Shown here: piece by piece, positions 1-64,000 of the stretch | Position numbering within the stretch: the first letter of the stretch is position 1 | How the letters are laid out: every line of letters begins with the position of its first letter | NCBI RefSeq assembly: GCF_900141735.1 | Contig: NZ_FQYO01000003.1 | Span: 558,001-622,000, forward strand | Direction: 5' to 3' | DNA length: 64,000 nucleotides | Source of the DNA: Wenxinia saemankumensis | GTDB lineage: Bacteria; Pseudomonadota; Alphaproteobacteria; Rhodobacterales; Rhodobacteraceae | Notes under the pieces: generated by a model | What the model saw: only the letters and a program-made list of their open reading frames with translations | What the model was told of the DNA's origin: nothing | The model's database searches: none | Translations under genes and position numbers: made by a program

Positions 1-65
1 GTCCCCGCGGGAAGACGTCGGAACGGGCCACGGGAGCGGAGCCAGCGGTGCCGCCCGTGCCCCGC

Positions 66-1649
66 TCAGCCCCTGCCCAGCTTCCCCGCCAGCCCGTCCT
101 CGATCAGCTGCACGCTGTTCGCCACGCCGTAGAGCGCGATGAACCCGCCGAAGCGCGGCCCCTCCGAGGCGCCCAGCAGCACCTCGTAGAGCGCCTTGAA
201 CCAGGCGCGCAGCGGCTCGAACCCGTGCGCCTTGCCCACGGCGAAGACCTCGGATTGCAGCGCCTCGGGATCGGCCTCGCCCTCCCACGCTTCCAGCCGG
301 GACTTGAGGTCCTCCATCGCCGCGCGCTCCTGCTCGTCCGGGGCGCGGTAGGTCTTATGCGGCTTCACCCGGTCGTTGTAGTAGCGCACCGCGCCTTCGG
401 CGGCGGCGTCGAGGCCGGGGTGGCTCTCGGGCGAGGCGTCCGGCGCGTAGCGGCGGACGAAGCCCCAGAGCGTGTCCTTGTCCTCGGCCCCCGACACGGC
501 GGCGAGGTTCAGCAGCATCGAGAAGGGCACCACCATGTCGGAGGCGGGCGCGTTGCCGCGGTGGATGTGCCAGACGGGGTTCGCCAGGCGGGCCTTCGGG
601 TCCTGATCGGCGAAGGCACGCAGCTGCTGGTGGTATTCGTCCACCGCCTTGGGGATCACGTCGAAATGCAGCCGCTTCGCCGTCTTCGGCTTGGCGAACA
701 TGAAGTAGCTGAGCGAATCCGTGCCCGCATAGGCCAGCCATTCGTCCATCGTCAGGCCGTTGCCCTTGGACTTGGCGATCTTCTGCCCGAACTCGTCCAG
801 GAACAGCTCGTAGGTGAAGTGGTTCGGCGCCCGTCCGCCCAGCACCCTGCAGATGCCGTCGTAGATCGGCGTATTGGTCGCGTGATCCTTGCCGTACATC
901 TCGAAATCGACGTCGAGCGCGGCCCAGCGGGCGCCGAAATCGGGCTTCCACTGCAGCTTCACGTTGCCGCCCGTCACCGGCAGGGTCCATTCCCGGCCCG
1001 CCTCGTCGTCGAAGGTCACGGTGCCCTCGCGCGCGTCGACATGCTTCATCGGAACGTAGAGGACGCGGCCCGTCTCGGGATGGATCGGCAGGAAGCAGGA
1101 ATAGGTCTCGCGCCGTTCCTCGCGCAGGGACTTCAGCATGATCGCCATGATGTCGTCGTAGCGCTCGGCCGCACGCAGCAGCGTCTCGTCGAACCGGCCG
1201 GAGCGGTAGAACTCCGTCGCGGAGATGAACTCGTATTCGAAGCCGAACCCGTCGAGGAAGCGGCGCAGCATCGCGTTGTTGTGCGCGCCGAAGCTGTCAT
1301 GTGTGCCGAAGGGGTCCGGCACCGCGCTCAGCGGCTCCTGCAGGTGCTGCGCCAGCATGTCCTGGCGGGGCAGGTTCTCGGGCACCTTGCGCATCCCGTC
1401 GAGATCGTCGCTGAAGCAGATCAGGCGGGTAGGAATGTCGCTGATCGCCTCGAAGGCGCGGCGGATCATCGTGGTCCGCAGCACCTCGCCGAAGGTCCCC
1501 ATATGCGGCAGGCCGGACGGGCCGTAGCCCGTCTCGAACAGGACGTGGCCCTTCTCGGGCGGCGCCTTGTCGTAGCGTTTCAGCAGGGCGCGGGCCTCCT
1601 CGAAGGGCCAGGCCTTGCTCTCCATCGCCACGTCTCGCAGGTCCGCCAT
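66..1649 (-). CDS. lysK: Lysine--tRNA ligase, class I
   Basis: Charges tRNA-Lys with lysine in the cytoplasm. The 527-residue product is a class I (archaeal/alphaproteobacterial type) enzyme, not the class II LysS of enterobacteria. The HIGH-type signature is [10 protein letters not shown] at residues 44-53, and the KMSKS-type loop is KIAKSKGN near residue 288. The length is normal for the family. I chose the ATG at 1649 because GGAGAGGA lies upstream; an ATG eight codons later (1625) is the alternative. It lies 59 nt downstream of, and on the same strand as, a small-molecule kinase gene, so the two may be co-transcribed. Confidence 0.95.
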
Positions 1650-1708
1650 CTGTCCCGGGTCCTCTCCTGTCGGAAGTCGCGCCCTGATACGGCGCGGGAG
1701 GGAGAGAC

Positions 1709-2593
1709 TCAATCGCCGCGCCCGCGCAGATCGTCCGCGATCTCCATCACCGCCTGCCAGTGCGGGCGGTCTGCATCTGTCAGGCTCCAGACCGTGCCGT
1801 AGGCGGCATGCACCCAGGTCCAGCGCAGCACCTCTTTCCGGGGCAGGGACGCCGCCTCGGCCAGCACGTCGGCCTGCCTGTCGATCCGGGCGCGGGTCGG
1901 GGGCAGGGGGAAGGGATTGCCGAGGATGTTTGCGATCTCGTAGCCGGGCGGACCGAGCAGGCCCTTGGGGTCGATCAGCAGCCAGCCGCGCACGCGGTCG
2001 CGGATCAGGTTGCCGTGGTGCAGGTCGCCGTGCAGCCCGGTCCAGTCGCCGCGCGGGCCGGCCGCGATCTCGGCCGACAGGGCGGCGGCGCGGGCGAAGG
2101 CGGGGCGCAGCTCCGGCGGCACCCGCCCCGCGGAGAGATGGTCGGTCAGCGTCCCGGCCCGGCCCTCCCACGGCAGCAGCGTCGGCAGGAGGATGCGCCG
2201 GGCGATCACCCGCCGCGCGGCGGCGGCGAGGATCCGGGTGGCGGCATCGGCCCGGCCGTCCGCCACCATCGCGGCGAGGGACGGTCCCACGGGGGCGAGC
2301 CTCTCCATCAGCGTGGCCGGCCCCTGCCGCCGCAGGATCCGCACCGCGCCGTCCCCCCGCAGCGCGGCGAGAAAAGCGCCGGCCCCGGCCTCGTCGTCAT
2401 CGGCGCGCGCCAGCTTCAGCAGGACCGGCTGCCCGGCCAGTCGCGCGGGCCAGAGGAGGTTGAGGCCCGACAGGCGCGCCGCCCCCTCAGGCACCGCCTG
2501 CCACCGGGCCAGCAGCGCCCGCGCACGGCGCAGCCTGGCATCGCCGGGCCGGGCGCGCTGCAGCGCCGCAAGGCCGGTCCCGCGTTCGTTCAT
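1709..2593 (-). CDS. Aminoglycoside/hydroxyurea phosphotransferase family kinase
   Basis: Predicted cytosolic kinase of 294 residues, related to streptomycin 6-kinase/hydroxyurea kinase (APH_6_hur fold). The catalytic loop is visible as [12 protein letters not shown] around residues 186-197. The following metal-binding segment is LLIDPKG, near residue 205. The family phosphorylates small hydroxylated substrates. True drug resistance cannot be inferred here, because base composition matches the surroundings and no mobile element flanks the gene, so a housekeeping or orphan role is as likely. It lies directly upstream of lysK on the same strand. Confidence 0.8.
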
Positions 2594-2650
2594 CTTGCGA
2601 GGGCCCCCCGCCCTTCCTATTCCATGGGGCGACTATCCACGGAGATCCCG

Positions 2651-3070
2651 ATGATCGACACCCCCTCCTTCGAGCCGACCGACGCGCTTGTGGCGTTGAT
2701 GATCGCCGTCTCCGCCTCGGACGAGACGATCCGCACCGCCGAGCTGGTGACGATCACCAACATCGTAAACAACCTGCCGGTCTTCGCCGATTACGACCCG
2801 GATCACATTCCGGCGGTCAGCCGGACGGTGTTCGGCCTGCTCGAGCAGGAGGACGGCCTCGACGCGCTGTTCGACCTGATCCGCGACGTGCTGCCCGACC
2901 GCCTGTGGGAAACCGCCTACGCCCTGGCCTGCGACGTCGCCGCCGCCGATGGCCGGATCACGAGCGCCGAGGCCCGTATGCTGGAGGAGATCCGCGACGA
3001 GCTGCGGATCGACCGCCTGCACGGCGCCGCGATCGAACGCGGCGCCCGGGCGCGCTACCAGGTGCTCTAG
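2651..3070 (+). CDS. TerB-like (tellurite resistance TerB family) protein
   Basis: A 139-residue soluble, helical acidic protein. The segment 'LACDVAAADGRITSAEARML' is the TerB/DjlA-type acidic helix-loop signature, where Asp and Glu bind metal in family members. An N-terminal half with a similar AVSASDE segment suggests the usual internal repeat. The start is the ATG at 2651 behind CGGAGATCCCG; an in-frame ATG further upstream lacks this site. Divergent from the kinase gene at 2593. The exact role of single-domain TerB proteins is unknown, and the name does not imply tellurite resistance here. Confidence 0.8.
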   Translation: MIDTPSFEPTDALVALMIAVSASDETIRTAELVTITNIVNNLPVFADYDPDHIPAVSRTVFGLLEQEDGLDALFDLIRDVLPDRLWETAYALACDVAAADGRITSAEARMLEEIRDELRIDRLHGAAIERGARARYQVL

Positions 3071-3440
3071 GACAGGGCGGGCCGGGCGGATCCGGACATC
3101 TGGGCCGGGCCGGGTGGCTGGCATGGCAGGGGCGGGGCTGCCGGAACTGCTGCGCGGCGGCCGCACGCCCCCGGGTTGCAACCACGGGCAGGCGGCGGGA
3201 CCGTGCGCGGTCCGGTTCCGCCAGGTCCATCCCGCCGCTGCGGCTGCCGCATCCTCTCCGCCCGTGGAACGGCCTCGTCCCCCCTGCCCCCCGACCACGG
3301 CAGCGCGGGTGCGGCTCCCGCCGTCGCCCGGGTTTGGCGCGACACCGGCCGCCCCTGTTTCGCGCCCAGGCGTCTCACCGCATCGTGAAACTCTTCCGCC
3401 GCGCCGGCCGTATCCTCGGGGGAGCCTGAAGGAGAACGCC
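3071..3440. other. Intergenic, no gene seen
   Basis: 370 bases of very G+C-rich DNA between the TerB-like gene and the DUF4864 gene. Open frames here are compositional and show no family signature or ribosome-binding site. A stretch resembling an ECF-type promoter (TGAAAC, 17 nt, CGTATC, 3394-3416) precedes the next gene, but the match is weak. Confidence 0.5.
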
Positions 3441-3836
3441 ATGCGCCTCGCCGCCCTGACCGCCGCCCTCGTCCTCGCCGCCGCGCCGGCCGTCGCGCAG
3501 GACGCGATCGAGGACGTGATCTCGTCCCAGCTCGAGGCCTTCAACGACCGCGATGTCGGCACGGCCTGGAGCTTCGCCAGCCCGATGATCCGGGGCATGT
3601 TCGGCACGCCCGGCAATTTCGGGGAGATGGTCGAGCAGGGCTACCCGATGGTCTGGACGAATTCCGAGGCCCGCTTCCTGCAGCGCGAGCCGCGCGGCGA
3701 GAGGCAGGTGCAGCGGGTCATGGTGACGGATGCCGAGGGGGCGATCCACATGCTCGACTACTACATGGTCGAGACGCCGCAGGGGTGGCAGATAGACGGC
3801 GTCACGCTGCTCCCGGCGCCGGAACTCGGCGTCTGA
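3441..3836 (+). CDS. DUF4864 exported protein
   Basis: A 131-residue protein with a clear Sec signal peptide (MRLAALTAALVLAAAPAVAQ; cleavage probably after AVAQ). The mature part has the NTF2-like DUF4864 pattern: helix 'IEDVISSQLEAFNDRDVGTAWSFAS', a central 'FLQREPRGERQVQRVMV', and a C-terminal 'LDYYMVETPQGWQIDGV'. It is periplasmic by prediction. The function is unknown; this fold often binds small ligands. The start is the ATG at 3441 behind AAGGAGAACGCC. It is probably monocistronic. Confidence 0.85.
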   Translation: MRLAALTAALVLAAAPAVAQDAIEDVISSQLEAFNDRDVGTAWSFASPMIRGMFGTPGNFGEMVEQGYPMVWTNSEARFLQREPRGERQVQRVMVTDAEGAIHMLDYYMVETPQGWQIDGVTLLPAPELGV

Positions 3837-3853
3837 GCGCTTGCCGGCAGGGC

Positions 3854-3883
3854 TTTACACGGCGATGTGAGGGTCTACATATT
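3854..3883 (+). promoter_or_regulatory. Putative sigma70-type promoter of the metallo-hydrolase gene
   Basis: TTTACA (3854-3859), an 18-nt spacer and CATATT (3878-3883) lie about 30 nt before the ATG at 3912, in an unusually A+T-rich patch for this genome. The match is to the general consensus only. Confidence 0.4.
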
Positions 3884-3911
3884 CCGTAACTTGAATACGA
3901 AGGGGCGCCCC

Positions 3912-4808
3912 ATGTTCAGCCGTACCTCGCCCTCGACCGGCCCGGGATCTCCCGAGGTCACGGGTTTCCACCACGAGGCGACGGGCAGCGTGATGTATGT
4001 CCTCGCCGACCCGGCCACGCGGCAGGCGGCGCTGGTGGACATCGTGCAGGACTACGACCCGGCAGAGGCGCGCGCCTCGCATGATAGCGCGCAGAAGGTC
4101 CTGGATTTCTGCGCCGCACAGGGGCTGGAGATCGCCTGGATCCTCGACACCCATCCCCATGCCGATCACCTCATGGCCGCCGCCTGGCTGAAGGCGCGGA
4201 CCGGCGCCCCCATCGCCATCGGCGAGAAGGTGCGCGACATCGCGGCGCTGTGGGCCGATCTCTACCATCTGCCGGACGCGTTCGACCCGGACCGGGATTT
4301 CGACCGGTTGCTCGCGGACGGCGAGACCCTGTCGGTGGGCGGTATCGGGATCCGCGTGATGCTGAGCCCCGGGCACACGATGGGGTCGATCACCTATGTC
4401 GCGGGTGACGCGGCCTTCGTCCACGACACGTTCATGCATGTCGATGCCGGCACCACCCGGGCCGATTTCCCCGGCGGATCCTCGGCCGAACTCTACGATT
4501 CGCTCATGGCGATCCTCGCCCTGCCGGACGGGACGCGGCTCTTCGTCGGCCACGACTACCCGCCCGTCGGCGATCGGTCCGAACCCGCCTGGGAGGCGAC
4601 GGTCGCCGATCACCGGGCGCACAACGCGCATGTCGGCGGGGGCGTCACCAAGGCGGCGTTCCGCGACCTGCGCGACACGCGGGACGCAACGCTCAAGCTG
4701 CCCGACCGGATGCTCGCGGCGCTGCAGGTCAACCTCCGGGGCGGGCGCCTGCCGCCGGCCGAGGCGGACGGTCATTCCTACCTGAAGGTGCCGCTGAACC
4801 GGTTCTGA
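3912..4808 (+). CDS. MBL-fold metallo-hydrolase (ETHE1/Blh-like, possible persulfide dioxygenase)
   Basis: A 298-residue metallo-beta-lactamase fold protein. Metal-binding residues are visible in THPHADH near residue 80, GHTMGS, HDTFM and GHDY. The C-terminal 'LQVNLRGGRLPPAE...LKVPLNRF' and the central RADFPGGSSAELYDS match the glyoxalase-II-like persulfide dioxygenase/Blh group. The protein at 29044 in this window is a clear paralogue with the same landmarks. The family oxidises glutathione persulfide to sulfite. This copy is not in a sulfur operon, so its substrate is less certain. The start is the ATG at 3912; an upstream GTG at 3867 would put the promoter-like region inside the gene. Confidence 0.85.
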   Translation: MFSRTSPSTGPGSPEVTGFHHEATGSVMYVLADPATRQAALVDIVQDYDPAEARASHDSAQKVLDFCAAQGLEIAWILDTHPHADHLMAAAWLKARTGAPIAIGEKVRDIAALWADLYHLPDAFDPDRDFDRLLADGETLSVGGIGIRVMLSPGHTMGSITYVAGDAAFVHDTFMHVDAGTTRADFPGGSSAELYDSLMAILALPDGTRLFVGHDYPPVGDRSEPAWEATVADHRAHNAHVGGGVTKAAFRDLRDTRDATLKLPDRMLAALQVNLRGGRLPPAEADGHSYLKVPLNRF

Positions 4809-5012
4809 ACCGGCGCGGCCGTTCGGTGCCGGGCGCGGCGGATGGCGGCGTCCGCCGTCGGGCGGGGTGGAGGGACCGGCCCTTGCCGGCGCCCGGGGCC
4901 GGTGGGTCGGCCTGGCCCGGTCGTCGCGCCGGAATGGTATGGGGTGCCGGCCCCGGCTGTCGCGCCGGAATGGTGGGCTCGCTCACCCGACCCGAGCCGG
5001 GGGACCCGCCTG
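4809..5012. repeat. Short intergenic region with a repeated 16-mer
   Basis: The 16-mer GTCGCGCCGGAATGGT occurs twice (near 4923 and 4959) in otherwise featureless G+C-rich DNA between convergent genes. No gene is seen. Confidence 0.5.
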
Positions 5013-5882
5013 CTAGAGCAGGCAGGCCCCCTCCATCGCGCGGCGGATCTCGGCCTGCGTGCCCTCGCTCGGCCGGACCAGCGGCGAGCGGACGTCGGGC
5101 GTGCAGAGGTCCAGCAGCGACATCGCGTGCTTCACGCCCGAGACGCCCGGCTCGCGGAAGATCGCGAAATGCAGCGGGGCGAGGATGTCCGCGATCTCCA
5201 GCGCCTTGGCGTAGTCGCCGGCCAGCGTCGCCTCCTGCTGCTGCGCGCAGAGCGCGGGCGCGACGTTGGCGGTGACGCTGATGCAGCCGACCCCGCCCTG
5301 CGCATTGAAGCCCACCGCCGTCGGATCCTCGCCGGAGAGCTGCACGAAGTCCGTCCCGCAGGCGATGCGGGTGCGCGGCACGCGAGCGAGGTCGGCGGTC
5401 GCGTCCTTCACCCCGATGATGAACTCGTGGCGGGCGAGCTCGCCCATCGTCTCGGGCGTCATGTCGACGACCGAGCGGGGCGGGATGTTGTAGATCACGA
5501 TCGGCAGGCCGCATTCGGCGGCGGCGGTGAAATGCGCGATCATCCCGGCCTGGGTGGGCTTGTTGTAATAGGGCGTCACGACGAGGGCGGCGTCGGCCCC
5601 GGCCGCTTTCGCCGCCCGGACGAGGCGCACCGTCTCGACCGTGTTGTTCGACCCCGCGCCCGCGATGACCGGGATCCGGCCGGCCGCCTGCTTCACCACG
5701 ATGGCGACGACGCGGTCGTGCTCCTCGTGGGTGAGTGTCGGGCTCTCGCCGGTCGTGCCGACGGGGACCAGCCCGTGCGAGCCCTGCGCGACATGCCAGT
5801 CGACCAGCGCCTTCAACGCCTCCTCGTCCACGGCGCCGTCGCGGAAGGGGGTGACGAGAGCGGGCAGGGAACCCTTGAACAT
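5013..5882 (-). CDS. dapA: 4-hydroxy-tetrahydrodipicolinate synthase
   Basis: Condenses pyruvate with aspartate semialdehyde, the first committed step of the lysine and diaminopimelate pathway, in the cytosol. The 289-residue TIM barrel shows the family landmarks: [12 protein letters not shown] near residue 42, TPYYNKP with the catalytic Tyr, and [10 protein letters not shown] with the Schiff-base lysine at residue 159. The length is normal. The start is the ATG at 5882, giving the canonical [13 protein letters not shown] opening. Divergent from the lytic transglycosylase gene. I see no lysine riboswitch in the short leader. Confidence 0.95.
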
Positions 5883-5971
5883 GGGGCCGGACCTTTCGGG
5901 GCGGGTGGCGACAAATCGCGCGGACCCTAGTCGCCCCCGCCCCGGTTGCCAAGTTCGTGTCTTGGGCCGCG

Positions 5972-6002
5972 GGCCCGTTCGCGCTATGCGCGGGAACGGG
6001 CC
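5972..6002. repeat. Interrupted palindrome between dapA and slt
   Basis: GGCCCGTTC + GCGC, loop TAT, then GCGC, a GG bulge and GAACGGGCC form a strong stem-loop about 75 nt before the transglycosylase start. There is no T-run, so it is not an obvious terminator. It may be an mRNA-leader hairpin or an operator. Confidence 0.45.
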
Positions 6003-6074
6003 GGTCCCGAAAGGCGCCGGCCGATGACGAGCCATAGACGACGACCCCGCAAAGCCCGCGTCAGGGAGCGCCGC

Positions 6075-8189
6075 ATGACCCTTCCCCGCCTCGCCCTTCT
6101 CGTCCTCCTGGCCGGCCCGCCGCTGGCCGCCGCCGCGCAGGAGGCCGGCTCGCCCGATTTCGGCGCCGCCCTCGAGGCGGCCGATTCCGGCGAATGGGCC
6201 AGGGCCGCCGCCCTCGCCGAGAGCGTCGGTCCGGTCGCCGGGGCGCTGATCGAATGGGAGCGGCTGCGCGACGACGAGGGCAACGCCACCTGGGACGAGG
6301 TGGAGGCCTTTCTCGCCGCCCATCCGGACTGGCCGGACCTGGACGCGGTCCGCGAGACCGGCGAGCGGGCGATCCCGGCCGGGGCGGACCCCGCCCGGGT
6401 GATCGCCTTCTTCGCAGATACCGCGCCGACGACCGCGGAGGGCGTGCTCGCGCTCGCCCGGGCGCTCGAGGCGGAGGGCCGCGCCGAAGAGGCGGAGGCG
6501 GCGGTGGTCGAGGCCTGGCTGACGCTCGGCCTCGACGCAGAGGCGCAGGCCGACATCCTGGCCGCGCATGGCACGATGCTGGGGCCGCATCACGCGGCGC
6601 GGGCCGATGCCATGCTCTGGCGCTGGCGCACCTCGGATGCCGAGCGCCTGCTCGACTTCCTAGATCCCGACCAGCGGCTGCTGGCCGAGGCGCGGATCGC
6701 GCTGATCCGCGATACCGGCGACGCGGCCGAGCGGCTGGCGGCGGTGCCGGCCGCGCTGCAGGGCGATCCCGGTCTCGCCAATGCCCGGTTCAACCGCTTC
6801 GCCAGCCGGGGCGATTACGACAGCGCGACCGGGATCCTGCTCGACCAGACCGGCAGCGCCGAGGCCCTGGGGCAGCCTTTCCGCTGGGCGAGCTGGCGCG
6901 CCACCCTGGCCCGCTGGCACATGCGCGAGGGGCGGACGGAGCTGGCCTACCGGCTGGCCGCGCAGCATTTCCTGACCGAGGGCGATTACTACGCCGACCT
7001 CGAATGGCTCGCCGGCTACATCGCCCTGACCTACGAGGCGGGGCCCGAGGCGGCCCTGTTCCATTTCGACAGGCTGCTCGCCTCGGTCGAGGGGCCGATC
7101 TCGGTCTCGCGCGGGGAATACTGGACCGGCCGCGCCCTCCGGGCGGCCGGGCGGGAGGAGGAGGCGCGTGCCGCCTTCGCCCGCGGGGCGGTCCACCAGA
7201 CCGCCTATTACGGGCTGCTCTCGCTCGACGAGATCGGCGGCGCCCTCGACGATTCGGTGGCCGGCGCGGCACCGCTGACCCCCTGGGAGGGGTCCGACTG
7301 GGCCGCGGGCGAGCTCTGGCAGGCGATGGAGCTGACCCTCGCGGCGGGAGAGCGCGGCACCGCCTGGCGGTTCGTCACTCAGATGGCGCGGACCTTCCCG
7401 CAGGAGGGGCTGGAGGCGCTGGGGGGCTGGCTGACCGCGCGGGAGGAGACATGGCTCACCGTCCTCGTCGGCAAGAGCGCGGCGGCCCGCGGGATCATCA
7501 TCCCCCAGCTCTACTTCCCGCTGCACGAGATGGCGGAGCGCGACTGGCCGGTCGAGACGGCGCTGGCCCTGTCGATCGCCCGGCGCGAGAGCGAGTTCAA
7601 CATCGGCGTCGGCTCGCCCGTCGGGGCGCTCGGCTTGATGCAGCTGATGCCGGGCACGGCGCAGGAAGTGGCGGGCGATCTGGGCCTGCCCTATGCGCGC
7701 GACCGGCTGACCAGCGACTGGGAATACAATGCCCGGCTCGGGACGCGCTACCTCGAGATGCTGAACGTGCGCTTCGGCGACAGCCCCGTCATCATGGCGA
7801 TCGGCTACAATGCCGGGCCCGGCCGGGCGCAGGGCTGGGTGCGCGATTACGGCGATCCCCGCGAGTCCACGATCGACGTGGTGAACTGGATCGAGGAGAT
7901 CCCCTTCACCGAGACGCGGAACTACGTGATGCGGGTCACCGAATCGATCCCCGTCTACCGGGCCCGGCTGGCCGGGCAGGGCGGGCAGGCGGGTTTCCTG
8001 TCGCTGCTGCGGGGCGAGCTGCCCCCGGTCGCCGCGCCGGACAGCGCGGTACGGCCGGCGATCCGTCCCGGCACGCCGGCCCCGTCCGCCCCCGCCCCGG
8101 CGGAGGCCGCCGCGACCGATCTGGCCGCGACGCCGCCCGAGCCGGTCGGGACGGGCTGGCTGCGCCCGATCGCCCGACCGGAGAGCTGA
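6075..8189 (+). CDS. Soluble lytic murein transglycosylase
   Basis: Periplasmic peptidoglycan-cleaving enzyme of 704 residues. The N-terminal signal peptide is [23 protein letters not shown] long superhelical alpha-repeat (Slt70 U-domain like) region runs to about residue 480. The catalytic SLT domain has ARRESEFN with the catalytic Glu at residue 505, followed by [13 protein letters not shown] and IGYNAGPGR. The C-terminus is Pro/Ala-rich and probably disordered. The start is the ATG at 6075 behind CAGGGAGCG; the frame stays open upstream but without a signal peptide at its start. Divergent from dapA. Confidence 0.92.
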
Positions 8190-8282
8190 CCCGGCCCGCC
8201 CGGGCGGGCCGGCGCTGGCGGCTTGCCGGGGCCGGTGGGTCGGTGGGCCGGGGGGGCGGTCCGGCGAGGTCCGGCGGGGGTC

Positions 8283-9152
8283 TCACTGGCGGGCGACCCG
8301 CCGCTCGCGCCAGAAGGTGAAGAGCCCGGCCGCGACGACCAGCGCCGCGCCGAGGGCGACGGCGGGGTCGAGCCGCTCGCCGAACAGCGTCAGGCCGATC
8401 GCGGCCGCGAAGGGCAGCTGCAGGTAGGCGAAGGGCTGGACCGCGCTCGCCTCCGCCACCTCGTAGGTGCGGATGAGCAGCCAGTGCCCACCAGCCCCGG
8501 TCAGGCAGAGCACCGCCATCAGGCCCCAGTCCGGGCCGCTCATCGGCTCCCAGAACCGGATGCCGATCAGGGTGGCGGCCACGGCGCCCGAGCAGCCGGT
8601 CCAGAAGAAGCTGGTCGCCGCCCGGTCGCGCCGCGCGACGTATCGGGTCAGGAGGCCGTAGGTGGCGAACATGGCCGCCGCGGCAAGCGGGATGAGCGCG
8701 GCGGGCGAGAAGACCTGCGCCCCGGGCCGCAGGATGATCAGGACGCCGACGAACCCCACCCCGATCGCCGCCCAGCGCCGCCAGCCGACGCGCTCGCCGA
8801 GGATCGGGCCCGACAGCGCGGCGACGAGCAGCGGGTAGCAGACGAAGACGGCGTGGCTCTCGACCAGACCGAGGACCACGAAGGCCACGACCATCACGCA
8901 GATCTCGGCCACCAGCAGCACGCCCCGCAGGGCCTGCACGACGGGCTGGGAGGTGCGGGCCGCCGCGCGGATCGATCCAGATTGCGCCCGGGCGATCAGG
9001 ATCACGAAGGCGGCGAAGAACCAGAACCGGATCATCACCACCATCGGCACGTTGTAGGTCTCGGCCAGGTGCCGGGAGAGTCCGTCCTGCACGGCGAAGA
9101 CGAAGGTCGTCGCGGTCATCAGCAGGATGCCGGCGCGGGTGTCGGAGGTCAT
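8283..9152 (-). CDS. EamA/DMT-family transporter
   Basis: Integral inner-membrane protein of 289 residues with about ten hydrophobic helices arranged as two EamA repeats. Typical landmarks are 'LRGVLLVAEICVMVVAFVVLGLVESHAV' in the first repeat and 'SAVQPFAYLQLPFAAAIGLTLFGERLDP' in the second. The family exports metabolites such as amino acids or nucleotides; the substrate cannot be read from sequence. The start is the ATG at 9152 behind CAGGAAGGACCGCG. The C-terminus (WRERRVARQ) is basic and cytoplasmic. Confidence 0.88.
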   Translation of the reverse strand: MTSDTRAGILLMTATTFVFAVQDGLSRHLAETYNVPMVVMIRFWFFAAFVILIARAQSGSIRAAARTSQPVVQALRGVLLVAEICVMVVAFVVLGLVESHAVFVCYPLLVAALSGPILGERVGWRRWAAIGVGFVGVLIILRPGAQVFSPAALIPLAAAAMFATYGLLTRYVARRDRAATSFFWTGCSGAVAATLIGIRFWEPMSGPDWGLMAVLCLTGAGGHWLLIRTYEVAEASAVQPFAYLQLPFAAAIGLTLFGERLDPAVALGAALVVAAGLFTFWRERRVARQ

Positions 9153-9210
9153 CGCGGTCCTTCCTGGGGGGGTGTCCCCGGGGCCCTGCGGGCCCGGGGC
9201 GGCTGCCGCC

Positions 9211-9272
9211 GGCGGAGGCAGGGGGGCTCTGCCCCCCTGACCCCCCGCGGTATTTCCGGACCCTGCGAAGGA
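9211..9272. repeat. Dispersed intergenic repeat, copy A
   Basis: A C/G-rich inverted repeat (GGGGGGC TCT GCCCCCC) followed by CGGTATTTCCGGACCCTGCGAAG. It shares its layout (GCGGAG, G-run/C-run hairpin, then a TATTT core and a purine-rich end) with copies near 16411, 16576 and 51151. It is the most degenerate copy. It lies in the 325-base gap 9153-9477, which otherwise holds only G+C-rich DNA and no gene that I can see. Confidence 0.55.
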
Positions 9273-9477
9273 GGGAGGCCGGGTGGGGAGGAGGGCGGGG
9301 AGCAGGACGGTCGGCCGAAGAGCGGGCCGGGGCGCGCGAGGCGGGTGGAGGCCGCGAGGGGGCGTGCCGACCGGCCGACGCGGCCCGCGGGGCCGGCGGC
9401 GGCCGCGCGGTGCGGGGCAGGGGCGTGGTCCGGCGCCGCGCCGCGGGCCGGCGCGCGATGGGGCGCGGCGAGGGCGC

Positions 9478-10167
9478 TCATCGCCAGGCGACCGTCATGT
9501 GGCGCTTGCGGCCGTAGCCGGGGCGGCGCTCGACCTGCAGGCCCGCCTCGGCGAGGCTGCGGCGCACATGGCCGGCGGCGCTGTAGGTGGCCAGGCGCCC
9601 GCCGGGGGCGAGGCGCGCCGCCACCTGCCGCATAAGCCCGGCCTCCCAGAGTTCGGGGTTCCGGGCCGGCGCGAATCCGTCGAGGAACCAGGCGTCGGCC
9701 GGGCCCGGCCAGTCGGGCAGGGTCCGCCGGGCATCGCCCCGGATCACCCGGGCGCCGATCCCGTCGCCGAGATCGGCGGCCTCCCCGGAACCGATCCCGG
9801 CCACCAGTCCCTCCCAGGCGGCGAGGAGGCGGGCGCTCTCCGGCGCCATCTCGGGGAAGGCGGCATGGACGCGGGCGGCCTCGGCCCTTGTCATGGGAAA
9901 GGCCTCGAACCCCGTATAGGTCAGCCGGCCGGGGGCGCCGGCCCCGGCCCAGGCGCGCATCAGGGCGAGGAGGTTGAGCCCCGAGCCCAGCCCCAGCTCG
10001 GCCACGGCGAAGCCGTCCCGGAACCGGGCCGGCAGGTCGCAGCCGCCGAGGAAGACGTGCCGCGTCTCGGCCAGCCCGTCCTGGAGCGAGAAATAGGGAT
10101 CGTCGAAGCGGCGCGAGACGGGCACGCCCTCCGCCGTCCAGTCCAGCTCTGCCGCCTGCCGCTCCAT
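9478..10167 (-). CDS. mnmD: tRNA 5-methylaminomethyl-2-thiouridine methyltransferase MnmD
   Basis: A 229-residue SAM-dependent methyltransferase that matches the methyltransferase half of bifunctional MnmC, which completes mnm5(s2)U34 in wobble-position tRNA modification. Visible landmarks are the N-terminal 'SRRFDDPYFSLQDGLAETRHVFL', the SAM motif AELGLGSGLNLL, and 'DAWFLDGFAPARNPELW', the signature of the family. The C-terminus 'RRPGYGRKRHMTVAW' is also characteristic. The start is the ATG at 10167; the longer upstream frame only adds out-of-family sequence. The oxidoreductase half of MnmC appears as the divergent neighbour at 10232. Confidence 0.9.
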   Translation of the reverse strand: MERQAAELDWTAEGVPVSRRFDDPYFSLQDGLAETRHVFLGGCDLPARFRDGFAVAELGLGSGLNLLALMRAWAGAGAPGRLTYTGFEAFPMTRAEAARVHAAFPEMAPESARLLAAWEGLVAGIGSGEAADLGDGIGARVIRGDARRTLPDWPGPADAWFLDGFAPARNPELWEAGLMRQVAARLAPGGRLATYSAAGHVRRSLAEAGLQVERRPGYGRKRHMTVAWR

Positions 10168-10191
10168 GCGCGGGACCCTGCGCCGGGGGCG

Positions 10192-10208
10192 GGGAATTGG
10201 CAATTCCC
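10192..10208. promoter_or_regulatory. Palindrome in the mnmD/oxidoreductase divergent region
   Basis: A perfect 8-bp inverted repeat, GGGAATTG-G-CAATTCCC, sits in the centre of the 64-nt gap between the two divergent start codons and is the only A+T-containing stretch there. It is a candidate operator or overlapping promoter element; no regulator can be assigned. Confidence 0.45.
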
Positions 10209-10231
10209 GGCGGGCGGCGTATCGCCGGGTC

Positions 10232-11263
10232 ATGGTGGACGTGACGATCCATGGGGCCGGAATCTTCGGCCTGTCGGCCGCGCTGGCCTGCCGGCGGCGG
10301 GGCGCGTCGGTGCGGGTGATCGACCCGGGCGGCCCGGGCGCCGGGGCGTCGGGCGGCCTCGTCGGCGCGCTCGCCCCGCACGTGCCGGAGGCATGGAACG
10401 ACAAGAAGGCGTTCCAGCTGGAGAGCCTGCTCATGGCCCGCACCTTTTGGCCGGACATCGAGGCGGCGTCCGGCCTCTCCACCGGCTACGGGGCGACGGG
10501 GCGGTTGCAGCCGCTGGAGGATCCGGCGGCGTTGCAGCGCGCGCGGGAGCGGGCGGCGGGCGCGGCGGCGCTCTGGCAGGGGCGGGCGATCTGGGAGGTG
10601 ACCGATGCGCCAGGCCCGATCGCGCCGCCCTCGGCCACGGGGCTCTGGGTCCGCGACACGCTGAGCGCGCGGCTGCACCCGGCGCGCGCCGTCGCGGCGA
10701 TGGCGGCGGCGCTGGTCGCCCTCGGCGGGGAGGTCGCGGCGGAGGGGCGCGAGGAGGGCGCGGTGATCCATGCGACCGGGGCGGCCGGCCTCGCCGCGCT
10801 GTCGGAGGGGCGGGCGCGCCCGGTGGGACAGGGGATCAAGGGGCAGGCCGCGCTTCTCGACTTCGCCGCGCCGGGGGCGCCGCAGCTCTTCGCGCAGGGG
10901 GTGCACATCGTCTTCCATGCCGACGGCACGACCGCAGTGGGATCGACGACCGAGCGGGACTGGTCCGATCCCGCGGCGACCGACGGCGCGCTGGAGGCGG
11001 TGATCGCCCGGGCCCGCGCGATCCTGCCGGCGCTGGAGGGGGCGGCGGTGCTGCGCCGCTGGGCGGGCCTGCGCCCGAGGGCGCGGTCGCGCGCGCCGAT
11101 GATCGGGCCCTGGCCGGGGCGGCCGGGTCACCTCGTCCTGAACGGGGGGTTCAAGATCGGCTTCGGCATGGCCCCGCTCGCGGGGGAGGCCGCGGCGGCG
11201 CTGGTGCTGGGCGAGGCGGGGCCCGCGATCCCGGAGGGGTTCCGTCCCGAAGCCTCGTACTAG
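10232..11263 (+). CDS. FAD-dependent oxidoreductase, MnmC1-like
   Basis: A 343-residue DAO-family flavoprotein. The N-terminal dinucleotide motif GAGIFGLSAA (residues 8-17) and the following GASGGLVGALAPHVPE resemble the oxidase domain of MnmC, which converts cmnm5U34 to nm5U34. The C-terminal flavin-contact segment reads 'RAPMIGPWPG...VLNGGFKIGFGMAPLAGEAAAA'. The gene is divergent from mnmD with only 64 nt between, so I infer a split MnmC pair. A generic amino-acid oxidase is the alternative. No strong ribosome-binding site precedes the ATG at 10232. Its last four bases overlap the convergent DUF2332 gene. Confidence 0.75.
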   Translation: MVDVTIHGAGIFGLSAALACRRRGASVRVIDPGGPGAGASGGLVGALAPHVPEAWNDKKAFQLESLLMARTFWPDIEAASGLSTGYGATGRLQPLEDPAALQRARERAAGAAALWQGRAIWEVTDAPGPIAPPSATGLWVRDTLSARLHPARAVAAMAAALVALGGEVAAEGREEGAVIHATGAAGLAALSEGRARPVGQGIKGQAALLDFAAPGAPQLFAQGVHIVFHADGTTAVGSTTERDWSDPAATDGALEAVIARARAILPALEGAAVLRRWAGLRPRARSRAPMIGPWPGRPGHLVLNGGFKIGFGMAPLAGEAAAALVLGEAGPAIPEGFRPEASY

Positions 11264-12300
11264 GGGCCGGGGGACGGCGCGCGCCAGTCGATCCAGCGGC
11301 CGTGGAAATCGGCGCGGCCGAGAGCGAACGCGGCCTCTCCGGGCCAAAGCCGGAGCGTCAGCGCGGCGCCGGGACCGGATCCGTCCGCCTCTATCCCGAA
11401 CCAGGCGAGGGGGGCGGCGTCGGTGGCCCGGGCCCCGGCCGCGTCCATGTCCGCGGCGATCCGGGCCTGCAGGCGGGCCGGGAAGTACTGGAAGGCGATT
11501 GTCGAGAAGACCATCCGGCAGGTCCCTTCCGCCGGTCCTGCCAGACGGTCGGCGAGCCAGTCGCCGGCATCGCCCCGGTCCACCTGCGCCCCGGCGATCG
11601 CCATGGCGGCGCGGGTCAGGGCCAGCCGGTGCGGCTGGTCGGGCCAGAGATAGGCGGTCAGGCGCAGCGCGTCCTCGCGCGGAGAGAGCGGGTTGAGATC
11701 GACCCCGCGCCGCGCGGCGATGCGGGGCCCGGCCGGCGCCGGCAGGTCGCCCACCCAGTCGGGGGCGAGGGTCAGGGCGGCGTCCCCGGGGCCGAGCCGG
11801 ACCCCGCCCGCCCGCAGCGCGAAGCGGTCCCACATCAGGTTCAGCCCTGCGCTGGCCCCCATCTCCCACAGTGTGAGGGGCAGGCCGAAACGCGCGGCGA
11901 GCCAGTGCCCGACCGGGATCAGGGCGGCGGCGCGGCGCACCTCGTTGGTCTGGGGCGGGCTGTCCAGCCACGTGTCCAGCCGGTCCGCCTCGCGGACCAG
12001 CGCCTCGGCCACCGCCGCCCAGAGCGCGTCGTCCGGGACCGCGTTCGGCGGGTAGGCGGCGGAGAGGGCGGAATCGCCCTGCAGGACGCGCGCGTGCAGC
12101 GCCCCGGCGATCCGCAGCGGAACGGACTGGCCGCGCGAGGTCACGTCCCCCTCCCACCTGGCCAGCCGCCGGGCGACGGCGCCGTCCGGCCAGTCGCGTT
12201 CGGCGAAGAGCCGCATCAGCCGCCCCATGAACGGAGAGCCGAGCGCGTCGCAGGAGAGGGCCTGGTCGGCGAAGGCCGCGCGCATGGCGGCCGCGCTCAC
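11260..12300 (-). CDS. DUF2332 family protein
   Basis: A 346-residue cytosolic protein of unknown function. Recognisable family stretches are 'ALSCDALGSPFMGRLM', 'YPPNAVPDDALW', 'NEVRRAAALIPVGHWLAARFGLPLTLWEMGASAGLN' and 'VFSTIAFQYFPA'. The GASAGLNL segment resembles a Rossmann-like methyltransferase glycine loop, but catalysis is unproven. The start is taken as the GTG at 12300, which overlaps the pth stop as GTGA; an in-frame ATG five codons later is possible. It is translationally coupled behind pth. Confidence 0.8.
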   Translation of the reverse strand: MSAAAMRAAFADQALSCDALGSPFMGRLMRLFAERDWPDGAVARRLARWEGDVTSRGQSVPLRIAGALHARVLQGDSALSAAYPPNAVPDDALWAAVAEALVREADRLDTWLDSPPQTNEVRRAAALIPVGHWLAARFGLPLTLWEMGASAGLNLMWDRFALRAGGVRLGPGDAALTLAPDWVGDLPAPAGPRIAARRGVDLNPLSPREDALRLTAYLWPDQPHRLALTRAAMAIAGAQVDRGDAGDWLADRLAGPAEGTCRMVFSTIAFQYFPARLQARIAADMDAAGARATDAAPLAWFGIEADGSGPGAALTLRLWPGEAAFALGRADFHGRWIDWRAPSPGP

Positions 12301-13010
12301 CGGAAGCGGTCCGCCAGCTTCTGCAGCGGGGAGCGGTCGTCGGGCTCCGGCTTCGGGTCCGGGGCGGGATCGGGCGCGGGGCCGGGGGGCGTCTCCGGCG
12401 CGGCGGGTCCCTTTCCGGCCTGCACCCCCCCACCCGATCGCGGCGGGGCGATCCGCAGCGAGACCGCGTTCAGGAACCTGCCGCCATCGCCGGCCGCAAG
12501 ATCGGGGGCGCCGTCCGAGAGACCCCGGAGCAGATCGTCCAGCCAGTCCTCGTCGGCCTTGGGGAAGTCGCGCAGGACGTAGCCCGGGACCGCGTCCTTG
12601 TGGCCCGGATGGCCGACGCCGAGCCGCACGCGGTCGTAATCGGGCCCGACATGCTGGTGGATCGAGCGCAGCCCGTTATGGCCGGCATGGCCCCCGCCGC
12701 TCTTCAATCGGCATTTGGCGGGGGCGAGGTCGATCTCGTCGTGGAACACCGTCACGTCGGCCGGCTCCAGCTTGAGAAAGCGCATCGCCTCGCCGACCGA
12801 CTGGCCGGACAGGTTCATGAAGGTGCCGGGTTTCAGCAGCGTCACCCGCTCGGATCCGAACCTGCCGTCCGAGACCTCGCCCTGGAACTTCGACCGCCAG
12901 GGGGTGAAGCCGTGATCCGACGCGATTCGGTCGACGGCCATGAAGCCGATGTTGTGACGGTTGCGCGCGTATTTCGCGCCCGGATTTCCGAGGCCGACCC
13001 AGAGTTTCAT
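12297..13010 (-). CDS. pth: Peptidyl-tRNA hydrolase
   Basis: Releases tRNA from prematurely dropped peptidyl-tRNA. The 237-residue product has the family core 'LWVGLGNPGAKYARNRHNIGF' with the catalytic His at residue 19, then HDEIDL with the catalytic Asp, and 'GGGHAGHNGLRSI'. After the normal end of the domain (about residue 190) there is an extra Pro-rich tail of roughly 45 residues ending in PLQKLADRFR, as seen in some Rhodobacterales. It lies downstream of rplY on the same strand, a common rplY-pth order, and upstream of DUF2332 with a 4-nt overlap. Confidence 0.95.
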   Translation of the reverse strand: MKLWVGLGNPGAKYARNRHNIGFMAVDRIASDHGFTPWRSKFQGEVSDGRFGSERVTLLKPGTFMNLSGQSVGEAMRFLKLEPADVTVFHDEIDLAPAKCRLKSGGGHAGHNGLRSIHQHVGPDYDRVRLGVGHPGHKDAVPGYVLRDFPKADEDWLDDLLRGLSDGAPDLAAGDGGRFLNAVSLRIAPPRSGGGVQAGKGPAAPETPPGPAPDPAPDPKPEPDDRSPLQKLADRFR

Positions 13011-13224
13011 GCCATCCAGATAGCGAAGCGGCGGCGGCGGCGCCAGTGCGGGAAGGGCCGCCCCCGGGGATCGAGGGCGGGCGACCTGCCGGGTGCGGCC
13101 CCGGCAATCGGGGGCCGAGGGCCTGCCGCAGGGGGGGGCGGCAGAGACGGGCGCGCCCCGGGCGGGACGGGCCCGGCGCGCTGCCGGCGGGCCCCGGGGC
13201 GGGCGGCCCGATGGCGGAAGAAGA

Positions 13225-13246
13225 ACGGGGCCCCGCAGGGCCCCGT
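13225..13246 (-). terminator. Rho-independent terminator of rplY
   Basis: Perfect 9-bp arms ACGGGGCCC / GGGCCCCGT with a 4-nt loop. On the minus strand these are followed by TCTTCTTCC. It lies 10 nt beyond the rplY stop. It would separate rplY from pth. Confidence 0.75.
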
Positions 13247-13255
13247 CCGGTCGTC

Positions 13256-13927
13256 TCAGCTTTCGGCTTCCTCGCCGTCCGGCGGGCCCATCTCGGTGGT
13301 GGGCACATCGTCGGCGGCGGTGTCGCCGTCAGTCTCTTCCGCGTCGGCGCCGCGCAGGCTCGACGGGGCGGAGATGTTGGCGATCACGAAGTTCCGGTCG
13401 GTCGTCGGCTTCGCGCCCTCGGGCAGCGTCACGTCGTTGATGTGGATGACGTCGCCGACCTCGCGGCCGGTCAGGTCCACGACGATCTGCTCGGGGATCT
13501 CGCCGGCGAGCACGTTGAGCTCGACCTCGGGACGGACCACGGTCAGCACGCCGCCGCGGCGGATGCCGGGGGCCTCGCGCTCGTTCTGGAAGTCGACATG
13601 GATGAACAGGTTCACCCGGGTCGTCCGGCGCAGGCGCATGAAGTCGACATGCGTCGGCAGGTCCTTGACCACGTCGCGCTGCACGCCGCGGCAGATCACG
13701 CGCACGTCGTCCTGGCCCTCGACCTTGAGGTTGAACAGCGTGGACAGGAAGCGGCCCTGCTTGAGGCGGGTCAGCAGCTTGTTGAAGTCGAGGTTGATGG
13801 GCAGCGGGTCGATGCCGCCGCCATAGACGATGCCCGGAACGAGGCCGTCACGACGAGCCTGACGGGCGGCCCCCTTGCCTGTCCCCGTCCGTTCCTGGGC
13901 GATCAGGTCGGGAATTTCACCGGCCAT
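13256..13927 (-). CDS. rplY: 50S ribosomal protein L25/general stress protein Ctc
   Basis: Binds 5S rRNA in the large subunit. At 223 residues this is the long Ctc/TL5 form. The N-terminal L25 domain ('[25 protein letters not shown]') is followed by the C-terminal beta domain ('[38 protein letters not shown]') and an acidic tail rich in Asp/Glu. The start is the ATG at 13927 behind AAAGGATCGCATC. A hairpin terminator follows the gene, so coupling to pth is likely only partial. Confidence 0.95.
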
Positions 13928-14270
13928 GATGCGATCCTTTCGGTTAAGGGCCTTCCTCCAAGGGTGTAGGGCCCGGTTGAAGCGGCGCCCTTAGCGCGGA
14001 ATCGGGGGAAGGGAAAGCGGGAAGTCGTGCCGGCCGGGCGCTGGCGCGGAGGGGGGGCGGATCCTTGCGAACGCCGCCGAGGAAGGACGGCCGGCACGAG
14101 CGTGCCTGCCGGATGTCGGTCCTGGCGGCACCGGCCGGCCGGGATATTCGCGATCCCTGCGAGGATAGGGCGGGGCGCAGCCGGGAGGCCGGGCCGGCGG
14201 CCCTCGGGTCCGGGTCGTCGGGGTCTTCGCAGACGGGCCGGGGGAGCGTGGCGGAGCGGGGCGGCCCCCC
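13928..14270. other. Intergenic, no gene seen
   Basis: 343 bases between divergently arranged ends: the rplY upstream region (right after 13928) and the 3' end of the L-lactate dehydrogenase gene. The first 60 bases contain the rplY leader. The rest is G+C-rich with no credible gene, tRNA or strong hairpin. Confidence 0.5.
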
Positions 14271-15443
14271 TCACTCCTGCCAGCTCCCCTCGAAGTCCCC
14301 CGGCACGAGCAGGTTGTGCCGGCCGAGGTTCCGCACGTCGCGCTCGCCGCAGAGGGCCATCGTGACGTCGAGCTCCCTGCGCAGGATCTCTAGCGCGCGG
14401 GTCACGCCGGCCTCGCCCATCGCGCCGAGCCCGTGCAGGTAGGCGCGGCCGATCATCGTCCCCTTCGCGCCGAGGGCGATCGCCTTCAGGATGTCCTGTC
14501 CCTTGCGGATGCCGCCGTCCATCCAGACCTCGGTCCGGTCGCCGACCTCGCGCAGGATCGAGGGGAGCATGCGGATCGAGGAGAGGGCGCCGTCGAGCTG
14601 GCGGCCGCCATGATTCGACACGATGATGGCGTCGGCGCCCAGATCGGCGCAGCGGCCCGCATCGGCGGGGTCGAGGATCCCCTTCAGGATCAGCTTGCCC
14701 CCCCATTCGTCGCGGATCCGCGCGACCTTGTCCCAGTCGAGCCGCGGGTCGAATTGCTGTGCCGTCCAGTTGTGGATCTCGGACAGGTTCTCGACCCCCT
14801 TCGCGTGGCCGACGATGTTGCGGAAGGTACGCCGCCGCGTGGCCAGCATCTCGGCGATCCAGCGCCAGCGGCGGGGATCGGCCATGTCGATGGCGTTGGC
14901 CAGCGTCGGCTGCGGCGGCGCGGTCAGCGCGTTCTTCAGGTCCCTGTGCCGCTGGCCGAGGAGTTGCAGGTCGAGCGTCAGCACGAGGGCCGAGACGCCC
15001 GCCGCCCGCGCCCGGGCCAGGATGTCGTCGACGAAGGCCTCGTCCCGCATGACGTAGAGCTGGAACCAGAAGGGCGCCTGGGTCGCCTCGGCCACGTCCT
15101 CGATCGAGCAGATCGACATGGTCGAGAGGGTGAAGGGCACGCCGAAGGCCTCGGCCGCGCGGGCGGCCTTGATCTCGCCGTCGGCCCGCTGCATCCCGCA
15201 CATGCCGACGGGGGCGAGCGCGACCGGCATCGCCACGTCGGTCCCGATCATGGTGGAGGCGGTCGAGCGGTCCGACAGGTCCACCGCCACCCTCTGCCGT
15301 AGCCGGATCCGGTCGAAATCGGCCGTGTTCTCGCGGAAGGTCTGCTCGGTATAGGAGCCGCTCTCGCAATATTCGTAGAACATCCTCGGCGTCCGGGCGC
15401 GGTGCAGCGCCTTGAGGTCGTCGATGCAGGTGATGACGGGCAT
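14271..15443 (-). CDS. lldD: FMN-dependent alpha-hydroxy-acid dehydrogenase (L-lactate dehydrogenase type)
   Basis: A 390-residue FMN TIM-barrel enzyme, probably a membrane-associated L-lactate dehydrogenase feeding electrons to the quinone pool. Landmarks are 'YEYCESGSYTEQTFRENTADF' at the N-terminus, 'APVGMCGMQRADGE', 'FWFQLYVMRD', and the active-site 'VSNHGGRQLDGA' with catalytic His and substrate Arg, followed by 'VWMDGGIRKGQD'. The start is the ATG at 15443 behind GCGAGGACCAGCC. Substrate choice among lactate, glycolate and mandelate cannot be fixed from sequence. The gene stands alone. Confidence 0.85.
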   Translation of the reverse strand: MPVITCIDDLKALHRARTPRMFYEYCESGSYTEQTFRENTADFDRIRLRQRVAVDLSDRSTASTMIGTDVAMPVALAPVGMCGMQRADGEIKAARAAEAFGVPFTLSTMSICSIEDVAEATQAPFWFQLYVMRDEAFVDDILARARAAGVSALVLTLDLQLLGQRHRDLKNALTAPPQPTLANAIDMADPRRWRWIAEMLATRRRTFRNIVGHAKGVENLSEIHNWTAQQFDPRLDWDKVARIRDEWGGKLILKGILDPADAGRCADLGADAIIVSNHGGRQLDGALSSIRMLPSILREVGDRTEVWMDGGIRKGQDILKAIALGAKGTMIGRAYLHGLGAMGEAGVTRALEILRRELDVTMALCGERDVRNLGRHNLLVPGDFEGSWQE

Positions 15444-15607
15444 GGCTGGTCCTCGCGGCGGCGGTCGGGCTGGCGCCGGATGATGGGGTAGCCGGGCCGG
15501 AGGGCGGGTGCAATCGCGGCGGGACTTGCCGCCGGCCCCGAGGAGGTCACGTTGCCCCGCGTGTGGGCAGGACGGCGCCACGACAGCAGACGGGGCCCGG
15601 CGGGCGC

Positions 15608-16378
15608 ATGGACACGATCCTTCTCGGCACGCTCGGCGGGCTGGTCGCGATGGCGGCGACGACGATCGGGGCGCTTCCCGCCCTGATCGGCCGCAGCCTG
15701 TCGCAGCGCGCCTCGGACACGATGCTGGGCTTCGCCGCCGGCGTGATGCTGTCCGCGGCCTATTTCTCGCTGATCCTGCCCGGGATCGACGTCGCGACCG
15801 AACGCACGGGGTCCGAGCTGGTCGCGGCGCTGATCGCGGGGGCGGGCATCGTCCTCGGCGCCGGCTTCGTCGCCTGGCTGAACGCGACGATCCCGCACGA
15901 GCATTTCCGGACCGGCCCCGAAGGGCGCGACACCGAGGCGGTGGCCCGGATCTGGCTCTTCGTGATCGCGATCACGATCCACAACTTCCCCGAAGGGCTG
16001 TCGATCGGCGTCGCCTTCGGCGAGGGGCAGGCGAACGGGCTGTCGGTGATGACCGGCATCTCGATCCAGGACATGCCGGAGGGGCTGGCGGTCGCCGTCG
16101 CGGTGACCGGCCTCGGCTATTCGCGGCGGACGGCCTTCCTCACCGCGCTGGCCTCGGGTGCGGCCGAGCCGCTGGGCGCGTTCGTCGGCGCCGCGCTCGT
16201 CTCGGTCAGCCACGCGCTGCTGCCCTGGGGGCTGACCTTCGCCGCCGGAGCGATGCTCTACGTCATCAGCCACGAGATCGTGCCCGAGACGCATCGGAAC
16301 GGCCACCAGCACCGCGCGACGGCGGGGCTGATCGTCGGGCTGGTGGTGATGATGCTGCTCGACGTGACGCTGGGGTGA
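15608..16378 (+). CDS. ZIP-family metal transporter
   Basis: Inner-membrane divalent metal importer of 256 residues with about eight helices. Metal-site motifs of the ZIP family are intact: HNFPEGLSIGVAFGEG in helix 4 and QDMPEGLAVAVA in helix 5. 'HEIVPETHRNGHQHRAT' supplies further His residues before the last helix. Zinc, iron or manganese are all possible. No Fur or Zur box could be recognised upstream. The ATG at 15608 is preferred because the transmembrane start follows it directly. The C-terminus ends in the last helix, as usual. Confidence 0.9.
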   Translation: MDTILLGTLGGLVAMAATTIGALPALIGRSLSQRASDTMLGFAAGVMLSAAYFSLILPGIDVATERTGSELVAALIAGAGIVLGAGFVAWLNATIPHEHFRTGPEGRDTEAVARIWLFVIAITIHNFPEGLSIGVAFGEGQANGLSVMTGISIQDMPEGLAVAVAVTGLGYSRRTAFLTALASGAAEPLGAFVGAALVSVSHALLPWGLTFAAGAMLYVISHEIVPETHRNGHQHRATAGLIVGLVVMMLLDVTLG

Positions 16379-16410
16379 GGCCTGCCCGGCGCAGCGGCGT
16401 CCGGCAGGCC

Positions 16411-16466
16411 GCGGAGCGGGGGCCAGCCCCCGCACCCCCGGAGTATTTCGGGCAAGATAAGAGCAG
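16411..16466 (+). repeat. Dispersed intergenic repeat, copy B
   Basis: GCGGAGCGGGGGCCAGCCCC, then CGCACCCCCGGAGTATTTCG and GGCAAGATAAGAGC. This is the best preserved copy of the family. The first half folds as a hairpin; the second half is a conserved single-stranded-looking core. Confidence 0.7.
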
Positions 16467-16575
16467 GGGCGGGTGCCGTCCGGGCGCCCGGCGCCGGTGG
16501 AGGGTCGGCAGGTCGGTCCGGCGGGGGGCAGGATCCGCTGATCGCCGGGGTGCGGCCCCGGGCGAAGGGGCCGGC

Positions 16576-16635
16576 GGCGGAGCGGGGGCCGGCCCCCGCG
16601 CCCGGGGAATGGTCCGGGCAGGATAGGAGCGGGGA
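16576..16635 (+). repeat. Dispersed intergenic repeat, copy C
   Basis: GCGGAGCGGGGGCCGGCCCC, then CGCGCCCGGGGAATGGTCCG and GGCAGGATAGGAGC. It is a diverged direct copy of the element at 16411, in the same orientation and 165 bases away. Confidence 0.65.
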
Positions 16636-16734
16636 CGGGCGCGTGTCTGGGGGGAGGCGGGGGGAGGCCTAGCCTGGCGGGGCCTCGCCTGGCCTGGCCT
16701 GGCGTGGCGGGGCGGGTGCGGCCCGATCGCGCTT

Positions 16735-17526
16735 TCAGGCCCGGTGGGCGCCGTCGGCGAGGGCGCGGACGTAGTCCAGGACCTCGGCGACCGGACGGCC
16801 CTTGGCGATCTCGGAGACGATGGCCGAGCCCACGACGCTGCCATCGGCGATCCGGGCGATGGCCTCGGCCGTCTCGGGCGTGCGGATGCCGAAGCCGACG
16901 ATGACGGGCAGGTCGGTCTGCGCCTTGATCCGCGCGACCTCGGGCGCGACGAGGTCGGCCTGCGCCTCGGCCGCGCCGGTGATGCCGGTGATCGAGACGT
17001 AGTAGACGAAGCCGGACGTGTTCTGCAGCACCACCGGCAGGCGGCGGTCGTCGGTCGTAGGGGTGGCGAGGCGGATGAAGTTCAGGCCCGCCTTCTGGGC
17101 GGGGATGCAGAGCTCGTCGTCCTCCTCGGGGGGGAGGTCGACGACGATCAGTCCGTCGATCCCGGCCTCCTTCGCCTCGGCGAGGAAACGCTCCACGCCG
17201 CGCGAATAGATCGGGTTGTAGTAGCCCATCATCACGACGGGCGTCTCGTCGTCCGTCGCCCGCAGCTCGCGCACGATCTGCAGTGTCTTCTCGAGCGTCT
17301 GGCCGCTGCCGAGGGCCCGCTGGCCGGCGAGCTGGATGGTGGAGCCGTCGGCCATCGGGTCGGTGAAGGGCAGGCCGAGCTCGATCACGTCGACTCCCGC
17401 GCCCGGCAGGCCGAGCACGATGTCGCGGCTGGTGGCGTAGTCGGGATCGCCCGCCATGACGTAGGAGACGAAGGCCTTGCGCCCCTCGCTGCGCAGCTTC
17501 TCGAAACGGCGGTCGATCCGCGTCAT
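16735..17526 (-). CDS. trpA: Tryptophan synthase alpha subunit
   Basis: Cleaves indole-3-glycerol phosphate to indole and glyceraldehyde 3-phosphate in the last step of tryptophan synthesis, in complex with TrpB. The 263-residue barrel starts '[19 protein letters not shown]'. It contains [15 protein letters not shown] with the catalytic Glu and Asp, then '[15 protein letters not shown]' and '[13 protein letters not shown]', the phosphate-binding loop. The start is the ATG at 17526. The gene is not next to trpB in this window, so the trp genes are at least partly dispersed here. Confidence 0.95.
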
Positions 17527-17877
17527 GGCCTCTGTCTCCCCCTCGCGCTGTCCGGCGGAATGTGTGGGACAGCGCGCGGCGAAGATCAATGGGGCGCCGC
17601 CGGGCGATCGGGGGCGTGCCGGACCCGTCCCGCACCCGTCCCGCATCCGTCCGGGGCCGCCGGGGCGACGGGGGCCCCCTCGGTGCCGGGGCCTCGCGGG
17701 CGGACCGTGACCGGCGCCGCGATCGGCGGTGCCAGTCCGGCCCGGGCGGGCCGGCACCGCGTGCGGGATGGACGTCCGTCGCGACGGTGGGCCGTTCCAT
17801 CCCGTCGGCAGCGGCCCGCCCGGTGCCGACCCTCGCGCCGGCCGGGCGGACGCGCGCCGGGCTGGCCCGGCTCCGGT
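17527..17877. other. Intergenic, no gene seen
   Basis: 351 bases upstream of trpA and downstream of the VOC gene. There is a short triplication CGTCCCGCA/CCGTCCCGCAT/CCGTCC near 17625-17655. Nothing resembling a trp leader peptide with Trp codons or an attenuator was found. Confidence 0.5.
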
Positions 17878-18300
17878 TCAGGACGCGTCCCCGTCCTCGA
17901 CCGACACCATCCAGCGGATGCCCCAACGGTCGGACAGGGCGCCGAAGCCGGGGGTCCAGAATTCCGCCCGGAAGGGCATGCGGACCTCGCCGCCCTCCGC
18001 CAGGCGCTCGAAGACGCCCTTCGCGACGTGGAACCCGGGAAAGGCGATGTGGACGTTGCAGCCGGCCATCGGGGCGGGGGGCGTCCCGCCCACGTCGTCG
18101 CTGCCGTAGATCCGGGAGCCGCCGAGATCGAGGGCGGCATGCATCACCGCTCCCTCCGGCGCGGCGGGCCGCGTCCCGTCCGGGGGGGGCTCGTCGAAGC
18201 CCGTGATGTCGGGGGCCCGGGTGCCGAAGATCCCGGCATAGGCGGTGAACGCCTCGCGGCAGGTGCCGGGGTGGAAGAGACAGGGGGTCGCGACCCGCAT
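17878..18300 (-). CDS. VOC-family (PhnB/glyoxalase-like) protein
   Basis: A 140-residue protein of the PhnB/3-demethylubiquinone-9-methyltransferase-like VOC group. It opens 'ATPCLFHPGTCREAFTAYAGIFG'. The core has 'MHAALDLGGSRIYGSDD', and it closes with 'PFRAEFWTPGFGALSDRWGIRWMV', the usual end of this family. Such proteins are cytosolic and mostly uncharacterised. The start is the ATG at 18300; its ribosome-binding site is weak. Divergent from ychF. Confidence 0.82.
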   Translation of the reverse strand: MRVATPCLFHPGTCREAFTAYAGIFGTRAPDITGFDEPPPDGTRPAAPEGAVMHAALDLGGSRIYGSDDVGGTPPAPMAGCNVHIAFPGFHVAKGVFERLAEGGEVRMPFRAEFWTPGFGALSDRWGIRWMVSVEDGDAS

Positions 18301-18444
18301 GGAATCGAGCTATCTTACCCTGCGTCATCCGGCGAGAATGGTGCCGCGCCGGCCCGCCCCGCAAGCCCCGTCCTTGACGCCGGGCGGACCCTCGCCCATA
18401 GGCTCGGCGCCGATCCCTCACCCTGGCAGACCGGAGTTCGAGAC

Positions 18445-19542
18445 ATGGGTTTCCGCATGGGCATCGTCGGGCTGCCGAATGTCGGCAAGTCCACGCTCTT
18501 CAACGCGCTGACGAGGACCGCCGCGGCGCAGGCGGCGAACTTCCCCTTCTGCACGATCGAGCCGAACGTGGGCGACGTGGCCGTGCCGGATGCCCGCCTC
18601 GACCGGCTGGCCGAGATCGCTAAGTCCAAGCAGGTCATCCCGACGCGGATCACCTTCGTCGACATCGCGGGGCTGGTGAAGGGCGCGAGCAAGGGCGAGG
18701 GCCTCGGCAACCAGTTCCTGGCGAATATCCGCGAGACCGACGCCATCGCGCATGTGCTGCGCTGCTTCGAGGACGGGGACGTGACCCATGTCGAGGGCCG
18801 GGTCGATCCCATCGCCGATGCCGAGACGATCGAGACCGAGCTGATGATCGCCGATCTGGAGAGCATCGAGCGGCGGCGCGCGAACCTCGTCCGCAAGCTG
18901 AAGGGGAACGACAAGGAGGCGGCCGAGCAGGACGCCCTGCTCGCCCGCGCGCAGGCGGCGCTGGAGGACGGGCGGCCGGCCCGGACCGTCGAGATCACGC
19001 CCGAGGAGCAGAAGTCCTGGCGGATGCTGCAGCTCATCACCGCCAAGCCGGTGCTCTACGTCTGCAACGTTGAGGAATCCTCGGCCGGGACCGGCAATGC
19101 CCAGTCCGCCCGCGTCGCCGCGATGGCCGCGGCGCAGGGCAATTCCCATGTCGTCATCTCCGCCCGGATCGAGGAGGAGATCGCCCAGCTCGACGCCGAG
19201 GAGCAGGAGATGTTCCTCTCCGAGATGGGGCTGGAGGAGGCTGGGCTCGACCGGCTGATCCGTGCGGGCTACGAACTGCTCGGCCTGCAGACCTACTTCA
19301 CCGTCGGCCCCAAGGAGGCACGGGCCTGGACGATCGGGCAGGGCACGCTGGCGCCGCAGGCGGCCGGCGTGATCCACGGCGATTTCGAGAAGGGTTTCAT
19401 CCGGGCCGAGACGATCGGCTACGAGGATTTCGTCACGCTCGGCGGCGAGGGTCCGGCCAAGGAGGCCGGCAAGATGCGGTCCGAGGGCAAGGGATACACC
19501 GTGCGCGACGGCGACGTGATGCATTTCCTCTTCAACACCTGA
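18445..19542 (+). CDS. ychF: Redox-regulated ATPase/GTPase YchF (OLA1 family)
   Basis: A 365-residue Obg-related nucleotide-binding protein that associates with the ribosome. P-loop GLPNVGKST is at residues 8-16, with DIAGLVKGASKGEGLGNQFL as the G3/switch II region. A central coiled-coil region follows, and the C-terminal TGS domain contains 'LQTYFTVGPKEARAWT' and 'VRDGDVMHFLFN'. The length is standard. The start is the ATG at 18445 behind CCGGAGTTCGAGAC. Confidence 0.96.
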   Translation: MGFRMGIVGLPNVGKSTLFNALTRTAAAQAANFPFCTIEPNVGDVAVPDARLDRLAEIAKSKQVIPTRITFVDIAGLVKGASKGEGLGNQFLANIRETDAIAHVLRCFEDGDVTHVEGRVDPIADAETIETELMIADLESIERRRANLVRKLKGNDKEAAEQDALLARAQAALEDGRPARTVEITPEEQKSWRMLQLITAKPVLYVCNVEESSAGTGNAQSARVAAMAAAQGNSHVVISARIEEEIAQLDAEEQEMFLSEMGLEEAGLDRLIRAGYELLGLQTYFTVGPKEARAWTIGQGTLAPQAAGVIHGDFEKGFIRAETIGYEDFVTLGGEGPAKEAGKMRSEGKGYTVRDGDVMHFLFNT

Positions 19543-19646
19543 GGGCGTTGCGCGGGGCCGCGCGCGGCGCGCGGTCCGGTCCGGTCCCGTTCAGGCGGGG
19601 CTGCTATTCCCGGCGGTCAATCCATGGCCGCCGGGGAGCCCTGCCG

Positions 19647-21935
19647 ATGAACGTCGCGATCACCGAAGGACTGCAACTCGACCCGCCCCCCTTCTCCGCC
19701 GGGCTCGGTGTCTGGTCGAGCGGCGACGGGCGACCCGGCTCGGACACCTATGCCGGGTCGGGGGGCGGCGTCTTCGTCCCCGCCGATCAGGATTTCGGCG
19801 GCGCGATGGAGATCGTGAAGACGGCGTCGACCCAGCGGGTCCGCTGGATGGGCCAGACGCCGATCCGGCCGGGACTCTACCTGCGCGTCACGGCGCGGGT
19901 GAAGGCGATCGCGGGGGCGCTGCCGGCGGTGCGCATCGCGGGCACGCCGGTCGGGTCCGGCGGCGGGGTTCTCGGCGGGGTGGCCACGGCCGGCCCGGCC
20001 ACGCAGATCGCCGCCTATGGCGAGGTCGTCACCGTGACCGGGATCGTCGGCACGGGGGTGCGCGGCGGCACCGACATGGTCTGGCCGGGCGCGGCGCATG
20101 GGCATCTGGGGCTCGACCTCACCGGGCCGACGGGCGGCATCCTGCGGATCGACGACATCGAGATCGAGGACATCACCTCCGCCTATCTGCGCGACATGCT
20201 CGCGGTGGTCGACGTGCGCGATTACGGCGCGCTCGGCAACGGCACCGCGAACGACGCGCCCGCCTTCAACGCCGCCGACGCCGCCGCGAACGGGCGCGAG
20301 GTGCTGGTCCCGGGCGGGACCTACTACCTGAACGGCGACGTGACGATGCAGAACCCGGTCCGGTTCGAGGGCACCGTGAGCGTGCCCGACAACCGGCGGT
20401 TCATCCTGCAGCGGAACTTCGACTTCGACAGCTACCTCGCCGCCTTCGGGAACGAGGAGCAGGCCTTCCGCAAGGCGTTCCAGGCGCTGCTCAACTTCGC
20501 GGATCACGAGAGCCTCGACCTCTGCGGGCGGCGGATCGGCCTGACCCGGCCGCTCGACATGGCGGCCTGCGATCCCGGGCGCACGACGTTCCACACGCGG
20601 CGCGTCATCCGCAACGGCCAGTTCCAGCCCATCGACGGTCCGGACTGGACGGCGAGCAGCGTGCAGAGCCAGGCCAGCTACGTTGCCAGCTCGCCGCTGA
20701 CGCTGACGGGCGTCGCCAACATCGCCAATATCGAGCGGGGCAGCCGCGTCCACGGCACCGGCGTCGGGCGCGAGGTCTATGTGCGCGAGGTGAACATCGC
20801 GCAGCAGCGGATCACCCTCTCCGCCCCGCTCTACGACAGCGAGGGGACGCGGACCTACACCTTCGTGCGCTACCGGTACCTGCTGGACTTCACCGGCTTC
20901 GACGATCTCAGCCAGTTCGTGATCGACGACGTCGAGTTCCAGTGCAACGGACAGGCCAGCGCTCTCGCCCTGCCGCGGCAGGGGCTGATCTTCCACCTCC
21001 GCGACTGCGCCATCAACAAGCCCGAGCATCGGGGCATCACCTCGATCGGGTCGGGCTGCCAGGGCCTGCTGGTCGACCGCTGCAACTTCCAGTCCAACGA
21101 ACAGGCGCTGCCCGTCGACCAGCGGGGGACCATCGCGCTCAACACCAACGCCAACGACGTCAAGATCCGCGATTGCCGGGTGGTGATGTTCCTGCATTTC
21201 GCGGTGATCGGCGGGTCGGGCGCGACGATCACCGGCAACCACTGGTTCCACGGCGACGAGACGGTCAACGGCGTGCGGCGGGGCGGCCTCGTCTTCACCT
21301 CGCCGAACGTGAAGTCGACCGTGATCGGCAATTACATCGACAACAACTTCATCGAGTGGACGAACGAGCACGACGCGACGCCGGCACTGGGCCAGCAATT
21401 CTCGTTCGGGGGTCTGTCGATCACCGGAAACATCTTCACGGTCAACGACGTGGCCGACTGGTTCAACTTCATCGTGGTGAAGCCCTACGGGCCGAACCAC
21501 TACATCCACGGCCTCTCCGTGACGGGAAACGTCTTCCGGTCGATCAACGGCTATATCGACCGCGTCGACCGGGTGGACACGACCTTTGCCGGGCTCGACA
21601 TGACCCGGATGCGCAACGTTACCTTCGCGGACAACGTCTTCCACGGCGTCAACGAAGAGATCCGCAACCCTGTCTCGATCGAGCACGCGCAGTCGACGGC
21701 GTCGCGGATCTGGGTCGTCGATACCGGCACGTTCCTTCCCTTCGGCGGGCGCGCGCGGGTGGTGGAGAGCGTCGTCGCCACCGACCGCATCCGCACCGCC
21801 GGCAACACGACGATCTACGAGAGCCCCTGGACCGACGGCGATCACGGTCCCGGCGGGCGGCAGGTGCGGGTGATCTTCGACAGCGACGTGCTCGGGTCGG
21901 TCCGGGCCATGATCCGGATGGACAATCCGAACTGA
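19647..21935 (+). CDS. GH28-related beta-helix protein, possible gene-transfer-agent head spike
   Basis: A 762-residue protein without a signal peptide or membrane helix. Residues 1-185 form a jelly-roll-like N-terminal part. At about 188 comes VDVRDYGALGNGTANDAPAF, the classic start of a pectate-lyase-3/GH28-related right-handed beta-helix. Repeats such as 'ATITGNHWFHG', 'STVIGNYIDNN', 'LSITGNIFTVN' and 'LSVTGNVFRSI' are individual coils. No catalytic Asp triad of polygalacturonase can be recognised. Closely similar proteins are, to my knowledge, widespread in Rhodobacteraceae. A role as a capsule-binding spike (GhsB-like) of the gene transfer agent is my inference, not established. Confidence 0.65.
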   Translation: MNVAITEGLQLDPPPFSAGLGVWSSGDGRPGSDTYAGSGGGVFVPADQDFGGAMEIVKTASTQRVRWMGQTPIRPGLYLRVTARVKAIAGALPAVRIAGTPVGSGGGVLGGVATAGPATQIAAYGEVVTVTGIVGTGVRGGTDMVWPGAAHGHLGLDLTGPTGGILRIDDIEIEDITSAYLRDMLAVVDVRDYGALGNGTANDAPAFNAADAAANGREVLVPGGTYYLNGDVTMQNPVRFEGTVSVPDNRRFILQRNFDFDSYLAAFGNEEQAFRKAFQALLNFADHESLDLCGRRIGLTRPLDMAACDPGRTTFHTRRVIRNGQFQPIDGPDWTASSVQSQASYVASSPLTLTGVANIANIERGSRVHGTGVGREVYVREVNIAQQRITLSAPLYDSEGTRTYTFVRYRYLLDFTGFDDLSQFVIDDVEFQCNGQASALALPRQGLIFHLRDCAINKPEHRGITSIGSGCQGLLVDRCNFQSNEQALPVDQRGTIALNTNANDVKIRDCRVVMFLHFAVIGGSGATITGNHWFHGDETVNGVRRGGLVFTSPNVKSTVIGNYIDNNFIEWTNEHDATPALGQQFSFGGLSITGNIFTVNDVADWFNFIVVKPYGPNHYIHGLSVTGNVFRSINGYIDRVDRVDTTFAGLDMTRMRNVTFADNVFHGVNEEIRNPVSIEHAQSTASRIWVVDTGTFLPFGGRARVVESVVATDRIRTAGNTTIYESPWTDGDHGPGGRQVRVIFDSDVLGSVRAMIRMDNPN

Positions 21936-22030
21936 CGCTTCGGGGCGCCCTTCGGCGGAACCCCCGCCCCGGGCCGCGCCTTGTCGCGGCAGGGGCGGGA
22001 CCGGGACGGGACAGGGGCGCAAGGACGGGC

Positions 22031-22336
22031 ATGGCACGCATCCCGACGATCTTCGACTGGTGGGGCGCCGCGATGCAGACCGCCCTCGTGGCGGCCGAGG
22101 CGCAGACGGTGATCGCGCTGCGTCTGTGGGGCATGGCGGCCGACTGGCATGGCGGGGCGGGGGAGCGGGAGCGAATGATCGCCGAGAAGGCGCCTGTCTT
22201 CGCCCGCGCGGCAGGCGCCGCGATGACAGCCGCCCTGGCCCTGCAACCGCCGCCCCTCGTCGCGCTGGCCGCGCTGCGCCCGATCCGTGCCCGAACCCGC
22301 GCCAATCTGCGCCGGCTGTCCCGGCCCTCACGCTAG
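22031..22336 (+). CDS. Small conserved helical protein
   Basis: A 101-residue protein, 'MARIPTIFDWWGAAMQTALVAAEAQTVIALRLWGMAADWHG...', with an Arg-rich C-terminal 'PIRARTRANLRRLSRPSR'. The pattern resembles short Rhodobacterales proteins that databases sometimes label 'antifreeze protein', a label without functional basis. Amphipathic Ala-rich helices make a phasin-like or membrane-surface role conceivable. The start is the ATG at 22031 behind CAAGGACGGGC, too short a frame to stand out from its longer unrelated upstream extension. It may be co-transcribed with the beta-helix gene 95 nt upstream. Confidence 0.65.
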   Translation: MARIPTIFDWWGAAMQTALVAAEAQTVIALRLWGMAADWHGGAGERERMIAEKAPVFARAAGAAMTAALALQPPPLVALAALRPIRARTRANLRRLSRPSR

Positions 22337-22429
22337 GGCGGCGCGGGGCAGGACGGCGGCCGGGAGAGGGGCGACAGCGTCCTTTCCCCGGATTACCCTG
22401 CCCCCGACGCAATGCCTGAGGAGCGCCAC

Positions 22430-23038
22430 ATGCCCCGTCTCCACCTGCCGCTGCCGGCGGCACTCTGCCTCGTCCTCGCCGCACCCCTGGCCGCGCAGTC
22501 GCCCGGCTGCGTCACCGCCGCGGACCTCGCCGGCGGGATCCGGGTCGAGTACGGCGATGGCACGGCAGAGATCTACTCGCGCCGGGACGGCGCGGTCGTC
22601 CATGTCCGTGGCATGGTCGACGACGTGCCGAGCTACGAGTTCGAGATCGCGCACGGCACGCATCTGCTGTCCTACCGGAACATCGTCGACGGCGCGGTCG
22701 ATCCGGCCTCGCGGCAGGATTACGAGTACGGGATCCCGCCCGAGGAGATGCCGGTCCCCGCGCCGGGCGGCCGCTGGCAGGCCTCGGTCACCGTCACCTC
22801 TGCCGAAGGCGACCGGCAGGAGGCGCAGAGCCAGGTCTACGATGCCGCCGGCACGGTGTCGGTCGGCGCTTGCACCTACGCCACCCTGCCCGCGATCATC
22901 GCCTACGATACCGCCGACGCCTACATGGAGGGGATCCGGGTCCTGCCGGAGCTCGGCATCGGCTACATGCTGTGGAACGAGACCGACGGCGTGCGGTCCG
23001 AGACCGTTCGCGTCGTCTCCATCTCGGCGGTGAAGTAG
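22430..23038 (+). CDS. Exported protein of unknown function
   Basis: A 202-residue protein with a signal peptide (LPLPAALCLVLAAPLAAQS). It has one early Cys (GCVTAADL) and one late Cys (VGACTYATLPAI) that could form a disulfide in the periplasm. The mature domain looks all-beta: 'IRVEYGDGTAEIYSRRDGAVVHV'. I do not recognise the family. The start is the ATG at 22430 behind TGAGGAGCGCCAC; an upstream ATG at 22412 would lengthen the n-region and use no site. Convergent with the histidine kinase gene, 10 nt away. Confidence 0.75.
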   Translation: MPRLHLPLPAALCLVLAAPLAAQSPGCVTAADLAGGIRVEYGDGTAEIYSRRDGAVVHVRGMVDDVPSYEFEIAHGTHLLSYRNIVDGAVDPASRQDYEYGIPPEEMPVPAPGGRWQASVTVTSAEGDRQEAQSQVYDAAGTVSVGACTYATLPAIIAYDTADAYMEGIRVLPELGIGYMLWNETDGVRSETVRVVSISAVK

Positions 23039-23048
23039 CGGCCCTTGC

Positions 23049-24791
23049 TCAGTCCTTCGACGGGGCGAGGGGGGTGAAGGTCAGGACGATGCGGAAGAGA
23101 TCCGGCTCGTTCAGGGTCTCGTAGCCGCCGCCGGTCTGCGCCGCGAAGGCGGCGAGCAGGCGCTGGCCCAGTCCGGTGCCGCCGTCGAGACCGCTCCGGT
23201 CCGCGTCGGTCCCCGGCTGGCTGTTCGCGATCTCGATCCGGGCCTTGTCGGTGCCCGGAACGCGGTCCATCCGCACGATGAGCCGCATCGACGCGCTGGG
23301 CGACTTCGCAGCGTAGCGCAGCGCGTTCGTCAGCGCCTCGGTCACGAAGAGCGAGACCGGCACCGCCTGGTCCGGGAGCAACTGGACCGGGGCGAAGCTC
23401 GTCTCCAGATCGACCGGCCGTCCGGGGGTCGAGGACATCCGCAAGATCTGCTGAAGGATCTCGGACAGCAGCTCGTCGGCATGGATCTCGGTCAGGCCGG
23501 ATGTGTGGTAAAGCTCCTTGTGGACGGTGGCGAGGCTCATCACCCGCTCCTGCAGGGACCGGATCAGCCGCTTGGCCTCGGCGCTGTGCGCTGTGCGCAT
23601 CTGCAGGTTCATGATCGAGGCGATGAGCTGCAGGTTGTTCTTCACCCGGTGGTGCACCTCGCGCAGCAGCACCTCCTTCTGCCGGATCGTATCCTCCAGC
23701 TCGGCCTCGTCGCGCAGGATCGTGTCGGTCATCGCGAGGAAGCTGTCGGCGAGGTCGCGGATCTCGACCGGGGCGCTGTCGGACCGGACCCTGCCGACGA
23801 CCCGGGTGCCGCCGGCGAAAGAGGACATCGCCCGCCCGAGCGGCCGCAGGTGACGCAGCACCAGCCGGTCGGCGGCGAGCCAGGCCATCAGCATGCTGCC
23901 CACGAACATCAGCGCCGGCAGAAGCAGCGGCGAGAGGCTCTGGCTCAGATCGAGCTCGGCCACCCGGCGCGGCCAGCTGCCCATGGCGTAGAACTGTCCG
24001 GGCACGATGGCCGCGACCGAATAGGCCCGGCGCTGGCCCTCGCGGCTGAAGCTGTTGAAGCTCTGCTGTCCCTGGTCGGCCAGCTGATCCAGCGTCCGGC
24101 CCTGGGGCAGCGTGTCGCTCACGTCCTCGAGCGGGATCGACGAGGTCAGCACCTCGCCCTCCGGGCCGAAGGTGATGAGGGTCGTCTCGCGCTCGAGCGC
24201 GTATTGCGGCGTGCCCTCCTGCAGGACGGGGGCGCGAACCCTCGGCAGCGAGATCGCGACGAATCCCGCGCGGTCCCCCTCCGCGTCGAAGACCGGGCTC
24301 ACCGCCCCGACCACCGCGGCGCCCGACAGGGGCGCGACGTTGTTGGCGTAATAGCCAGGCGTGTCGCGCGAGGCGGCATCCTCGAAGATGCTGAGTCCCT
24401 GCACGTTCATCCGCGAGCCGTCCGAGGCGCAGAGAACGTCCCCCTCGTTGTCGACATAGGCCAGCGCGCTGAACTGCGAGCGGCCCTCGACCACGTCGGC
24501 CAGCGCGGCGTCGCAGGCCTCCGGCGATTCGTCGTAGATGAGCGGAACCGTCTCGGCGAGCGAGTCGGCGATGCCCCGCGCCTCGTAGATCAGGCGCGCC
24601 TCGATCGCGGCGGTATGCAGGGTGACGCCCATCAGGCCGAGCTCGGACCGTCCCTGGGCCTCGCGGATCACCGCAAGGGCCTGCCAGACCGCGATCACCG
24701 CAAGCGGAAGCAGGGCGATCGCGATCGAGAGGGAAAGTCTGACTGCCAGCCTGTCGAAGAACCTCCGGAACGGGCCCGGAGACTCCGTCAT
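23049..24791 (-). CDS. Membrane sensor histidine kinase of the HisKA_2/HWE group (PhyK-like)
   Basis: A 580-residue inner-membrane kinase. The first membrane helix is near residues 18-38. A periplasmic sensing region of about 250 residues follows, with two Cys (EACDAALAD, VLCASDG) that might form a disulfide. The second helix 'LLPALMFVGSMLMAWLAA' is near residue 300, followed by a HAMP-like linker. The dimerisation/phosphotransfer helix is EVHHRVKNNLQLIASIMNLQ, the hallmark of HisKA_2. The ATPase domain has FVTEALTNALRYA as N-box and GGTGLGQRLL as G-box. It overlaps ecfG by 4 nt (ATGA), so it very likely phosphorylates PhyR in the general stress response. Confidence 0.88.
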   Translation of the reverse strand: MTESPGPFRRFFDRLAVRLSLSIAIALLPLAVIAVWQALAVIREAQGRSELGLMGVTLHTAAIEARLIYEARGIADSLAETVPLIYDESPEACDAALADVVEGRSQFSALAYVDNEGDVLCASDGSRMNVQGLSIFEDAASRDTPGYYANNVAPLSGAAVVGAVSPVFDAEGDRAGFVAISLPRVRAPVLQEGTPQYALERETTLITFGPEGEVLTSSIPLEDVSDTLPQGRTLDQLADQGQQSFNSFSREGQRRAYSVAAIVPGQFYAMGSWPRRVAELDLSQSLSPLLLPALMFVGSMLMAWLAADRLVLRHLRPLGRAMSSFAGGTRVVGRVRSDSAPVEIRDLADSFLAMTDTILRDEAELEDTIRQKEVLLREVHHRVKNNLQLIASIMNLQMRTAHSAEAKRLIRSLQERVMSLATVHKELYHTSGLTEIHADELLSEILQQILRMSSTPGRPVDLETSFAPVQLLPDQAVPVSLFVTEALTNALRYAAKSPSASMRLIVRMDRVPGTDKARIEIANSQPGTDADRSGLDGGTGLGQRLLAAFAAQTGGGYETLNEPDLFRIVLTFTPLAPSKD

Positions 24792-25363
24792 GCGGCCTGT
24801 ACCCCGGATTTGCCCATGATGCCCATCGTCGCGGCATCGCCGGCGACGAGGACGTCCTCGCCCTCCGCCAGGCCCATCAGTTCGGCGAGACGGGCCCGGG
24901 CGCGGGAGGCGCGGCTCTTCACCGTGCCGACCTTGACGCCCATCATGTCCGCGGCCTCCTCGTAGCCGAAACCCGAGGCCCCGACGAGGATCAGCACCTC
25001 GCGGTGCTCGGCCGAGAGCTGGTCGAAGGCGCGCTTGAAGTCGCCCATCGCGAGGCGGCCGTCATGGCTCGGCTTCTCGTAGAGCGTGTCGCTGTAGGCG
25101 CCGTCGGGATCGGGCACCTCGCGCTTTCGCTTGCGGCGGTCGGAATAGAACGTGTTGCGCAGGATGGTGAACAGCCACGCCCGCATGTTCGATCCGGGCT
25201 GGAACGTGTCAATCTTCGTCCAGGCCTTGACGATCGTGTCCTGCACGAGGTCGTCGGCATTGGCGGAATTGCGCGTCAGCGACAGCGCGAAGGCGCGCAG
25301 CGGCTTGAGGTGGTCCTGGATCTCGTCGCGGGGATGGCCGCGCTCGGCACTGCGTTCGCTCAC
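24788..25363 (-). CDS. ecfG: General stress response ECF sigma factor EcfG
   Basis: A 191-residue ECF15-type sigma factor. Region 2 reads 'LRAFALSLTRNSANADDLVQDTIVKAWTKIDTFQPGSNMRAWLFTILRN' and region 4 'LSAEHREVLILVGASGFGYEEAADMMGVKVGTVKSRASRAR'. It directs polymerase to GGAAC-N16-CGTT promoters and is held by NepR until phospho-PhyR sequesters NepR. The start is the GTG at 25363, overlapping the nepR stop as GTGA. The next gene, the kinase, overlaps the 3' end as ATGA. Autoregulation is likely, because an EcfG-type promoter lies before nepR. Confidence 0.93.
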   Translation of the reverse strand: MSERSAERGHPRDEIQDHLKPLRAFALSLTRNSANADDLVQDTIVKAWTKIDTFQPGSNMRAWLFTILRNTFYSDRRKRKREVPDPDGAYSDTLYEKPSHDGRLAMGDFKRAFDQLSAEHREVLILVGASGFGYEEAADMMGVKVGTVKSRASRARARLAELMGLAEGEDVLVAGDAATMGIMGKSGVQAA

Positions 25364-25533
25364 GAGCCGCCCTCCTTCTTCTTGAGCTGCTCGAGCAGGT
25401 CGCGGAATTTGTCGGGAACCTCCTCGTTCAGGGCATCCTGGTATACCTTCTTCAGGTTCTCATCGATCTGGTTCCGGATGGATGATTTGTCGCTGTCCTC
25501 GCCCATCTCCACCTTCTTCATAGCAAAATTCAT
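25360..25533 (-). CDS. nepR: Anti-sigma factor NepR
   Basis: A 57-residue protein. The conserved two-helix core is visible: 'IRNQIDENLKKVYQDALNEE' followed by 'VPDKFRDLLEQLKKKE', matching the NepR pattern of two helices around a V-P-D-(R/K)-F turn. It binds EcfG and is captured by the sigma-like domain of PhyR. The start is the ATG at 25533 (MNFAMKKVEMGED); an ATG at codon 5 is possible. It is translationally coupled to ecfG by a GTGA overlap and sits about 25 nt behind a consensus EcfG promoter. Confidence 0.92.
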   Translation of the reverse strand: MNFAMKKVEMGEDSDKSSIRNQIDENLKKVYQDALNEEVPDKFRDLLEQLKKKEGGS

Positions 25534-25556
25534 GGTTCCCGTTCCGTCGCGCCGTC

Positions 25557-25582
25557 GGAACCAAACGGACCCGGGCGGTGTT
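25557..25582 (+). promoter_or_regulatory. EcfG-like promoter of phyR, mirror image of the nepR promoter
   Basis: On the plus strand GGAACC (25557-25562), a 16-nt spacer and TGTT (25579-25582), one base from the CGTT consensus. The two promoters are created by one inverted repeat, GGAACCAAAC (25557-25566) and GTTTGGTTCC (25580-25589). The phyR ATG follows at 25616. Confidence 0.65.
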
Positions 25583-25589
25583 TGGTTCC
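25564..25589 (-). promoter_or_regulatory. EcfG promoter of nepR-ecfG-kinase operon
   Basis: On the minus strand GGAACC (25589-25584), a 16-nt spacer and CGTT (25567-25564): a full match to the alphaproteobacterial EcfG consensus. It lies about 30 nt upstream of the nepR ATG. Confidence 0.8.
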
Positions 25590-25615
25590 CGACTAGCGAC
25601 TACGGGGAGCACACG

Positions 25616-26413
25616 ATGTCCAGTTCGATCGCCACAGCGGTTGGGGAAAATCTGCCGTATCTGCGGCGTTACGCGCGGGCGCTGACGGGGGACCAGACGA
25701 CCGGCGACAAATACGCCGCGGCCACGCTCGAGGCGCTGATCGCCGATCCGTCGTCGATGGAGTCCACAAGTGGTCCGAAGACGGCCCTCTTCCATGCCTT
25801 CCACATGATCTGGTCCTCGTCCGGGGCCGAACTCGGCTCTGCCGAGGATGCGATCTCGGCCCGGGCGCAGGCGCACATGGCGAAACTGACGCCCAAGACC
25901 CGCGAGGCGCTGCTTCTCTCGACGATCGAGGGCTTCACGGATTCCGAGATCGCCGAGATCATGCAGACCGACGAGGACGAGGCGCGCGAGCTGCAGAGCA
26001 TCGCGGTCTCGGAGATGTCGGATTCGATGACCGGCCGGGTGATGATCATCGAGGACGAGGCGATCATCGCGATGGATCTCGCGGCCACGGTGCAGGAACT
26101 CGGCCACGAGGTGACGGGCATCGCCCGGACCCGGACCGAGGCGGTCGCGCTGGCCCAGAAGACCGAGCCCGACCTGATCCTCGCGGACATCCAGCTCGCC
26201 GACAATTCCTCGGGCATCGACGCGATCAAGGACATCCTCGAGAACCACCCGGACCTGCCGGTGGTGTTCATCACCGCCTTCCCCGAGCGGCTGCTGACGG
26301 GCGAGCGACCGGAGCCGGCCTTCCTCATCACCAAGCCCTATGTCGAGAGCCAGGTGCGTTCGGCGGTGAGCCAGGCGATGTTCTTCTCCTCGACCGAGAC
26401 GCTGCACGCCTGA
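25616..26413 (+). CDS. phyR: General stress response regulator PhyR
   Basis: A 265-residue two-domain anti-anti-sigma factor. Residues 1 to about 135 mimic an ECF sigma factor ('LPYLRRYARALTGDQTTGDKYAAATLEALI', 'LTPKTREALLLSTIEGFTDSEIAEIM'). Residues 140-265 are a receiver domain with acidic pocket 'VMIIEDEAIIAMDLA', phospho-acceptor Asp at 191 in DLILADIQL, and conserved Lys in FLITKPY. When phosphorylated, it releases its sigma-like domain to bind NepR and so frees EcfG. The start is the ATG at 25616 behind ACGGGGAGCACACG. Divergent from nepR-ecfG. Confidence 0.95.
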   Translation: MSSSIATAVGENLPYLRRYARALTGDQTTGDKYAAATLEALIADPSSMESTSGPKTALFHAFHMIWSSSGAELGSAEDAISARAQAHMAKLTPKTREALLLSTIEGFTDSEIAEIMQTDEDEARELQSIAVSEMSDSMTGRVMIIEDEAIIAMDLAATVQELGHEVTGIARTRTEAVALAQKTEPDLILADIQLADNSSGIDAIKDILENHPDLPVVFITAFPERLLTGERPEPAFLITKPYVESQVRSAVSQAMFFSSTETLHA

Positions 26414-26454
26414 CGGCAGCGTTCCGCGACATCGCGGGACCTGTCGCCTCGATG

Positions 26455-26484
26455 TCGGCCGACGTGCCATCGCACGTCGGCCGA
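26455..26484 (+). terminator. Rho-independent terminator behind phyR
   Basis: Perfect 13-bp arms TCGGCCGACGTGC / GCACGTCGGCCGA with a 4-nt loop, followed by TCACGTTTCT. The hairpin fills the gap between the convergent phyR and receiver-like genes and ends exactly at the latter's stop codon. Confidence 0.75.
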
Positions 26485-26856
26485 TCACGTTTCTGGGGGC
26501 CCTTCGGGCGCGATCAGGCGGCGCAGCGAATCCGATCCGAAGGGGCGGTGCAGCACCGGCCAGGGCGAGTCCTCCGCCGCCCGTTCGGCCGCCGGCCCGA
26601 ACAGGATCACCCGCGCGTCGTGCGCGGCGAGGGCGAGCTGCAGGGCCGAGCTCGACAGTTCGGCCGGCCCCAGCTCCAGCACGACGACGCGCACGTCCTG
26701 CACCGTGGCGAGCGCGTCGGTCGCATCGTCGATGTCGGCGACGCGCACGACGACATGATCCGGATGCATCTCCGCCAGCGCGGTGTCGAGGTCGTCGGCG
26801 ATCAGCGGGTCTCGGATCAGGATGAGGTTCCGGGGGGAATGGGTCGTGTCGGTCAT
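26485..26856 (-). CDS. Receiver-like protein with altered phosphorylation site
   Basis: A 123-residue single domain with the alternating beta/alpha pattern of a response-regulator receiver. Strand 1 is 'RNLILIRDPLIADDLDTAL'. Strand 3 is 'VRVVVLELGPAEL', where Glu stands where the phospho-accepting Asp is expected. The C-terminal 'WPVLHRPFGSDSLRRLI' replaces the usual Lys-Pro by Arg-Pro. I therefore read it as a pseudo-receiver that cannot be phosphorylated in the normal way. It is convergent with phyR and may modulate the stress response, but that is inference from location. Confidence 0.65.
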   Translation of the reverse strand: MTDTTHSPRNLILIRDPLIADDLDTALAEMHPDHVVVRVADIDDATDALATVQDVRVVVLELGPAELSSSALQLALAAHDARVILFGPAAERAAEDSPWPVLHRPFGSDSLRRLIAPEGPPET

Positions 26857-26939
26857 CTTGGCCTTCGGTCGTTCCTGGCCGCTTACTGGACTCGTATCCT
26901 CCCTCGTGCATTAATCTCTGACATAGGGAGGGCCATTCC

Positions 26940-27668
26940 ATGAGTGTGATCTGCGAGGCCTGTCCGTTGCGGGATAAGCCCGTCTTCACCGAGATGTCCG
27001 ACAGCGAGGCGCGCTTCATGCGCGAGTTCAAGTCCGGCGAGATGCGGGTCAGCCCCGGCTCGGTCGTGCTGATGCAGGGCAGCGCCTCGCCCCAGCTCTA
27101 CACGGTTCTGTCGGGGATGGGCCTGCGGCACCAGACGCTGGAGAACGGGCGCAAGCAGGTCATCAACTTCCTCCTGCCGGGTGATTTCCTGGGATTGCAG
27201 GCCAGCCTGATGGGGGAGTCGAGCCACACGGTCGAGGCGGTGACCGAGATGGTCCTCTGCTGTTTCCAGCGCAACCGGCTGGAAAAGCTGATCGCGCAGC
27301 ATCCGTCCCGCGCCTACGACCTGATCTGGGTCAGCGCCACCGACGAGCATTTCCTGGGCGAGACCATCGCCACGCTCGGCCAGCGCACCGCGCAGGAACG
27401 GGTGGCCTGGGGGCTCGTCCGGCTCTACCAGCGTCTCGAGGCGGTGGATCTCGCCGGGGACGGGCGGGCCGCGATGCCGATCCGGCAGCAGGATCTCGCG
27501 GACGCGCTCGGTCTGTCGCTCGTCCACACGAACAAGACGCTGGCCAACCTGCGGCAGCGCCAGGTGGTCACCTGGCGGGACGGGCAGCTGCTGATACACG
27601 ACCTGCCCGAGCTCGCCCGGATCGGCCTGACCGACCTCGAGCCGCTGCCGCGGCGGCCGCTGATCTAG
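26940..27668 (+). CDS. Crp/Fnr-family transcriptional regulator
   Basis: A 242-residue regulator with an N-terminal cyclic-nucleotide-type beta barrel and a C-terminal winged helix. The recognition region reads 'MPIRQQDLADALGLSLVHTNKTLANLRQRQ'. The N-terminus has C5-x2-C8 and the barrel end has CC near residue 99. This matches three of the four cysteines that hold the FNR cluster; the third N-terminal Cys is absent. It is therefore not an obvious FnrL, and the signal is unknown. The start is the ATG at 26940 behind AGGGAGGCCATTCC. It lies beside the general stress locus. Confidence 0.85.
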   Translation: MSVICEACPLRDKPVFTEMSDSEARFMREFKSGEMRVSPGSVVLMQGSASPQLYTVLSGMGLRHQTLENGRKQVINFLLPGDFLGLQASLMGESSHTVEAVTEMVLCCFQRNRLEKLIAQHPSRAYDLIWVSATDEHFLGETIATLGQRTAQERVAWGLVRLYQRLEAVDLAGDGRAAMPIRQQDLADALGLSLVHTNKTLANLRQRQVVTWRDGQLLIHDLPELARIGLTDLEPLPRRPLI

Positions 27669-27688
27669 GCCCGCGCGACCGGCCGCGG

Positions 27689-28069
27689 TCAGCCGGCGCC
27701 GGGCCCGGTGCCGGCTTCCGGCCGGCAGTAGATCGCGTCGAGCGCCATCATCAGACGCGCCACGCGGGGATCGGCGATCCGGTAATGGATCGTCGTGCCC
27801 GCACGGCGGGTCGCGACCATCCCGGCCTCGCGCAGCCGGGCGAGGTGCTGGCTGAGCGCGGACTGCCCCAGACCCAGCTCCGCCTGCAGCGCGCCGACCG
27901 ACATCTCGCCCCCGGCGAGCTTGCACAGGACGAGAAGCCGGATGGGGTTCGACAGCTGCCCGAGCTGGGCCGACACCATGCCGGCCTTCTCCTCGATCGC
28001 CTCGGTGCCGCCCGTCGTCGCGGCAAGAAGGACAGGGGAATCAGAAATATTCATCATCGTGAATTTCAT
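27689..28069 (-). CDS. ArsR-family repressor, BigR/SqrR-like sulfide/persulfide sensor
   Basis: A 126-residue winged-helix repressor. The DNA-reading helix lies in '[30 protein letters not shown]'. Two cysteines, in [11 protein letters not shown] and near the C-terminus in IYCRPE, are at the positions that form the tetrasulfide/disulfide switch in SqrR and BigR. The role is to repress the divergent sulfur operon and to release it on sulfide or persulfide stress. Start choice is open among ATGs at 28069, 28057 and 28054; the later ones have better spacing from AAGG. Confidence 0.85.
28049..28064. promoter_or_regulatory. SqrR-type ATTC-N8-GAAT site
   Basis: ATTC (28049-28052), 8 nt, GAAT (28061-28064). 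This is the half-site arrangement I recall for SqrR. It overlaps the candidate start codons of the repressor gene, which suits autoregulation. Confidence 0.5.
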
Positions 28070-28076
28070 GCCTTGC

Positions 28077-28098
28077 TAAATTAGACCGACCTAATATA
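28077..28098. promoter_or_regulatory. BigR-type operator
   Basis: Inverted repeat TAAATTAG-ACCGAC-CTAATATA (8-bp arms, one mismatch) in the divergent region between repressor and sulfur operon. It is by far the most A+T-rich spot nearby and probably overlaps both promoters. Confidence 0.65.
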
Positions 28099-28135
28099 TC
28101 CGCTCGGCCAACGAGATTCCAGAGCGGACCGCCCC

Positions 28136-28576
28136 ATGACCCCTCCCATCCTCACCGAGTTCACCCCCTGGCAGGCGCTGGGCGGCGGCGCGCTGATCGG
28201 CCTCGCCGCGGTGCTGCTGATGGCCCTTCACGGCCGCATCCTCGGCGCGACCGGCATCGCGGCCGGGATCCTGCCGGGCGGCGGCACGGACAAGGGCTGG
28301 CGCATCGCCATCGTCGCCGGCATGGCGACGGCCCCGCTGGCCTGGCTGTTCGCGACCGGCGCGATGCCCGTCGTCGCCGTGCCCGTCCCTCTCGCCATGA
28401 TCGCGCTCGGCGGCCTGATCGTCGGGTTCGGCGTCAGCTACTCGTCCGGTTGCACCTCGGGCCACGGCGTCTGCGGGATCGCCCGGCTGTCGCCGCGCTC
28501 CATCGTGGCCACGCTGACCTTCATGGCCAGCGCCTTCGCCACCGTCTTCGTCATCCGCCACCTGATCGGAGCCTGA
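28136..28576 (+). CDS. YeeE/YedE family half-transporter (PmpA-like)
   Basis: A 146-residue inner-membrane protein with four hydrophobic helices. The motif '[26 protein letters not shown]' carries the two cysteines typical of YeeE/YedE sulfur-compound channels; family members import thiosulfate or related sulfur species. This is the N-terminal half of a two-gene transporter, with the partner starting 4 nt downstream. It is the first gene of the BigR-controlled operon. The start is the ATG at 28136. Confidence 0.9.
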
Positions 28577-28580
28577 TCCC

Positions 28581-29018
28581 ATGCGCCTGTTCTCCGCCTA
28601 CCTGATCGGCCTTGTCTTCGGCCTCGGCATCGTGCTGGCCGGGATGGCCAACCCCGCGAAGGTGCTGAACTTCTTCGACATCGCGGGGACATGGGATCCC
28701 TCGCTGGCGCTCGTCATGGTCAGCGCCCTGACCGTCACGGGGCTCGGCTACCGCTTCGTCCTGCGGCGCGGGGCGCCGGTGCTGGGCGTGGCGTTCCACC
28801 TGCCGACCTCGCGGCTGATCGACCGGCCTCTGGTCGCCGGCTCGGCCCTGTTCGGCCTCGGCTGGGGGATCGCCGGTTTCTGCCCCGGCGGCGCGCTGCC
28901 CGCGCTCGGTACCGGCCGGCCGGACGTGATCCTGTTCGTCGCGGCGATGATCGCCGGAATGTATGCCGCGCGCCTGTGGCGCGCCCGCACCGTCGCCCGC
29001 CGCTATGCCCCGGCCTGA
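28581..29018 (+). CDS. YeeE/YedE family half-transporter (PmpB-like)
   Basis: A 145-residue membrane protein, the second half of the sulfur transporter. Landmarks are '[27 protein letters not shown]' at the N-terminus and '[19 protein letters not shown]' with a single pore Cys. Four helices are predicted. It follows the first half after only 4 nt, so they are surely co-translated. In BigR operons this pair is thought to move sulfur species across the inner membrane; direction and exact substrate are not settled. Confidence 0.9.
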
Positions 29019-29043
29019 TCCGGCCGAAAGAGGAGTGAGAGAG

Positions 29044-29928
29044 ATGACCGCCTATCCCGTCGACCTGACCGTGCGCCCCGATGTCGAGGCCTTCTTCGAT
29101 CCGGCCACGAACACGATCAGCTACATCGTGAAGGATCCCGGCTCGGACGCCTGCGCCATCGTCGACAGCGTCATGGACATCGACTACGCCGCCGGCCGCA
29201 TCACCTACGAGCATGCCGACCGGATGATCGCCCGCGTGCAGGAGCGGGGCCTGCGGCTGGACTGGATCATCGAGACCCATGTTCATGCCGACCACCTCAG
29301 CGCCGCCCCCTACATCCAGGAGCGTCTGGGCGGTCGGATCGGCATCGGCGCGAAGATCCGCGTGGTGCAGGACACGTTCGGAAAGGTCTTTAACGAGGGG
29401 ACGGAGTTCCAGCGCGACGGCAGCCAGTTCGACGCCCTGTTCGAGGACGGCGACACCTACATGATCGGCGGGATGCGGGCCTTCGCCATGGACACGCCCG
29501 GCCACACGCCGGCCTGCATGGTGCATGTGATGGGCGACGCGGCCTTCGTCGGCGACACGCTCTTCATGCCCGACGGCGGATCGGCCCGGGCCGATTTCCC
29601 CGGCGGCGATGCCGGTCAGCTCTACGACAGCATTCAGAAGGTGCTGGCCCTGCCGGACGAGACGCGGCTCTTCATGTGCCACGATTACGGACCGAACGGC
29701 CGCGACATCCAGTGGGAGACCACGGTCGGGGAAGAGAAGGCGCACAACATCCATGTCGGCCGGGATCGGACGAAGGAGGAGTTCGTCGCCTTCCGCACCG
29801 AGCGGGACGCCCAGCTCGCCATGCCGCGGCTGATCATCCCTTCGCTGCAGGTGAACATGCGCGCCGGCGAGGTGCCGACCGACAAGGACGGACGGCCGAT
29901 GCTGAAGGTGCCGCTGAACGGCCTCTGA
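29044..29928 (+). CDS. MBL-fold persulfide dioxygenase-like protein (Blh/ETHE1 type)
   Basis: A 294-residue metallo-beta-lactamase fold protein with ETHVHADHLSAAPY near residue 80, GHTPACMVHVMGD, FVGDTLFMPDGGSARADFPGG and MCHDYGPNGR. These match ETHE1-like glutathione persulfide dioxygenases, which bind one iron by two His and one Asp and form sulfite. 'VNMRAGEVPTDKDGRPMLKVPLNGL' is the same tail as in the paralogue at 3912. The start is the ATG at 29044 behind AAGAGGAGTGAGAG. It is the third gene of the BigR-type operon. Confidence 0.92.
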   Translation: MTAYPVDLTVRPDVEAFFDPATNTISYIVKDPGSDACAIVDSVMDIDYAAGRITYEHADRMIARVQERGLRLDWIIETHVHADHLSAAPYIQERLGGRIGIGAKIRVVQDTFGKVFNEGTEFQRDGSQFDALFEDGDTYMIGGMRAFAMDTPGHTPACMVHVMGDAAFVGDTLFMPDGGSARADFPGGDAGQLYDSIQKVLALPDETRLFMCHDYGPNGRDIQWETTVGEEKAHNIHVGRDRTKEEFVAFRTERDAQLAMPRLIIPSLQVNMRAGEVPTDKDGRPMLKVPLNGL

Positions 29929-29974
29929 CACCCCCGCCCCCGGTCCCCCCCCCCTCCGCTCTCAGGTGACCCGC

Positions 29975-30403
29975 ATGGATATCCGCCAGATCGCACCCGG
30001 CCTCTCGGTCGGCCCGCAGATCGTTCCAGCCGACATCGCCGCGCTGAAGGCCGCCGGCTTCGGAGCGATCGTCTCGAACCGCCCGGACGGCGAGGAAGCG
30101 GGGCAGCCCGCCTCCGCCGAGATCGCCCGCGCGGCGCAGGCGGCGGGCCTCGCCTTCCGCGCCCAGCCGATCCGGCCCGGGCAGGTGGGCGCTCAGGACG
30201 CGGCCGATTTCGGTGCGCTGCTGGAGGCGCTGCCGGGCCCGGTCTTCGCCTATTGCCGGACCGGCACCCGGGCCGCGACGCTCTGGGCGCTGTCGCAGGC
30301 CGGCCGCCGCCCGGCCGAAGGGATCATCGCCGCAGCCCGTGCCGCCGGCTACGACCTCGCCCCCCTGCGGGACCGGCTGGAACGGGGCGCCGTCGAGGAC
30401 TGA
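29975..30403 (+). CDS. TIGR01244/DUF442 family sulfurtransferase-phosphatase-like protein
   Basis: A 142-residue dual-specificity-phosphatase/rhodanese-like domain. It opens 'MDIRQIAPGLSVGPQIVPADIAALKAAGF' and has the catalytic loop YCRTGTRA near residue 92. In BigR operons this domain is often fused to the MBL domain (Blh); here the two are separate genes 46 nt apart. It probably handles a protein or low-molecular persulfide. The ATG at 29975 is preferred behind CAGGTGACCCGC; the GTG at 29966 is the alternative. Confidence 0.85.
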   Translation: MDIRQIAPGLSVGPQIVPADIAALKAAGFGAIVSNRPDGEEAGQPASAEIARAAQAAGLAFRAQPIRPGQVGAQDAADFGALLEALPGPVFAYCRTGTRAATLWALSQAGRRPAEGIIAAARAAGYDLAPLRDRLERGAVED

Positions 30404-30431
30404 GCCTACGATACCGCCGGCCAGTCCGACC

Positions 30432-30486
30432 GACGGGCGGGCCGGGACGGGATGGACCGCCGGACGGGCGGGCCGGGACGGGATGG
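30432..30486 (+). repeat. 24-nt direct repeat before the SulP gene
   Basis: The 24-nt unit beginning GACGGGCGGGCCGGGACGGG occurs at 30432-30455 and again at 30463-30486 (period 31). It lies in the 120-nt gap inside the sulfur operon, just before the SulP ribosome-binding site. Confidence 0.75.
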
Positions 30487-30523
30487 GCCCCCGCAGGGGC
30501 GGCCCGACGAAGGAGATGGGACG

Positions 30524-32281
30524 ATGACGCTCACCCGCTACCTGCCGATCCTCGACTGGGGGCGGCGCTACGACCGCGAGGCCTTCGCCTCCGACGCGGT
30601 GGCGGCCCTGATCGTGACGATCATGCTGATCCCGCAATCGCTGGCCTACGCGATGCTGGCCGGCCTGCCGCCGGAAGCGGGGATCTACGCCTCGATCGCG
30701 CCGATCCTGCTCTACGCGGTCTTCGGCACCAGCCGCGCACTGGCCGTGGGGCCGGTCGCGGTCGTCTCGCTCCTCACCGCCGCCGCGGTGGGGCAGGTGG
30801 CCGAGGCGGGGACGGCCGGCTATGCGGTGGCGGCGCTGACGCTTGCCTTCCTGTCGGGGGCGTTCCTTCTGGCGCTCGGCCTGTTCCGGCTGGGCTTCAT
30901 CGCGAACTTCCTCAGCCACCCGGTGATCGCGGGCTTCATCACCGCCTCCGGCATCCTGATCGCGGCCAGCCAGCTCAAGCACATCCTCGGTATCCCTGCT
31001 TCGGGCGACACCCTCTTCGAGATGGCCTACGAGCTGGGCCGGGGCCTCGACCGGGTGAACCTGCCGACCCTCGTGATCGGGGTCACGGCGACCGCCTTCC
31101 TGTTCTGGGTGCGCCGGGGGCTGAAGCCGCTGCTGCGCCGCGCCGGGCTGGGGCCGAAGGCCGCGGATTACGCGACCAAGGCCGGGCCCGTCGCGGCCGT
31201 GGTCGCCACGACGCTGGCGGTCTGGGCGCTGGGGCTGGATTCGGCGGGCGTCGGGATCGTGGGCACCGTCCCGCAGGGGTTGCCGCCCCTGACGCTGCCC
31301 GGCTTCTCCCCCGACCTGATCTCGCAGCTCCTGCTGCCGGCGATCCTGATCTCGGTCATCGGGTTCGTCGAGTCGATCTCGGTCGCCCAGACCCTCGCGG
31401 CGAAGCGCCGCCAGCGGATCGACCCCGACCAGGAGCTGATCGGCCTCGGCGCCGCCAATCTCGGGGCGGCCTTCACTGGCGGCTACCCGGTCACCGGCGG
31501 CTTCGCGCGCTCGGTCGTCAATTACGACGCCGGGGCCGCGACCCCGGCGGCGGGCGCCTTCACCGCCGCGGGGCTGATGGTCGCCGCGCTCGCGCTGACG
31601 CCGCTCGTCCACTACCTGCCGAACGCCACGCTCGCGGCCACGATCATCGTCGCGGTGACGAGCCTCGTCGATTTTTCGATCCTCTCGCGCACCTGGACCT
31701 ACGCGCGGGCCGATTTCCTCGCCGTGGCGGCGACGATCCTGCTGACGCTGGCCCTGGGGGTCGAGGCCGGCGTCTCGGCCGGGGTGCTGCTGTCGATCGC
31801 GCTGCACCTCTACAAGACGTCGAAGCCGCATGTGGCCGAAGTCGGCCGGATCGCGGGGACCGAGCATTTCCGAAACATCCTGCGTCACGAGGTCGAGACC
31901 GACCCCTCGGTCGTGTTCCTGCGGCCGGACGAGAGCCTCTACTTCGTCAATGCCCGCTTTCTCGAGGACATGGTGCTGGCGCGGATCGCGGATGCGCCCG
32001 CGCTGCGGCACGTCGTCCTCGTCTGCTCGGCGGTGAACGACGTCGACTTCTCTGCGCTGGAGAGCCTCGAGGCGCTGAACGCCCGGCTGCGCGAGGCGGG
32101 GATCGGCCTGCACCTGGCCGAGGTGAAGGGCCCGGTGATGGACCGGCTGCAGGGCTCGCATCTGCCGGGGGACCTGAACGGGCGCGTCTTCCTCACCCAG
32201 AACGCCGCCTGGTCCTGTCTCGTCGAGGGCGGGGCCGTGAACGAGGGGCGCGGCGGCTGGCGCATCGCCCGCGCGTCCTGA
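30524..32281 (+). CDS. SulP-family anion permease with STAS domain
   Basis: A 585-residue inner-membrane transporter. The signature 'MLIPQSLAYAMLAGLPPEAGIYASIAP' lies near residue 30. About eleven to twelve helices follow, with 'GGYPVTGGFARSVVNYDAGA' as the conserved transport loop. The C-terminal cytosolic STAS domain starts near residue 445 ('VVFLRPDESLYFVNARFLEDMVL', 'VVLVCSAVNDVDFSALESLEAL'). As last gene of the sulfur operon it probably exports or imports sulfate or sulfite produced by persulfide oxidation. The start is the ATG at 30524 behind GAAGGAGATGGGACG; a longer frame upstream runs through the direct repeat and is unlikely to be translated. Confidence 0.9.
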   Translation: MTLTRYLPILDWGRRYDREAFASDAVAALIVTIMLIPQSLAYAMLAGLPPEAGIYASIAPILLYAVFGTSRALAVGPVAVVSLLTAAAVGQVAEAGTAGYAVAALTLAFLSGAFLLALGLFRLGFIANFLSHPVIAGFITASGILIAASQLKHILGIPASGDTLFEMAYELGRGLDRVNLPTLVIGVTATAFLFWVRRGLKPLLRRAGLGPKAADYATKAGPVAAVVATTLAVWALGLDSAGVGIVGTVPQGLPPLTLPGFSPDLISQLLLPAILISVIGFVESISVAQTLAAKRRQRIDPDQELIGLGAANLGAAFTGGYPVTGGFARSVVNYDAGAATPAAGAFTAAGLMVAALALTPLVHYLPNATLAATIIVAVTSLVDFSILSRTWTYARADFLAVAATILLTLALGVEAGVSAGVLLSIALHLYKTSKPHVAEVGRIAGTEHFRNILRHEVETDPSVVFLRPDESLYFVNARFLEDMVLARIADAPALRHVVLVCSAVNDVDFSALESLEALNARLREAGIGLHLAEVKGPVMDRLQGSHLPGDLNGRVFLTQNAAWSCLVEGGAVNEGRGGWRIARAS

Positions 32282-32396
32282 CGGCAGGTCCCCGCGGGGG
32301 GGCCGCGTTCCGCAAATGGCGCCGGGCCCGCCCGAAAACCGCCCGATTGCCCACCGACCCTCGGCCCCGGTGTGGTGACTCGGAAGGAACGCGGGG

Positions 32397-33773
32397 ATGC
32401 GGATCTGGATCGTACTCGGCATGGCCATCCTGCGGATGCCGCCGCTGGCCCTTCTCGCGCTGGCGGGACTGATCCTGGCGGGCGGCGGGGTGATGCAGCA
32501 TCGGGCGAGCCTGTCCAATCTGGACCGCGCGGCGGCCGTGGCTGCCGGTCCGCCGGCGCAGGTCGAGGCCGGCGCCTACGACCGCGGGACGGACCGCACC
32601 GCGCTGGACGAGGTCCATCTGCGCGGCCAGCTCGACTTCTCGTGGGATCACGAGCTGACGCTCGAGGGTCGGATCGAGGACCGCCACGCCTACATGATCC
32701 CGCTGCTGGCGCAGGGGGCCACCGACGGGTCCGAGGTGCTGGGCGTCGTTCTCTACGACCGGCCCGGCCAGGGCCACGACGTGATCGACCCGATGGACAT
32801 CTACGCCGAGGCCAAGGGCATGGGAGTCGTCGGTCCCATCGTCGCCTTCAACGGGACCGAGACCGGCTCGCTCGGCCGCTGGGCATCGCTGGTCAGGGAC
32901 AGCTTCGAGGATACGGGCCATGCGATGCCGGCCGACATGCTGGTGCTGCGGCCCTTCGACGGCGACCGCGCGGCGGCCCTCGCCCCCCGCTCGGCGGTGA
33001 TGCACTGGATCCCGGCCGGCGTGGCCGCTTGCCTGCTCGTCCTGCTGGCGGTGTTGAGGATGACGGTTCTCAGGGGCGCCTTCCCGGCGCCGCGGCCGCG
33101 CGAGGAGATGCCCGAATGGTCGCCCGGCGCGCCTGTGGCGGGCAGCGACCGGCCGCGGACGCAGTACCACATCCCGAAGGGGCAGGAGGCGCCGATGGCC
33201 GAATGGCAGAAGCGCCTTGCCGAGAAGACGCGCGCCGGCACGCTCGGCACGAGCCAGCTGATCGCCGGCGAGGGCGAGGTCGGCGCCGCCGCTGCGGCGG
33301 CCCGTCGTCACCTGCCGCGGCGGCGCACGCCGGAGGGGCGGATCGGCATGATCCTCGGCATGGCCGGCTTCGCCGCGATGGTGCTGATCGCCGTCTCGGC
33401 GCTGGTCTCGAACCGCGAGGGCGTGGCGGCGATCGTCGACTTCCGTTTCGCCGAGGCGGTGGCCTCGCTGCCGATCGAGGAATCCGACAGTCTCGTCGCG
33501 ACGATGGTCGCCGGATGGGTCGACAGCCGGCTGGGACTCGACGCGCCGCGGCCGGAGGTCGCCGCCGCGACGATCGACCTGACGCCGGTCGCCTACTGGC
33601 TGGTCAACAGGGCCTGGGGCGCCGCCCACGGGAACGGCGGCGACATCGCCCTGCTGGCGCTGATCCTGCTGGGGCCCTTCGTCGCGCTCTTCGTCTGGCT
33701 GACCTTCATCCGGCTGCGCCGGGCCTATACGCCGAAGGTGACCGCGCGGATCTCGTCGATGGGGATCAACTAG
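32397..33773 (+). CDS. Multi-pass membrane protein of unknown function
   Basis: A 458-residue protein with a helix near residues 14-32 and a second near 206-222 ('WIPAGVAACLLVLLAVLRMTVL'). A charged cytosolic segment includes 'MAEWQKRLAEKTRAGTLGTS'. Two more helices follow near 320-340 and 420-442. The region between the first two helices looks like an extracytoplasmic beta-rich domain. I do not recognise the family. The start is the ATG at 32397 behind GGAAGGAACGCGGGG. The stop codon overlaps that of the convergent mipZ gene. Confidence 0.72.
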   Translation: MRIWIVLGMAILRMPPLALLALAGLILAGGGVMQHRASLSNLDRAAAVAAGPPAQVEAGAYDRGTDRTALDEVHLRGQLDFSWDHELTLEGRIEDRHAYMIPLLAQGATDGSEVLGVVLYDRPGQGHDVIDPMDIYAEAKGMGVVGPIVAFNGTETGSLGRWASLVRDSFEDTGHAMPADMLVLRPFDGDRAAALAPRSAVMHWIPAGVAACLLVLLAVLRMTVLRGAFPAPRPREEMPEWSPGAPVAGSDRPRTQYHIPKGQEAPMAEWQKRLAEKTRAGTLGTSQLIAGEGEVGAAAAAARRHLPRRRTPEGRIGMILGMAGFAAMVLIAVSALVSNREGVAAIVDFRFAEAVASLPIEESDSLVATMVAGWVDSRLGLDAPRPEVAAATIDLTPVAYWLVNRAWGAAHGNGGDIALLALILLGPFVALFVWLTFIRLRRAYTPKVTARISSMGIN

Positions 33774-34579
33774 AACTCGACGCTCACCCCCGGCAGGTTC
33801 AGCGCCTTCATCAGGTCGCGCAGCTCCTGCCGGGCGGCGACGTTCGAGATGTTGAGGTTCGTCACCCCCAGATCCCGCAGGTCGAGCAGGGTCAGCCCGC
33901 GCGGGAAGAGCTCGCGGAAGATCACCCGCTCGCCGAAGCCGGGGGCGCTGCGAAAGCCGATCCGGCGGGCCAGCGCGGCGATCGCCTTCTCCATCCGCTC
34001 CTTGTTGACCATGTTCTGCGCGCCGAGCCGGTTGCGGACCACGACCCAGTCGATCGGCTTCAGGCCCGCCTGGGCGCGCAGCTGCCGGGCGCTCCACACC
34101 ATCTCGGAATAGACCGAGGGGCCCTCGATCGTCTCGGCATCGGTCCCGATCCGGGCCAGCAGGTCGAAATCGACGAAGCTGTCGTTCAGCGGGGTGATCA
34201 GCGTGTCGGCCAGCGAATGCGCCACCTGGCTGAGGCGGGTATGCGAGCCGGGGCAGTCGATCAGGATGAAGTCGCGGTCCGGCTCCATCGAGGCGACGGC
34301 GGCCGAGAGCCGGTGGTCCGAGGCGTTCTCGCCCGGCTGCAGGGCCGCCTGGTCGACGGGGGGCAGGGCGGTATGGCTGGGGGTCGGCAGGTCCAGCCCT
34401 TCCGCCTGCATGTAGCGGCGTCGATTGGCGAGGTAGCGGGCGAGCGTCTGCTGCCGCAGGTCGAGGTCCAGCGTCCCGACCCGGTGCCCCATCCGCGCCA
34501 GCGCGGTCGCCACATGCATCGACACGGTCGACTTGCCGGCCCCGCCCTTCTCGTTGCCAACGACGATGATATGCGCCAC
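33770..34579 (-). CDS. mipZ: Division plane positioning ATPase MipZ
   Basis: A 269-residue ParA/MinD-family P-loop ATPase that forms a polar gradient with ParB and keeps FtsZ at midcell. The deviant Walker A is KGGAGKST at residues 11-18. 'RVGTLDLDLRQQTLARYLANRR' is a MipZ signature, followed by 'DFILIDCPGSHTRLSQVAHSLADTLITPLNDSFVDFD' and 'VVRNRLGAQNMVNK'. The start must be the GTG at 34579 behind CAAGGGGCATCGGGC; the frame upstream has no similarity. The stop overlaps the convergent gene's stop. Confidence 0.93.
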   Translation of the reverse strand: MAHIIVVGNEKGGAGKSTVSMHVATALARMGHRVGTLDLDLRQQTLARYLANRRRYMQAEGLDLPTPSHTALPPVDQAALQPGENASDHRLSAAVASMEPDRDFILIDCPGSHTRLSQVAHSLADTLITPLNDSFVDFDLLARIGTDAETIEGPSVYSEMVWSARQLRAQAGLKPIDWVVVRNRLGAQNMVNKERMEKAIAALARRIGFRSAPGFGERVIFRELFPRGLTLLDLRDLGVTNLNISNVAARQELRDLMKALNLPGVSVEF

Positions 34580-34697
34580 GCCCGATGCCCCTTGCTTCCC
34601 GCCGGCGATCTGGCGCGCCGGTCGGGCCCGTTTCGCGCAGCGTAGGGCGGGGGCCGGCCGAGGGGAACCCGGTCCGCCCCACCGGGGGGGCACGGCA

Positions 34698-34726
34698 TTG
34701 ACTTATCGGCCACGGCCCGCATATGG
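34698..34726 (+). promoter_or_regulatory. Putative promoter of the DEAD-box helicase gene
   Basis: TTGACT (34698-34703), 17 nt, ATATGG (34721-34726), about 85 nt before the ATG. The -35 match is good and the -10 match fair. Confidence 0.45.
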
Positions 34727-34811
34727 GGCAGGCCATGACATTCCCGCGCGCGGCGGCCGATCGCCGGCCCCCCAGAACCTGGAGCGCGCCCGTTCCCGAA
34801 AGAGACCTCCG

Positions 34812-36143
34812 ATGGATTTCGACATGCTGGGCCTCGCGCCCCGCCTGACCGCCGCCCTGTCCGAACAGGGCCTCACCCAGCCGACCCCGATCCAGGCGCA
34901 GGCCATCCCGCACGTGATGGACGGGCGCGACGTGATGGGCCTCGCCCAGACCGGCACCGGCAAGACGGCGGCCTACGGGTTGCCGATGCTCGACGCGCTG
35001 CTCAAGGACGGCGGCAAGGCCCCGGCCCGCGGCGCCCGCGCGCTGGTGCTGGCGCCGACGCGCGAGCTGGTGAACCAGATCGCCGACAGCCTCGGCGCCT
35101 TCGCGGGCGAGGGCTCGCATCTGCGGGTGCTGCGCGTCGTCGGCGGGGTCGGGATCAACCCCCAGATCAAGCGGCTCGAGAAGGGCGCGCATGTGCTTGT
35201 GGCGACGCCCGGCCGCCTGATCGACCTGCTCGACCGCAAGGCGGTCAGCCTGTCCGAGACCGGCTATCTCGTCCTCGACGAGGCCGACCAGATGCTCGAC
35301 ATGGGCTTCATCCACGCGCTGCGCACGATCTCGAAGCACCTGCCGGAAGAGCGGCAGACGCTCCTCTTCTCGGCCACCATGCCCAAGCTGATGGCCGAGA
35401 TCGCGGGCAGCTACCTCAAGGATCCCGTCCGGGTTCAGGTGGCCCCCCCGGGCAAGGCGGTCGAGAAGATCGACCAGGAGGTGCATTTCGTCGCCAAGGC
35501 GGCGAAGGGCGACCTGCTGGTCGAGATGCTGGAGGCGCACAAGGACGAGCGCGCCATCGTCTTCGGCCGCACCAAGTGGGGGATGGAGAAGCTGGCCAAG
35601 CAGCTCGACCGGCAGGGCTTCGCCGTCGCCGCGATCCACGGCGCCAAGAGCCAGGGCCAGCGCGAGCGGGCGCTGCAGGGCTTCCGCGAGGGGACGCTCA
35701 AGGTGCTGGTCGCGACCGACGTGGCCGCGCGGGGGCTCGACATTCCCGAGGTGCGTCATGTCTACAATTTCGAACTGCCGAACGTGGCCGAGAACTATGT
35801 CCACCGGATCGGCCGCACCGCGCGGGCCGGGGCCGATGGCCGCGCCGTCGCCTTCTGCGCCCCCGACGAGATGGGCGATCTGAAGGACATCGAGAAGGCG
35901 ATGAAGGCCGCCATCCCCGTCGCCTCCGGTCGCCCGTGGGAAGTCGAGGAGCAGCCGGCCAAGAAGTCCGGCGGCGGGGGGCGCGGCCGCCGGGGCGGCG
36001 GCGGCGGTGGCGGGCGCCCGCAGGGCGCCGGTGGCGGCTCGAAGCCTCAGGGCGGTGCGGGTCGCGCCGGCGGCGGCGGCAAGCCCGGCGGCGGCCTGCG
36101 CCGCGGGCGCGGCGGCGCGGGGCGCGGGGCCAAGTCCGCCTGA
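34812..36143 (+). CDS. DEAD-box ATP-dependent RNA helicase (RhlE type)
   Basis: A 443-residue RNA helicase. Q-motif 'GLTQPTPIQAQAIPHVMDG', motif I AQTGTGKT (residues 45-52), DEAD box in 'YLVLDEADQMLDMGF', SAT motif 'LLFSATMP', and motif VI 'HRIGRTARAG' are all present. The tail from about residue 390 is a Gly/Arg-rich stretch with RGG-like repeats that probably binds RNA non-specifically. Family members act in ribosome assembly and mRNA decay, often in the cold. The start is the ATG at 34812 after AGAGACCTCCG. Confidence 0.94.
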   Translation: MDFDMLGLAPRLTAALSEQGLTQPTPIQAQAIPHVMDGRDVMGLAQTGTGKTAAYGLPMLDALLKDGGKAPARGARALVLAPTRELVNQIADSLGAFAGEGSHLRVLRVVGGVGINPQIKRLEKGAHVLVATPGRLIDLLDRKAVSLSETGYLVLDEADQMLDMGFIHALRTISKHLPEERQTLLFSATMPKLMAEIAGSYLKDPVRVQVAPPGKAVEKIDQEVHFVAKAAKGDLLVEMLEAHKDERAIVFGRTKWGMEKLAKQLDRQGFAVAAIHGAKSQGQRERALQGFREGTLKVLVATDVAARGLDIPEVRHVYNFELPNVAENYVHRIGRTARAGADGRAVAFCAPDEMGDLKDIEKAMKAAIPVASGRPWEVEEQPAKKSGGGGRGRRGGGGGGGRPQGAGGGSKPQGGAGRAGGGGKPGGGLRRGRGGAGRGAKSA

Positions 36144-36448
36144 CACGGCACCGCAGACGGGTCCCGGACGATCGCGTCCCGGACCTTATCCGGGGCCTTG
36201 CGGGGTCCCTCGACTGCCCCTTTCTCCGCGAGACCGGCCCTCTCGCTGTATCCGTCAGTGCCGTAGAGTCCGCGGCCCCCGGGGCCGTGCCGATCCATCT
36301 TCCGCGAGGGCCAAGAAGGGTCCGGCACCGCTCGGTGGAACTCCGGATCGGTCCGGGTAGGCGTCACTGAAACGCGGGCGGCGCCCCCCTGAAACGAGAA
36401 ACGCCGCCCCGGGGGGCGGCGTTTCCGTATCGTGCGGGCCGGGTCGGC
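36144..36448. other. Intergenic between convergent helicase and rpmE
   Basis: 305 bases. The right end holds the rpmE terminator (36399-36424). The left part has no credible gene; short frames here lack start signals. Confidence 0.5.
36399..36424 (-). terminator. Rho-independent terminator of rplS-rpmE
   Basis: Perfect 12-bp arms AAACGCCGCCCC / GGGGCGGCGTTT around a 2-nt loop. On the minus strand they are followed by a T-rich tail (TTTCTCGTTTC), 25 nt beyond the rpmE stop. Confidence 0.85.
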
Positions 36449-36670
36449 TCAGAAGCCGAGGCCGGCATACTTGTTCTTGAACTTCGACACGCGGCCGCCG
36501 GTGTCCATCAGGCGCGACGAGCCGCCGGTCCAAGCGGGGTGCACCGTGGGGTCGATGTCGAGCGACAGCTGGTCGCCCTCCTTGCCCCAGGTGGACTTCA
36601 TCTGGATCACGGTGCCGTCGGTCATCTTGACGTCGATGGCGTGATATTCGGGGTGGATACCGTCCTTCAT
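36449..36670 (-). CDS. rpmE: 50S ribosomal protein L31
   Basis: A 73-residue ribosomal protein, '[21 protein letters not shown]...', ending '[10 protein letters not shown]'. It has no cysteines, so it is the zinc-free (C-minus) form normal for alphaproteobacteria. It starts at the ATG at 36670, 11 nt after the rplS stop; the ribosome-binding site TGAGGAG overlaps that stop, suggesting translational coupling. Confidence 0.96.
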
Positions 36671-36681
36671 CCCGTCTCTCC

Positions 36682-37074
36682 TCAGGCGTCGGCGGAGGCC
36701 GTGTCGGCCTTCGGCTTGTAGTTGGTGACTTCCGCGATCCGGGCCGATTTGCCGCGGCGCGAGCGCAGGTAGTAGAGCTTGGCGCGGCGGACCTTGCCGC
36801 GGCGCACCACCTCGATGCTCTCGATGTTGGTCGAGTAGAGCGGGAAGACGCGCTCGACGCCCTCGCCGAAGGAAATCTTGCGCACGGTGAACGAGCCGGC
36901 GATGCCGTGGCCGTTCTTGCGGGAAATGCACACGCCCTCGTAGGCCTGCACACGCGTCCGCGTGCCCTCGGTCACCTTGTAGCCGACGCGCACGGTGTCG
37001 CCGGCCTTGAAGTCGGGAATCTCCTTCCCGAGGGAGGCGATCTGCTCGCGCTCCAGTTCTGCGATCAGGTCCAT
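36682..37074 (-). CDS. rplS: 50S ribosomal protein L19
   Basis: A 130-residue protein at the 30S-50S interface. It begins '[30 protein letters not shown]' and contains '[39 protein letters not shown]' and '[24 protein letters not shown]'. The C-terminus has a short Ala/Asp extension. The ATG at 37074 matches the family start; the frame extends 15 codons upstream without similarity. It is the first gene of the rplS-rpmE operon and has an unusually long leader if the promoter at 37284-37312 is right. Confidence 0.96.
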
Positions 37075-37378
37075 CCGATCTCTCCATGACTGCTCGCGGT
37101 TTGTCCCGCGAAGGTTCATCCGCCCCGATTGCTCCGCTCTTCGTCCGGGTCCGCGCGATCGCGCCCGGCGGAGGTCGTGTGGCCCTTTGCTTGCCGGACC
37201 GGCGGGTCAGGCGGGGCCGAAGCCGCCACGCCCCCGCACGGGTCACGGGTCCGCCGACTCGCATTCGAGCCCCGGACGGGCGGCGTATAGGCAAAGCCGG
37301 CCCCGCGATCAAGGGCGTCCGGCGGGGGGGGGGGCGGCGGCGGCGCCGGGGCCCGCGAGCCCGGGCCGGCGCGCGGCC
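37075..37378. other. Intergenic: rplS leader and an 11-G homopolymer
   Basis: 304 bases. The right part contains the rplS promoter; about 200 nt of untranslated leader lie between it and the rplS start. A run of 11 G (37324-37334) sits just upstream of the promoter. No gene is seen. Confidence 0.55.
37284..37312 (-). promoter_or_regulatory. Promoter of rplS-rpmE
   Basis: On the minus strand TTGATC (37312-37307), 17 nt, TATACG (37289-37284). It has good spacing and is the best sigma70-type promoter in this part of the window. Confidence 0.6.
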
Positions 37379-37927
37379 TCAGCTCTCCGACAGCCGGTCC
37401 AGCTGGTCCTGCGAGAGCGCCACCAGGCCCAGCCGCCGTGCGGCGCCGAGCGACAGGAGCGGGCTGTCCGGGCCGTCCTGCCGCTGGAAATCCTGCACCG
37501 CCCGTCCGGTCGCGGCGTCCCAATGTCCCGTCACGGCCCCCCGGAAATAACCGCGCGCGGCGAGGGCGCGCTGCAGGCTCTCGACGAAGGGCGCGGTATA
37601 GGCCGGGGGGCAGAGCGTCTCGAACACGACCTCCTCCCGGTCGCGCAGGATCTGCTGGCGCGTCACCGTCCGGTAGGTGGCGGGGCGGGCGATCCGCCCG
37701 TCCGGTCCGAGTACGGGGGCGGTCACCTGCTCCTGCGCGGTCACCGTCTCGACCACGGCGGGGGCCGTGTCGCGGCCATAGCAGGCGCCGTCCGGGCCGA
37801 TCTCGATCCCGTCGGCGAGGGTCGGCGCGTCGGTCCCCGGCGTCTCCGCGTCCGGCACCGGCCCGCAGGCGGCGAGGGCGAGGACCAGCGCGAGCGGGCG
37901 GGCGGGGCGAGGAAGGGCAGGGGTCAC
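37379..37927 (-). CDS. Lipoprotein with peptidoglycan-binding-like C-terminus
   Basis: A 182-residue protein if started at the GTG at 37927. This gives a compact lipoprotein signal with lipobox LALVLALAACG and lipid-anchor Cys at position 21. The mature part has a region 'VVETVTAQEQVTAPVLGPDGRIARPATYRTVTRQQILRDREEVVF' of unknown function. A C-terminal PG_binding_1-like segment follows ('FVESLQRALAARGYFRGAVTGHWDAATGRAVQDFQRQDG'). It probably tethers to or senses the cell wall. A longer GTG start at 37987 is possible. Confidence 0.72.
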   Translation of the reverse strand: MTPALPRPARPLALVLALAACGPVPDAETPGTDAPTLADGIEIGPDGACYGRDTAPAVVETVTAQEQVTAPVLGPDGRIARPATYRTVTRQQILRDREEVVFETLCPPAYTAPFVESLQRALAARGYFRGAVTGHWDAATGRAVQDFQRQDGPDSPLLSLGAARRLGLVALSQDQLDRLSES

Positions 37928-38162
37928 GGGTCGGGCCGGGCAGGGGGAGGGGCGGGGCGACAGGGTCGGGGCAGATCGGCGCGGCACGCGGCCGGACGAT
38001 CCGCCCCGACCCTAGGCCGTCGCGGGCCGGTCCGGAACGGCCCCCGCCATCCCGGTGCCCCGGCTATGGCGCGGCGTCCACAATCGCGGCCCCGGCCCGC
38101 CTCTGCCCTGTCCCTGCCCCCGGGACGCGCCGCCTCTGGCCCCGGCGCCCCGTCGCGCCTAG

Positions 38163-38527
<365 letters not shown>

Positions 38528-38528
<1 letters not shown>

Positions 38529-39310
38529 TGCGCCGGGCCGCCGCCCTCCTCGCCGCGCTGGTGGCGCCGGGGGCCGCGGCGGCCTGCATCGCGGACCAGG
38601 CCGCGCTCACCTCCTATCCCGCCAGCGTGGTCGCGGATTCCGCGACCGGCGGCGCGGTGCGGCGGGCCTGGTTCGACGATCCCGCGACCCGCTACGATCA
38701 CGGCATCCTCGGCCGCGCGGACGAGCCGGGCACGCTCTGGGTCGACACGCCCGGGAACCGGGGGCCCTGCGGAACCGCGCTGGTCCTGGGCGCGGATCAC
38801 GTCTTCGAGGATGTCGCCCCGCGCCTTGCCGATCTGGACGGGGACGGAACGAACGAGGTCGTCGTGGTCCGCGCGTCGCTGACGGAAGGCGCGCAGATCG
38901 CCGTCTACGCCCATGACGGGCGGGATCTGCGGCTGCTCGGCGCCACGCCCCATATCGGGCAGCCGCATCGCTGGCTCGCCCCGGTCGGGATCGCCGATCT
39001 CGACGGGGACGGCGCGGTCGAGATCGCGGCAGTGGACCGTCCGCACCTCGCGCGGATCCTGCGGATCTGGCGCTGGACCGGGGCCGGTCTCGTGGAGGTC
39101 GCGTCGGCCGCGGGGGTGACGAACCACCGGATCGGGGACCCCGCCATCGCGGGCGGGATCCGCGCGTGCGGCTCCGGGCCCGAGATGATCGTCGCGCGGG
39201 GTGACTGGTCGCGGCTGCTCGCCCTGCGCTTCGACGGCGACGAGGTGACGGGCCGGGATCTCGGCCCGTGGTCCGAGGCGGCGGTCGCCGCCGCGATGGC
39301 CTGCCGCTAG
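38528..39310 (+). CDS. Exported FG-GAP/VCBS-repeat-like protein
   Basis: A 260-residue protein with a signal peptide ([20 protein letters not shown]). The mature part shows two calcium-loop repeats of FG-GAP/VCBS type: '[19 protein letters not shown]' and '[19 protein letters not shown]', spaced as blades of a beta-propeller. It is probably periplasmic. Partner and role are unknown. Coupling to the ferredoxin gene by a one-base overlap is unexpected for an exported protein. The start is the ATG at 38528. Confidence 0.78.
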
Positions 39311-39318
39311 CGGCGCCG

Positions 39319-40077
39319 TCAGGCCGCCGCCACCGCCACGCAGAGCACCGCGATCGACACGAGCTGCTGCGCGGCGCCGAGGATGTCGCCCGTCTGTCCC
39401 CCGATCCGCCGCCGCGCCAGCGCGCCCCAGCCCCAGGCGATGCCGGCGGCGAGCAGGATCGCCCAGATCCCCGCCGGCCCCAGCGCGACGAGGGCACTCG
39501 CCGCGCCGATCCCCCCGGCCAGCCAGGCCGTCCGGGCCGGCGGTCGGCCGACGCTGCGCGCCAGCCCGTCGGGCCGGGCCGGGGGCAGGGCGGCCATCAG
39601 ACCCGCCATCGCCGCCCGCGACAGGGCCGCCGCCGCCAGCAGCCCGCCCGCCAGCCCCCCGGTCCCCGCCAGGGCGGCCAGCGCTGCCCAGTGCAGACCG
39701 ATCCCCAGGACCAGCGCGATCACCCCGTAGGCGCCGATCCGGCTGTCCTTCATGATCTCCAGCCGGCGCGCGCGCTCGCGCCCGCCCCAGAGGCCGTCGG
39801 CGCTGTCGGCCAGCCCGTCCTCGTGCAGCGCGCCGGTGACCAGGACCGACGCGGCCAGCGCCGCGCCCGCGGCCAGCGCCGGGGTGAGCCCCAGCGCGAG
39901 CGCCGACGCGCCCGCCGCCCAGGCCAGCGCCCCGACCGCCAGCCCCGCCACCGGCCAGGCCCAGGCCGCCGGCCCGCCGCGCGGGGCGCGCATCGGCACC
40001 GGCAGGCGCGTCAGCAGGCCCAGCGCCTCGGGAATATCGGCCGTGCGCGGCCCCGTCCCGTCGTTTCCGGTCCCCAT
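39319..40077 (-). CDS. cobS: Adenosylcobinamide-GDP ribazoletransferase (cobalamin synthase)
   Basis: Membrane enzyme of 252 residues that joins adenosylcobinamide-GDP with alpha-ribazole in the last part of vitamin B12 synthesis. Conserved 'LLTRLPVP', '[18 protein letters not shown]' with the metal-binding acidic residues, and '[19 protein letters not shown]' are present, followed by six to seven helices and '[19 protein letters not shown]'. The start is the ATG at 40077 behind GGGGAGGACGCG. Divergent from cobT with 72 nt between; no cobalamin riboswitch fits there. Confidence 0.94.
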
Positions 40078-40149
40078 CGCGTCCTCCCCGCTCTTTCCCT
40101 CGTCGCGCGCTGCGCTAGACATGCCCCACCGACCACCAACGGATCGCCC

Positions 40150-41172
40150 ATGCAAGACGCCGCGCCCTTCGACGACCTCTCCGATTTCCAGACCGTGCTG
40201 ATCGGCCTGCCCGGCTCGGACAGCCGGGCCCGCGAGGCGGCGCGGGCCCGCAACGACCGCCTGACGAAACCGCCGGGCGCGCTCGGCCGGCTCGAGGAGC
40301 TGGCCGTCTGGTTCGCCGGGTGGGCGGGCACCGAGCGACCGGTCCTCGCACGGCCGCAGGTCGCGGTCTTCGCCGCGAACCACGGCATCGCCGTGCGCGG
40401 GGTCTCGGCCTTTCCGGCCGAGGTGACGGCGCAGATGGTCGCCAACTTCCGCGCCGGGGGAGCCGCGATCAACCAGCTCTCGGCCTGGGCCGGTGCGACG
40501 ATGAGCGTCCACGCCCTCGACCTCGACCGGCCGACCCGCGACTTCACGACCGGCCCCGCGATGAGCGAGGCCGAGGTCGTGCGGGCGCTCGAGACCGGCT
40601 GGACCGCGGTCGACCCGGAGGCGGATGCGCTCGTCGTCGGGGAGATGGGGATCGGCAACACCACCTCCGCCGCCGCGCTGGCCTGCGCCCTGTTCGGCGG
40701 CGCGGCCGAGGACTGGGCGGGGCGCGGCACGGGCATCGACGAAGCCGGCCTGTCGCGCAAGGTCGAGACGATCACCGAGGGGCTCGGCCGTCACGGCGCG
40801 GCGCTGACCGACCCGCTGGAGGCGCTGCGCTGCCTCGGCGGGCGCGAGATCGCGGCGATGGCCGGGGCGATCGCCGCGGCGCGGTCGCACCGGATCCCGG
40901 TGGTTCTCGACGGTTTCATCGCGACCGCCGCGGCCGGCGTCCTGGCGCGGGCCGCGCCCGGCTGCCTGACCCATTGCGTCGCCGGCCATGTCAGCGCCGA
41001 GAGCGGGCATCGCCGCCTGCTGGGCAAGCTCGGGCTCGACCCGATCCTCGATCTCGGCCTGCGCCTCGGCGAGGGGTCGGGGGGCGCGCTCGCGCTCGGG
41101 GTGCTCGCCGCCGCGCTGCGGACCCATTCCGGCATGGCCACCTTCGACGAGGCGGGCGTCTCGGACGGGTAG
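40150..41172 (+). CDS. cobT: Nicotinate-nucleotide--dimethylbenzimidazole phosphoribosyltransferase
   Basis: A 340-residue cytosolic enzyme that makes alpha-ribazole phosphate, the lower-ligand precursor used by CobS. Landmarks are '[23 protein letters not shown]', '[28 protein letters not shown]', '[15 protein letters not shown]' and the C-terminal '[17 protein letters not shown]...[13 protein letters not shown]' with the catalytic Glu. The start is the ATG at 40150. Convergent with an Lrp gene whose stop is 3 nt away. Other corrinoid genes are not in this window. Confidence 0.95.
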
Positions 41173-41175
41173 CGA

Positions 41176-41652
41176 TCAGAGCGGCAGGGGACCGTCGGAT
41201 TTCACCCTTTCGAGCACGATCTGGCTCTGCACCCGGTCGACGCCGGGATGCGGCAGCAGCAGGCGCTGGATCACCCGGTTGAGGTCGGCGAGGTCGCGGG
41301 CGAAGACCCGCAGCAGGTAATCCGCCTCGCCCGTCATCGTCCAGGCGCCGGTGATCTCGGGCCTTTCCCGGACGAGGCGCAGGAAATCGCGGGCATTCTC
41401 CTGCGAATGGCGGGCCATCGCGATCTGGACGAAGGCCTCGACCCCCAGCCCCGCGGCGGGGGCGTCGATCTCGGCCCGGTAACCCCGGATCACGCCCGCC
41501 GCTTCCAGACGCTGCCGCCGCCGCCCCGCCTGGCTGGGCGAGAGGTGGATCGCTGCGCCCAGTGCCTCGGCCGTCATCTGCCCGTCGCGCTGGAGCGCGG
41601 CGAGCAGGCGCCGATCGGTGTCGTCGAGCGCGGTGCGGGGATCCTGCGTCAT
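41176..41652 (-). CDS. Lrp/AsnC-family transcriptional regulator
   Basis: A 158-residue regulator. The HTH lies in 'LDDTDRRLLAALQRDGQMTAEALGAAIHLSPSQAGRRRQRLEAAGVI', followed by the RAM (AsnC ligand) domain with 'EITGAWTMTGEADYLLRVFARDLADLNRVI'. The ATG at 41652 is used; the longer frame upstream crosses the intergenic region. Divergent from hppD, so it probably controls tyrosine degradation in response to an aromatic amino acid; that is inference from position. Confidence 0.9.
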   Translation of the reverse strand: MTQDPRTALDDTDRRLLAALQRDGQMTAEALGAAIHLSPSQAGRRRQRLEAAGVIRGYRAEIDAPAAGLGVEAFVQIAMARHSQENARDFLRLVRERPEITGAWTMTGEADYLLRVFARDLADLNRVIQRLLLPHPGVDRVQSQIVLERVKSDGPLPL

Positions 41653-41702
41653 AGGCGAAAATGGTGCGCGAACCCCGCGCAGAGGGCAAGCCCGCCGCCA
41701 AG

Positions 41703-41733
41703 GATCGCGCGCATTCCGCGCGCTGATCGCGCG
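41703..41733. promoter_or_regulatory. Candidate Lrp operator between lrp and hppD
   Basis: GATCGCGCG occurs at 41703-41711 and 41725-41733, 22 bp apart, i.e. about two helical turns on the same DNA face. GCGCG-N5-CGCGC (41707-41721) lies between. It sits 35 nt before the hppD start. Confidence 0.45.
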
Positions 41734-41768
41734 ACAATCGGCCTCGACCGACATCAGAGGAGACCGCC

Positions 41769-42869
41769 ATGGGCCCCTTCCCGCACGACGCCCCGAAATC
41801 CACGATCACCGACGCCAATCCCGCCGGCACCGACGGATTCGAGTTCGTCGAGTTCGCTCATCCCGAGCCCGAGAAGCTGCGCGAGCTGTTCACGCGCATG
41901 GGCTATGCCCACGTCGCGACGCACAAGCGCAAGGCGGTGGAGCTTTGGCAGCAGGGCGACATCACCTATGTCCTGAACGACGAGCCGGGCAGCCATGCCC
42001 GAACTTTCGTCGACGAGCACGGCCCCTGCGCCCCGTCGATGGCCTGGCGGGTGGTCGATGCCGCCCATGCGCTCGCCCATGCGGTCGCGAACGGGGCCGA
42101 GGAATATACCGGACCCGGCAAGGTGATGGACGTGCCCGCGATCGTCGGGATCGGCGGCAGCCTCATCTACTTCATCGAGGATTACTACGAGACCTCGCCC
42201 TATAACGGCGCGTTCGACTGGATCGCCCAGTCCAAGCCCGAGGGCGTGGGGTTCTGGTATCTCGACCACCTCACCCACAACGTCCACAAGGGCAACATGG
42301 ACGTCTGGTTCGACTTCTACGGCCGCATCTTCGGCTTCAAGGAGATCCGGTTCTTCGACATCCAGGGCAAGCATACGGGCCTCTATTCCCGTGCGCTGAC
42401 CTCGCCCTGCGGCCGCATCCGGATCCCGATCAACGAGGACAGGGGCGAGACCGGGCAGATCGTGGAATATCTCAAGCGCTACAACGGCGAGGGCATCCAG
42501 CACATCGCCGTGGGCGCGCGGAACATCTACGACAGCGTCGAGGCCATCGCGGCCAACGGGCTGAAGTTCATGCCGCCCCCGCCCGAGACCTACTACGAGA
42601 TGAGCCACGAGCGCGTCGTCGGCCACGAGGAGCCGCTGGAGAAACTGCGCAGGCACGGCATCCTGATCGACGGCGAGGGGGTCGTGGACGGGGGCGAGAC
42701 GAAGATCCTGCTCCAGATCTTCAGCCGGACGGTGATCGGCCCGATCTTCTTCGAGTTCATCGAGCGCAAGGGCGACGACGGGTTCGGCGAGGGCAACTTC
42801 AAGGCGCTCTTCGAATCGATCGAGGCGGACCAGATCGAACGCGGCGTGCTCGACGCGGCGAAGGCCTGA
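41769..42869 (+). CDS. hppD: 4-hydroxyphenylpyruvate dioxygenase
   Basis: Converts 4-hydroxyphenylpyruvate to homogentisate in tyrosine catabolism, using one non-haem iron. The 366-residue product has the two VOC-like domains. Iron ligands are visible in 'YLDHLTHNV' (first His), 'IQHIAVG' (second His) and 'FFEFIER' (Glu). 'LQIFSRTVIGPIFFEFIERKGDDGFGEGNFKALFESIE' is the family C-terminus. The start is the ATG at 41769 behind AGAGGAGACCGCC. A strong terminator follows, so it is monocistronic; later pathway genes are elsewhere. Confidence 0.96.
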   Translation: MGPFPHDAPKSTITDANPAGTDGFEFVEFAHPEPEKLRELFTRMGYAHVATHKRKAVELWQQGDITYVLNDEPGSHARTFVDEHGPCAPSMAWRVVDAAHALAHAVANGAEEYTGPGKVMDVPAIVGIGGSLIYFIEDYYETSPYNGAFDWIAQSKPEGVGFWYLDHLTHNVHKGNMDVWFDFYGRIFGFKEIRFFDIQGKHTGLYSRALTSPCGRIRIPINEDRGETGQIVEYLKRYNGEGIQHIAVGARNIYDSVEAIAANGLKFMPPPPETYYEMSHERVVGHEEPLEKLRRHGILIDGEGVVDGGETKILLQIFSRTVIGPIFFEFIERKGDDGFGEGNFKALFESIEADQIERGVLDAAKA

Positions 42870-42913
42870 TCGCCCGGACGAGGTCGCAGGACCTGGCCGG
42901 GCAGGCCGGGAGG

Positions 42914-42940
42914 GAAGGGGCGCCGGCTGGGCGCCCCTTC
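42914..42940 (+). terminator. Rho-independent terminator of hppD
   Basis: Perfect 11-bp arms GAAGGGGCGCC / GGCGCCCCTTC with loop GGCTG, followed by TTCCGTTCT. It lies between convergent hppD and the large membrane protein gene and could serve both. Confidence 0.8.
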
Positions 42941-42947
42941 TTCCGTT

Positions 42948-45900
42948 CTAGCCCTCGGGGATCTCGAGGTAGTAGGTCCGGCCCCGCACCACGTAGTTCA
43001 GCGCGTTGTCCCCGATGGCCGTGACCTGCCCCCCTTCGAGGCTGTCGCCGACGCTGACGCGGATGTAGCGCCCGTTGCCCTGCCGGATCAGCGCCCGGCG
43101 GTTGTCGGGCCGACCGTAGACCCCGATCAGGTTGACCTCGCCGAGGGAGATGGCGTCGTTCGCCGTCGCCGCCGCGGCCACCCCGCCCGGCACGGGGCCG
43201 GAGGGCCGGGCCGCCGCGGAGGAGACCTGCTCGGGCTCGCTGTCCGCCTCCTCGACCTGCCGCTGGGGCTGCTGCGCCGCCGGCTGCTGAGGTTGGGGCG
43301 CGGCCTGCGGCTGGGCCGAGGCGATCCGCGTCTGGGCCCGGTCGACGACGCGGCCGAAGTTCTGCGGCCGGGAACCGGGGCGTTCGGCGCGGGACACCGC
43401 GCTGGCGGTCACGCCGGCCAGCGGGTCCGGCCCGCTGCCGATGATCGCCGCTATGGCCGCGCCCACATCGGCCGGCGCTTCCTCGGGGGGGACATCCTCG
43501 ATCTCGGCCTCGGCCAGGGCGCCGTCTTCCTCCGTCTCCGGGGCAAGATCGCCGGGACGCGATCCCGGCCGCGGTCCGTCGAAGCCCGGAAGCGGGGCGA
43601 GGGCGGCGACGCTGTCCGGCCGGAGGGGCGGCGTGTCGCCGTCGAACGGGGTGAGCGCATCGAGCGTCACTGCGCCGGGCGTCGCCCGCGCCTCCTCGTC
43701 CGTCGTGCTGCCGGGGCGCAGCGGGGGCAGGGCCGGCGGGCTGCCGGCCGAGCTGGGCACCTCCTGCGGGATCGGCGCCGGCGCGGCCGCCACGACCGGG
43801 CGCTGCGGCGGCGTCGCGGGCGGCGCGGAGGAGGTGACGGCGACGGCTGCCGGGTCGACGGCCGTCGCGGCCTCCTCTCCGACTTCCTCGGTGGCGGGCT
43901 CGGCGGCGCTCGCCGGCACTTCGGCGGCGGGACGCAGGGGCGGCAGGCCCGGAGGCGCGGCCTGCACGATCGCGACGGCCTCGGTCACGGCCTCCGCCTC
44001 TGGCTCTGCCTCTGCCGCGCCGGGATCGGCGGCATCGGGTTCGGCGGGACTCTCGGGGGCGGGGGCCGCCTCGGGCCGCAGCGGCGGCAGGCCGGGCGGC
44101 GCGGTCTCGACCAGCGCGATTGCTGCGGGCGCGGCATCTGCCGCCGGCGGGGCGTCCGGTTCCGACCCGGCATCGGGCAGCGGCTCGGAGGCCGGGCGCA
44201 GCGGGGGCAGGCCCGGCGGCGCCGCTTCGACGATCCGCGCGACGATCGCTTCCTCGGTCCCGGGTTCGGCCCCGGACTCGGACTCGGCCTCGGATTCGGC
44301 CCCCGGCTGGTCGGTCCCGACCTCCTCGACCGCCGCGATTTCGGCGTCCGGCTCGGGTTCGGGTTCGGGCGCGCGCTGCGGCGGCATTTCGGGCGGCGCG
44401 GTCTCGGCGGTGAGGAAGCCTTCGGGCGGCAGTTCCGGCTCGGGCGGTTCGGTGCCCGGCCGGGTGGGCGGATCCTGCGACGGCGTGCCGGCAAAGATCG
44501 TCATGCCCTGCGGCGTCACCGTCCCCTCGGGCGTGGCGAGGAAGAAGCCATTCGCGTCGCGCGCGAAGATCGTCCCGGGCGCGGGCGGATCGAGCTGCAG
44601 GCCGAGGCCCAGATCGGGCGTGGCGGCCGACAGGGCGAGATCGGCGGGCGCGGCCGGTTCGGGCACGGGCTGCATCGCGGCGGGATCGGGCCGGGGGGCG
44701 GGATCGCCCTCGGGCTCCAGCGGCAGGCGCGGGCCGCGCACCCAGACACCGGTCGCGGCGTAGAAGCGCTCGGCCTCGGCGGGGCTCGGCACCACGCCGG
44801 GGGGCGGGGCCGGGACGACGGCCTCGGCCTCGCCCGGCTCGGGTTCGGCCAGGGCCGTCTCGGCTCCGTCGTCCGCCGCCGCCTCGGGCTGCGTCTCGGC
44901 AGCGTCGCCGCGCGCGATGGCCTCGGCCAGGGCGCCGGCGAGGCTCGGCGCCTCGTCCGCATCCGGCGCCGCCTCTGCCCCCGGCGCGACCTCGGCCCCG
45001 GGCGAGGGCGTGGCGGGCGCCTCGACCTCTTCCGCCAGGGCGACGTCCTCGTCCGGGGCGGCCACCGCGTCCGGCGCGGTCGTGGCGCCCGGCTCGGCCT
45101 CGGCGACGGGCAGGTCGGGCGCTCCTTCCGGGTCGGTCGGGCCGGGCTGGGCGGGCGCGGAGATGTCGGCAGAGGGCGCGGGGCCGTCCGTGTCGCCCGG
45201 CAGGGCCGTCGCCACGTCGGTCGGCGCATCCTCGCCGCCGCCCAGCAATCCGGCCACGCGATCCGCCGCGCCGGGGCCGAACAGGGCGGCGAGGGCCAGC
45301 ACGAGGATCAGCGCCGCCACCAGGGCGAGGCCGAGATAGCGCGGCCGTCCGGCCGCCGGCGTCGGGTCGATCCCGCGGCGGCCGAAGATGGTGAAGCGCT
45401 CTTCCTCCGACAGGTCCGCCTCGCCCGCGAGGCCAGCCCCGGGCCGTAGCGAGGCGGCGAGTTCCGGCGGCGGGGCGCTGACGGGGGCGCGCGGCGGCGC
45501 GGCCGCCGTGGATCGGGGCGGAACGGATCCGGTGGCGGCGGTCCCGCTCGCGGCTGCCGCGGTCGCGGCAATCCCCGCCGGCGCGGATCCGCGCCCGGCG
45601 AGACGCTGCCGCTGGGCCGCCACATGCGCGATGCCCGGATGCGGCGGGGCGAGCGGCGGCGCGTCCCGCGCCGGGGCGAGGGGGATCGTCGTGGGGGCGG
45701 GACCGGACCCGTCTTCCGCCCCGTCCGATGCCGGGGTGGGGCCGGCCGCCGGCGAGGACGTGCCGTCGGGGCGGGCCGCTCCGTCCTCCGCCTGGGGGGC
45801 GGCGGGCATCGCCCCGGCAGTGTCCACGGACTCCGCCGCCCCCGGGCCCGGCGCGGCATCGTCGAGCGGCTCGACCACGGGAGCCGGGGGCGTCGTTGCC

Positions 45901-47381
45901 GCGACCTCGTCCATCTCCGGCGGGCGGGGCGGCATCGCGGCGGGGCCGGTCTGCGCGGCCTTGCGCCTTCGGATCGCGGCGGGCGTCTCGGTCGGCGGCG
46001 CGCCGGGCGGCGGGGCGGGGAAGCCGATCCGGCCGGGCGCGGGCGGCAGATCCCCGAGGCCGGGCCGACGGCGCGAGGAGAAGAGCGGCGGCGCGGGCCC
46101 CTCGACCGGCTCTGCGGAGGGCGATCCGGACACGAGACGCCCGCGATCCCGCCGCGTCGCGAAGAGCGGCCGCCCGTCGCCGGCATCGACCGGTCCGGGC
46201 TGAGGATCGGGCGCGGGCCCGGCGTCCGGGTCGGCGACCGGATCGGCGTCGGCGTCCGGCTCGTGGACGGATTCTGGCGGAACCGCGTCGCCGCCGGAGG
46301 GCTGGGCCTTGTCGCCCGGCCCCCCGGCCCGCGGAGGCTCGTGTCCCGGGGCCGGCGCCTCGTCCCCGCCCGCCCGAGCCCCGGGGGCCGCATCGACCCG
46401 CTCCGGCGCCGGTTCCGCCCCGCCGGGCCCCGCGGCCCGCGCGGCGTCGTCATCGATCGACCCGTGCGGCGCGGAGTCCTCGCCGCCCGCGATCTGCGCG
46501 TCGGGCTCCGCCGGGGGCGATGCGGCCCCCCCGGTGGAGGCGGCCTGCGAAAATGCCTCTCCGGCCGGATCGTCGGGGCCGGCCTCGCCCTCGCGGCCCC
46601 CGGGGGGGGGCGGCACGTCCGGCGCGGGGAAGGGCGGGGCGGCCGCAGGCTCCGTCTCGCCCCCGGGCCGGTCCGATTCGGTAGGTCCCGCCGGCGCCGG
46701 ATCGGTTCCGGGCGCGGACCCGGCCCGAAGGGTGGAAGGCGGATCGACGTCGAGAGGGCCGGGGCCGTCCTGCGACCCCGCGGCCAGGGGGAGGGACGGG
46801 GCCGGCGCATCGGACGCCGCCAGCGCCCCCTCGTCCGGCGCGGGGTCCGCCGCCTCTGCCCCTGCCACCGCCCCGTCCGCGACCCGGACCGCCGGATCCG
46901 GGTCGGTTCCGGCGTCCACGCCCTCGGCGGCGGCGAAGGACGGCTGCCCGATGAAGGCGCCGGGCCGGCCGGCGGCGGCGATGGCCACCGGGTTCAGACG
47001 GTGGGCCTCGGCGAAGGCGCGCGCCTCCTCCAGCGTCGAATCCTCGACCGCCGCCACATAGGTCCGCTCTCCGTCGCGCGAGATGTCGTAGACGAGGGCG
47101 GCGGGATCGACCGATGCCTCCTCCGCCAGCGCGGCCTCGACCTCGAGCGCGCTGCGGTGCCCGTCCAGCGCCATCCAGTGAACCTGGCTGTGCGGCAGGA
47201 AGACCTTCGTCCGGATCCCCTCGGGGGCGAGGCGCGCCGCCTGCCGGCGGAGCCGCGCCATCGCGGCGGACAGGTCGGGCGCGTCCGCCGCCACCTCGCC
47301 GACGAGCATCCACCCGCCCTGCCGACGGAAAAGGACCGACAGGCCGTCATCGGTCAGCGAGATGGCGAAGTTCGGGATCAT
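42948..47381 (-). CDS. Giant Pro/Ala-rich single-pass protein with PilM/GspL-like and GspC/PilP-like ends
   Basis: A 1477-residue protein. Residues 1 to about 145 ('NFAISLTDDGLSVLFRRQGGWMLVGEV', 'TKVFLPHSQVHWMAL', 'TYVAAVEDSTLEEARAFAEAHRLNPVAIAA') look like one half of an actin/RNase-H-like fold as in PilM and GspL. A very acidic, Pro/Ala-rich linker of about 530 residues follows, then one membrane helix near 680-702. The next 700 residues are Pro/Ala/Glu-rich and contain about ten spaced PPxxPPxRP-type motifs. The last 75 residues, 'GEVNLIGVYGRPDNRRALIRQGNGRYIRVSVGDSLEGG...', resemble the homology-region domain of GspC/PilP. No secretion or pilus genes are nearby. Function unknown. Confidence 0.8.
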   Translation of the reverse strand: MIPNFAISLTDDGLSVLFRRQGGWMLVGEVAADAPDLSAAMARLRRQAARLAPEGIRTKVFLPHSQVHWMALDGHRSALEVEAALAEEASVDPAALVYDISRDGERTYVAAVEDSTLEEARAFAEAHRLNPVAIAAAGRPGAFIGQPSFAAAEGVDAGTDPDPAVRVADGAVAGAEAADPAPDEGALAASDAPAPSLPLAAGSQDGPGPLDVDPPSTLRAGSAPGTDPAPAGPTESDRPGGETEPAAAPPFPAPDVPPPPGGREGEAGPDDPAGEAFSQAASTGGAASPPAEPDAQIAGGEDSAPHGSIDDDAARAAGPGGAEPAPERVDAAPGARAGGDEAPAPGHEPPRAGGPGDKAQPSGGDAVPPESVHEPDADADPVADPDAGPAPDPQPGPVDAGDGRPLFATRRDRGRLVSGSPSAEPVEGPAPPLFSSRRRPGLGDLPPAPGRIGFPAPPPGAPPTETPAAIRRRKAAQTGPAAMPPRPPEMDEVAATTPPAPVVEPLDDAAPGPGAAESVDTAGAMPAAPQAEDGAARPDGTSSPAAGPTPASDGAEDGSGPAPTTIPLAPARDAPPLAPPHPGIAHVAAQRQRLAGRGSAPAGIAATAAAASGTAATGSVPPRSTAAAPPRAPVSAPPPELAASLRPGAGLAGEADLSEEERFTIFGRRGIDPTPAAGRPRYLGLALVAALILVLALAALFGPGAADRVAGLLGGGEDAPTDVATALPGDTDGPAPSADISAPAQPGPTDPEGAPDLPVAEAEPGATTAPDAVAAPDEDVALAEEVEAPATPSPGAEVAPGAEAAPDADEAPSLAGALAEAIARGDAAETQPEAAADDGAETALAEPEPGEAEAVVPAPPPGVVPSPAEAERFYAATGVWVRGPRLPLEPEGDPAPRPDPAAMQPVPEPAAPADLALSAATPDLGLGLQLDPPAPGTIFARDANGFFLATPEGTVTPQGMTIFAGTPSQDPPTRPGTEPPEPELPPEGFLTAETAPPEMPPQRAPEPEPEPDAEIAAVEEVGTDQPGAESEAESESGAEPGTEEAIVARIVEAAPPGLPPLRPASEPLPDAGSEPDAPPAADAAPAAIALVETAPPGLPPLRPEAAPAPESPAEPDAADPGAAEAEPEAEAVTEAVAIVQAAPPGLPPLRPAAEVPASAAEPATEEVGEEAATAVDPAAVAVTSSAPPATPPQRPVVAAAPAPIPQEVPSSAGSPPALPPLRPGSTTDEEARATPGAVTLDALTPFDGDTPPLRPDSVAALAPLPGFDGPRPGSRPGDLAPETEEDGALAEAEIEDVPPEEAPADVGAAIAAIIGSGPDPLAGVTASAVSRAERPGSRPQNFGRVVDRAQTRIASAQPQAAPQPQQPAAQQPQRQVEEADSEPEQVSSAAARPSGPVPGGVAAAATANDAISLGEVNLIGVYGRPDNRRALIRQGNGRYIRVSVGDSLEGGQVTAIGDNALNYVVRGRTYYLEIPEG

Positions 47382-47601
47382 GGTCCGGGAGTAGCAAGAG
47401 GAGCGGATCGGTCAAAGCCCCGATCCCGTCGCCGGCTCAGCCTAAGGCAGAAAGCCGCCGCACGGAAGCGTCGGAAAAGGTCAAGCTGGCGCCGGCGGGC
47501 GGGCTGGGGGACACGTCACGGTGATCGCATTGGTCAAGATCGGGTGATGGAGCCGCCGCGCCCCGCGCCGCGTTTCCCGCCCGCCACATGGAGGACACCG
47601 C

Positions 47602-48330
47602 ATGACCACCCTGATCCGCGCGACCGCGCTCGCCCTCGCCGCGCTGCCGGCCACCGCCCCGCTCGCCCTTGCCCAGACGGCACCGGCCCCGACCGTATCC
47701 GGCCCGGAATCGGCGGGCCGCGTCACCGTGACCGGCACCGGCAGCGTCACGGCCAAGCCCGACATCGCCCGCATCACCCTCGGCGTGACCGAGGAGCGCC
47801 CGTCCGCCGATGCGGCGCTGGGGGCGGTGGGGGCGGGGCTCGACGCCGCGCTGGCCGTCCTGCGCGAGGCGGGGCTGGCCCCGTCCGACATCCGCACCAC
47901 GCAGATCGAGCTCGGCCCCGTGGTCGAGTACGGCGAGGACGGCCCGCTGCCCCCGACGCGATTCCGCGCCGCCTCCTCGGTCGAGGTGACGCTGCGCGAT
48001 CTCGACCGGATCGGCGAGGTGCTGGACGCGGCGACCGAGGCGGGCGGCAACACGCTGGGCGGAATCGTCTTCGACCTGTCCGACCGCTCCGCCGCGCTCG
48101 ATGAGGCGCGCCGCGCCGCCGTGGCGGATGCCGCCGCCCGGGCCGCCCTCTACACGGATGCGGCCGGCGTCGCGCTCGGTCCGCTCGTCGCGATCTCGGA
48201 GGGTGCGGCCTCGGCGCCGCCGATCCCGATGATGGCCGAGGCGCGGATGATGGACGCGTCCGCCCCGGTCCCGGTCGCTCCGGGCGAGATCGAGGTCACG
48301 GCGGAGGTGACGCTGGTCTACGGGTTCTGA
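47602..48330 (+). CDS. SIMPL (DUF541) domain periplasmic protein
   Basis: A 242-residue exported protein. The signal peptide is MTTLIRATALALAALPATAPLALAQ. The SIMPL domain shows 'RVTVTGTGSVTAKPDIARITLGVTEE', 'DIRTTQIELGPVVEY', 'FRAASSVEVTLRDLDRIGEVLDAA' and a C-terminal 'EIEVTAEVTLVYGF'. Related proteins (YggE, BP26) lower oxidative stress by an unknown mechanism and form ring oligomers. The start is the ATG at 47602 behind GGAGGACACCGC. Its last 13 bases overlap the convergent DUF421 gene. Confidence 0.9.
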   Translation: MTTLIRATALALAALPATAPLALAQTAPAPTVSGPESAGRVTVTGTGSVTAKPDIARITLGVTEERPSADAALGAVGAGLDAALAVLREAGLAPSDIRTTQIELGPVVEYGEDGPLPPTRFRAASSVEVTLRDLDRIGEVLDAATEAGGNTLGGIVFDLSDRSAALDEARRAAVADAAARAALYTDAAGVALGPLVAISEGAASAPPIPMMAEARMMDASAPVPVAPGEIEVTAEVTLVYGF

Positions 48331-48890
48331 GGGCCCGTGGCGCGGTCGGCCCCGCCGATCCCGGCGGTGGCGTAGGGCACCCGCTCCTCCTCCGCCTGCG
48401 CGACGACCGAGAAGCTGCCGTCGGTCTCGAGGATCACGGCGGTCACGTCGTTCGGGTCGGGGACGGAGGAGGCGCGGATGACCGTCATCAGCTCCGTCTC
48501 CGTCACCCGCTCGCGGCGCAGCGCCGCGTGCTGGATCTCGCCGTTGCGCATGAGCAGGCTCGCCTCCGACCGGACGAGCCCGGCGAACCGCTCCGACCGG
48601 ACGGAACTCCAGGCCACGATCCATTGCAGGCCGATCAGCAGGGCGAAGGCGGTCAGCCCCTCGGCCAGGGCGACGCTTTCGGACAGCAGGATCGAGGCGA
48701 GGACCGACCCGATCGCCACCGTCACGACCAGGTCGAAGGCGTTGAGCTGCGCCAGCGTGCGCTTGCCCGAGATCCGCAGCATCGCGACGAGGCCGATATA
48801 GGCCAGCGCGCCGACGAGCAGGGTCCGCAGGATGCCGGACCAGTTCTGGAAGAGCATGTTCGAGATCGCGTCCATGGAGACCCAGCGCAT
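48318..48890 (-). CDS. DUF421/YetF-like membrane protein
   Basis: A 190-residue protein with three N-terminal helices ('GILRTLLVGALAYIGLVAMLRISGKRTLAQLNAFDLVVTVAIGSVLASILL', 'GLTAFALLIGLQWIVAW') and a cytosolic DUF421 domain ('LVRSEASLLMRNGEIQHAALRRERVTETELMTVIR'). In spore formers YetF-like proteins affect germination; here the role is unknown. The ATG at 48890 is used; the ATG at 48875 is equally plausible. It lies 20 nt behind the glycosyltransferase-like gene on the same strand and overlaps the convergent SIMPL gene's end. Confidence 0.85.
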   Translation of the reverse strand: MRWVSMDAISNMLFQNWSGILRTLLVGALAYIGLVAMLRISGKRTLAQLNAFDLVVTVAIGSVLASILLSESVALAEGLTAFALLIGLQWIVAWSSVRSERFAGLVRSEASLLMRNGEIQHAALRRERVTETELMTVIRASSVPDPNDVTAVILETDGSFSVVAQAEEERVPYATAGIGGADRATGPQNP

Positions 48891-48910
48891 CGGGCGCCGC
48901 CCCGGTTCCC

Positions 48911-49903
48911 TCAGCGCATCCAGTATCCCGCGGCACGGATCGCCTTGCGCAGATCCGCCTCCCGGGCCGGCAGGGCCTCCCGGTCGAAGAGCGCCCGCAC
49001 CTCGCGGCCCTGGCCCTGGTAGACCATCTTCTGCAGGGGGCGATGCGCCTTGAGCACCCTCTTCACGGCGTTCGGCGTCGCCGCGGCCTCGAGCGCCGCG
49101 ACCACCCGGTCCTCCTCGCGGGCATAGAGCAGGGGGAAGAGCCGGTAATGGCAGGTCAGCTCCCCGTCGAGGCGCGCCAGCTCCGGCCCCGGCCGCCCGC
49201 CGCCGAGGGCGTGGATCGCCAGCGGCAGCGCCACCTGGTCCAGCCAGGGGTCCAGCGGCTGCAGGGCCAGCGCCTCGGGCGGGTCGTCGCGGATCCGCGT
49301 CGCCATGTCGAGAAAGTGCTGGTGGAAGCGGGCCGGATCGGGGCCGCAGAACCATCCGGCGTTGAAATAAAGATAGCGCTCCCACCATTCGTCCGGCATC
49401 GACCGGTCGAGCGAGCTCTCGAAATCCAGCCCGAACAGGTCGTAGAGGCTGCGCCAGATCGCGCCGTATCCAGGCCAGTAGACCTCTTCCCTCGGCCAGG
49501 TCGCGCTGCGCCGCATCGAGGCGGCGGGCCGGGCAAGATGCGGCGCCAGCACCGACACATCGCCGAGGACGAGCGTGTCGCTGTCGCAGAACAGGAACGG
49601 CTCGCCCGGGGGCAGGACGGCCAGCCCCTCGATCTTGTTGCCGTTGGGGTAGGCGGCGCCGAAATGCCGGCTCTGGAAGGGCCGGATCTCGGCGCCGAAC
49701 CCCTCCAGCAGGTCGCGGTGCCCCGGCGAGATCCGCGGATCCCCGGGCCAGAGCGGGCCGGGCTGCGGCTCGGCGACGATGAGGCGGCCGGGAAAGCCGG
49801 GGCAGGCCCGGGCGAGCGAGGCGGCGAAGAGCACCGCCTCGGCCTCCAGCCGGCCGGACTGGCCGACGATCAGGATGTTGAACGGGGCAGGGGCGTGGGT
49901 CAT
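48911..49903 (-). CDS. GT-A-fold glycosyltransferase-like protein
   Basis: A 330-residue cytosolic protein. It begins with a Rossmann-like 'FNILIVGQSGRLEAEAVLFAASL', has 'PNGNKIEGLAVLPPGEPFLFCDSDTLVLGD' with a DxD motif (DSD near residue 107), and later 'YFNAGWFCGPDPARFHQHFLDMA' and 'LDPWLDQVALPLAIHALG'. This is the order seen in nucleotide-sugar GT-A transferases such as the GT8-like group. The acceptor is unknown; surface polysaccharide is a guess. The start is the ATG at 49903. It is probably co-transcribed with the downstream DUF421 gene. Confidence 0.75.
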   Translation of the reverse strand: MTHAPAPFNILIVGQSGRLEAEAVLFAASLARACPGFPGRLIVAEPQPGPLWPGDPRISPGHRDLLEGFGAEIRPFQSRHFGAAYPNGNKIEGLAVLPPGEPFLFCDSDTLVLGDVSVLAPHLARPAASMRRSATWPREEVYWPGYGAIWRSLYDLFGLDFESSLDRSMPDEWWERYLYFNAGWFCGPDPARFHQHFLDMATRIRDDPPEALALQPLDPWLDQVALPLAIHALGGGRPGPELARLDGELTCHYRLFPLLYAREEDRVVAALEAAATPNAVKRVLKAHRPLQKMVYQGQGREVRALFDREALPAREADLRKAIRAAGYWMR

Positions 49904-50020
49904 CTCGCCCGCATCCTAGGCCGTGCCTGGTGGCGACGAAAAGGCGGAGACGGGCGCGATCCGGGGCAGGTCGTGCGCGGCGCGCCGCGACGGCGCCGTC
50001 CTCGCGGCCTCGATGCGGCC

Positions 50021-50076
50021 GGCGGGGGGCGGTCAGGGGGGCGGTCACGGGGCGGGTTGGGGGGGGGGTCAGGGGG
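50021..50076 (+). repeat. G-rich tract with repeated GGGGGCGGTCA units (G-quadruplex candidate)
   Basis: The plus strand has successive G runs (GGGGGGCGGTCA, GGGGGGCGGTCA, then GGGGCGGG and a 10-12 G stretch) between the glycosyltransferase gene and tRNA-Tyr. More than four runs of at least four G lie within 56 nt. Confidence 0.6.
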
Positions 50077-50138
50077 AAGGTCCGCCGACCATGATCCAAA
50101 GGATCGGGCGACCTCGCGTCGTGATGGGGGAGGGGGGA

Positions 50139-50222
50139 TGGTGGGCGACCCTGGAATCGAACCAGGCATGGGTCTCCCCGGCGGAGTTACAGTCCGCTGC
50201 CGCACCTTGCAGCTCGTCGCCC
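50139..50222 (-). tRNA. tRNA-Tyr (GUA), with encoded CCA
   Basis: Read on the minus strand: acceptor arm GGGCGAC / GTCGCCC, discriminator A and encoded CCA (50139-50141). The anticodon arm is GCGGA-CTGTAAC-TCCGC with anticodon GTA. The long variable arm GGGGAGACCC marks it as type II, and the T arm is CCTGG-TTCGATT-CCAGG. The D arm has only three pairs (GCT/GGC), as usual for Tyr. Position 8 is G instead of the near-universal U, and position 14 appears to be C instead of A. It lies 138 nt upstream of and divergent from rlmB. Confidence 0.88.
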
Positions 50223-50360
50223 GTCACGCCGGGCGGGCCCGGTGTGCGGCGCGTCGATAGCGGCGGGGGCGGAGGGCGTCAAGCGGGTATCGCCGCTCCC
50301 TTGCGTCCGCGGGCCGGCGGGGGCACATCGGCCCCCAGCAGATGCCGGGAGGCCCCTCAG

Positions 50361-51137
50361 ATGAAGAAACCCGCCTGGGTCGTCGACAAGGAACGCGCCA
50401 GGCGCGCCGCCGCCGCCGAGACCGTCTGGCTGTTCGGCCTGCACGCGGTGCGCGACGCGCTCGCCAATCCCGCGCGCCGGATCCTGCGCCTCGTCGTGAC
50501 GCGCAACGCCCTCGACCGGCTGGGCGCCGAGGCGATCCCCCCCGGCATTGAGCCCGAGATCGCCGATCCCCGCAGGTTCCCCGCCCCGCTGGATCCCGGC
50601 TCGGTCCACCAGGGCGCGGCCTGCGAGGTCAAGCCGCTGAGCTGGGGCCGGCTGGCCGATCTCGCGCTCGCGGAGGGGCCCGGCGCGCCGCGGCTCGTCC
50701 TGCTCGACCGGGTGAGCGATCCGCACAATGTCGGCGCCATCCTGCGCTCGGCCGAGGTGTTCGGCGCCCGCGCGGTGATCGCCACCTCGCGCCATTCCGC
50801 GCCCGAGACCGGGGCCCTGGCCAAGACCGCCTCCGGCGCCCTCGAGCGCCAGCCCTATCTGCGCGTCGTCAATCTCGGCGAGGCGATCCGCGAATTGCAG
50901 GAGATGGGCTACACCGTGCTCGGCCTCGCCGGCGAGGCCGGGATCGACATCGGCGACGCGGTCGAGCCGATCCGCGACCGCCCGATCGCGCTCGTCCTCG
51001 GGGCGGAGGGGCCGGGCCTGCGCGAGAAGACGCGGGAGCTCTGCGACCGGCTCGTCCGGATCCCCGCCGCCGGCCCCTTCGGCTCGCTCAACGTCTCGAA
51101 CGCCGCCGCCGTCGCGCTCTACGCTGCCCGCGGCTAG
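50361..51137 (+). CDS. rlmB: TrmH-family 23S rRNA 2'-O-methyltransferase (RlmB type)
   Basis: A 258-residue SPOUT methyltransferase expected to methylate G2251 of 23S rRNA. The N-terminal substrate-binding part has 'WLFGLHAVRDALANPARRILRLVVTRNA'. The catalytic knot has 'LVLLDRVSDPHNVGAILRSAEVFGARAVI' (motif 1), 'IALVLGAEGPGLREKTRELCDRLVRIP' (motif 2) and 'GSLNVSNAAAVALYAA' (motif 3). The start is the ATG at 50361 behind GGGAGGCCCCTCAG. Divergent from tRNA-Tyr, an arrangement I recall from other Rhodobacterales. Confidence 0.93.
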   Translation: MKKPAWVVDKERARRAAAAETVWLFGLHAVRDALANPARRILRLVVTRNALDRLGAEAIPPGIEPEIADPRRFPAPLDPGSVHQGAACEVKPLSWGRLADLALAEGPGAPRLVLLDRVSDPHNVGAILRSAEVFGARAVIATSRHSAPETGALAKTASGALERQPYLRVVNLGEAIRELQEMGYTVLGLAGEAGIDIGDAVEPIRDRPIALVLGAEGPGLREKTRELCDRLVRIPAAGPFGSLNVSNAAAVALYAARG

Positions 51138-51150
51138 GCCGCGGCGCCTC

Positions 51151-51240
51151 CCTGCTCTTATCTTGCCCCAAATACTCCGGGGTCCGGGGCGGAGCCCCGA
51201 ACGGGCGGAGCCCCGGACGGGCGGAGCCCCGGCCTCCGCC
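51151..51240 (-). repeat. Dispersed intergenic repeat, copy D, with internal triplication
   Basis: On the minus strand, the element ends in CCCCGGAGTATTTGGGGCAA and GATAAGAGCAGGG, the same core as the copy at 16411. Its hairpin half is expanded to three tandem GGGCGGAGCCCCG units. Confidence 0.7.
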
Positions 51241-51272
51241 GGCCACCGGCCACCGGCCACCGGCCGCCGGTC
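51238..51272 (+). repeat. Tandem heptamer (CCACCGG)n
   Basis: Three perfect CCACCGG units flanked by CCGCCGG-type variants, directly after repeat copy D. Heptamers out of register with codons lie outside any gene here. Confidence 0.65.
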
Positions 51273-51301
51273 CCCCGGCACCGGCCCGGCCCGCGACCGT
51301 C

Positions 51302-51943
51302 TCAGCCCGCGATCAGCGGCAGGAGCCGGGCCGCCTCGTCCGCGGGACTGGCCAGCGCGTCCCGGTCCTCGCCGGGAAAGAACCGCGCGCGGACCGCCGT
51401 CGCCATCGGACGCGGCTCCAGCACCGTCACCCGCGGGCCGGTCTTCTCGGTCTCCGCCGCCCAGGACCGGGCGAGGGCGATCTGCGCGGCCTTGGTCGCC
51501 CCGTAATGGCCGAAGAACTTCTCGCCCCCGCGCGGATCGTCGAACATCACGGCCTGTCCGTCGGTCCCGAGGAGCGGGCCGACATAGCGCACCAGCCGGG
51601 CGAAGGCGGTGACGTTGACCTCGACCGACCGGGCGAAGTCCTTCTCCGCCAGATAGGGCGCGGGGCCGAGGGGGCCGGCATGGACGGCCGTGTGCACCCA
51701 CATCGACAGCCCGCCCCAGCGGTCGTGGATCGACCGGCAGAGCTGCTGCATCGCGGCATCGACGGCGATGTCCATCGGCGCCAGCACCGCCTCGCCGCCC
51801 GCCGCGCGGATCGAATCGTCCAGCTCCTCCAGGGCGCCGGTCGTGCGGGCGACGGCGACGATGGTGCGGCCGGGCGCGAGGGCGCGCGCCAGCGCGTGGC
51901 CGAGTCCGCGCGAGGCGCCGGTGACGAGGATGGGCAGGGTCAT
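51302..51943 (-). CDS. Short-chain dehydrogenase/reductase
   Basis: A 213-residue NAD(P)-binding SDR. Cofactor motif 'LVTGASRGLGHALA' (TGxxxGxG) is near residue 7. 'VEVNVTAFARLVRYV' replaces the usual NNAG region, and the catalytic YGATK (Tyr-x3-Lys) is in 'FFGHYGATKAAQIALARSW'. The catalytic Ser seems replaced: the usual 'SSxxG' is 'MFDDPRGGEKFFG', so normal dehydrogenase activity is uncertain. The start is the ATG at 51943, overlapping the preceding sulfotransferase-like stop as ATGA. Confidence 0.82.
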   Translation of the reverse strand: MTLPILVTGASRGLGHALARALAPGRTIVAVARTTGALEELDDSIRAAGGEAVLAPMDIAVDAAMQQLCRSIHDRWGGLSMWVHTAVHAGPLGPAPYLAEKDFARSVEVNVTAFARLVRYVGPLLGTDGQAVMFDDPRGGEKFFGHYGATKAAQIALARSWAAETEKTGPRVTVLEPRPMATAVRARFFPGEDRDALASPADEAARLLPLIAG

Positions 51944-52551
51944 TCGGGTCGCTCCTTGCTGGGGCGGCGGGCCGCGGCGGCCGCCGGGCGGGCCGCGCCC
52001 GCCGTCGCGTTGGTGACGGCGCGGATCGCGGCGCGGGCCGGGGCGAGGTCGCCCCCGGCCCCGATCCAGCCGGTGAAGACGTCGAAATCCTCGGCCAGGG
52101 TTTCCAGCCGCATCGGCAGGACATGGCGCTTGCCGGCGAGGAAGGCCTCGATATTGGCCGTGACCGTGTCGACGTAGTCCCGGCACTCCTCGATCAGGGG
52201 CCGGTCCGGCGCGCGGCGTCGCGACCGGGCGAGGATGTCCATCCGGTAGGCCCGGACGATCCCCTGCCGGGCCCGCGCGGCAAAGCTCTGCGCCACCGCT
52301 TCCGGATCGCGGGTGAGGTGGACATAGGCCGCGCTGTCCCCCCAGCTCCGCTCCAGCCGGCCGAGCAGCCAGGACAGGCGGTTGTCCACCTCGACATGAC
52401 GGGGCGGATAGGACAGGCGGTCCGCGCCGGTGCGCCAGGTGCGGCTCTCGTGCCCCGCGGTCCATCCGGGCAGGGCGGCGCAGGCCCGGGCCAGGGTCAT
52501 CGACCCGCAGCGCCCGGTGCAGAGCACGAAGACGTTGGCCGGAAAGCTCAT
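51940..52551 (-). CDS. Sulfotransferase-like P-loop protein
   Basis: A 203-residue protein. The N-terminal 'VFVLCTGRCGSMTLARACAAL' is a PAPS-type 5'-phosphosulfate loop. 'YVHLTRDPEAVAQSFAAR' matches the 3'-phosphate-binding region of sulfotransferases, where Arg and Ser contact PAPS. The C-terminus is an Ala/Arg-rich tail, and the protein is shorter than most (about 250-300). The start is the ATG at 52551; an upstream ATG at 52575 adds an unlikely MPALPGGG. It is translationally coupled to the downstream SDR by a 4-nt overlap. The acceptor is unknown. Confidence 0.78.
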   Translation of the reverse strand: MSFPANVFVLCTGRCGSMTLARACAALPGWTAGHESRTWRTGADRLSYPPRHVEVDNRLSWLLGRLERSWGDSAAYVHLTRDPEAVAQSFAARARQGIVRAYRMDILARSRRRAPDRPLIEECRDYVDTVTANIEAFLAGKRHVLPMRLETLAEDFDVFTGWIGAGGDLAPARAAIRAVTNATAGAARPAAAAARRPSKERPE

Positions 52552-52702
52552 GCCGCCCCCGGGCAGGGCGGGCATGGGGGCCGGGCGGGGTTGGGCGGGG
52601 GTGTCATGCCCTTCCCCTAAGATGCCGGGCGGGGCCGGGCAAGCCGCGCTTGCCGCGCGGCGACGACACGATAGCTAAGGCCGGACCATCGACGGAGGCC
52701 CC

Positions 52703-53674
52703 ATGAGCGGACTGATCGCCCTACTCGACGACGTGAGCGCCATCGCCAAGGTCGCCGCCGCCTCGATCGACGATGTCGCCGCGGGGGCGATGAAGGCCGG
52801 GACCAAGACCGCCGGCGTGCTGATCGACGACGCCGCCGTCACGCCCAAATACGTCACCGGGTTCTCGCCCAAGCGCGAGTTGCCGATCATCTGGAAGATC
52901 GCCCGCGGCTCCATCTTCAACAAGCTGGTGATCCTGCTGCCGATCGCGCTTCTGTTGGCGAATTTCGCGCCCTGGGCGATCACGCCGCTGCTGATGCTGG
53001 GGGGCAGCTACCTGTGCTTCGAGGGCGCGGAGAAGATCGTCCACGTCCTCGCGCCCCACGCCTCCGAGAAGGTGGACGCGGACCTCAGGGTCGAGGACCC
53101 GACCAAGCTGGAGGAGCGCAAGGTCCGCGGCGCCATCAAGACCGATTTCATCCTGTCGGCCGAGATCATGACGATCGCCCTCTCCACCGTCGAGGCCGAC
53201 AGCGTCTGGCTGGAGGCGGCGACCCTCGCCGTCGTCGCGGTCGCCATCACGGCCGCGGTCTACGGCTCCGTCGCGCTCATCGTGAAGGCCGACGATGTCG
53301 GCCTCGCCCTGGCGCAGCGCGCCCGGCTGGGGGCGAGCCGGGCCCTCGGGCGGGGGCTGGTGCGCTGGATGCCCGCCTTCCTGCGGCTGCTCTCGATCGT
53401 CGGGACCGCCGCGATGCTCTGGGTCGGGGGCAACATCGTCGTCCACGGCCTGCACGATCTCGGCTGGCACCTGCCCTACGACTGGATCCACGACCGGGCG
53501 GAGTGGGTGGCGGACCGCGCGCGGGCCTGGCACGGCTTCGTCGCCTGGGCGGTCACCGCATTCTTCGACGGGATCCTCGGCCTGGCCTGGGGGCTGGTGC
53601 TGATCCCGCTGGTCACGGGCGTCTTCGCCCCGGCCGTCGCGGCGGTGACGGGCAAGCGGCAGGGCGCGCATTGA
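52703..53674 (+). CDS. DUF808 family membrane protein (YedI-like)
   Basis: A 323-residue inner-membrane protein. The opening 'MSGLIALLDDVSAIAKVAAASIDDVAAGAMKAGTKTAGVLIDDAAVTPKYVTGFSPKRELPIIWKIA' is broken only here for reading and is typical of DUF808. Several helices follow ('LVILLPIALLLANFAPWAI', 'LEAATLAVVAVAITAAVYG', 'LLSIVGTAAMLWVGG', 'ILGLAWGLVLIPLVTGVFA'). The function is unknown. The start is the ATG at 52703 behind CGACGGAGGCCCC. It overlaps the next gene by 4 nt. Confidence 0.9.
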   Translation: MSGLIALLDDVSAIAKVAAASIDDVAAGAMKAGTKTAGVLIDDAAVTPKYVTGFSPKRELPIIWKIARGSIFNKLVILLPIALLLANFAPWAITPLLMLGGSYLCFEGAEKIVHVLAPHASEKVDADLRVEDPTKLEERKVRGAIKTDFILSAEIMTIALSTVEADSVWLEAATLAVVAVAITAAVYGSVALIVKADDVGLALAQRARLGASRALGRGLVRWMPAFLRLLSIVGTAAMLWVGGNIVVHGLHDLGWHLPYDWIHDRAEWVADRARAWHGFVAWAVTAFFDGILGLAWGLVLIPLVTGVFAPAVAAVTGKRQGAH

Positions 53675-54036
53675 CCCGTGCCGACCGGGCGCTTCTCGTC
53701 GCGGCGCGGCTGCTGATCGCGGCGCTGTTCCTCGGCGGGGCGGTGCAGAAGGCGCTGTCCCCTGCCGGCACGCAGGAGCTTCTGGCGATGCGCGGGTTGC
53801 CGCTCTGGCTGATCTGGCCCGCCCTCGGCTACAACGCCGCGGCCGGCCTCGCGCTGGTCCTGGGCCTCGCGCTGCGCCCCGTCGCGCTGAGCCTCGCGGC
53901 CTATTGCGCGGCGACGAGCGTCTTCCACCTGCAACCGGACGATCCCTGGCAGATGACGATCTTCGTCAAGAACTGGGCCATCTCGGGCGGCTGCCTCGCC
54001 CTCGCCGTGGCCGTCCGTCCCGCCCGCCCGGGCTGA
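53671..54036 (+). CDS. DoxX-family membrane protein, TTG start
   Basis: A 121-residue protein with four helices: 'LLVAARLLIAALFLGGAVQKAL', 'LPLWLIWPALGYNAAAGLALVLGLAL', 'PVALSLAAYCAATSVFHLQ' and 'NWAISGGCLALAVAV'. The DoxX pattern includes 'FVKNWAISGG'. No ATG or GTG fits; the frame opens with TTG at 53671, which overlaps the DUF808 stop as TTGA, so translation is probably by coupling. The gene may encode a quinone-linked or redox-related membrane protein, but the role is unknown. Confidence 0.82.
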   Translation: MTRADRALLVAARLLIAALFLGGAVQKALSPAGTQELLAMRGLPLWLIWPALGYNAAAGLALVLGLALRPVALSLAAYCAATSVFHLQPDDPWQMTIFVKNWAISGGCLALAVAVRPARPG

Positions 54037-54201
54037 CCCGGCCGGGCCGAGCCCGCACCCCCGCTCCGCCGCAGCCCCGATCCGGGGCCGCGCAACCGCG
54101 GGCGATGTGCCGCGCCGTTCTCTTCGCAGGGCTCCCGCAGACTTTTCGCCGTGCCGGCCAGGGGAAAGCGGCCCCGGAGGGCGCCTCCCCCGGCACGACA
54201 A

Positions 54202-54229
54202 AGGGCCCGGCCGTTTCCGGCCGGGCCCT
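54202..54229 (-). terminator. Rho-independent terminator of rpmB
   Basis: Perfect 12-bp arms AGGGCCCGGCCG / CGGCCGGGCCCT. On the minus strand the loop is GAAA, a stable tetraloop, and the hairpin is followed by TTGTCGTG. It lies 21 nt beyond the rpmB stop. Confidence 0.85.
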
Positions 54230-54250
54230 GTCAGCGATCCGGGCAGGGGC

Positions 54251-54538
54251 TCACGCCTCGGCGGTGGCCTTGGCGATGTCCTTCTTGACCTGCAGGGCCG
54301 AGGCCGACAGCTCGTCGTCCTTGGCGCGGGCGAGGAAGGCGTCGAGGCCGCCGCGATGGTCGACGGTGCGCAGCGCGGCCGAGGAGACGCGGAACTTGAA
54401 GGAGCGGCCCAGCGTGTCCGAGATCAGCGTCACGTCCTGCAGGTTCGGCAGGAAGCGGCGGCGCGTCTTGTTGTTCGCGTGGCTCACGTTGTTGCCCGTC
54501 ATCGGGCCTTTTCCGGTCAGTTCGCAGCGGCGCGACAT
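54251..54538 (-). CDS. rpmB: 50S ribosomal protein L28
   Basis: A 95-residue protein, '[34 protein letters not shown]...', with the full conserved N-terminus; no zinc cysteine pairs. The ATG at 54538 matches the family; the three-codon upstream ATG would overlap the AAGGA site. Monocistronic with its own terminator; a promoter-like sequence lies in the end of meaB. Confidence 0.96.
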
Positions 54539-54646
54539 GGGCGTCATCCTTCTCTCGGTCGGGGCGGCCCTGCCCGCGAGGGACGGCCTTCCTCGAAAAT
54601 GCGGCAGGGCCCGCCGATGCGGCAGGGCCCCGGAAATCGTCCGCGC

Positions 54647-54675
54647 GCTCTAAGGGGAATCGCGGGACGCGTCAA
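54647..54675 (-). promoter_or_regulatory. Putative rpmB promoter within the 3' end of meaB
   Basis: On the minus strand TTGACG (54675-54670), 17 nt, TAGAGC (54652-54647). Strong -35, moderate -10; it overlaps the meaB stop codon and gives a leader of about 100 nt. Confidence 0.5.
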
Positions 54676-55654
54676 GGGCGCCCCGCCGCAGCGGCGCCAG
54701 CGCGGCTCGGGCCGCCGCGGCGGGGGCCGCGCGGCCGGCCGCGACGTCGCGGCGTGCCGCCTCCAGCCCCCGGGCGAGGGCCGGGTCCGCCGCCAGCAGC
54801 TCGGCGAGGCCGGCCTGCAGCTCCTCGTCGAACCAGTGGGCGCGCTGGGCGGCGCGTGTCCGGTCCCAGGCCCCGCTCGCGCGGCGGGCCCCGGCCAGCG
54901 CCTCGACCGCCGCCCAGGCCGCCTCCAGCCCCGCCCCGGTCGCGGCCGAGACGGTGCGCACCATCGGGTAGCCCTCGGGGTCGTCGGGCCGGGGGCGCAT
55001 CAGCCGCAGCGCGCCCGCGTAATCCGCCGCGGTGCGCGCGGCCTGCGCCGCGAGATCCCCGTCGGCCTTGTTCACGAGGACGAGGTCCGCGATCTCCATG
55101 ATGCCGCGCTTGACCCCCTGCAGCTCGTCCCCGCCCGCCGGGGCCAGCAGCAGGACGAAGAGGTCCGTCATCCGCGCCACCAGCGTCTCGGACTGCCCGA
55201 CGCCCACCGTCTCGACGATCACCGTGCCGTAGCCCGCCGCCTCGCACAGGCGCACCGCCTCGCGGGTGCGGCGCGCGACGCCGCCGAGCTGCGCCGCGGC
55301 GGGGGAGGGGCGGATGAAGGCATTGGGATCGCGCGAGAGACGCTCCATCCGCGTCTTGTCGCCCAGGATCGAGCCGCCCGACCGCGCGGAGGAGGGATCG
55401 ACGGCCAGCACCGCCACCCGCTCGCCCCGCGCGGTGAGCCTCAGGCCGAGCGCCTCGACGAAGGTGGACTTGCCGACCCCCGGCGTGCCGGACAGGCCGA
55501 TCCGCATCGCCTCGCCCGTCCCGGCGAGCGCGTCCAGCAGCCGCTCGGCCGCCGCGCGGTGATCGGGGCGGCGGCTCTCCACCAGGGTGATCGCGCGGGC
55601 CAGCGCGCGGCGATCGCCCGCGGCGATGGCCGCGGCGCTTATCTCCGCGCTCAC
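54650..55654 (-). CDS. meaB: Methylmalonyl-CoA mutase-associated GTPase MeaB
   Basis: A 334-residue G3E-family GTPase that loads and protects adenosylcobalamin in methylmalonyl-CoA (or ethylmalonyl-CoA) mutase. P-loop [13 protein letters not shown] is near residue 53, with '[24 protein letters not shown]' (switch I) and '[13 protein letters not shown]' (G3). '[10 protein letters not shown]' is the G4 NKxD motif. The start is taken as the GTG at 55654 ([18 protein letters not shown]), overlapping the previous stop as GTGA; a GTG at 55678 adds 8 codons. The mutase itself is not in the window. Confidence 0.93.
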
Positions 55655-56022
55655 ACCCGCCCCGTCGACCAGAGCCACCAGACGATCAGGATGCCCGCCA
55701 GCAGCACGGCGAGCGCGATGGCCGCCGCCACGTCCAGCATCGCCGCGCGGGCCCGCGCCCGCGGATCGACCCCGCCCAGATGGGCCGACAGCCGGGCATG
55801 GGCGGCTGCGACCCGGGCCGCGTCGATCCGGCGCGAGAGCTTCGGATGTCCCTCCATGGCGGCCGCCTCGGACAGGGTGCGGATATCGGCGCGCAGCCGC
55901 CGGGACAGGGCCCGGCGCGCCCGGGCGGCCTGCCGGTCGAGGTCGCGGCCGCGCAGCCGCAGCTTGGCCTTCAGGGCCTCGCCGATCTCGTCGGCCTGCT
56001 GCTGGTAGGTGCGGCTCTCCAT
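55651..56022 (-). CDS. Small tail-anchored membrane protein
   Basis: A 123-residue protein. Residues 1-90 are highly charged, helical and Arg/Ala-rich ('[34 protein letters not shown]'), perhaps a coiled coil. The only membrane helix is at the very C-terminus ('[19 protein letters not shown]'), followed by STGRV. I do not recognise a family. The start is the ATG at 56022. It overlaps meaB by 4 nt (GTGA), so the two are translationally coupled. Confidence 0.7.
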
Positions 56023-56143
56023 GGGGGGCGATCCTTACAAGCGGGCGGGCGGGGGCTCAATCCTCGGCCCGCAGGGGCCGAACCCCCGCGCTCCGTCCCT
56101 CCCCGCATGGACCGGCGCGGGGCGGGGCGCTACAAGGCGGGCC

Positions 56144-56926
56144 ATGGAACTGAACATCGTCACCGCCGAGGGCACGGGCCCCGCCCGCCCCCTCCTCGTC
56201 GCGCACGGCCTCTTCGGATCGGCCCGGAACTGGGGCGTGATCGCCCGCCGGATGTCGGATCGCGGGCCGGTCCATGCGGTCGACATGCGCAATCACGGCG
56301 CCAGCCCGCGCGCGGACAGCCAGGGCTACGACGACATGGCCGGCGATCTCGCCGACACGATCGAGGCGCTGGGCGCCGGGCCCGTCGACCTGCTGGGCCA
56401 TTCGATGGGCGGCAAGGCGGCCATGGTCCTGGCCCTGACCCGGCCCGACCTCGTCGCCCGGCTGATCGTCGCCGATATCGCGCCGGTCGCCTACGGCCAC
56501 AGCCAGTCCCACCTGATCGAGGCGATGCGGCAGGTCCCGCTCGACGTGCCAAGCCGGGCCGAGGCGCGCGCGGCCCTGCCGGTGGCGGACGAGGGCGTCG
56601 CCGCCTTCCTGCTGCAGAGCTTCGACCGGGGGGCCGGGCAGGGCGGCGGGCGCTGGTTGCTGAACCTCGACGTGCTCGAGGCGGAGATGACCCGCATCAC
56701 CGGCTTTCCGCAGATGGACGGTCGATGGGACGGCCCCACACTCTTCGTCACCGGGGGCGCCTCCGATTACGTGGGGGAGCGCCGCCACGACCCCTGCCGC
56801 GCCCTGTTCCCGCAGGCCGAGTTCCGCCGGATCGAGGGCGCGGGCCACTGGCTGCATGCCGAGAAGCCGCGCGAGTTCGAGGCGGCCCTGCGGGACTGGC
56901 TGGACGGGGACGGCTCCGTCGGCTGA
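56144..56926 (+). CDS. Alpha/beta-hydrolase (YbfF-like esterase)
   Basis: A 260-residue cytosolic hydrolase. The oxyanion loop region is 'LLVAHGLFGSARNWG', the nucleophile elbow GHSMGGKA has Ser87, and the catalytic His is in 'EGAGHWLHAEKPREFE'. 'VHAVDMRNHGASP' is typical of the YbfF/ABHD11 esterase group. The natural substrate is unknown; short acyl thioesters have been reported for the family. The start is the ATG at 56144 behind CAAGGCGGGCC. Divergent from the tail-anchored protein gene. Confidence 0.88.
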   Translation: MELNIVTAEGTGPARPLLVAHGLFGSARNWGVIARRMSDRGPVHAVDMRNHGASPRADSQGYDDMAGDLADTIEALGAGPVDLLGHSMGGKAAMVLALTRPDLVARLIVADIAPVAYGHSQSHLIEAMRQVPLDVPSRAEARAALPVADEGVAAFLLQSFDRGAGQGGGRWLLNLDVLEAEMTRITGFPQMDGRWDGPTLFVTGGASDYVGERRHDPCRALFPQAEFRRIEGAGHWLHAEKPREFEAALRDWLDGDGSVG

Positions 56927-57026
56927 CCCGGCGGGCCCGGTCGGGCGCTTCCGGCCGAGGCGGGGCCGGGCGGGCCGGTTCCGGTCGAGATCGGGCCGGT
57001 CGGGACGGGGCCTGCCGAGGCGGGAC

Positions 57027-57102
57027 CGGGCGCGGAAGGCGGGCCGGGCGCGGAAGGGACGGGACGGGCGCGGAAGGCGGGCCGGGCGCGGATGGGGCGG
57101 GA
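57027..57102 (+). repeat. 38-bp tandem duplication
   Basis: Two adjacent 38-bp units (57027-57064 and 57065-57102) beginning CGGGCGCGGAAGGCGGGCCG differ at two positions. They lie in the gap after the esterase gene and consist of GGGC/GCGGA sub-repeats. No gene is seen in 56927-57154. Confidence 0.8.
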
Positions 57103-57154
57103 CGGTGCGGGATCGCCGTTGCCCCGGCCCTCGTCGACTGGGCCGGACCGGAGC

Positions 57155-57460
57155 CTAGCGGCAGATCGCCTCGGCCCGGTCGGCGAAGCCGCGATAGCGC
57201 AGCCAGGCCGCCTCGGAGGCGGAATCGTCACGGGTCCGGAAATCCTGCGCGCGCTGCGGATCACCGAAGAACTGCGCCGCGCGGCGCTGCTCGGACCCGC
57301 TGAGCGTGTCGTTCGCGACCCGCTGGATGCAACCGCAGAGCACGGAATTGGCCGAGGAGCGTCCCGACGCCATGCAGGCTTCGCCCACCGGGCCGGACAC
57401 GCCGGCGCCGCAGGCGGCGAGGAAGGGCAAGATCAGGCCGACGAGGGCGGTGCGGGTCAC
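57155..57460 (-). CDS. Small lipoprotein with conserved cysteines
   Basis: A 101-residue protein. The lipobox 'LILPFLAACG' gives a mature N-terminal Cys at residue 17. Three further Cys lie in 'EACMASGRSSANSVLCGCIQRVAN' and one near the end (AEAICR), so disulfides in the periplasm are likely. Similar short proteins in Rhodobacterales are sometimes called 'arginine transporter', a label I consider unsupported. The start is the GTG at 57460 behind CAGGAGAGACGCC. Confidence 0.75.
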   Translation of the reverse strand: MTRTALVGLILPFLAACGAGVSGPVGEACMASGRSSANSVLCGCIQRVANDTLSGSEQRRAAQFFGDPQRAQDFRTRDDSASEAAWLRYRGFADRAEAICR

Positions 57461-57582
57461 GGGGGCGTCTCTCCTGCTCGGGCCGGGGGAGGGACGGATC
57501 TCTCGCCCGCCTCGCGCCCCCCTGCTTCATCCGGGCCACCCTAGTCCGAAACGCGCCCCCGCCGCAATCGAACGGGCGCCGC

Positions 57583-58326
57583 TCAGCCGCGCAGCCGGTG
57601 CTTCCATCCGCGGGCCAGGTCGACCGCCACCGCCAGGCCCGGCACCCGGTCGAACCAGGGCTGCGCGGCGATGTCCGACCGCGACGGGCGCTGCACCGCG
57701 ATGTCGGGCCGGGCGGCCAGGGTGCGCAGCCCCGGATGCGCCTCGCGGCACCAGCTGTAGGCGCCGTCGACATGCATCGCGCCGCCCTGGGGATGCCCGG
57801 CGGGCCGGGCGGCGATCGCCTCGAGATAGGGCAGGATCGTCTGGGCGGCCTCGCGCCGGACGGCCATGAAATGCGTGCGCCGGACGTGATCGCCGGGCGC
57901 GATCCGCGCCAGCCCCGCCGCCACGCCTTCGGGCCGGTTCGTGCCGTCGAGATAGCCGTAGAAGATGTCCCACCCGGTCCGGCCGAGGCCCGGCAGCAGC
58001 GTCCCCAGCCGCGCCTCCGCGGCGCGGTGGAATCCCATGTCGTCCTCGACGATCAGGCCCGAGGGGGCGGCGCTTTCCGCGATCAGGCGCAGCACCGCCA
58101 GGTGACTCTCGAAGCAGCCGCGGATCCCGATTGCGGTGAAGGGGCCCGGATCGGCGGGGCGGATCGCCGCGACCAGCCGGACGCCAGGATGGGACAGCGA
58201 CAATCCGACGCGACGCAGCTCCGCCTCGAGCCCCCGGCGTCGGTCGGCGCGCTGGGGCAGGTTGATCACGTAGGCCGGGCCGAGCGCCTCCAGCAGCCGC
58301 GCTCCGATCCCGTCCCCGCCCGCCAT
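57583..58326 (-). CDS. Glycosyltransferase family 25-like protein
   Basis: A 247-residue GT25/LPS-biosynthesis-type protein. Signatures are '[23 protein letters not shown]' at residues 19-41, '[18 protein letters not shown]' and '[12 protein letters not shown]', where EDD is the metal/nucleotide-sugar site, then '[11 protein letters not shown]' and '[15 protein letters not shown]'. It is cytosolic. The family transfers galactose or glucose to lipooligosaccharide. The start is the ATG at 58326. Divergent from lepA and apparently alone. Confidence 0.85.
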
Positions 58327-58481
58327 GCCCGCTCTCCGTCCCGTCTTCCGGCTGGGGGACCGTGCCGCAGCGAACGCCCCGTCACAAGGCCGCCCGGGGG
58401 GCGCGGCGGACCCTTGCCAAGCGGCCCCCCTTCCGCCACATCCCCTTATCGACCTCCCGCCCCTTTGACGACAGGCCCCCC

Positions 58482-60278
58482 ATGGACCTCTCCCGCATCC
58501 GCAACTTCTCCATCGTGGCGCATATCGACCACGGGAAATCCACGCTGGCCGACCGGCTGATCCAGCTCACCGGCACCGTGGCGGAGCGCGAGATGAAGGA
58601 CCAGCTGCTCGACGCGATGGATATCGAGCGCGAGCGGGGGATCACGATCAAGGCCAACTCGGTGCGGATCGAATACCCCGCCAAGGACGGCCAGACCTAC
58701 ATCCTCAACCTCATCGACACGCCCGGCCATGTCGACTTCGCCTACGAGGTGTCGCGGTCGATGCGGGCGGTCGAGGGCTCGCTCCTCGTGGTGGACGCGA
58801 CGCAAGGGGTCGAGGCGCAGACGCTGGCCAACGTCTACCAGGCGATCGACGCCGATCACGAGATCGTCCCCGTCCTCAACAAGATCGACCTGCCCGCCGC
58901 CGAGCCCGACCGGATCAAGGCGCAGATCGAGGACGTGATCGGCATCGACGCGAGCCAGGCGATCCCGATCTCCGCCAAGACCGGCCTCGGCATCCCCGAC
59001 GTGCTGGAGGCGATCGTCCAGCGCCTGCCCGCGCCCAAGGGCGACCCCGACGCGCCGCTGAAGGCGATGCTGGTGGACAGCTGGTACGACCCCTATCTCG
59101 GCGTCGTCGTCCTGATCCGCGTCATGGACGGGAGGATCCGCAAGGGCGACCGCATCAAGATGATGAAGACCGGCGCCGTCTACGGCGTCGACAAGCTCGC
59201 CGTGCTCAAGCCCAAGATGGTCGATATCGACGAGCTCGGGCCGGGCGAGATCGGCATCTGGACCGGCTCGATCAAGCAGGTCCGCGACACCCGCGTCGGC
59301 GACACGATCACGACCGAGAAGAAGGGGACCGAGACGCCGCTGCCGGGCTTCAAGCCCTCGATCCCGGTGGTCTTCTGCGGCCTCTTCCCCGTGGACGCGA
59401 ACGACTTCGAGGACCTGCGCGACGCGATCGAGAAGCTGGCCCTCAACGACGCCTCCTTCACCTACGAGATGGAGACCTCGGCCGCGCTCGGCTTCGGCTT
59501 CCGCTGCGGGTTCCTCGGGCTGCTGCACCTCGAAGTGGTGCGCGACCGGCTGGAGCGGGAATACGACATCGACCTGATCACCACGGCGCCCTCGGTGGTC
59601 TACCGCATCCACATGAAGGACGGGAGCATGCAGGAGCTGCACAACCCCGCCGACATGCCCGACACGACGCTGATCGACCATATCGAGGAGCCGCGGATCC
59701 GCGCCACGATCATGGTGCCGGACGAATATCTCGGCGACGTGCTCAAGCTCTGCCAGGACCGCCGCGGCATCCAGGAGGAGCTGACCTATGCCGGCACGCG
59801 GCCCCTGACGGTCTACGACCTGCCGCTGAACGAGGTGGTCTTCGACTTCTACGACCGGCTGAAATCGGTGACGAAGGGCTATGCCAGCTTCGACTACCAG
59901 CTGACGGGCTACCGGCAGGACAACCTGGTGAAGATGTCGATCCTGGTGAACGACGAACCCGTCGACGCGCTGTCCATGATGGTCCACCGCGACCGGGCCG
60001 AGATGCGGGGAAGGGCGATGGTCGAGAAGCTCAAGGACCTGATCCCCCGCCACATGTTCAAGATCCCGATCCAGGCCGCCATCGGCGGCAAGGTCATCGC
60101 CCGCGAGACCCTCTCCGCCATGCGCAAGGACGTCACCGCCAAGTGCTACGGCGGCGACGCCACGCGGAAGAAGAAGCTGCTCGAGAAGCAGAAGGCGGGC
60201 AAGAAGCGGATGCGCCAGTTCGGCAAGGTGGAGATTCCGCAGGAGGCGTTCATTTCGGCGCTGAAGATGGATGGGTAG
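58482..60278 (+). CDS. lepA: Elongation factor 4 (back-translocase)
   Basis: A 598-residue translational GTPase that acts on the ribosome. G1 is '[19 protein letters not shown]' (residues 8-26), G2 'ERGITIK', G3 '[18 protein letters not shown]' and G4 'NKIDLP'. The LepA-specific C-terminus has '[43 protein letters not shown]', split here for reading, and ends '[11 protein letters not shown]'. The start is the ATG at 58482; the longer upstream frame is not conserved. It is followed by the REP array. Confidence 0.97.
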
Positions 60279-60327
60279 GGAATTGCGGGCCGTTCCTTCA
60301 ACGGTGCTCCCATAGACTCCCTGCCGA

Positions 60328-60870
60328 CCGTCCCGCCATCGGTGCGTGAAGATCACGCACCCTACGGTGGAGGGAGGGAGCCGTAGGGTGCGTGCTCGTC
60401 ACGCACCATCCTCCGGCCGTCCCGCCATCGGTGCATGAAGATCACGCACCCTACGGGTGAGGGAGGGAGTCGTAGGGTGCGTGCTCGTCACGCACCATTG
60501 CCCATCCCCCGCCGCCACGACTTTCGCGCGCATCGTCACGCACCATCCTCCGGGCCGTCCCGCCATCGATGCGTGAGGATCACGCACCCAACGGTGGATG
60601 GAGTCGTAGGGTGCGTGCTCGTCACGCACCATTGCCCATCCCCCGCCGCCACGACTTTCGCGCGCATCGTCACGCACCATCCTCCGGGCCGTCCCGCCAT
60701 CGATACGTGAGGATCACGCACCCAACGGTGGATGGAGTCGTAGGGTGCGTGCTCGCCACGCACCATCGCCCATCACCCGCCGCCCCCACTTTCGCGCGCG
60801 CCGTCACGCACCATCCTCCGGCCGTCCCGCCATCGGTGCGTGAGGATCACGCACCCTACGGTGGAGGGAG
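60328..60870. repeat. REP/BIME-type repeat array downstream of lepA
   Basis: Five copies of a core starting CCGTCCCGCCATCG (60328, 60417, 60555, 60689, 60822). Each core is followed by GTGCGTGA-N3-TCACGCAC-type palindromes and the inverted partner CGTAGGGTGCGTG-N5-CACGCACC. The last four units repeat with a 133-138 nt period including a shared spacer. Each unit can fold as a large hairpin (CACGCACCCTACGG with CCGTAGGGTGCGTG). The array ends inside the 3' end of the RAYT gene. The gap 60279-60803 holds no other gene. Confidence 0.88.
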
Positions 60871-61331
60871 GAATACGGCCACGCCTCGGGCACACCCACC
60901 AACCCGTGCTTCACCGGGTTGCCCTCGCAATACCGGACATGCGCGGCCAGGTCGGCCTCGTCCCGGATGTGATGCTCCCAATAGCGCCGCTGCCAGATCC
61001 CCCGCTCGCCTCGCGCGGCGTGGCTCGGGCGGATCCGGCCCTTCGGCAGGCCCGTCGAGAAGCGCGACTTGATGAGCCGCCACCGCGTCGGGTAGTCGCG
61101 ATCCCCCGCGGGCAGCTCCCAGATGCAATGCAGGTGATCCGGCAGCACGACCCATGCGGCGATGGCGAAGGGCCGCTCGGCCTTCGTCGCGCGGACAGCC
61201 GCGCGCAGGCGCGCCACCTCGTCGACCAGCAGGGTGCCGCCGCGCTCGGCCAGCGCGACGGTGAAGAAGATCGGAACGCCGGTGAGCCGGGGGCGCAGAT
61301 AGCGGGGCATCTCCGCAGGATGGTGGCGCAT
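60804..61331 (-). CDS. REP-associated tyrosine transposase (RAYT, Y1/HUH family)
   Basis: A 175-residue single-strand DNA transposase-like protein. The HUH motif is 'WVVLPDHLHCIWELP' (residues 67-81). 'RGERGIWQRRYWEHHIRDEADLAAHVRYCEGNPVKHGLV' carries the region around the catalytic Tyr in the usual RAYT context, with 'WPYSSLHR' near the end. The last 20 codons (from RRVRDPHAP) are encoded by the adjacent repeat unit. RAYTs bind and cut REP hairpins and are thought to spread them; they rarely move themselves. The start is the ATG at 61331; its ribosome-binding site is poor, suggesting low expression. Confidence 0.88.
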   Translation of the reverse strand: MRHHPAEMPRYLRPRLTGVPIFFTVALAERGGTLLVDEVARLRAAVRATKAERPFAIAAWVVLPDHLHCIWELPAGDRDYPTRWRLIKSRFSTGLPKGRIRPSHAARGERGIWQRRYWEHHIRDEADLAAHVRYCEGNPVKHGLVGVPEAWPYSSLHRRVRDPHAPMAGRPEDGA

Positions 61332-61374
61332 GGTTGCGGACCCGTTAACCACGGGCCGATCCACGAACGAAAAG

Positions 61375-61396
61375 GGGCGACGGAACCCCGTCGCCC
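61375..61396 (-). terminator. Rho-independent terminator of glyA
   Basis: Perfect 9-bp arms GGGCGACGG / CCGTCGCCC with a 4-nt loop. On the minus strand they are followed by CTTTTCGTTC, about 130 nt beyond the glyA stop. On the plus strand TTCCGTATC follows, so it may work both ways. Confidence 0.75.
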
Positions 61397-61436
61397 TTCC
61401 GTATCACCGGGGACAGCCCACCGAAGGACCGCCCCC

Positions 61437-61523
61437 ATGACCTACCTGCCGCACCTATTCCTGGGCCTCGCCGGGGGCCTCTGCCTCGCAATCTTCCTGA
61501 CCGCGCAGGCGCTCCCCCTCTAG
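61437..61523 (+). CDS. Small 28-residue membrane protein
   Basis: A short frame, [20 protein letters not shown] followed by LTAQALPL, that is almost entirely one hydrophobic helix. It has a good site CGAAGGACCGCCCCC before the ATG. It ends one base before the convergent glyA stop. No family is recognised. The clear ribosome-binding site and helix make it a real candidate, but it could be chance. Confidence 0.4.
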
Positions 61524-61524
61524 G

Positions 61525-62826
61525 TCAGAGGCCCGGATAGATCGGGAAGCGCTCGCACAGCGCCTGCACCTCGGCGGCGACCTTGGACTCCACCTCGGCA
61601 TTGCCGTCCTCGCCGTTGGCCGCGAGGCCGTCCACGACCTCCACGATCCAGCGGGCGACCTGCCGGAACTCGGCCTCGCCGAAGCCGCGCGTCGTGCCGG
61701 CGGGGGTGCCGAGGCGGACGCCCGACGTCACCGTCGGCTTCTCGGGGTCGAAGGGGATGCCGTTCTTGTTGCAGGTGATCTGCGCGCGGCCGAGCGCCGC
61801 CTCCGTCGCGTTGCCCTTGACCCCCTTGGGGCGCAGGTCGACCAGCATCACGTGGCTGTCCGTCCCGCCCGTGACGATGTCGAGGCCGCCCTTCATCAGC
61901 TCGTCCGCCAGCGCGACGGCGTTCTTCACCACCTGTTCCTGGTAGGCCCTGAACTCGGGCCGCAGCGCCTCGCCGAAGGCGACGGCCTTGCCGGCGATGA
62001 CATGCATCAGCGGCCCGCCCTGGATGCCGGGGAAGATGGCGGAGTTGATCTTCTTGGCGATCGCCTCGTCGTCAGTGAGGATCATCCCGCCGCGGGGGCC
62101 GCGCAGGGTCTTGTGCGTCGTCGTCGTCGCCACATGCGCGTGCGGGAAGGGGGAGGGGTAGATCCCCGCCGCCACCAGCCCAGCGAAGTGGGCCATGTCG
62201 ACGAGGAGGTAGGCGCCGACCGAATCCGCGATCTCGCGCATGCGGGCGAAGTCGATGATCCGCGGAATGGCCGAGCCGCCGGCGATGATCATCTTCGGGC
62301 TGTGCTCGGTCGCGAGCTGTTGCACCTGGTCGTAGTCGAGCAGGCTGTCCTGCTTGCGCACGCCGTACTGCACCGCGTTGAACCACTTGCCCGACTGGTT
62401 CGGCTTGGCCCCGTGGGTCAGGTGGCCGCCGGCATCGAGGCTCATCCCGAGGATCGTGTCGCCGGGCTGGAGCAGGGCGGTATAGACCCCCTGGTTCGCC
62501 TGGGAGCCGGAATTGGGCTGCACGTTGGCGAAGCCGCAGCCGAAGAGCTGCTTCGCCCGGTCGATGGCCAGCGTCTCGGCCACGTCGACGAACTCGCAGC
62601 CGCCGTAATAGCGCTTGCCCGGATAGCCCTCGGCATACTTGTTCGTCATGACGGAGCCCTGTGCCTCCATCACCGCGCGGCTCACGATGTTCTCGGAGGC
62701 GATCAGCTCGATCTCGTGGCGCTGACGGCCGAGCTCGTCGGCGATGGCCTGCGCGATCTCGGGGTCGCGGGTGGCGAGGGACTCGGTGAAGAAGCCGTTC
62801 GTCTCGGGTTTCGTCGGGGCGTTCAT
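61525..62826 (-). CDS. glyA: Serine hydroxymethyltransferase
   Basis: PLP enzyme of 433 residues that interconverts serine and glycine and charges tetrahydrofolate with one-carbon units. Landmarks are '[48 protein letters not shown]', the PLP lysine K239 in '[17 protein letters not shown]', and '[21 protein letters not shown]' near the C-terminus. The start is the ATG at 62826 behind CGAGGAGAGCGCC. Divergent from nadK; a terminator lies downstream. No glycine riboswitch is visible in the 200-nt divergent gap. Confidence 0.97.
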
Positions 62827-63027
62827 GGGCGCTCTCCTCGGGCAGGATGCGGCTCGCGGCGCCGTCCGGGCGCCCCCGCCGCTCGATGGGCGCCTCATAC
62901 CGTGCCCGCGCCCGTCCCAAAAGGCGCAAAGCGACCAGGCCGGTCCCGTCCGCGCCCTCGTCCCCCTTGCCCTTGCGCCGCCGCGCCGCGATGGTCCGGG
63001 CCCGAGGCCCCGCAGGGACACCGCGCC

Positions 63028-63789
63028 ATGACCACCGCCATCGCCTTCCTCGCCAGCGAGGCGCCCCTCGCGCAGGAGGCGCGCGACCGGCTCGCCGCGC
63101 GCTACGGCGACACGCCGATCGACGAGGCCGAGGTCGTCGTGGCGCTGGGCGGCGACGGCTTCATGCTCACCACGCTGCATGCGACCGAGGAGCTGGACCT
63201 GCCGGTCTACGGCATGAACCGGGGCACGGTCGGCTTCCTGATGAACGGCTATGCCGAGGAGAACTTGCCCGACCGGCTGGACGCGGCGGAGGAGGCGATC
63301 ATCAATCCCCTGCGGATGCTGGCGACCGACGTGCAGGGCATCGAGTACGAGGGACTGGCGATCAACGAGGTCAGCCTGCTGCGCGCCGGCCCGCAGGCGG
63401 CCAAGCTGCGAATCGTGGTCGACGGCAAGCTGCGGATGGAGGAGCTGGTCTGCGACGGCGCCCTGCTGGCGACGCCCGCCGGCTCGACCGCCTACAACTA
63501 TTCCGCCTTCGGCCCGATCCTGCCGATCGGGGCGGGGGTGCTGGCGCTGACCGCCATCGCCCCGTTCCGCCCCCGACGCTGGCGCGGGGCCTTGCTGCCG
63601 AAACGGGCGCGCGTCACCTTCGAGGTGATCGACCCCGAGCGGCGCCCGGTCATGGCCGACGCCGATTCGCGCTCGGTCGACCGGGTCGCGAAGGTCGAGA
63701 TCGAGAGCGCGCCCGAGATCGCGCACCGGATCCTCTTCGATCCCGGTCACGGGCTGGAGGAGCGGCTGATCCGCGAACAATTCGCCTGA
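63028..63789 (+). CDS. nadK: NAD kinase
   Basis: A 253-residue enzyme that phosphorylates NAD to NADP. The diacylglycerol-kinase-like GGDG motif is at residues 41-44 ('[16 protein letters not shown]'). '[13 protein letters not shown]' contacts the nucleotide, and the second conserved motif is '[24 protein letters not shown]'. It is slightly shorter at the N-terminus than enterobacterial NadK, as is normal in alphaproteobacteria. The start is the ATG at 63028 behind GCAGGGACACCGCGCC. Confidence 0.95.
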
Positions 63790-63992
63790 GCGCGCCCGGT
63801 CACGAAGCCGTGCGCGGTGGACCCGGCCCGCCAGGCCCCTTGCGGACAGGGCGATCGCGGGTCTGACACCCGATAGCGGCCGCCGCGTCATGGGTTGTCC
63901 GGGGGCCGATATGGCGTGGCCCGCCGGCCCGCCCCCACTCTCCTCCCACGGGCCCCGCACCGGAGGCCCGGGATCCACGGGAGAGACCGCAC

Positions 63993-64000
63993 ATGACCCT
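63993..64000 (+). CDS. Possible start of a gene cut off by the window end
   Basis: ATG ACC CT at the very end, preceded by CGGGAGAGACCGCAC, which fits a ribosome-binding site. Only two codons are visible, so nothing can be said about the product. The gap 63790-63992 has no other feature. Confidence 0.35.

Follow-up and report, generated by a model that had tools for sequence, protein, structure and literature searches.

In a partner switch, the proportion of anti-sigma to anti-anti-sigma factor has to stay workable while the system's own product switches all of the genes on. How this might be achieved is a general question, and it is raised by a locus of Wenxinia saemankumensis in the 64,000-nucleotide stretch of DNA analysed here (the window, to whose positions the coordinates refer). 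In alphaproteobacteria, nepR–ecfG usually diverges from phyR and EcfG promoters drive both units, and the published loci, in the excerpts that describe them, have the same genes, the same divergent order and reported EcfG dependence of both units (PMC4814048, PMC8103513). At the window's locus, a 33-bp site between the divergent genes probably acts as one bidirectional promoter, consisting of two superimposed EcfG core promoters that would be used as alternatives.

The genes and the intergenic site

The gene phyR (25616–26413, plus strand), encoding the anti-anti-sigma response regulator, matches NF006623 (E = 1.3e-107), PF22029, PF22233 and PF00072. Divergent from it on the minus strand lie nepR for the anti-sigma factor (25360–25533; PF18557, E = 7.2e-16; no NCBIfam match), ecfG for the ECF sigma factor (24788–25363; NF009198, E = 2e-93; PF04542 and PF08281) and, nearby, a gene for a HisKA_2/HWE sensor histidine kinase (23049–24791; PF07568, E = 3.3e-21; PF07536) that scores 212 bits against the PhyK model, under its cut-off of 750 bits. 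These Pfam and NCBIfam profile matches uphold the identities that the initial annotation gave to all four genes. The start of nepR could be any of the in-frame ATGs from 25533, 25521 or 25506. Overlaps of 4 bp join ecfG to the nepR stop and the kinase gene to the end of ecfG, which fits an operon. Between phyR and a Crp/Fnr gene is a 123-residue open reading frame (26485–26856, minus strand) without a Pfam or NCBIfam match, which by eye resembles a degenerate receiver domain. A row of genes farther on (27689–32281) encodes an ArsR-type regulator and two sulphur-transport-like membrane proteins, together with a metallo-beta-lactamase-fold protein, a BLH phosphatase-like protein and a sulfate permease; by resemblance it is a sulfide/sulfur detoxification cluster.

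The stretch between nepR and phyR is 82 bases long and contains two facing arms, GGAACCAAAC (25557–25566) and GTTTGGTTCC (25580–25589), which are reverse complements of each other across a 13-bp gap. Read rightward, toward phyR, the site gives GGAACC-N16-TGTT, with the −35 at 25557–25562 and the −10 at 25579–25582 on the plus strand; read leftward, toward nepR–ecfG–kinase, it gives GGAACC-N16-CGTT, with the −35 at 25584–25589 and the −10 at 25564–25567 on the minus strand. These bases are exactly as first described, and so is the placement of each −35 beside the other promoter's −10 on the opposite strand, the two being one base apart. Both opposed core promoters lie on common base pairs inside 25557–25589. 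GGTTCC occurs a third time at 25534–25539, where the minus strand reads GGAACC, immediately upstream of the first ATG of nepR.

In the usual notation both directions read GGAAC-N17-NGTT, a spacer one base longer than in the published EcfG promoter GGAAC-N16-CGTT, as given in excerpts of the two reports consulted (PMC7083833, PMC3892343). Spacers of 16 and 17 are both frequent among relatives. The −35 GGAAC is present on both strands; the nepR-ward −10 is the consensus CGTT and the phyR-ward −10 the tolerated variant TGTT, where relatives most often have CGTT. A consensus scan of 25300–25800 found no sigma-70-like promoter. We infer that EcfG uses the site in W. saemankumensis. For comparison, the excerpted R. 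etli work reports that EcfG factors of that species recognise the phyR promoter in Escherichia coli (PMC3892343).

A single match to a loose one-promoter EcfG pattern proves little, because that pattern is found three times in the 64 kb against 2.3 expected. Over the whole genome, GGAAC-N16..18-BGTT has 71 and 76 matches on the two strands compared with 14 and 16 for the reversed control, an excess that fits a real EcfG regulon, and the paired mirror site occurs once in the 3.57 Mb. A strict, general form of the mirror pattern is found in 98 of 394 genomes of the family, versus 2 of 394 for its reversed control. Each of these 98 genomes belongs to the 189 (of 394) that have a PhyR match at E ≤ 1e-40 (hypergeometric P about 1e-39 with relatedness ignored), and among the 75 listed mirror sites the 67 with a listed PhyR position all lie 42–213 bp upstream of phyR. 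One genome (G384) has two paralogous phyR loci with a mirror at each; in two others (G315 and G357) one of the two phyR loci has the strict mirror. Among 385 genomes searched in a class-wide sample, four match, two of them outside the window's family. The mirror of G457 was rejected as an EcfG site, its gap being compatible with no EcfG spacing. In G596 (locus L136) a superimposed EcfG-like mirror lies away from phyR, at positions 1501–1532 of that locus, between what by eye is an apparent stand-alone response regulator, with the mirror upstream of it, and the 3′ end of another gene.

Conservation of the geometry in the family

We drew 157 phyR loci, nearly one per genus, from 204 PhyR matches in the window's family (the 47 left out are mostly weaker matches), and compared them with 80 named Rhodobacterales loci; rows without nepR were dropped before counting (4 of the 157 and 1 of the 80). 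Facing −35s 31–34 bp apart, with any −10, are present in 147 of the 153 family loci with a divergent nepR, compared with a mean of 0.1 and a maximum of 1 in shuffles, and in 77 of the 80 named loci. The initial annotation had called for this intergenic comparison across Rhodobacterales and had named loss of the symmetry in close relatives as a reason to abandon the idea; the symmetry is kept.

When complete promoters with a spacer of 16 or 17 are required, 128 of the 153 family loci have both, 13 the nepR-ward one only, 9 the phyR-ward one only and 3 neither. All 128 double loci have outward, superimposed promoters, with spans of 31, 32, 33 and 34 bp in 6, 75, 46 and 1 loci, respectively. In the named set, 63 loci have both promoters, again superimposed over spans of 31–34 bp, 13 have the phyR-ward one only, 3 the nepR-ward one only, and 1 is the locus without nepR. 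The one-sided losses indicate that the double arrangement is dispensable in some lineages.

The counts of complete promoters presuppose spacers of 16 or 17, and in an alignment of the columns loci were picked by GGAAC and GTT, so that the invariance of those letters is no proof of conservation there; the case for conservation is built on the facing −35s, the PhyR tree and a count with free spacers (below). Among letters that were not selected for, the sixth −35 base is C in 76–87% and the first −10 base is C in about 57–72%, and a neighbouring G/C pair is also kept. Between the two −10s the sequence is near-random, with no more than about 0.2 bit in most columns.

Because the palindrome is long, nearly perfect and flanked by divergent regulatory genes, it might instead serve as an operator through which a dimeric regulator controls both genes, by repression or by activation; such a role would call for a fixed spacing of the half-sites. 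The arm-to-arm span, however, varies from 31 to 34 bp, the arms gain or lose one base on one side, single halves are lost separately, and the arm letters agree with the published EcfG consensus. What stays constant is the distance of NGTT from GGAAC. With every spacer from 8 to 25 permitted in the 147 loci with facing −35s, phyR-ward NGTT is found at 16 in 77 loci and at 17 in 60 (137 of 147), and nepR-ward NGTT at 16 in 82 and at 17 in 55 (again 137 of 147). Any other single spacer accounts for at most 5, except spacers 20–23, at which the GTT of the opposite −35 is counted. The variable span, the one-sided insertions and the separate loss of halves lead us to reject the operator, which we regard as highly improbable.

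Superimposition could also be mere compaction, two EcfG promoters squeezed between closely spaced genes, and be without regulatory effect because polymerase is rarely saturating. By sequence logic, the AAC within GGAAC reads as GTT, the −10 core, on the opposite strand, so that an inverted repeat of −35s readily yields −10s; in addition, the aligned nepR start and the phyR match are a median of 135 bp apart in the family, compared with 270 bp in the 35 loci from other families in which nepR is divergent. Nevertheless, the facing −35s are kept where there is room, at distances above 200 bp in 11 and above 250 bp in 6 of the 147 loci and up to 410 bp, and the six loci without a facing pair are not the longest (115–154 bp). 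We consider compaction without regulatory effect a real possibility, although one that we doubt.

The −10 elements and the balance of directions

The initial annotation proposed that the one-base difference between the two −10s could set the ratio of the two outputs, and suggested checking whether this asymmetry is conserved. A locus-specific effect is plausible. In vitro, transcription by Sphingopyxis EcfG factors went down when CGTT was changed to TGTT and up when TGTT was changed to CGTT, TGTT being a working yet weaker −10 variant, as far as excerpts of that study describe it (PMC7083833). By analogy, phyR may be the weaker side in the window.

As a conserved ratio setter, in contrast, the difference fails. 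Among the 128 double loci, 74 have CGTT on both sides, 6 have the window's combination of CGTT (nepR) and TGTT (phyR), and 9 have the opposite one; the same-genus genome G001 (locus L003) has AGTT and TGTT. Over the 153 loci, a consensus −10 on one side only is found nepR-ward in 21 and phyR-ward in 31, favouring neither direction (p = 0.21). On a PhyR tree of 152 rows (one family row was left out), the consensus state of the −10 changes at least 41 times nepR-ward and at least 40 times phyR-ward, while facing −35s are absent from 6 rows only. On these counts and this tree we reject a conserved asymmetry. The two −10s being consensus together showed a raw association (odds ratio 3.07, p = 0.002) that did not persist when independent pairs were compared (14 supported pairs, median p of 1), and we have left it unused for that reason. 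In the family, the geometry is fixed and the quality of the −10s labile, either drifting or tuned.

The same data bear on the idea that EcfG transcribes in one direction alone, that the opposite half persists as a weak or silent relic, and that phyR or nepR–ecfG relies on another promoter. A complete promoter has been lost on one side in 22 of the 153 loci, and in R. sphaeroides the stress profiles of phyR and ecfG mRNA differ: in excerpts of that work, membrane stress raised ecfG mRNA in a PhyR-dependent manner and did not raise phyR mRNA, which went up under other stresses (PMC5830050). By analogy, phyR may be transcribed from an additional promoter as well, or the responses of the two directions may be uncoupled. 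Cereibacter johrii (L027) and Luteovulum azotoformans (L030), which we take to be close relatives of R. sphaeroides, have intact CGTT/CGTT mirrors. Against a silent half stand the losses in both directions (13 versus 9), the persistence of facing −35s on the tree while the −10s change, and the outcome of the sigma-70 scan around the window's site. We think a single working direction unlikely. In R. capsulatus, disruption of phyR and of ecfG left gene transfer agent production unaffected, according to the excerpted report (PMC3999984), a result that is uninformative on the promoters of these genes.

Proposed single occupancy and a second mirror geometry

If the two superimposed promoters are used as alternatives, EcfG–RNA polymerase would bind the 33-bp site in either of two orientations, transcribing nepR–ecfG, possibly with the kinase gene, after leftward binding and phyR after rightward binding. 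Each arm would serve twice, contributing a −35 to one promoter and a −10 to its opposite. Starts are predicted about 7 nt past each −10. The predicted start of the nepR-ward transcript (25557) falls within the phyR-ward −35, and that of the phyR-ward transcript (25589) within the nepR-ward −35, so a bound EcfG-polymerase should block the other direction and two polymerases should not fit together. From this geometry, mutually exclusive binding and competition between the directions are likely. Each side of the partner switch would then be expressed at the expense of the other, the two outputs together would be limited to one initiation per promoter clearance, and the ratio of NepR/EcfG to PhyR synthesis would be set by the relative strengths of the promoters and not by the level of free EcfG.

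We explored this in a simple occupancy calculation with strengths of 10:1 and a varied EcfG level. The calculation predicts that the output ratio of superimposed promoters stays at 10 at every EcfG level, whereas that of separate promoters drops from 9.2 to 1.0, and that total output has a ceiling of 1 for superimposed versus 2 for separate promoters. With equal strengths, locking the ratio gives no gain over separate promoters. A locked ratio of NepR/EcfG to PhyR is what we infer for the window's site.

These considerations lead to a broader reading that we advance tentatively, at a little less than an even chance. On a single-occupancy promoter the polymerase would have to choose between sigma plus anti-sigma factor and anti-anti-sigma factor, which would fix their ratio at any EcfG level and cap the autocatalytic loop; the family would have fixed the geometry and tuned the −10s, and a back-to-back mirror elsewhere would admit two polymerases. 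If this holds, the question of proportion in partner switches would have a minimal solution, namely 33 conserved base pairs at which the polymerase is made to pick one direction.

Several known systems have opposed promoters on common DNA. Warman et al. 2021 reportedly described bidirectional promoters that arise from sequence symmetry, in which the housekeeping −10 itself is said to be common to both directions. The window's site is alike in that symmetry would let one site fire both ways; it differs in that ECF −35 and −10 elements alternate in two arms, and in that both products regulate the sigma factor itself. Overlapping divergent promoters act as a switch at bioA/bioB. They reportedly do so too for the conjugation genes of pLS20 (PMC4207663); as described, these two systems involve separate regulators or DNA looping, unlike the window, whose sequence implies the sigma factor alone. 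In the open-licence PubMed Central literature that we searched, we came across no account of the superimposed EcfG geometry; dual EcfG control of the divergent genes has been described before.

Outside the family a different mirror is found. Our class-wide sample comprises 67 phyR loci; one of them, L341, belongs to the window's family, and another, L328, could not be used for its upstream DNA (700 bases). Twelve loci with divergent nepR, from nine other families (L022, L278, L282, L283, L284, L288, L292, L293, L295, L297, L302 and L308), have back-to-back −35s, GTTCC-N6..9-GGAAC, unlike the superimposed ones of the window; the spacing is N8 in 8 of the 12, and both −10s are matched as well in 10 of the 12. 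A mechanical scan for the back-to-back form gave 14 of the 67 loci against a shuffle mean of 0.3; L300, far upstream and without nepR, and L280, with an artefactual nepR position, were rejected as cases. In three loci of one genus (L315, L323 and L327) the promoters are superimposed, and the phyR-ward −10 is CATT. In the remaining loci the two promoters are spaced differently (L281, L286, L301, L325 and L329 are examples), or there is one promoter or none. In this sample, superimposition is mainly a trait of the window's family, and fixed geometry with labile −10s on the one side and back-to-back families on the other form a natural comparison. In three further loci of one genus (L305, L306 and L309, from G429, G729 and G653), the DNA upstream of phyR has a compact inverted repeat, GGAACC-N15-GGTTCC, whose −35 on either strand could also provide the opposite strand with a GGTT −10.
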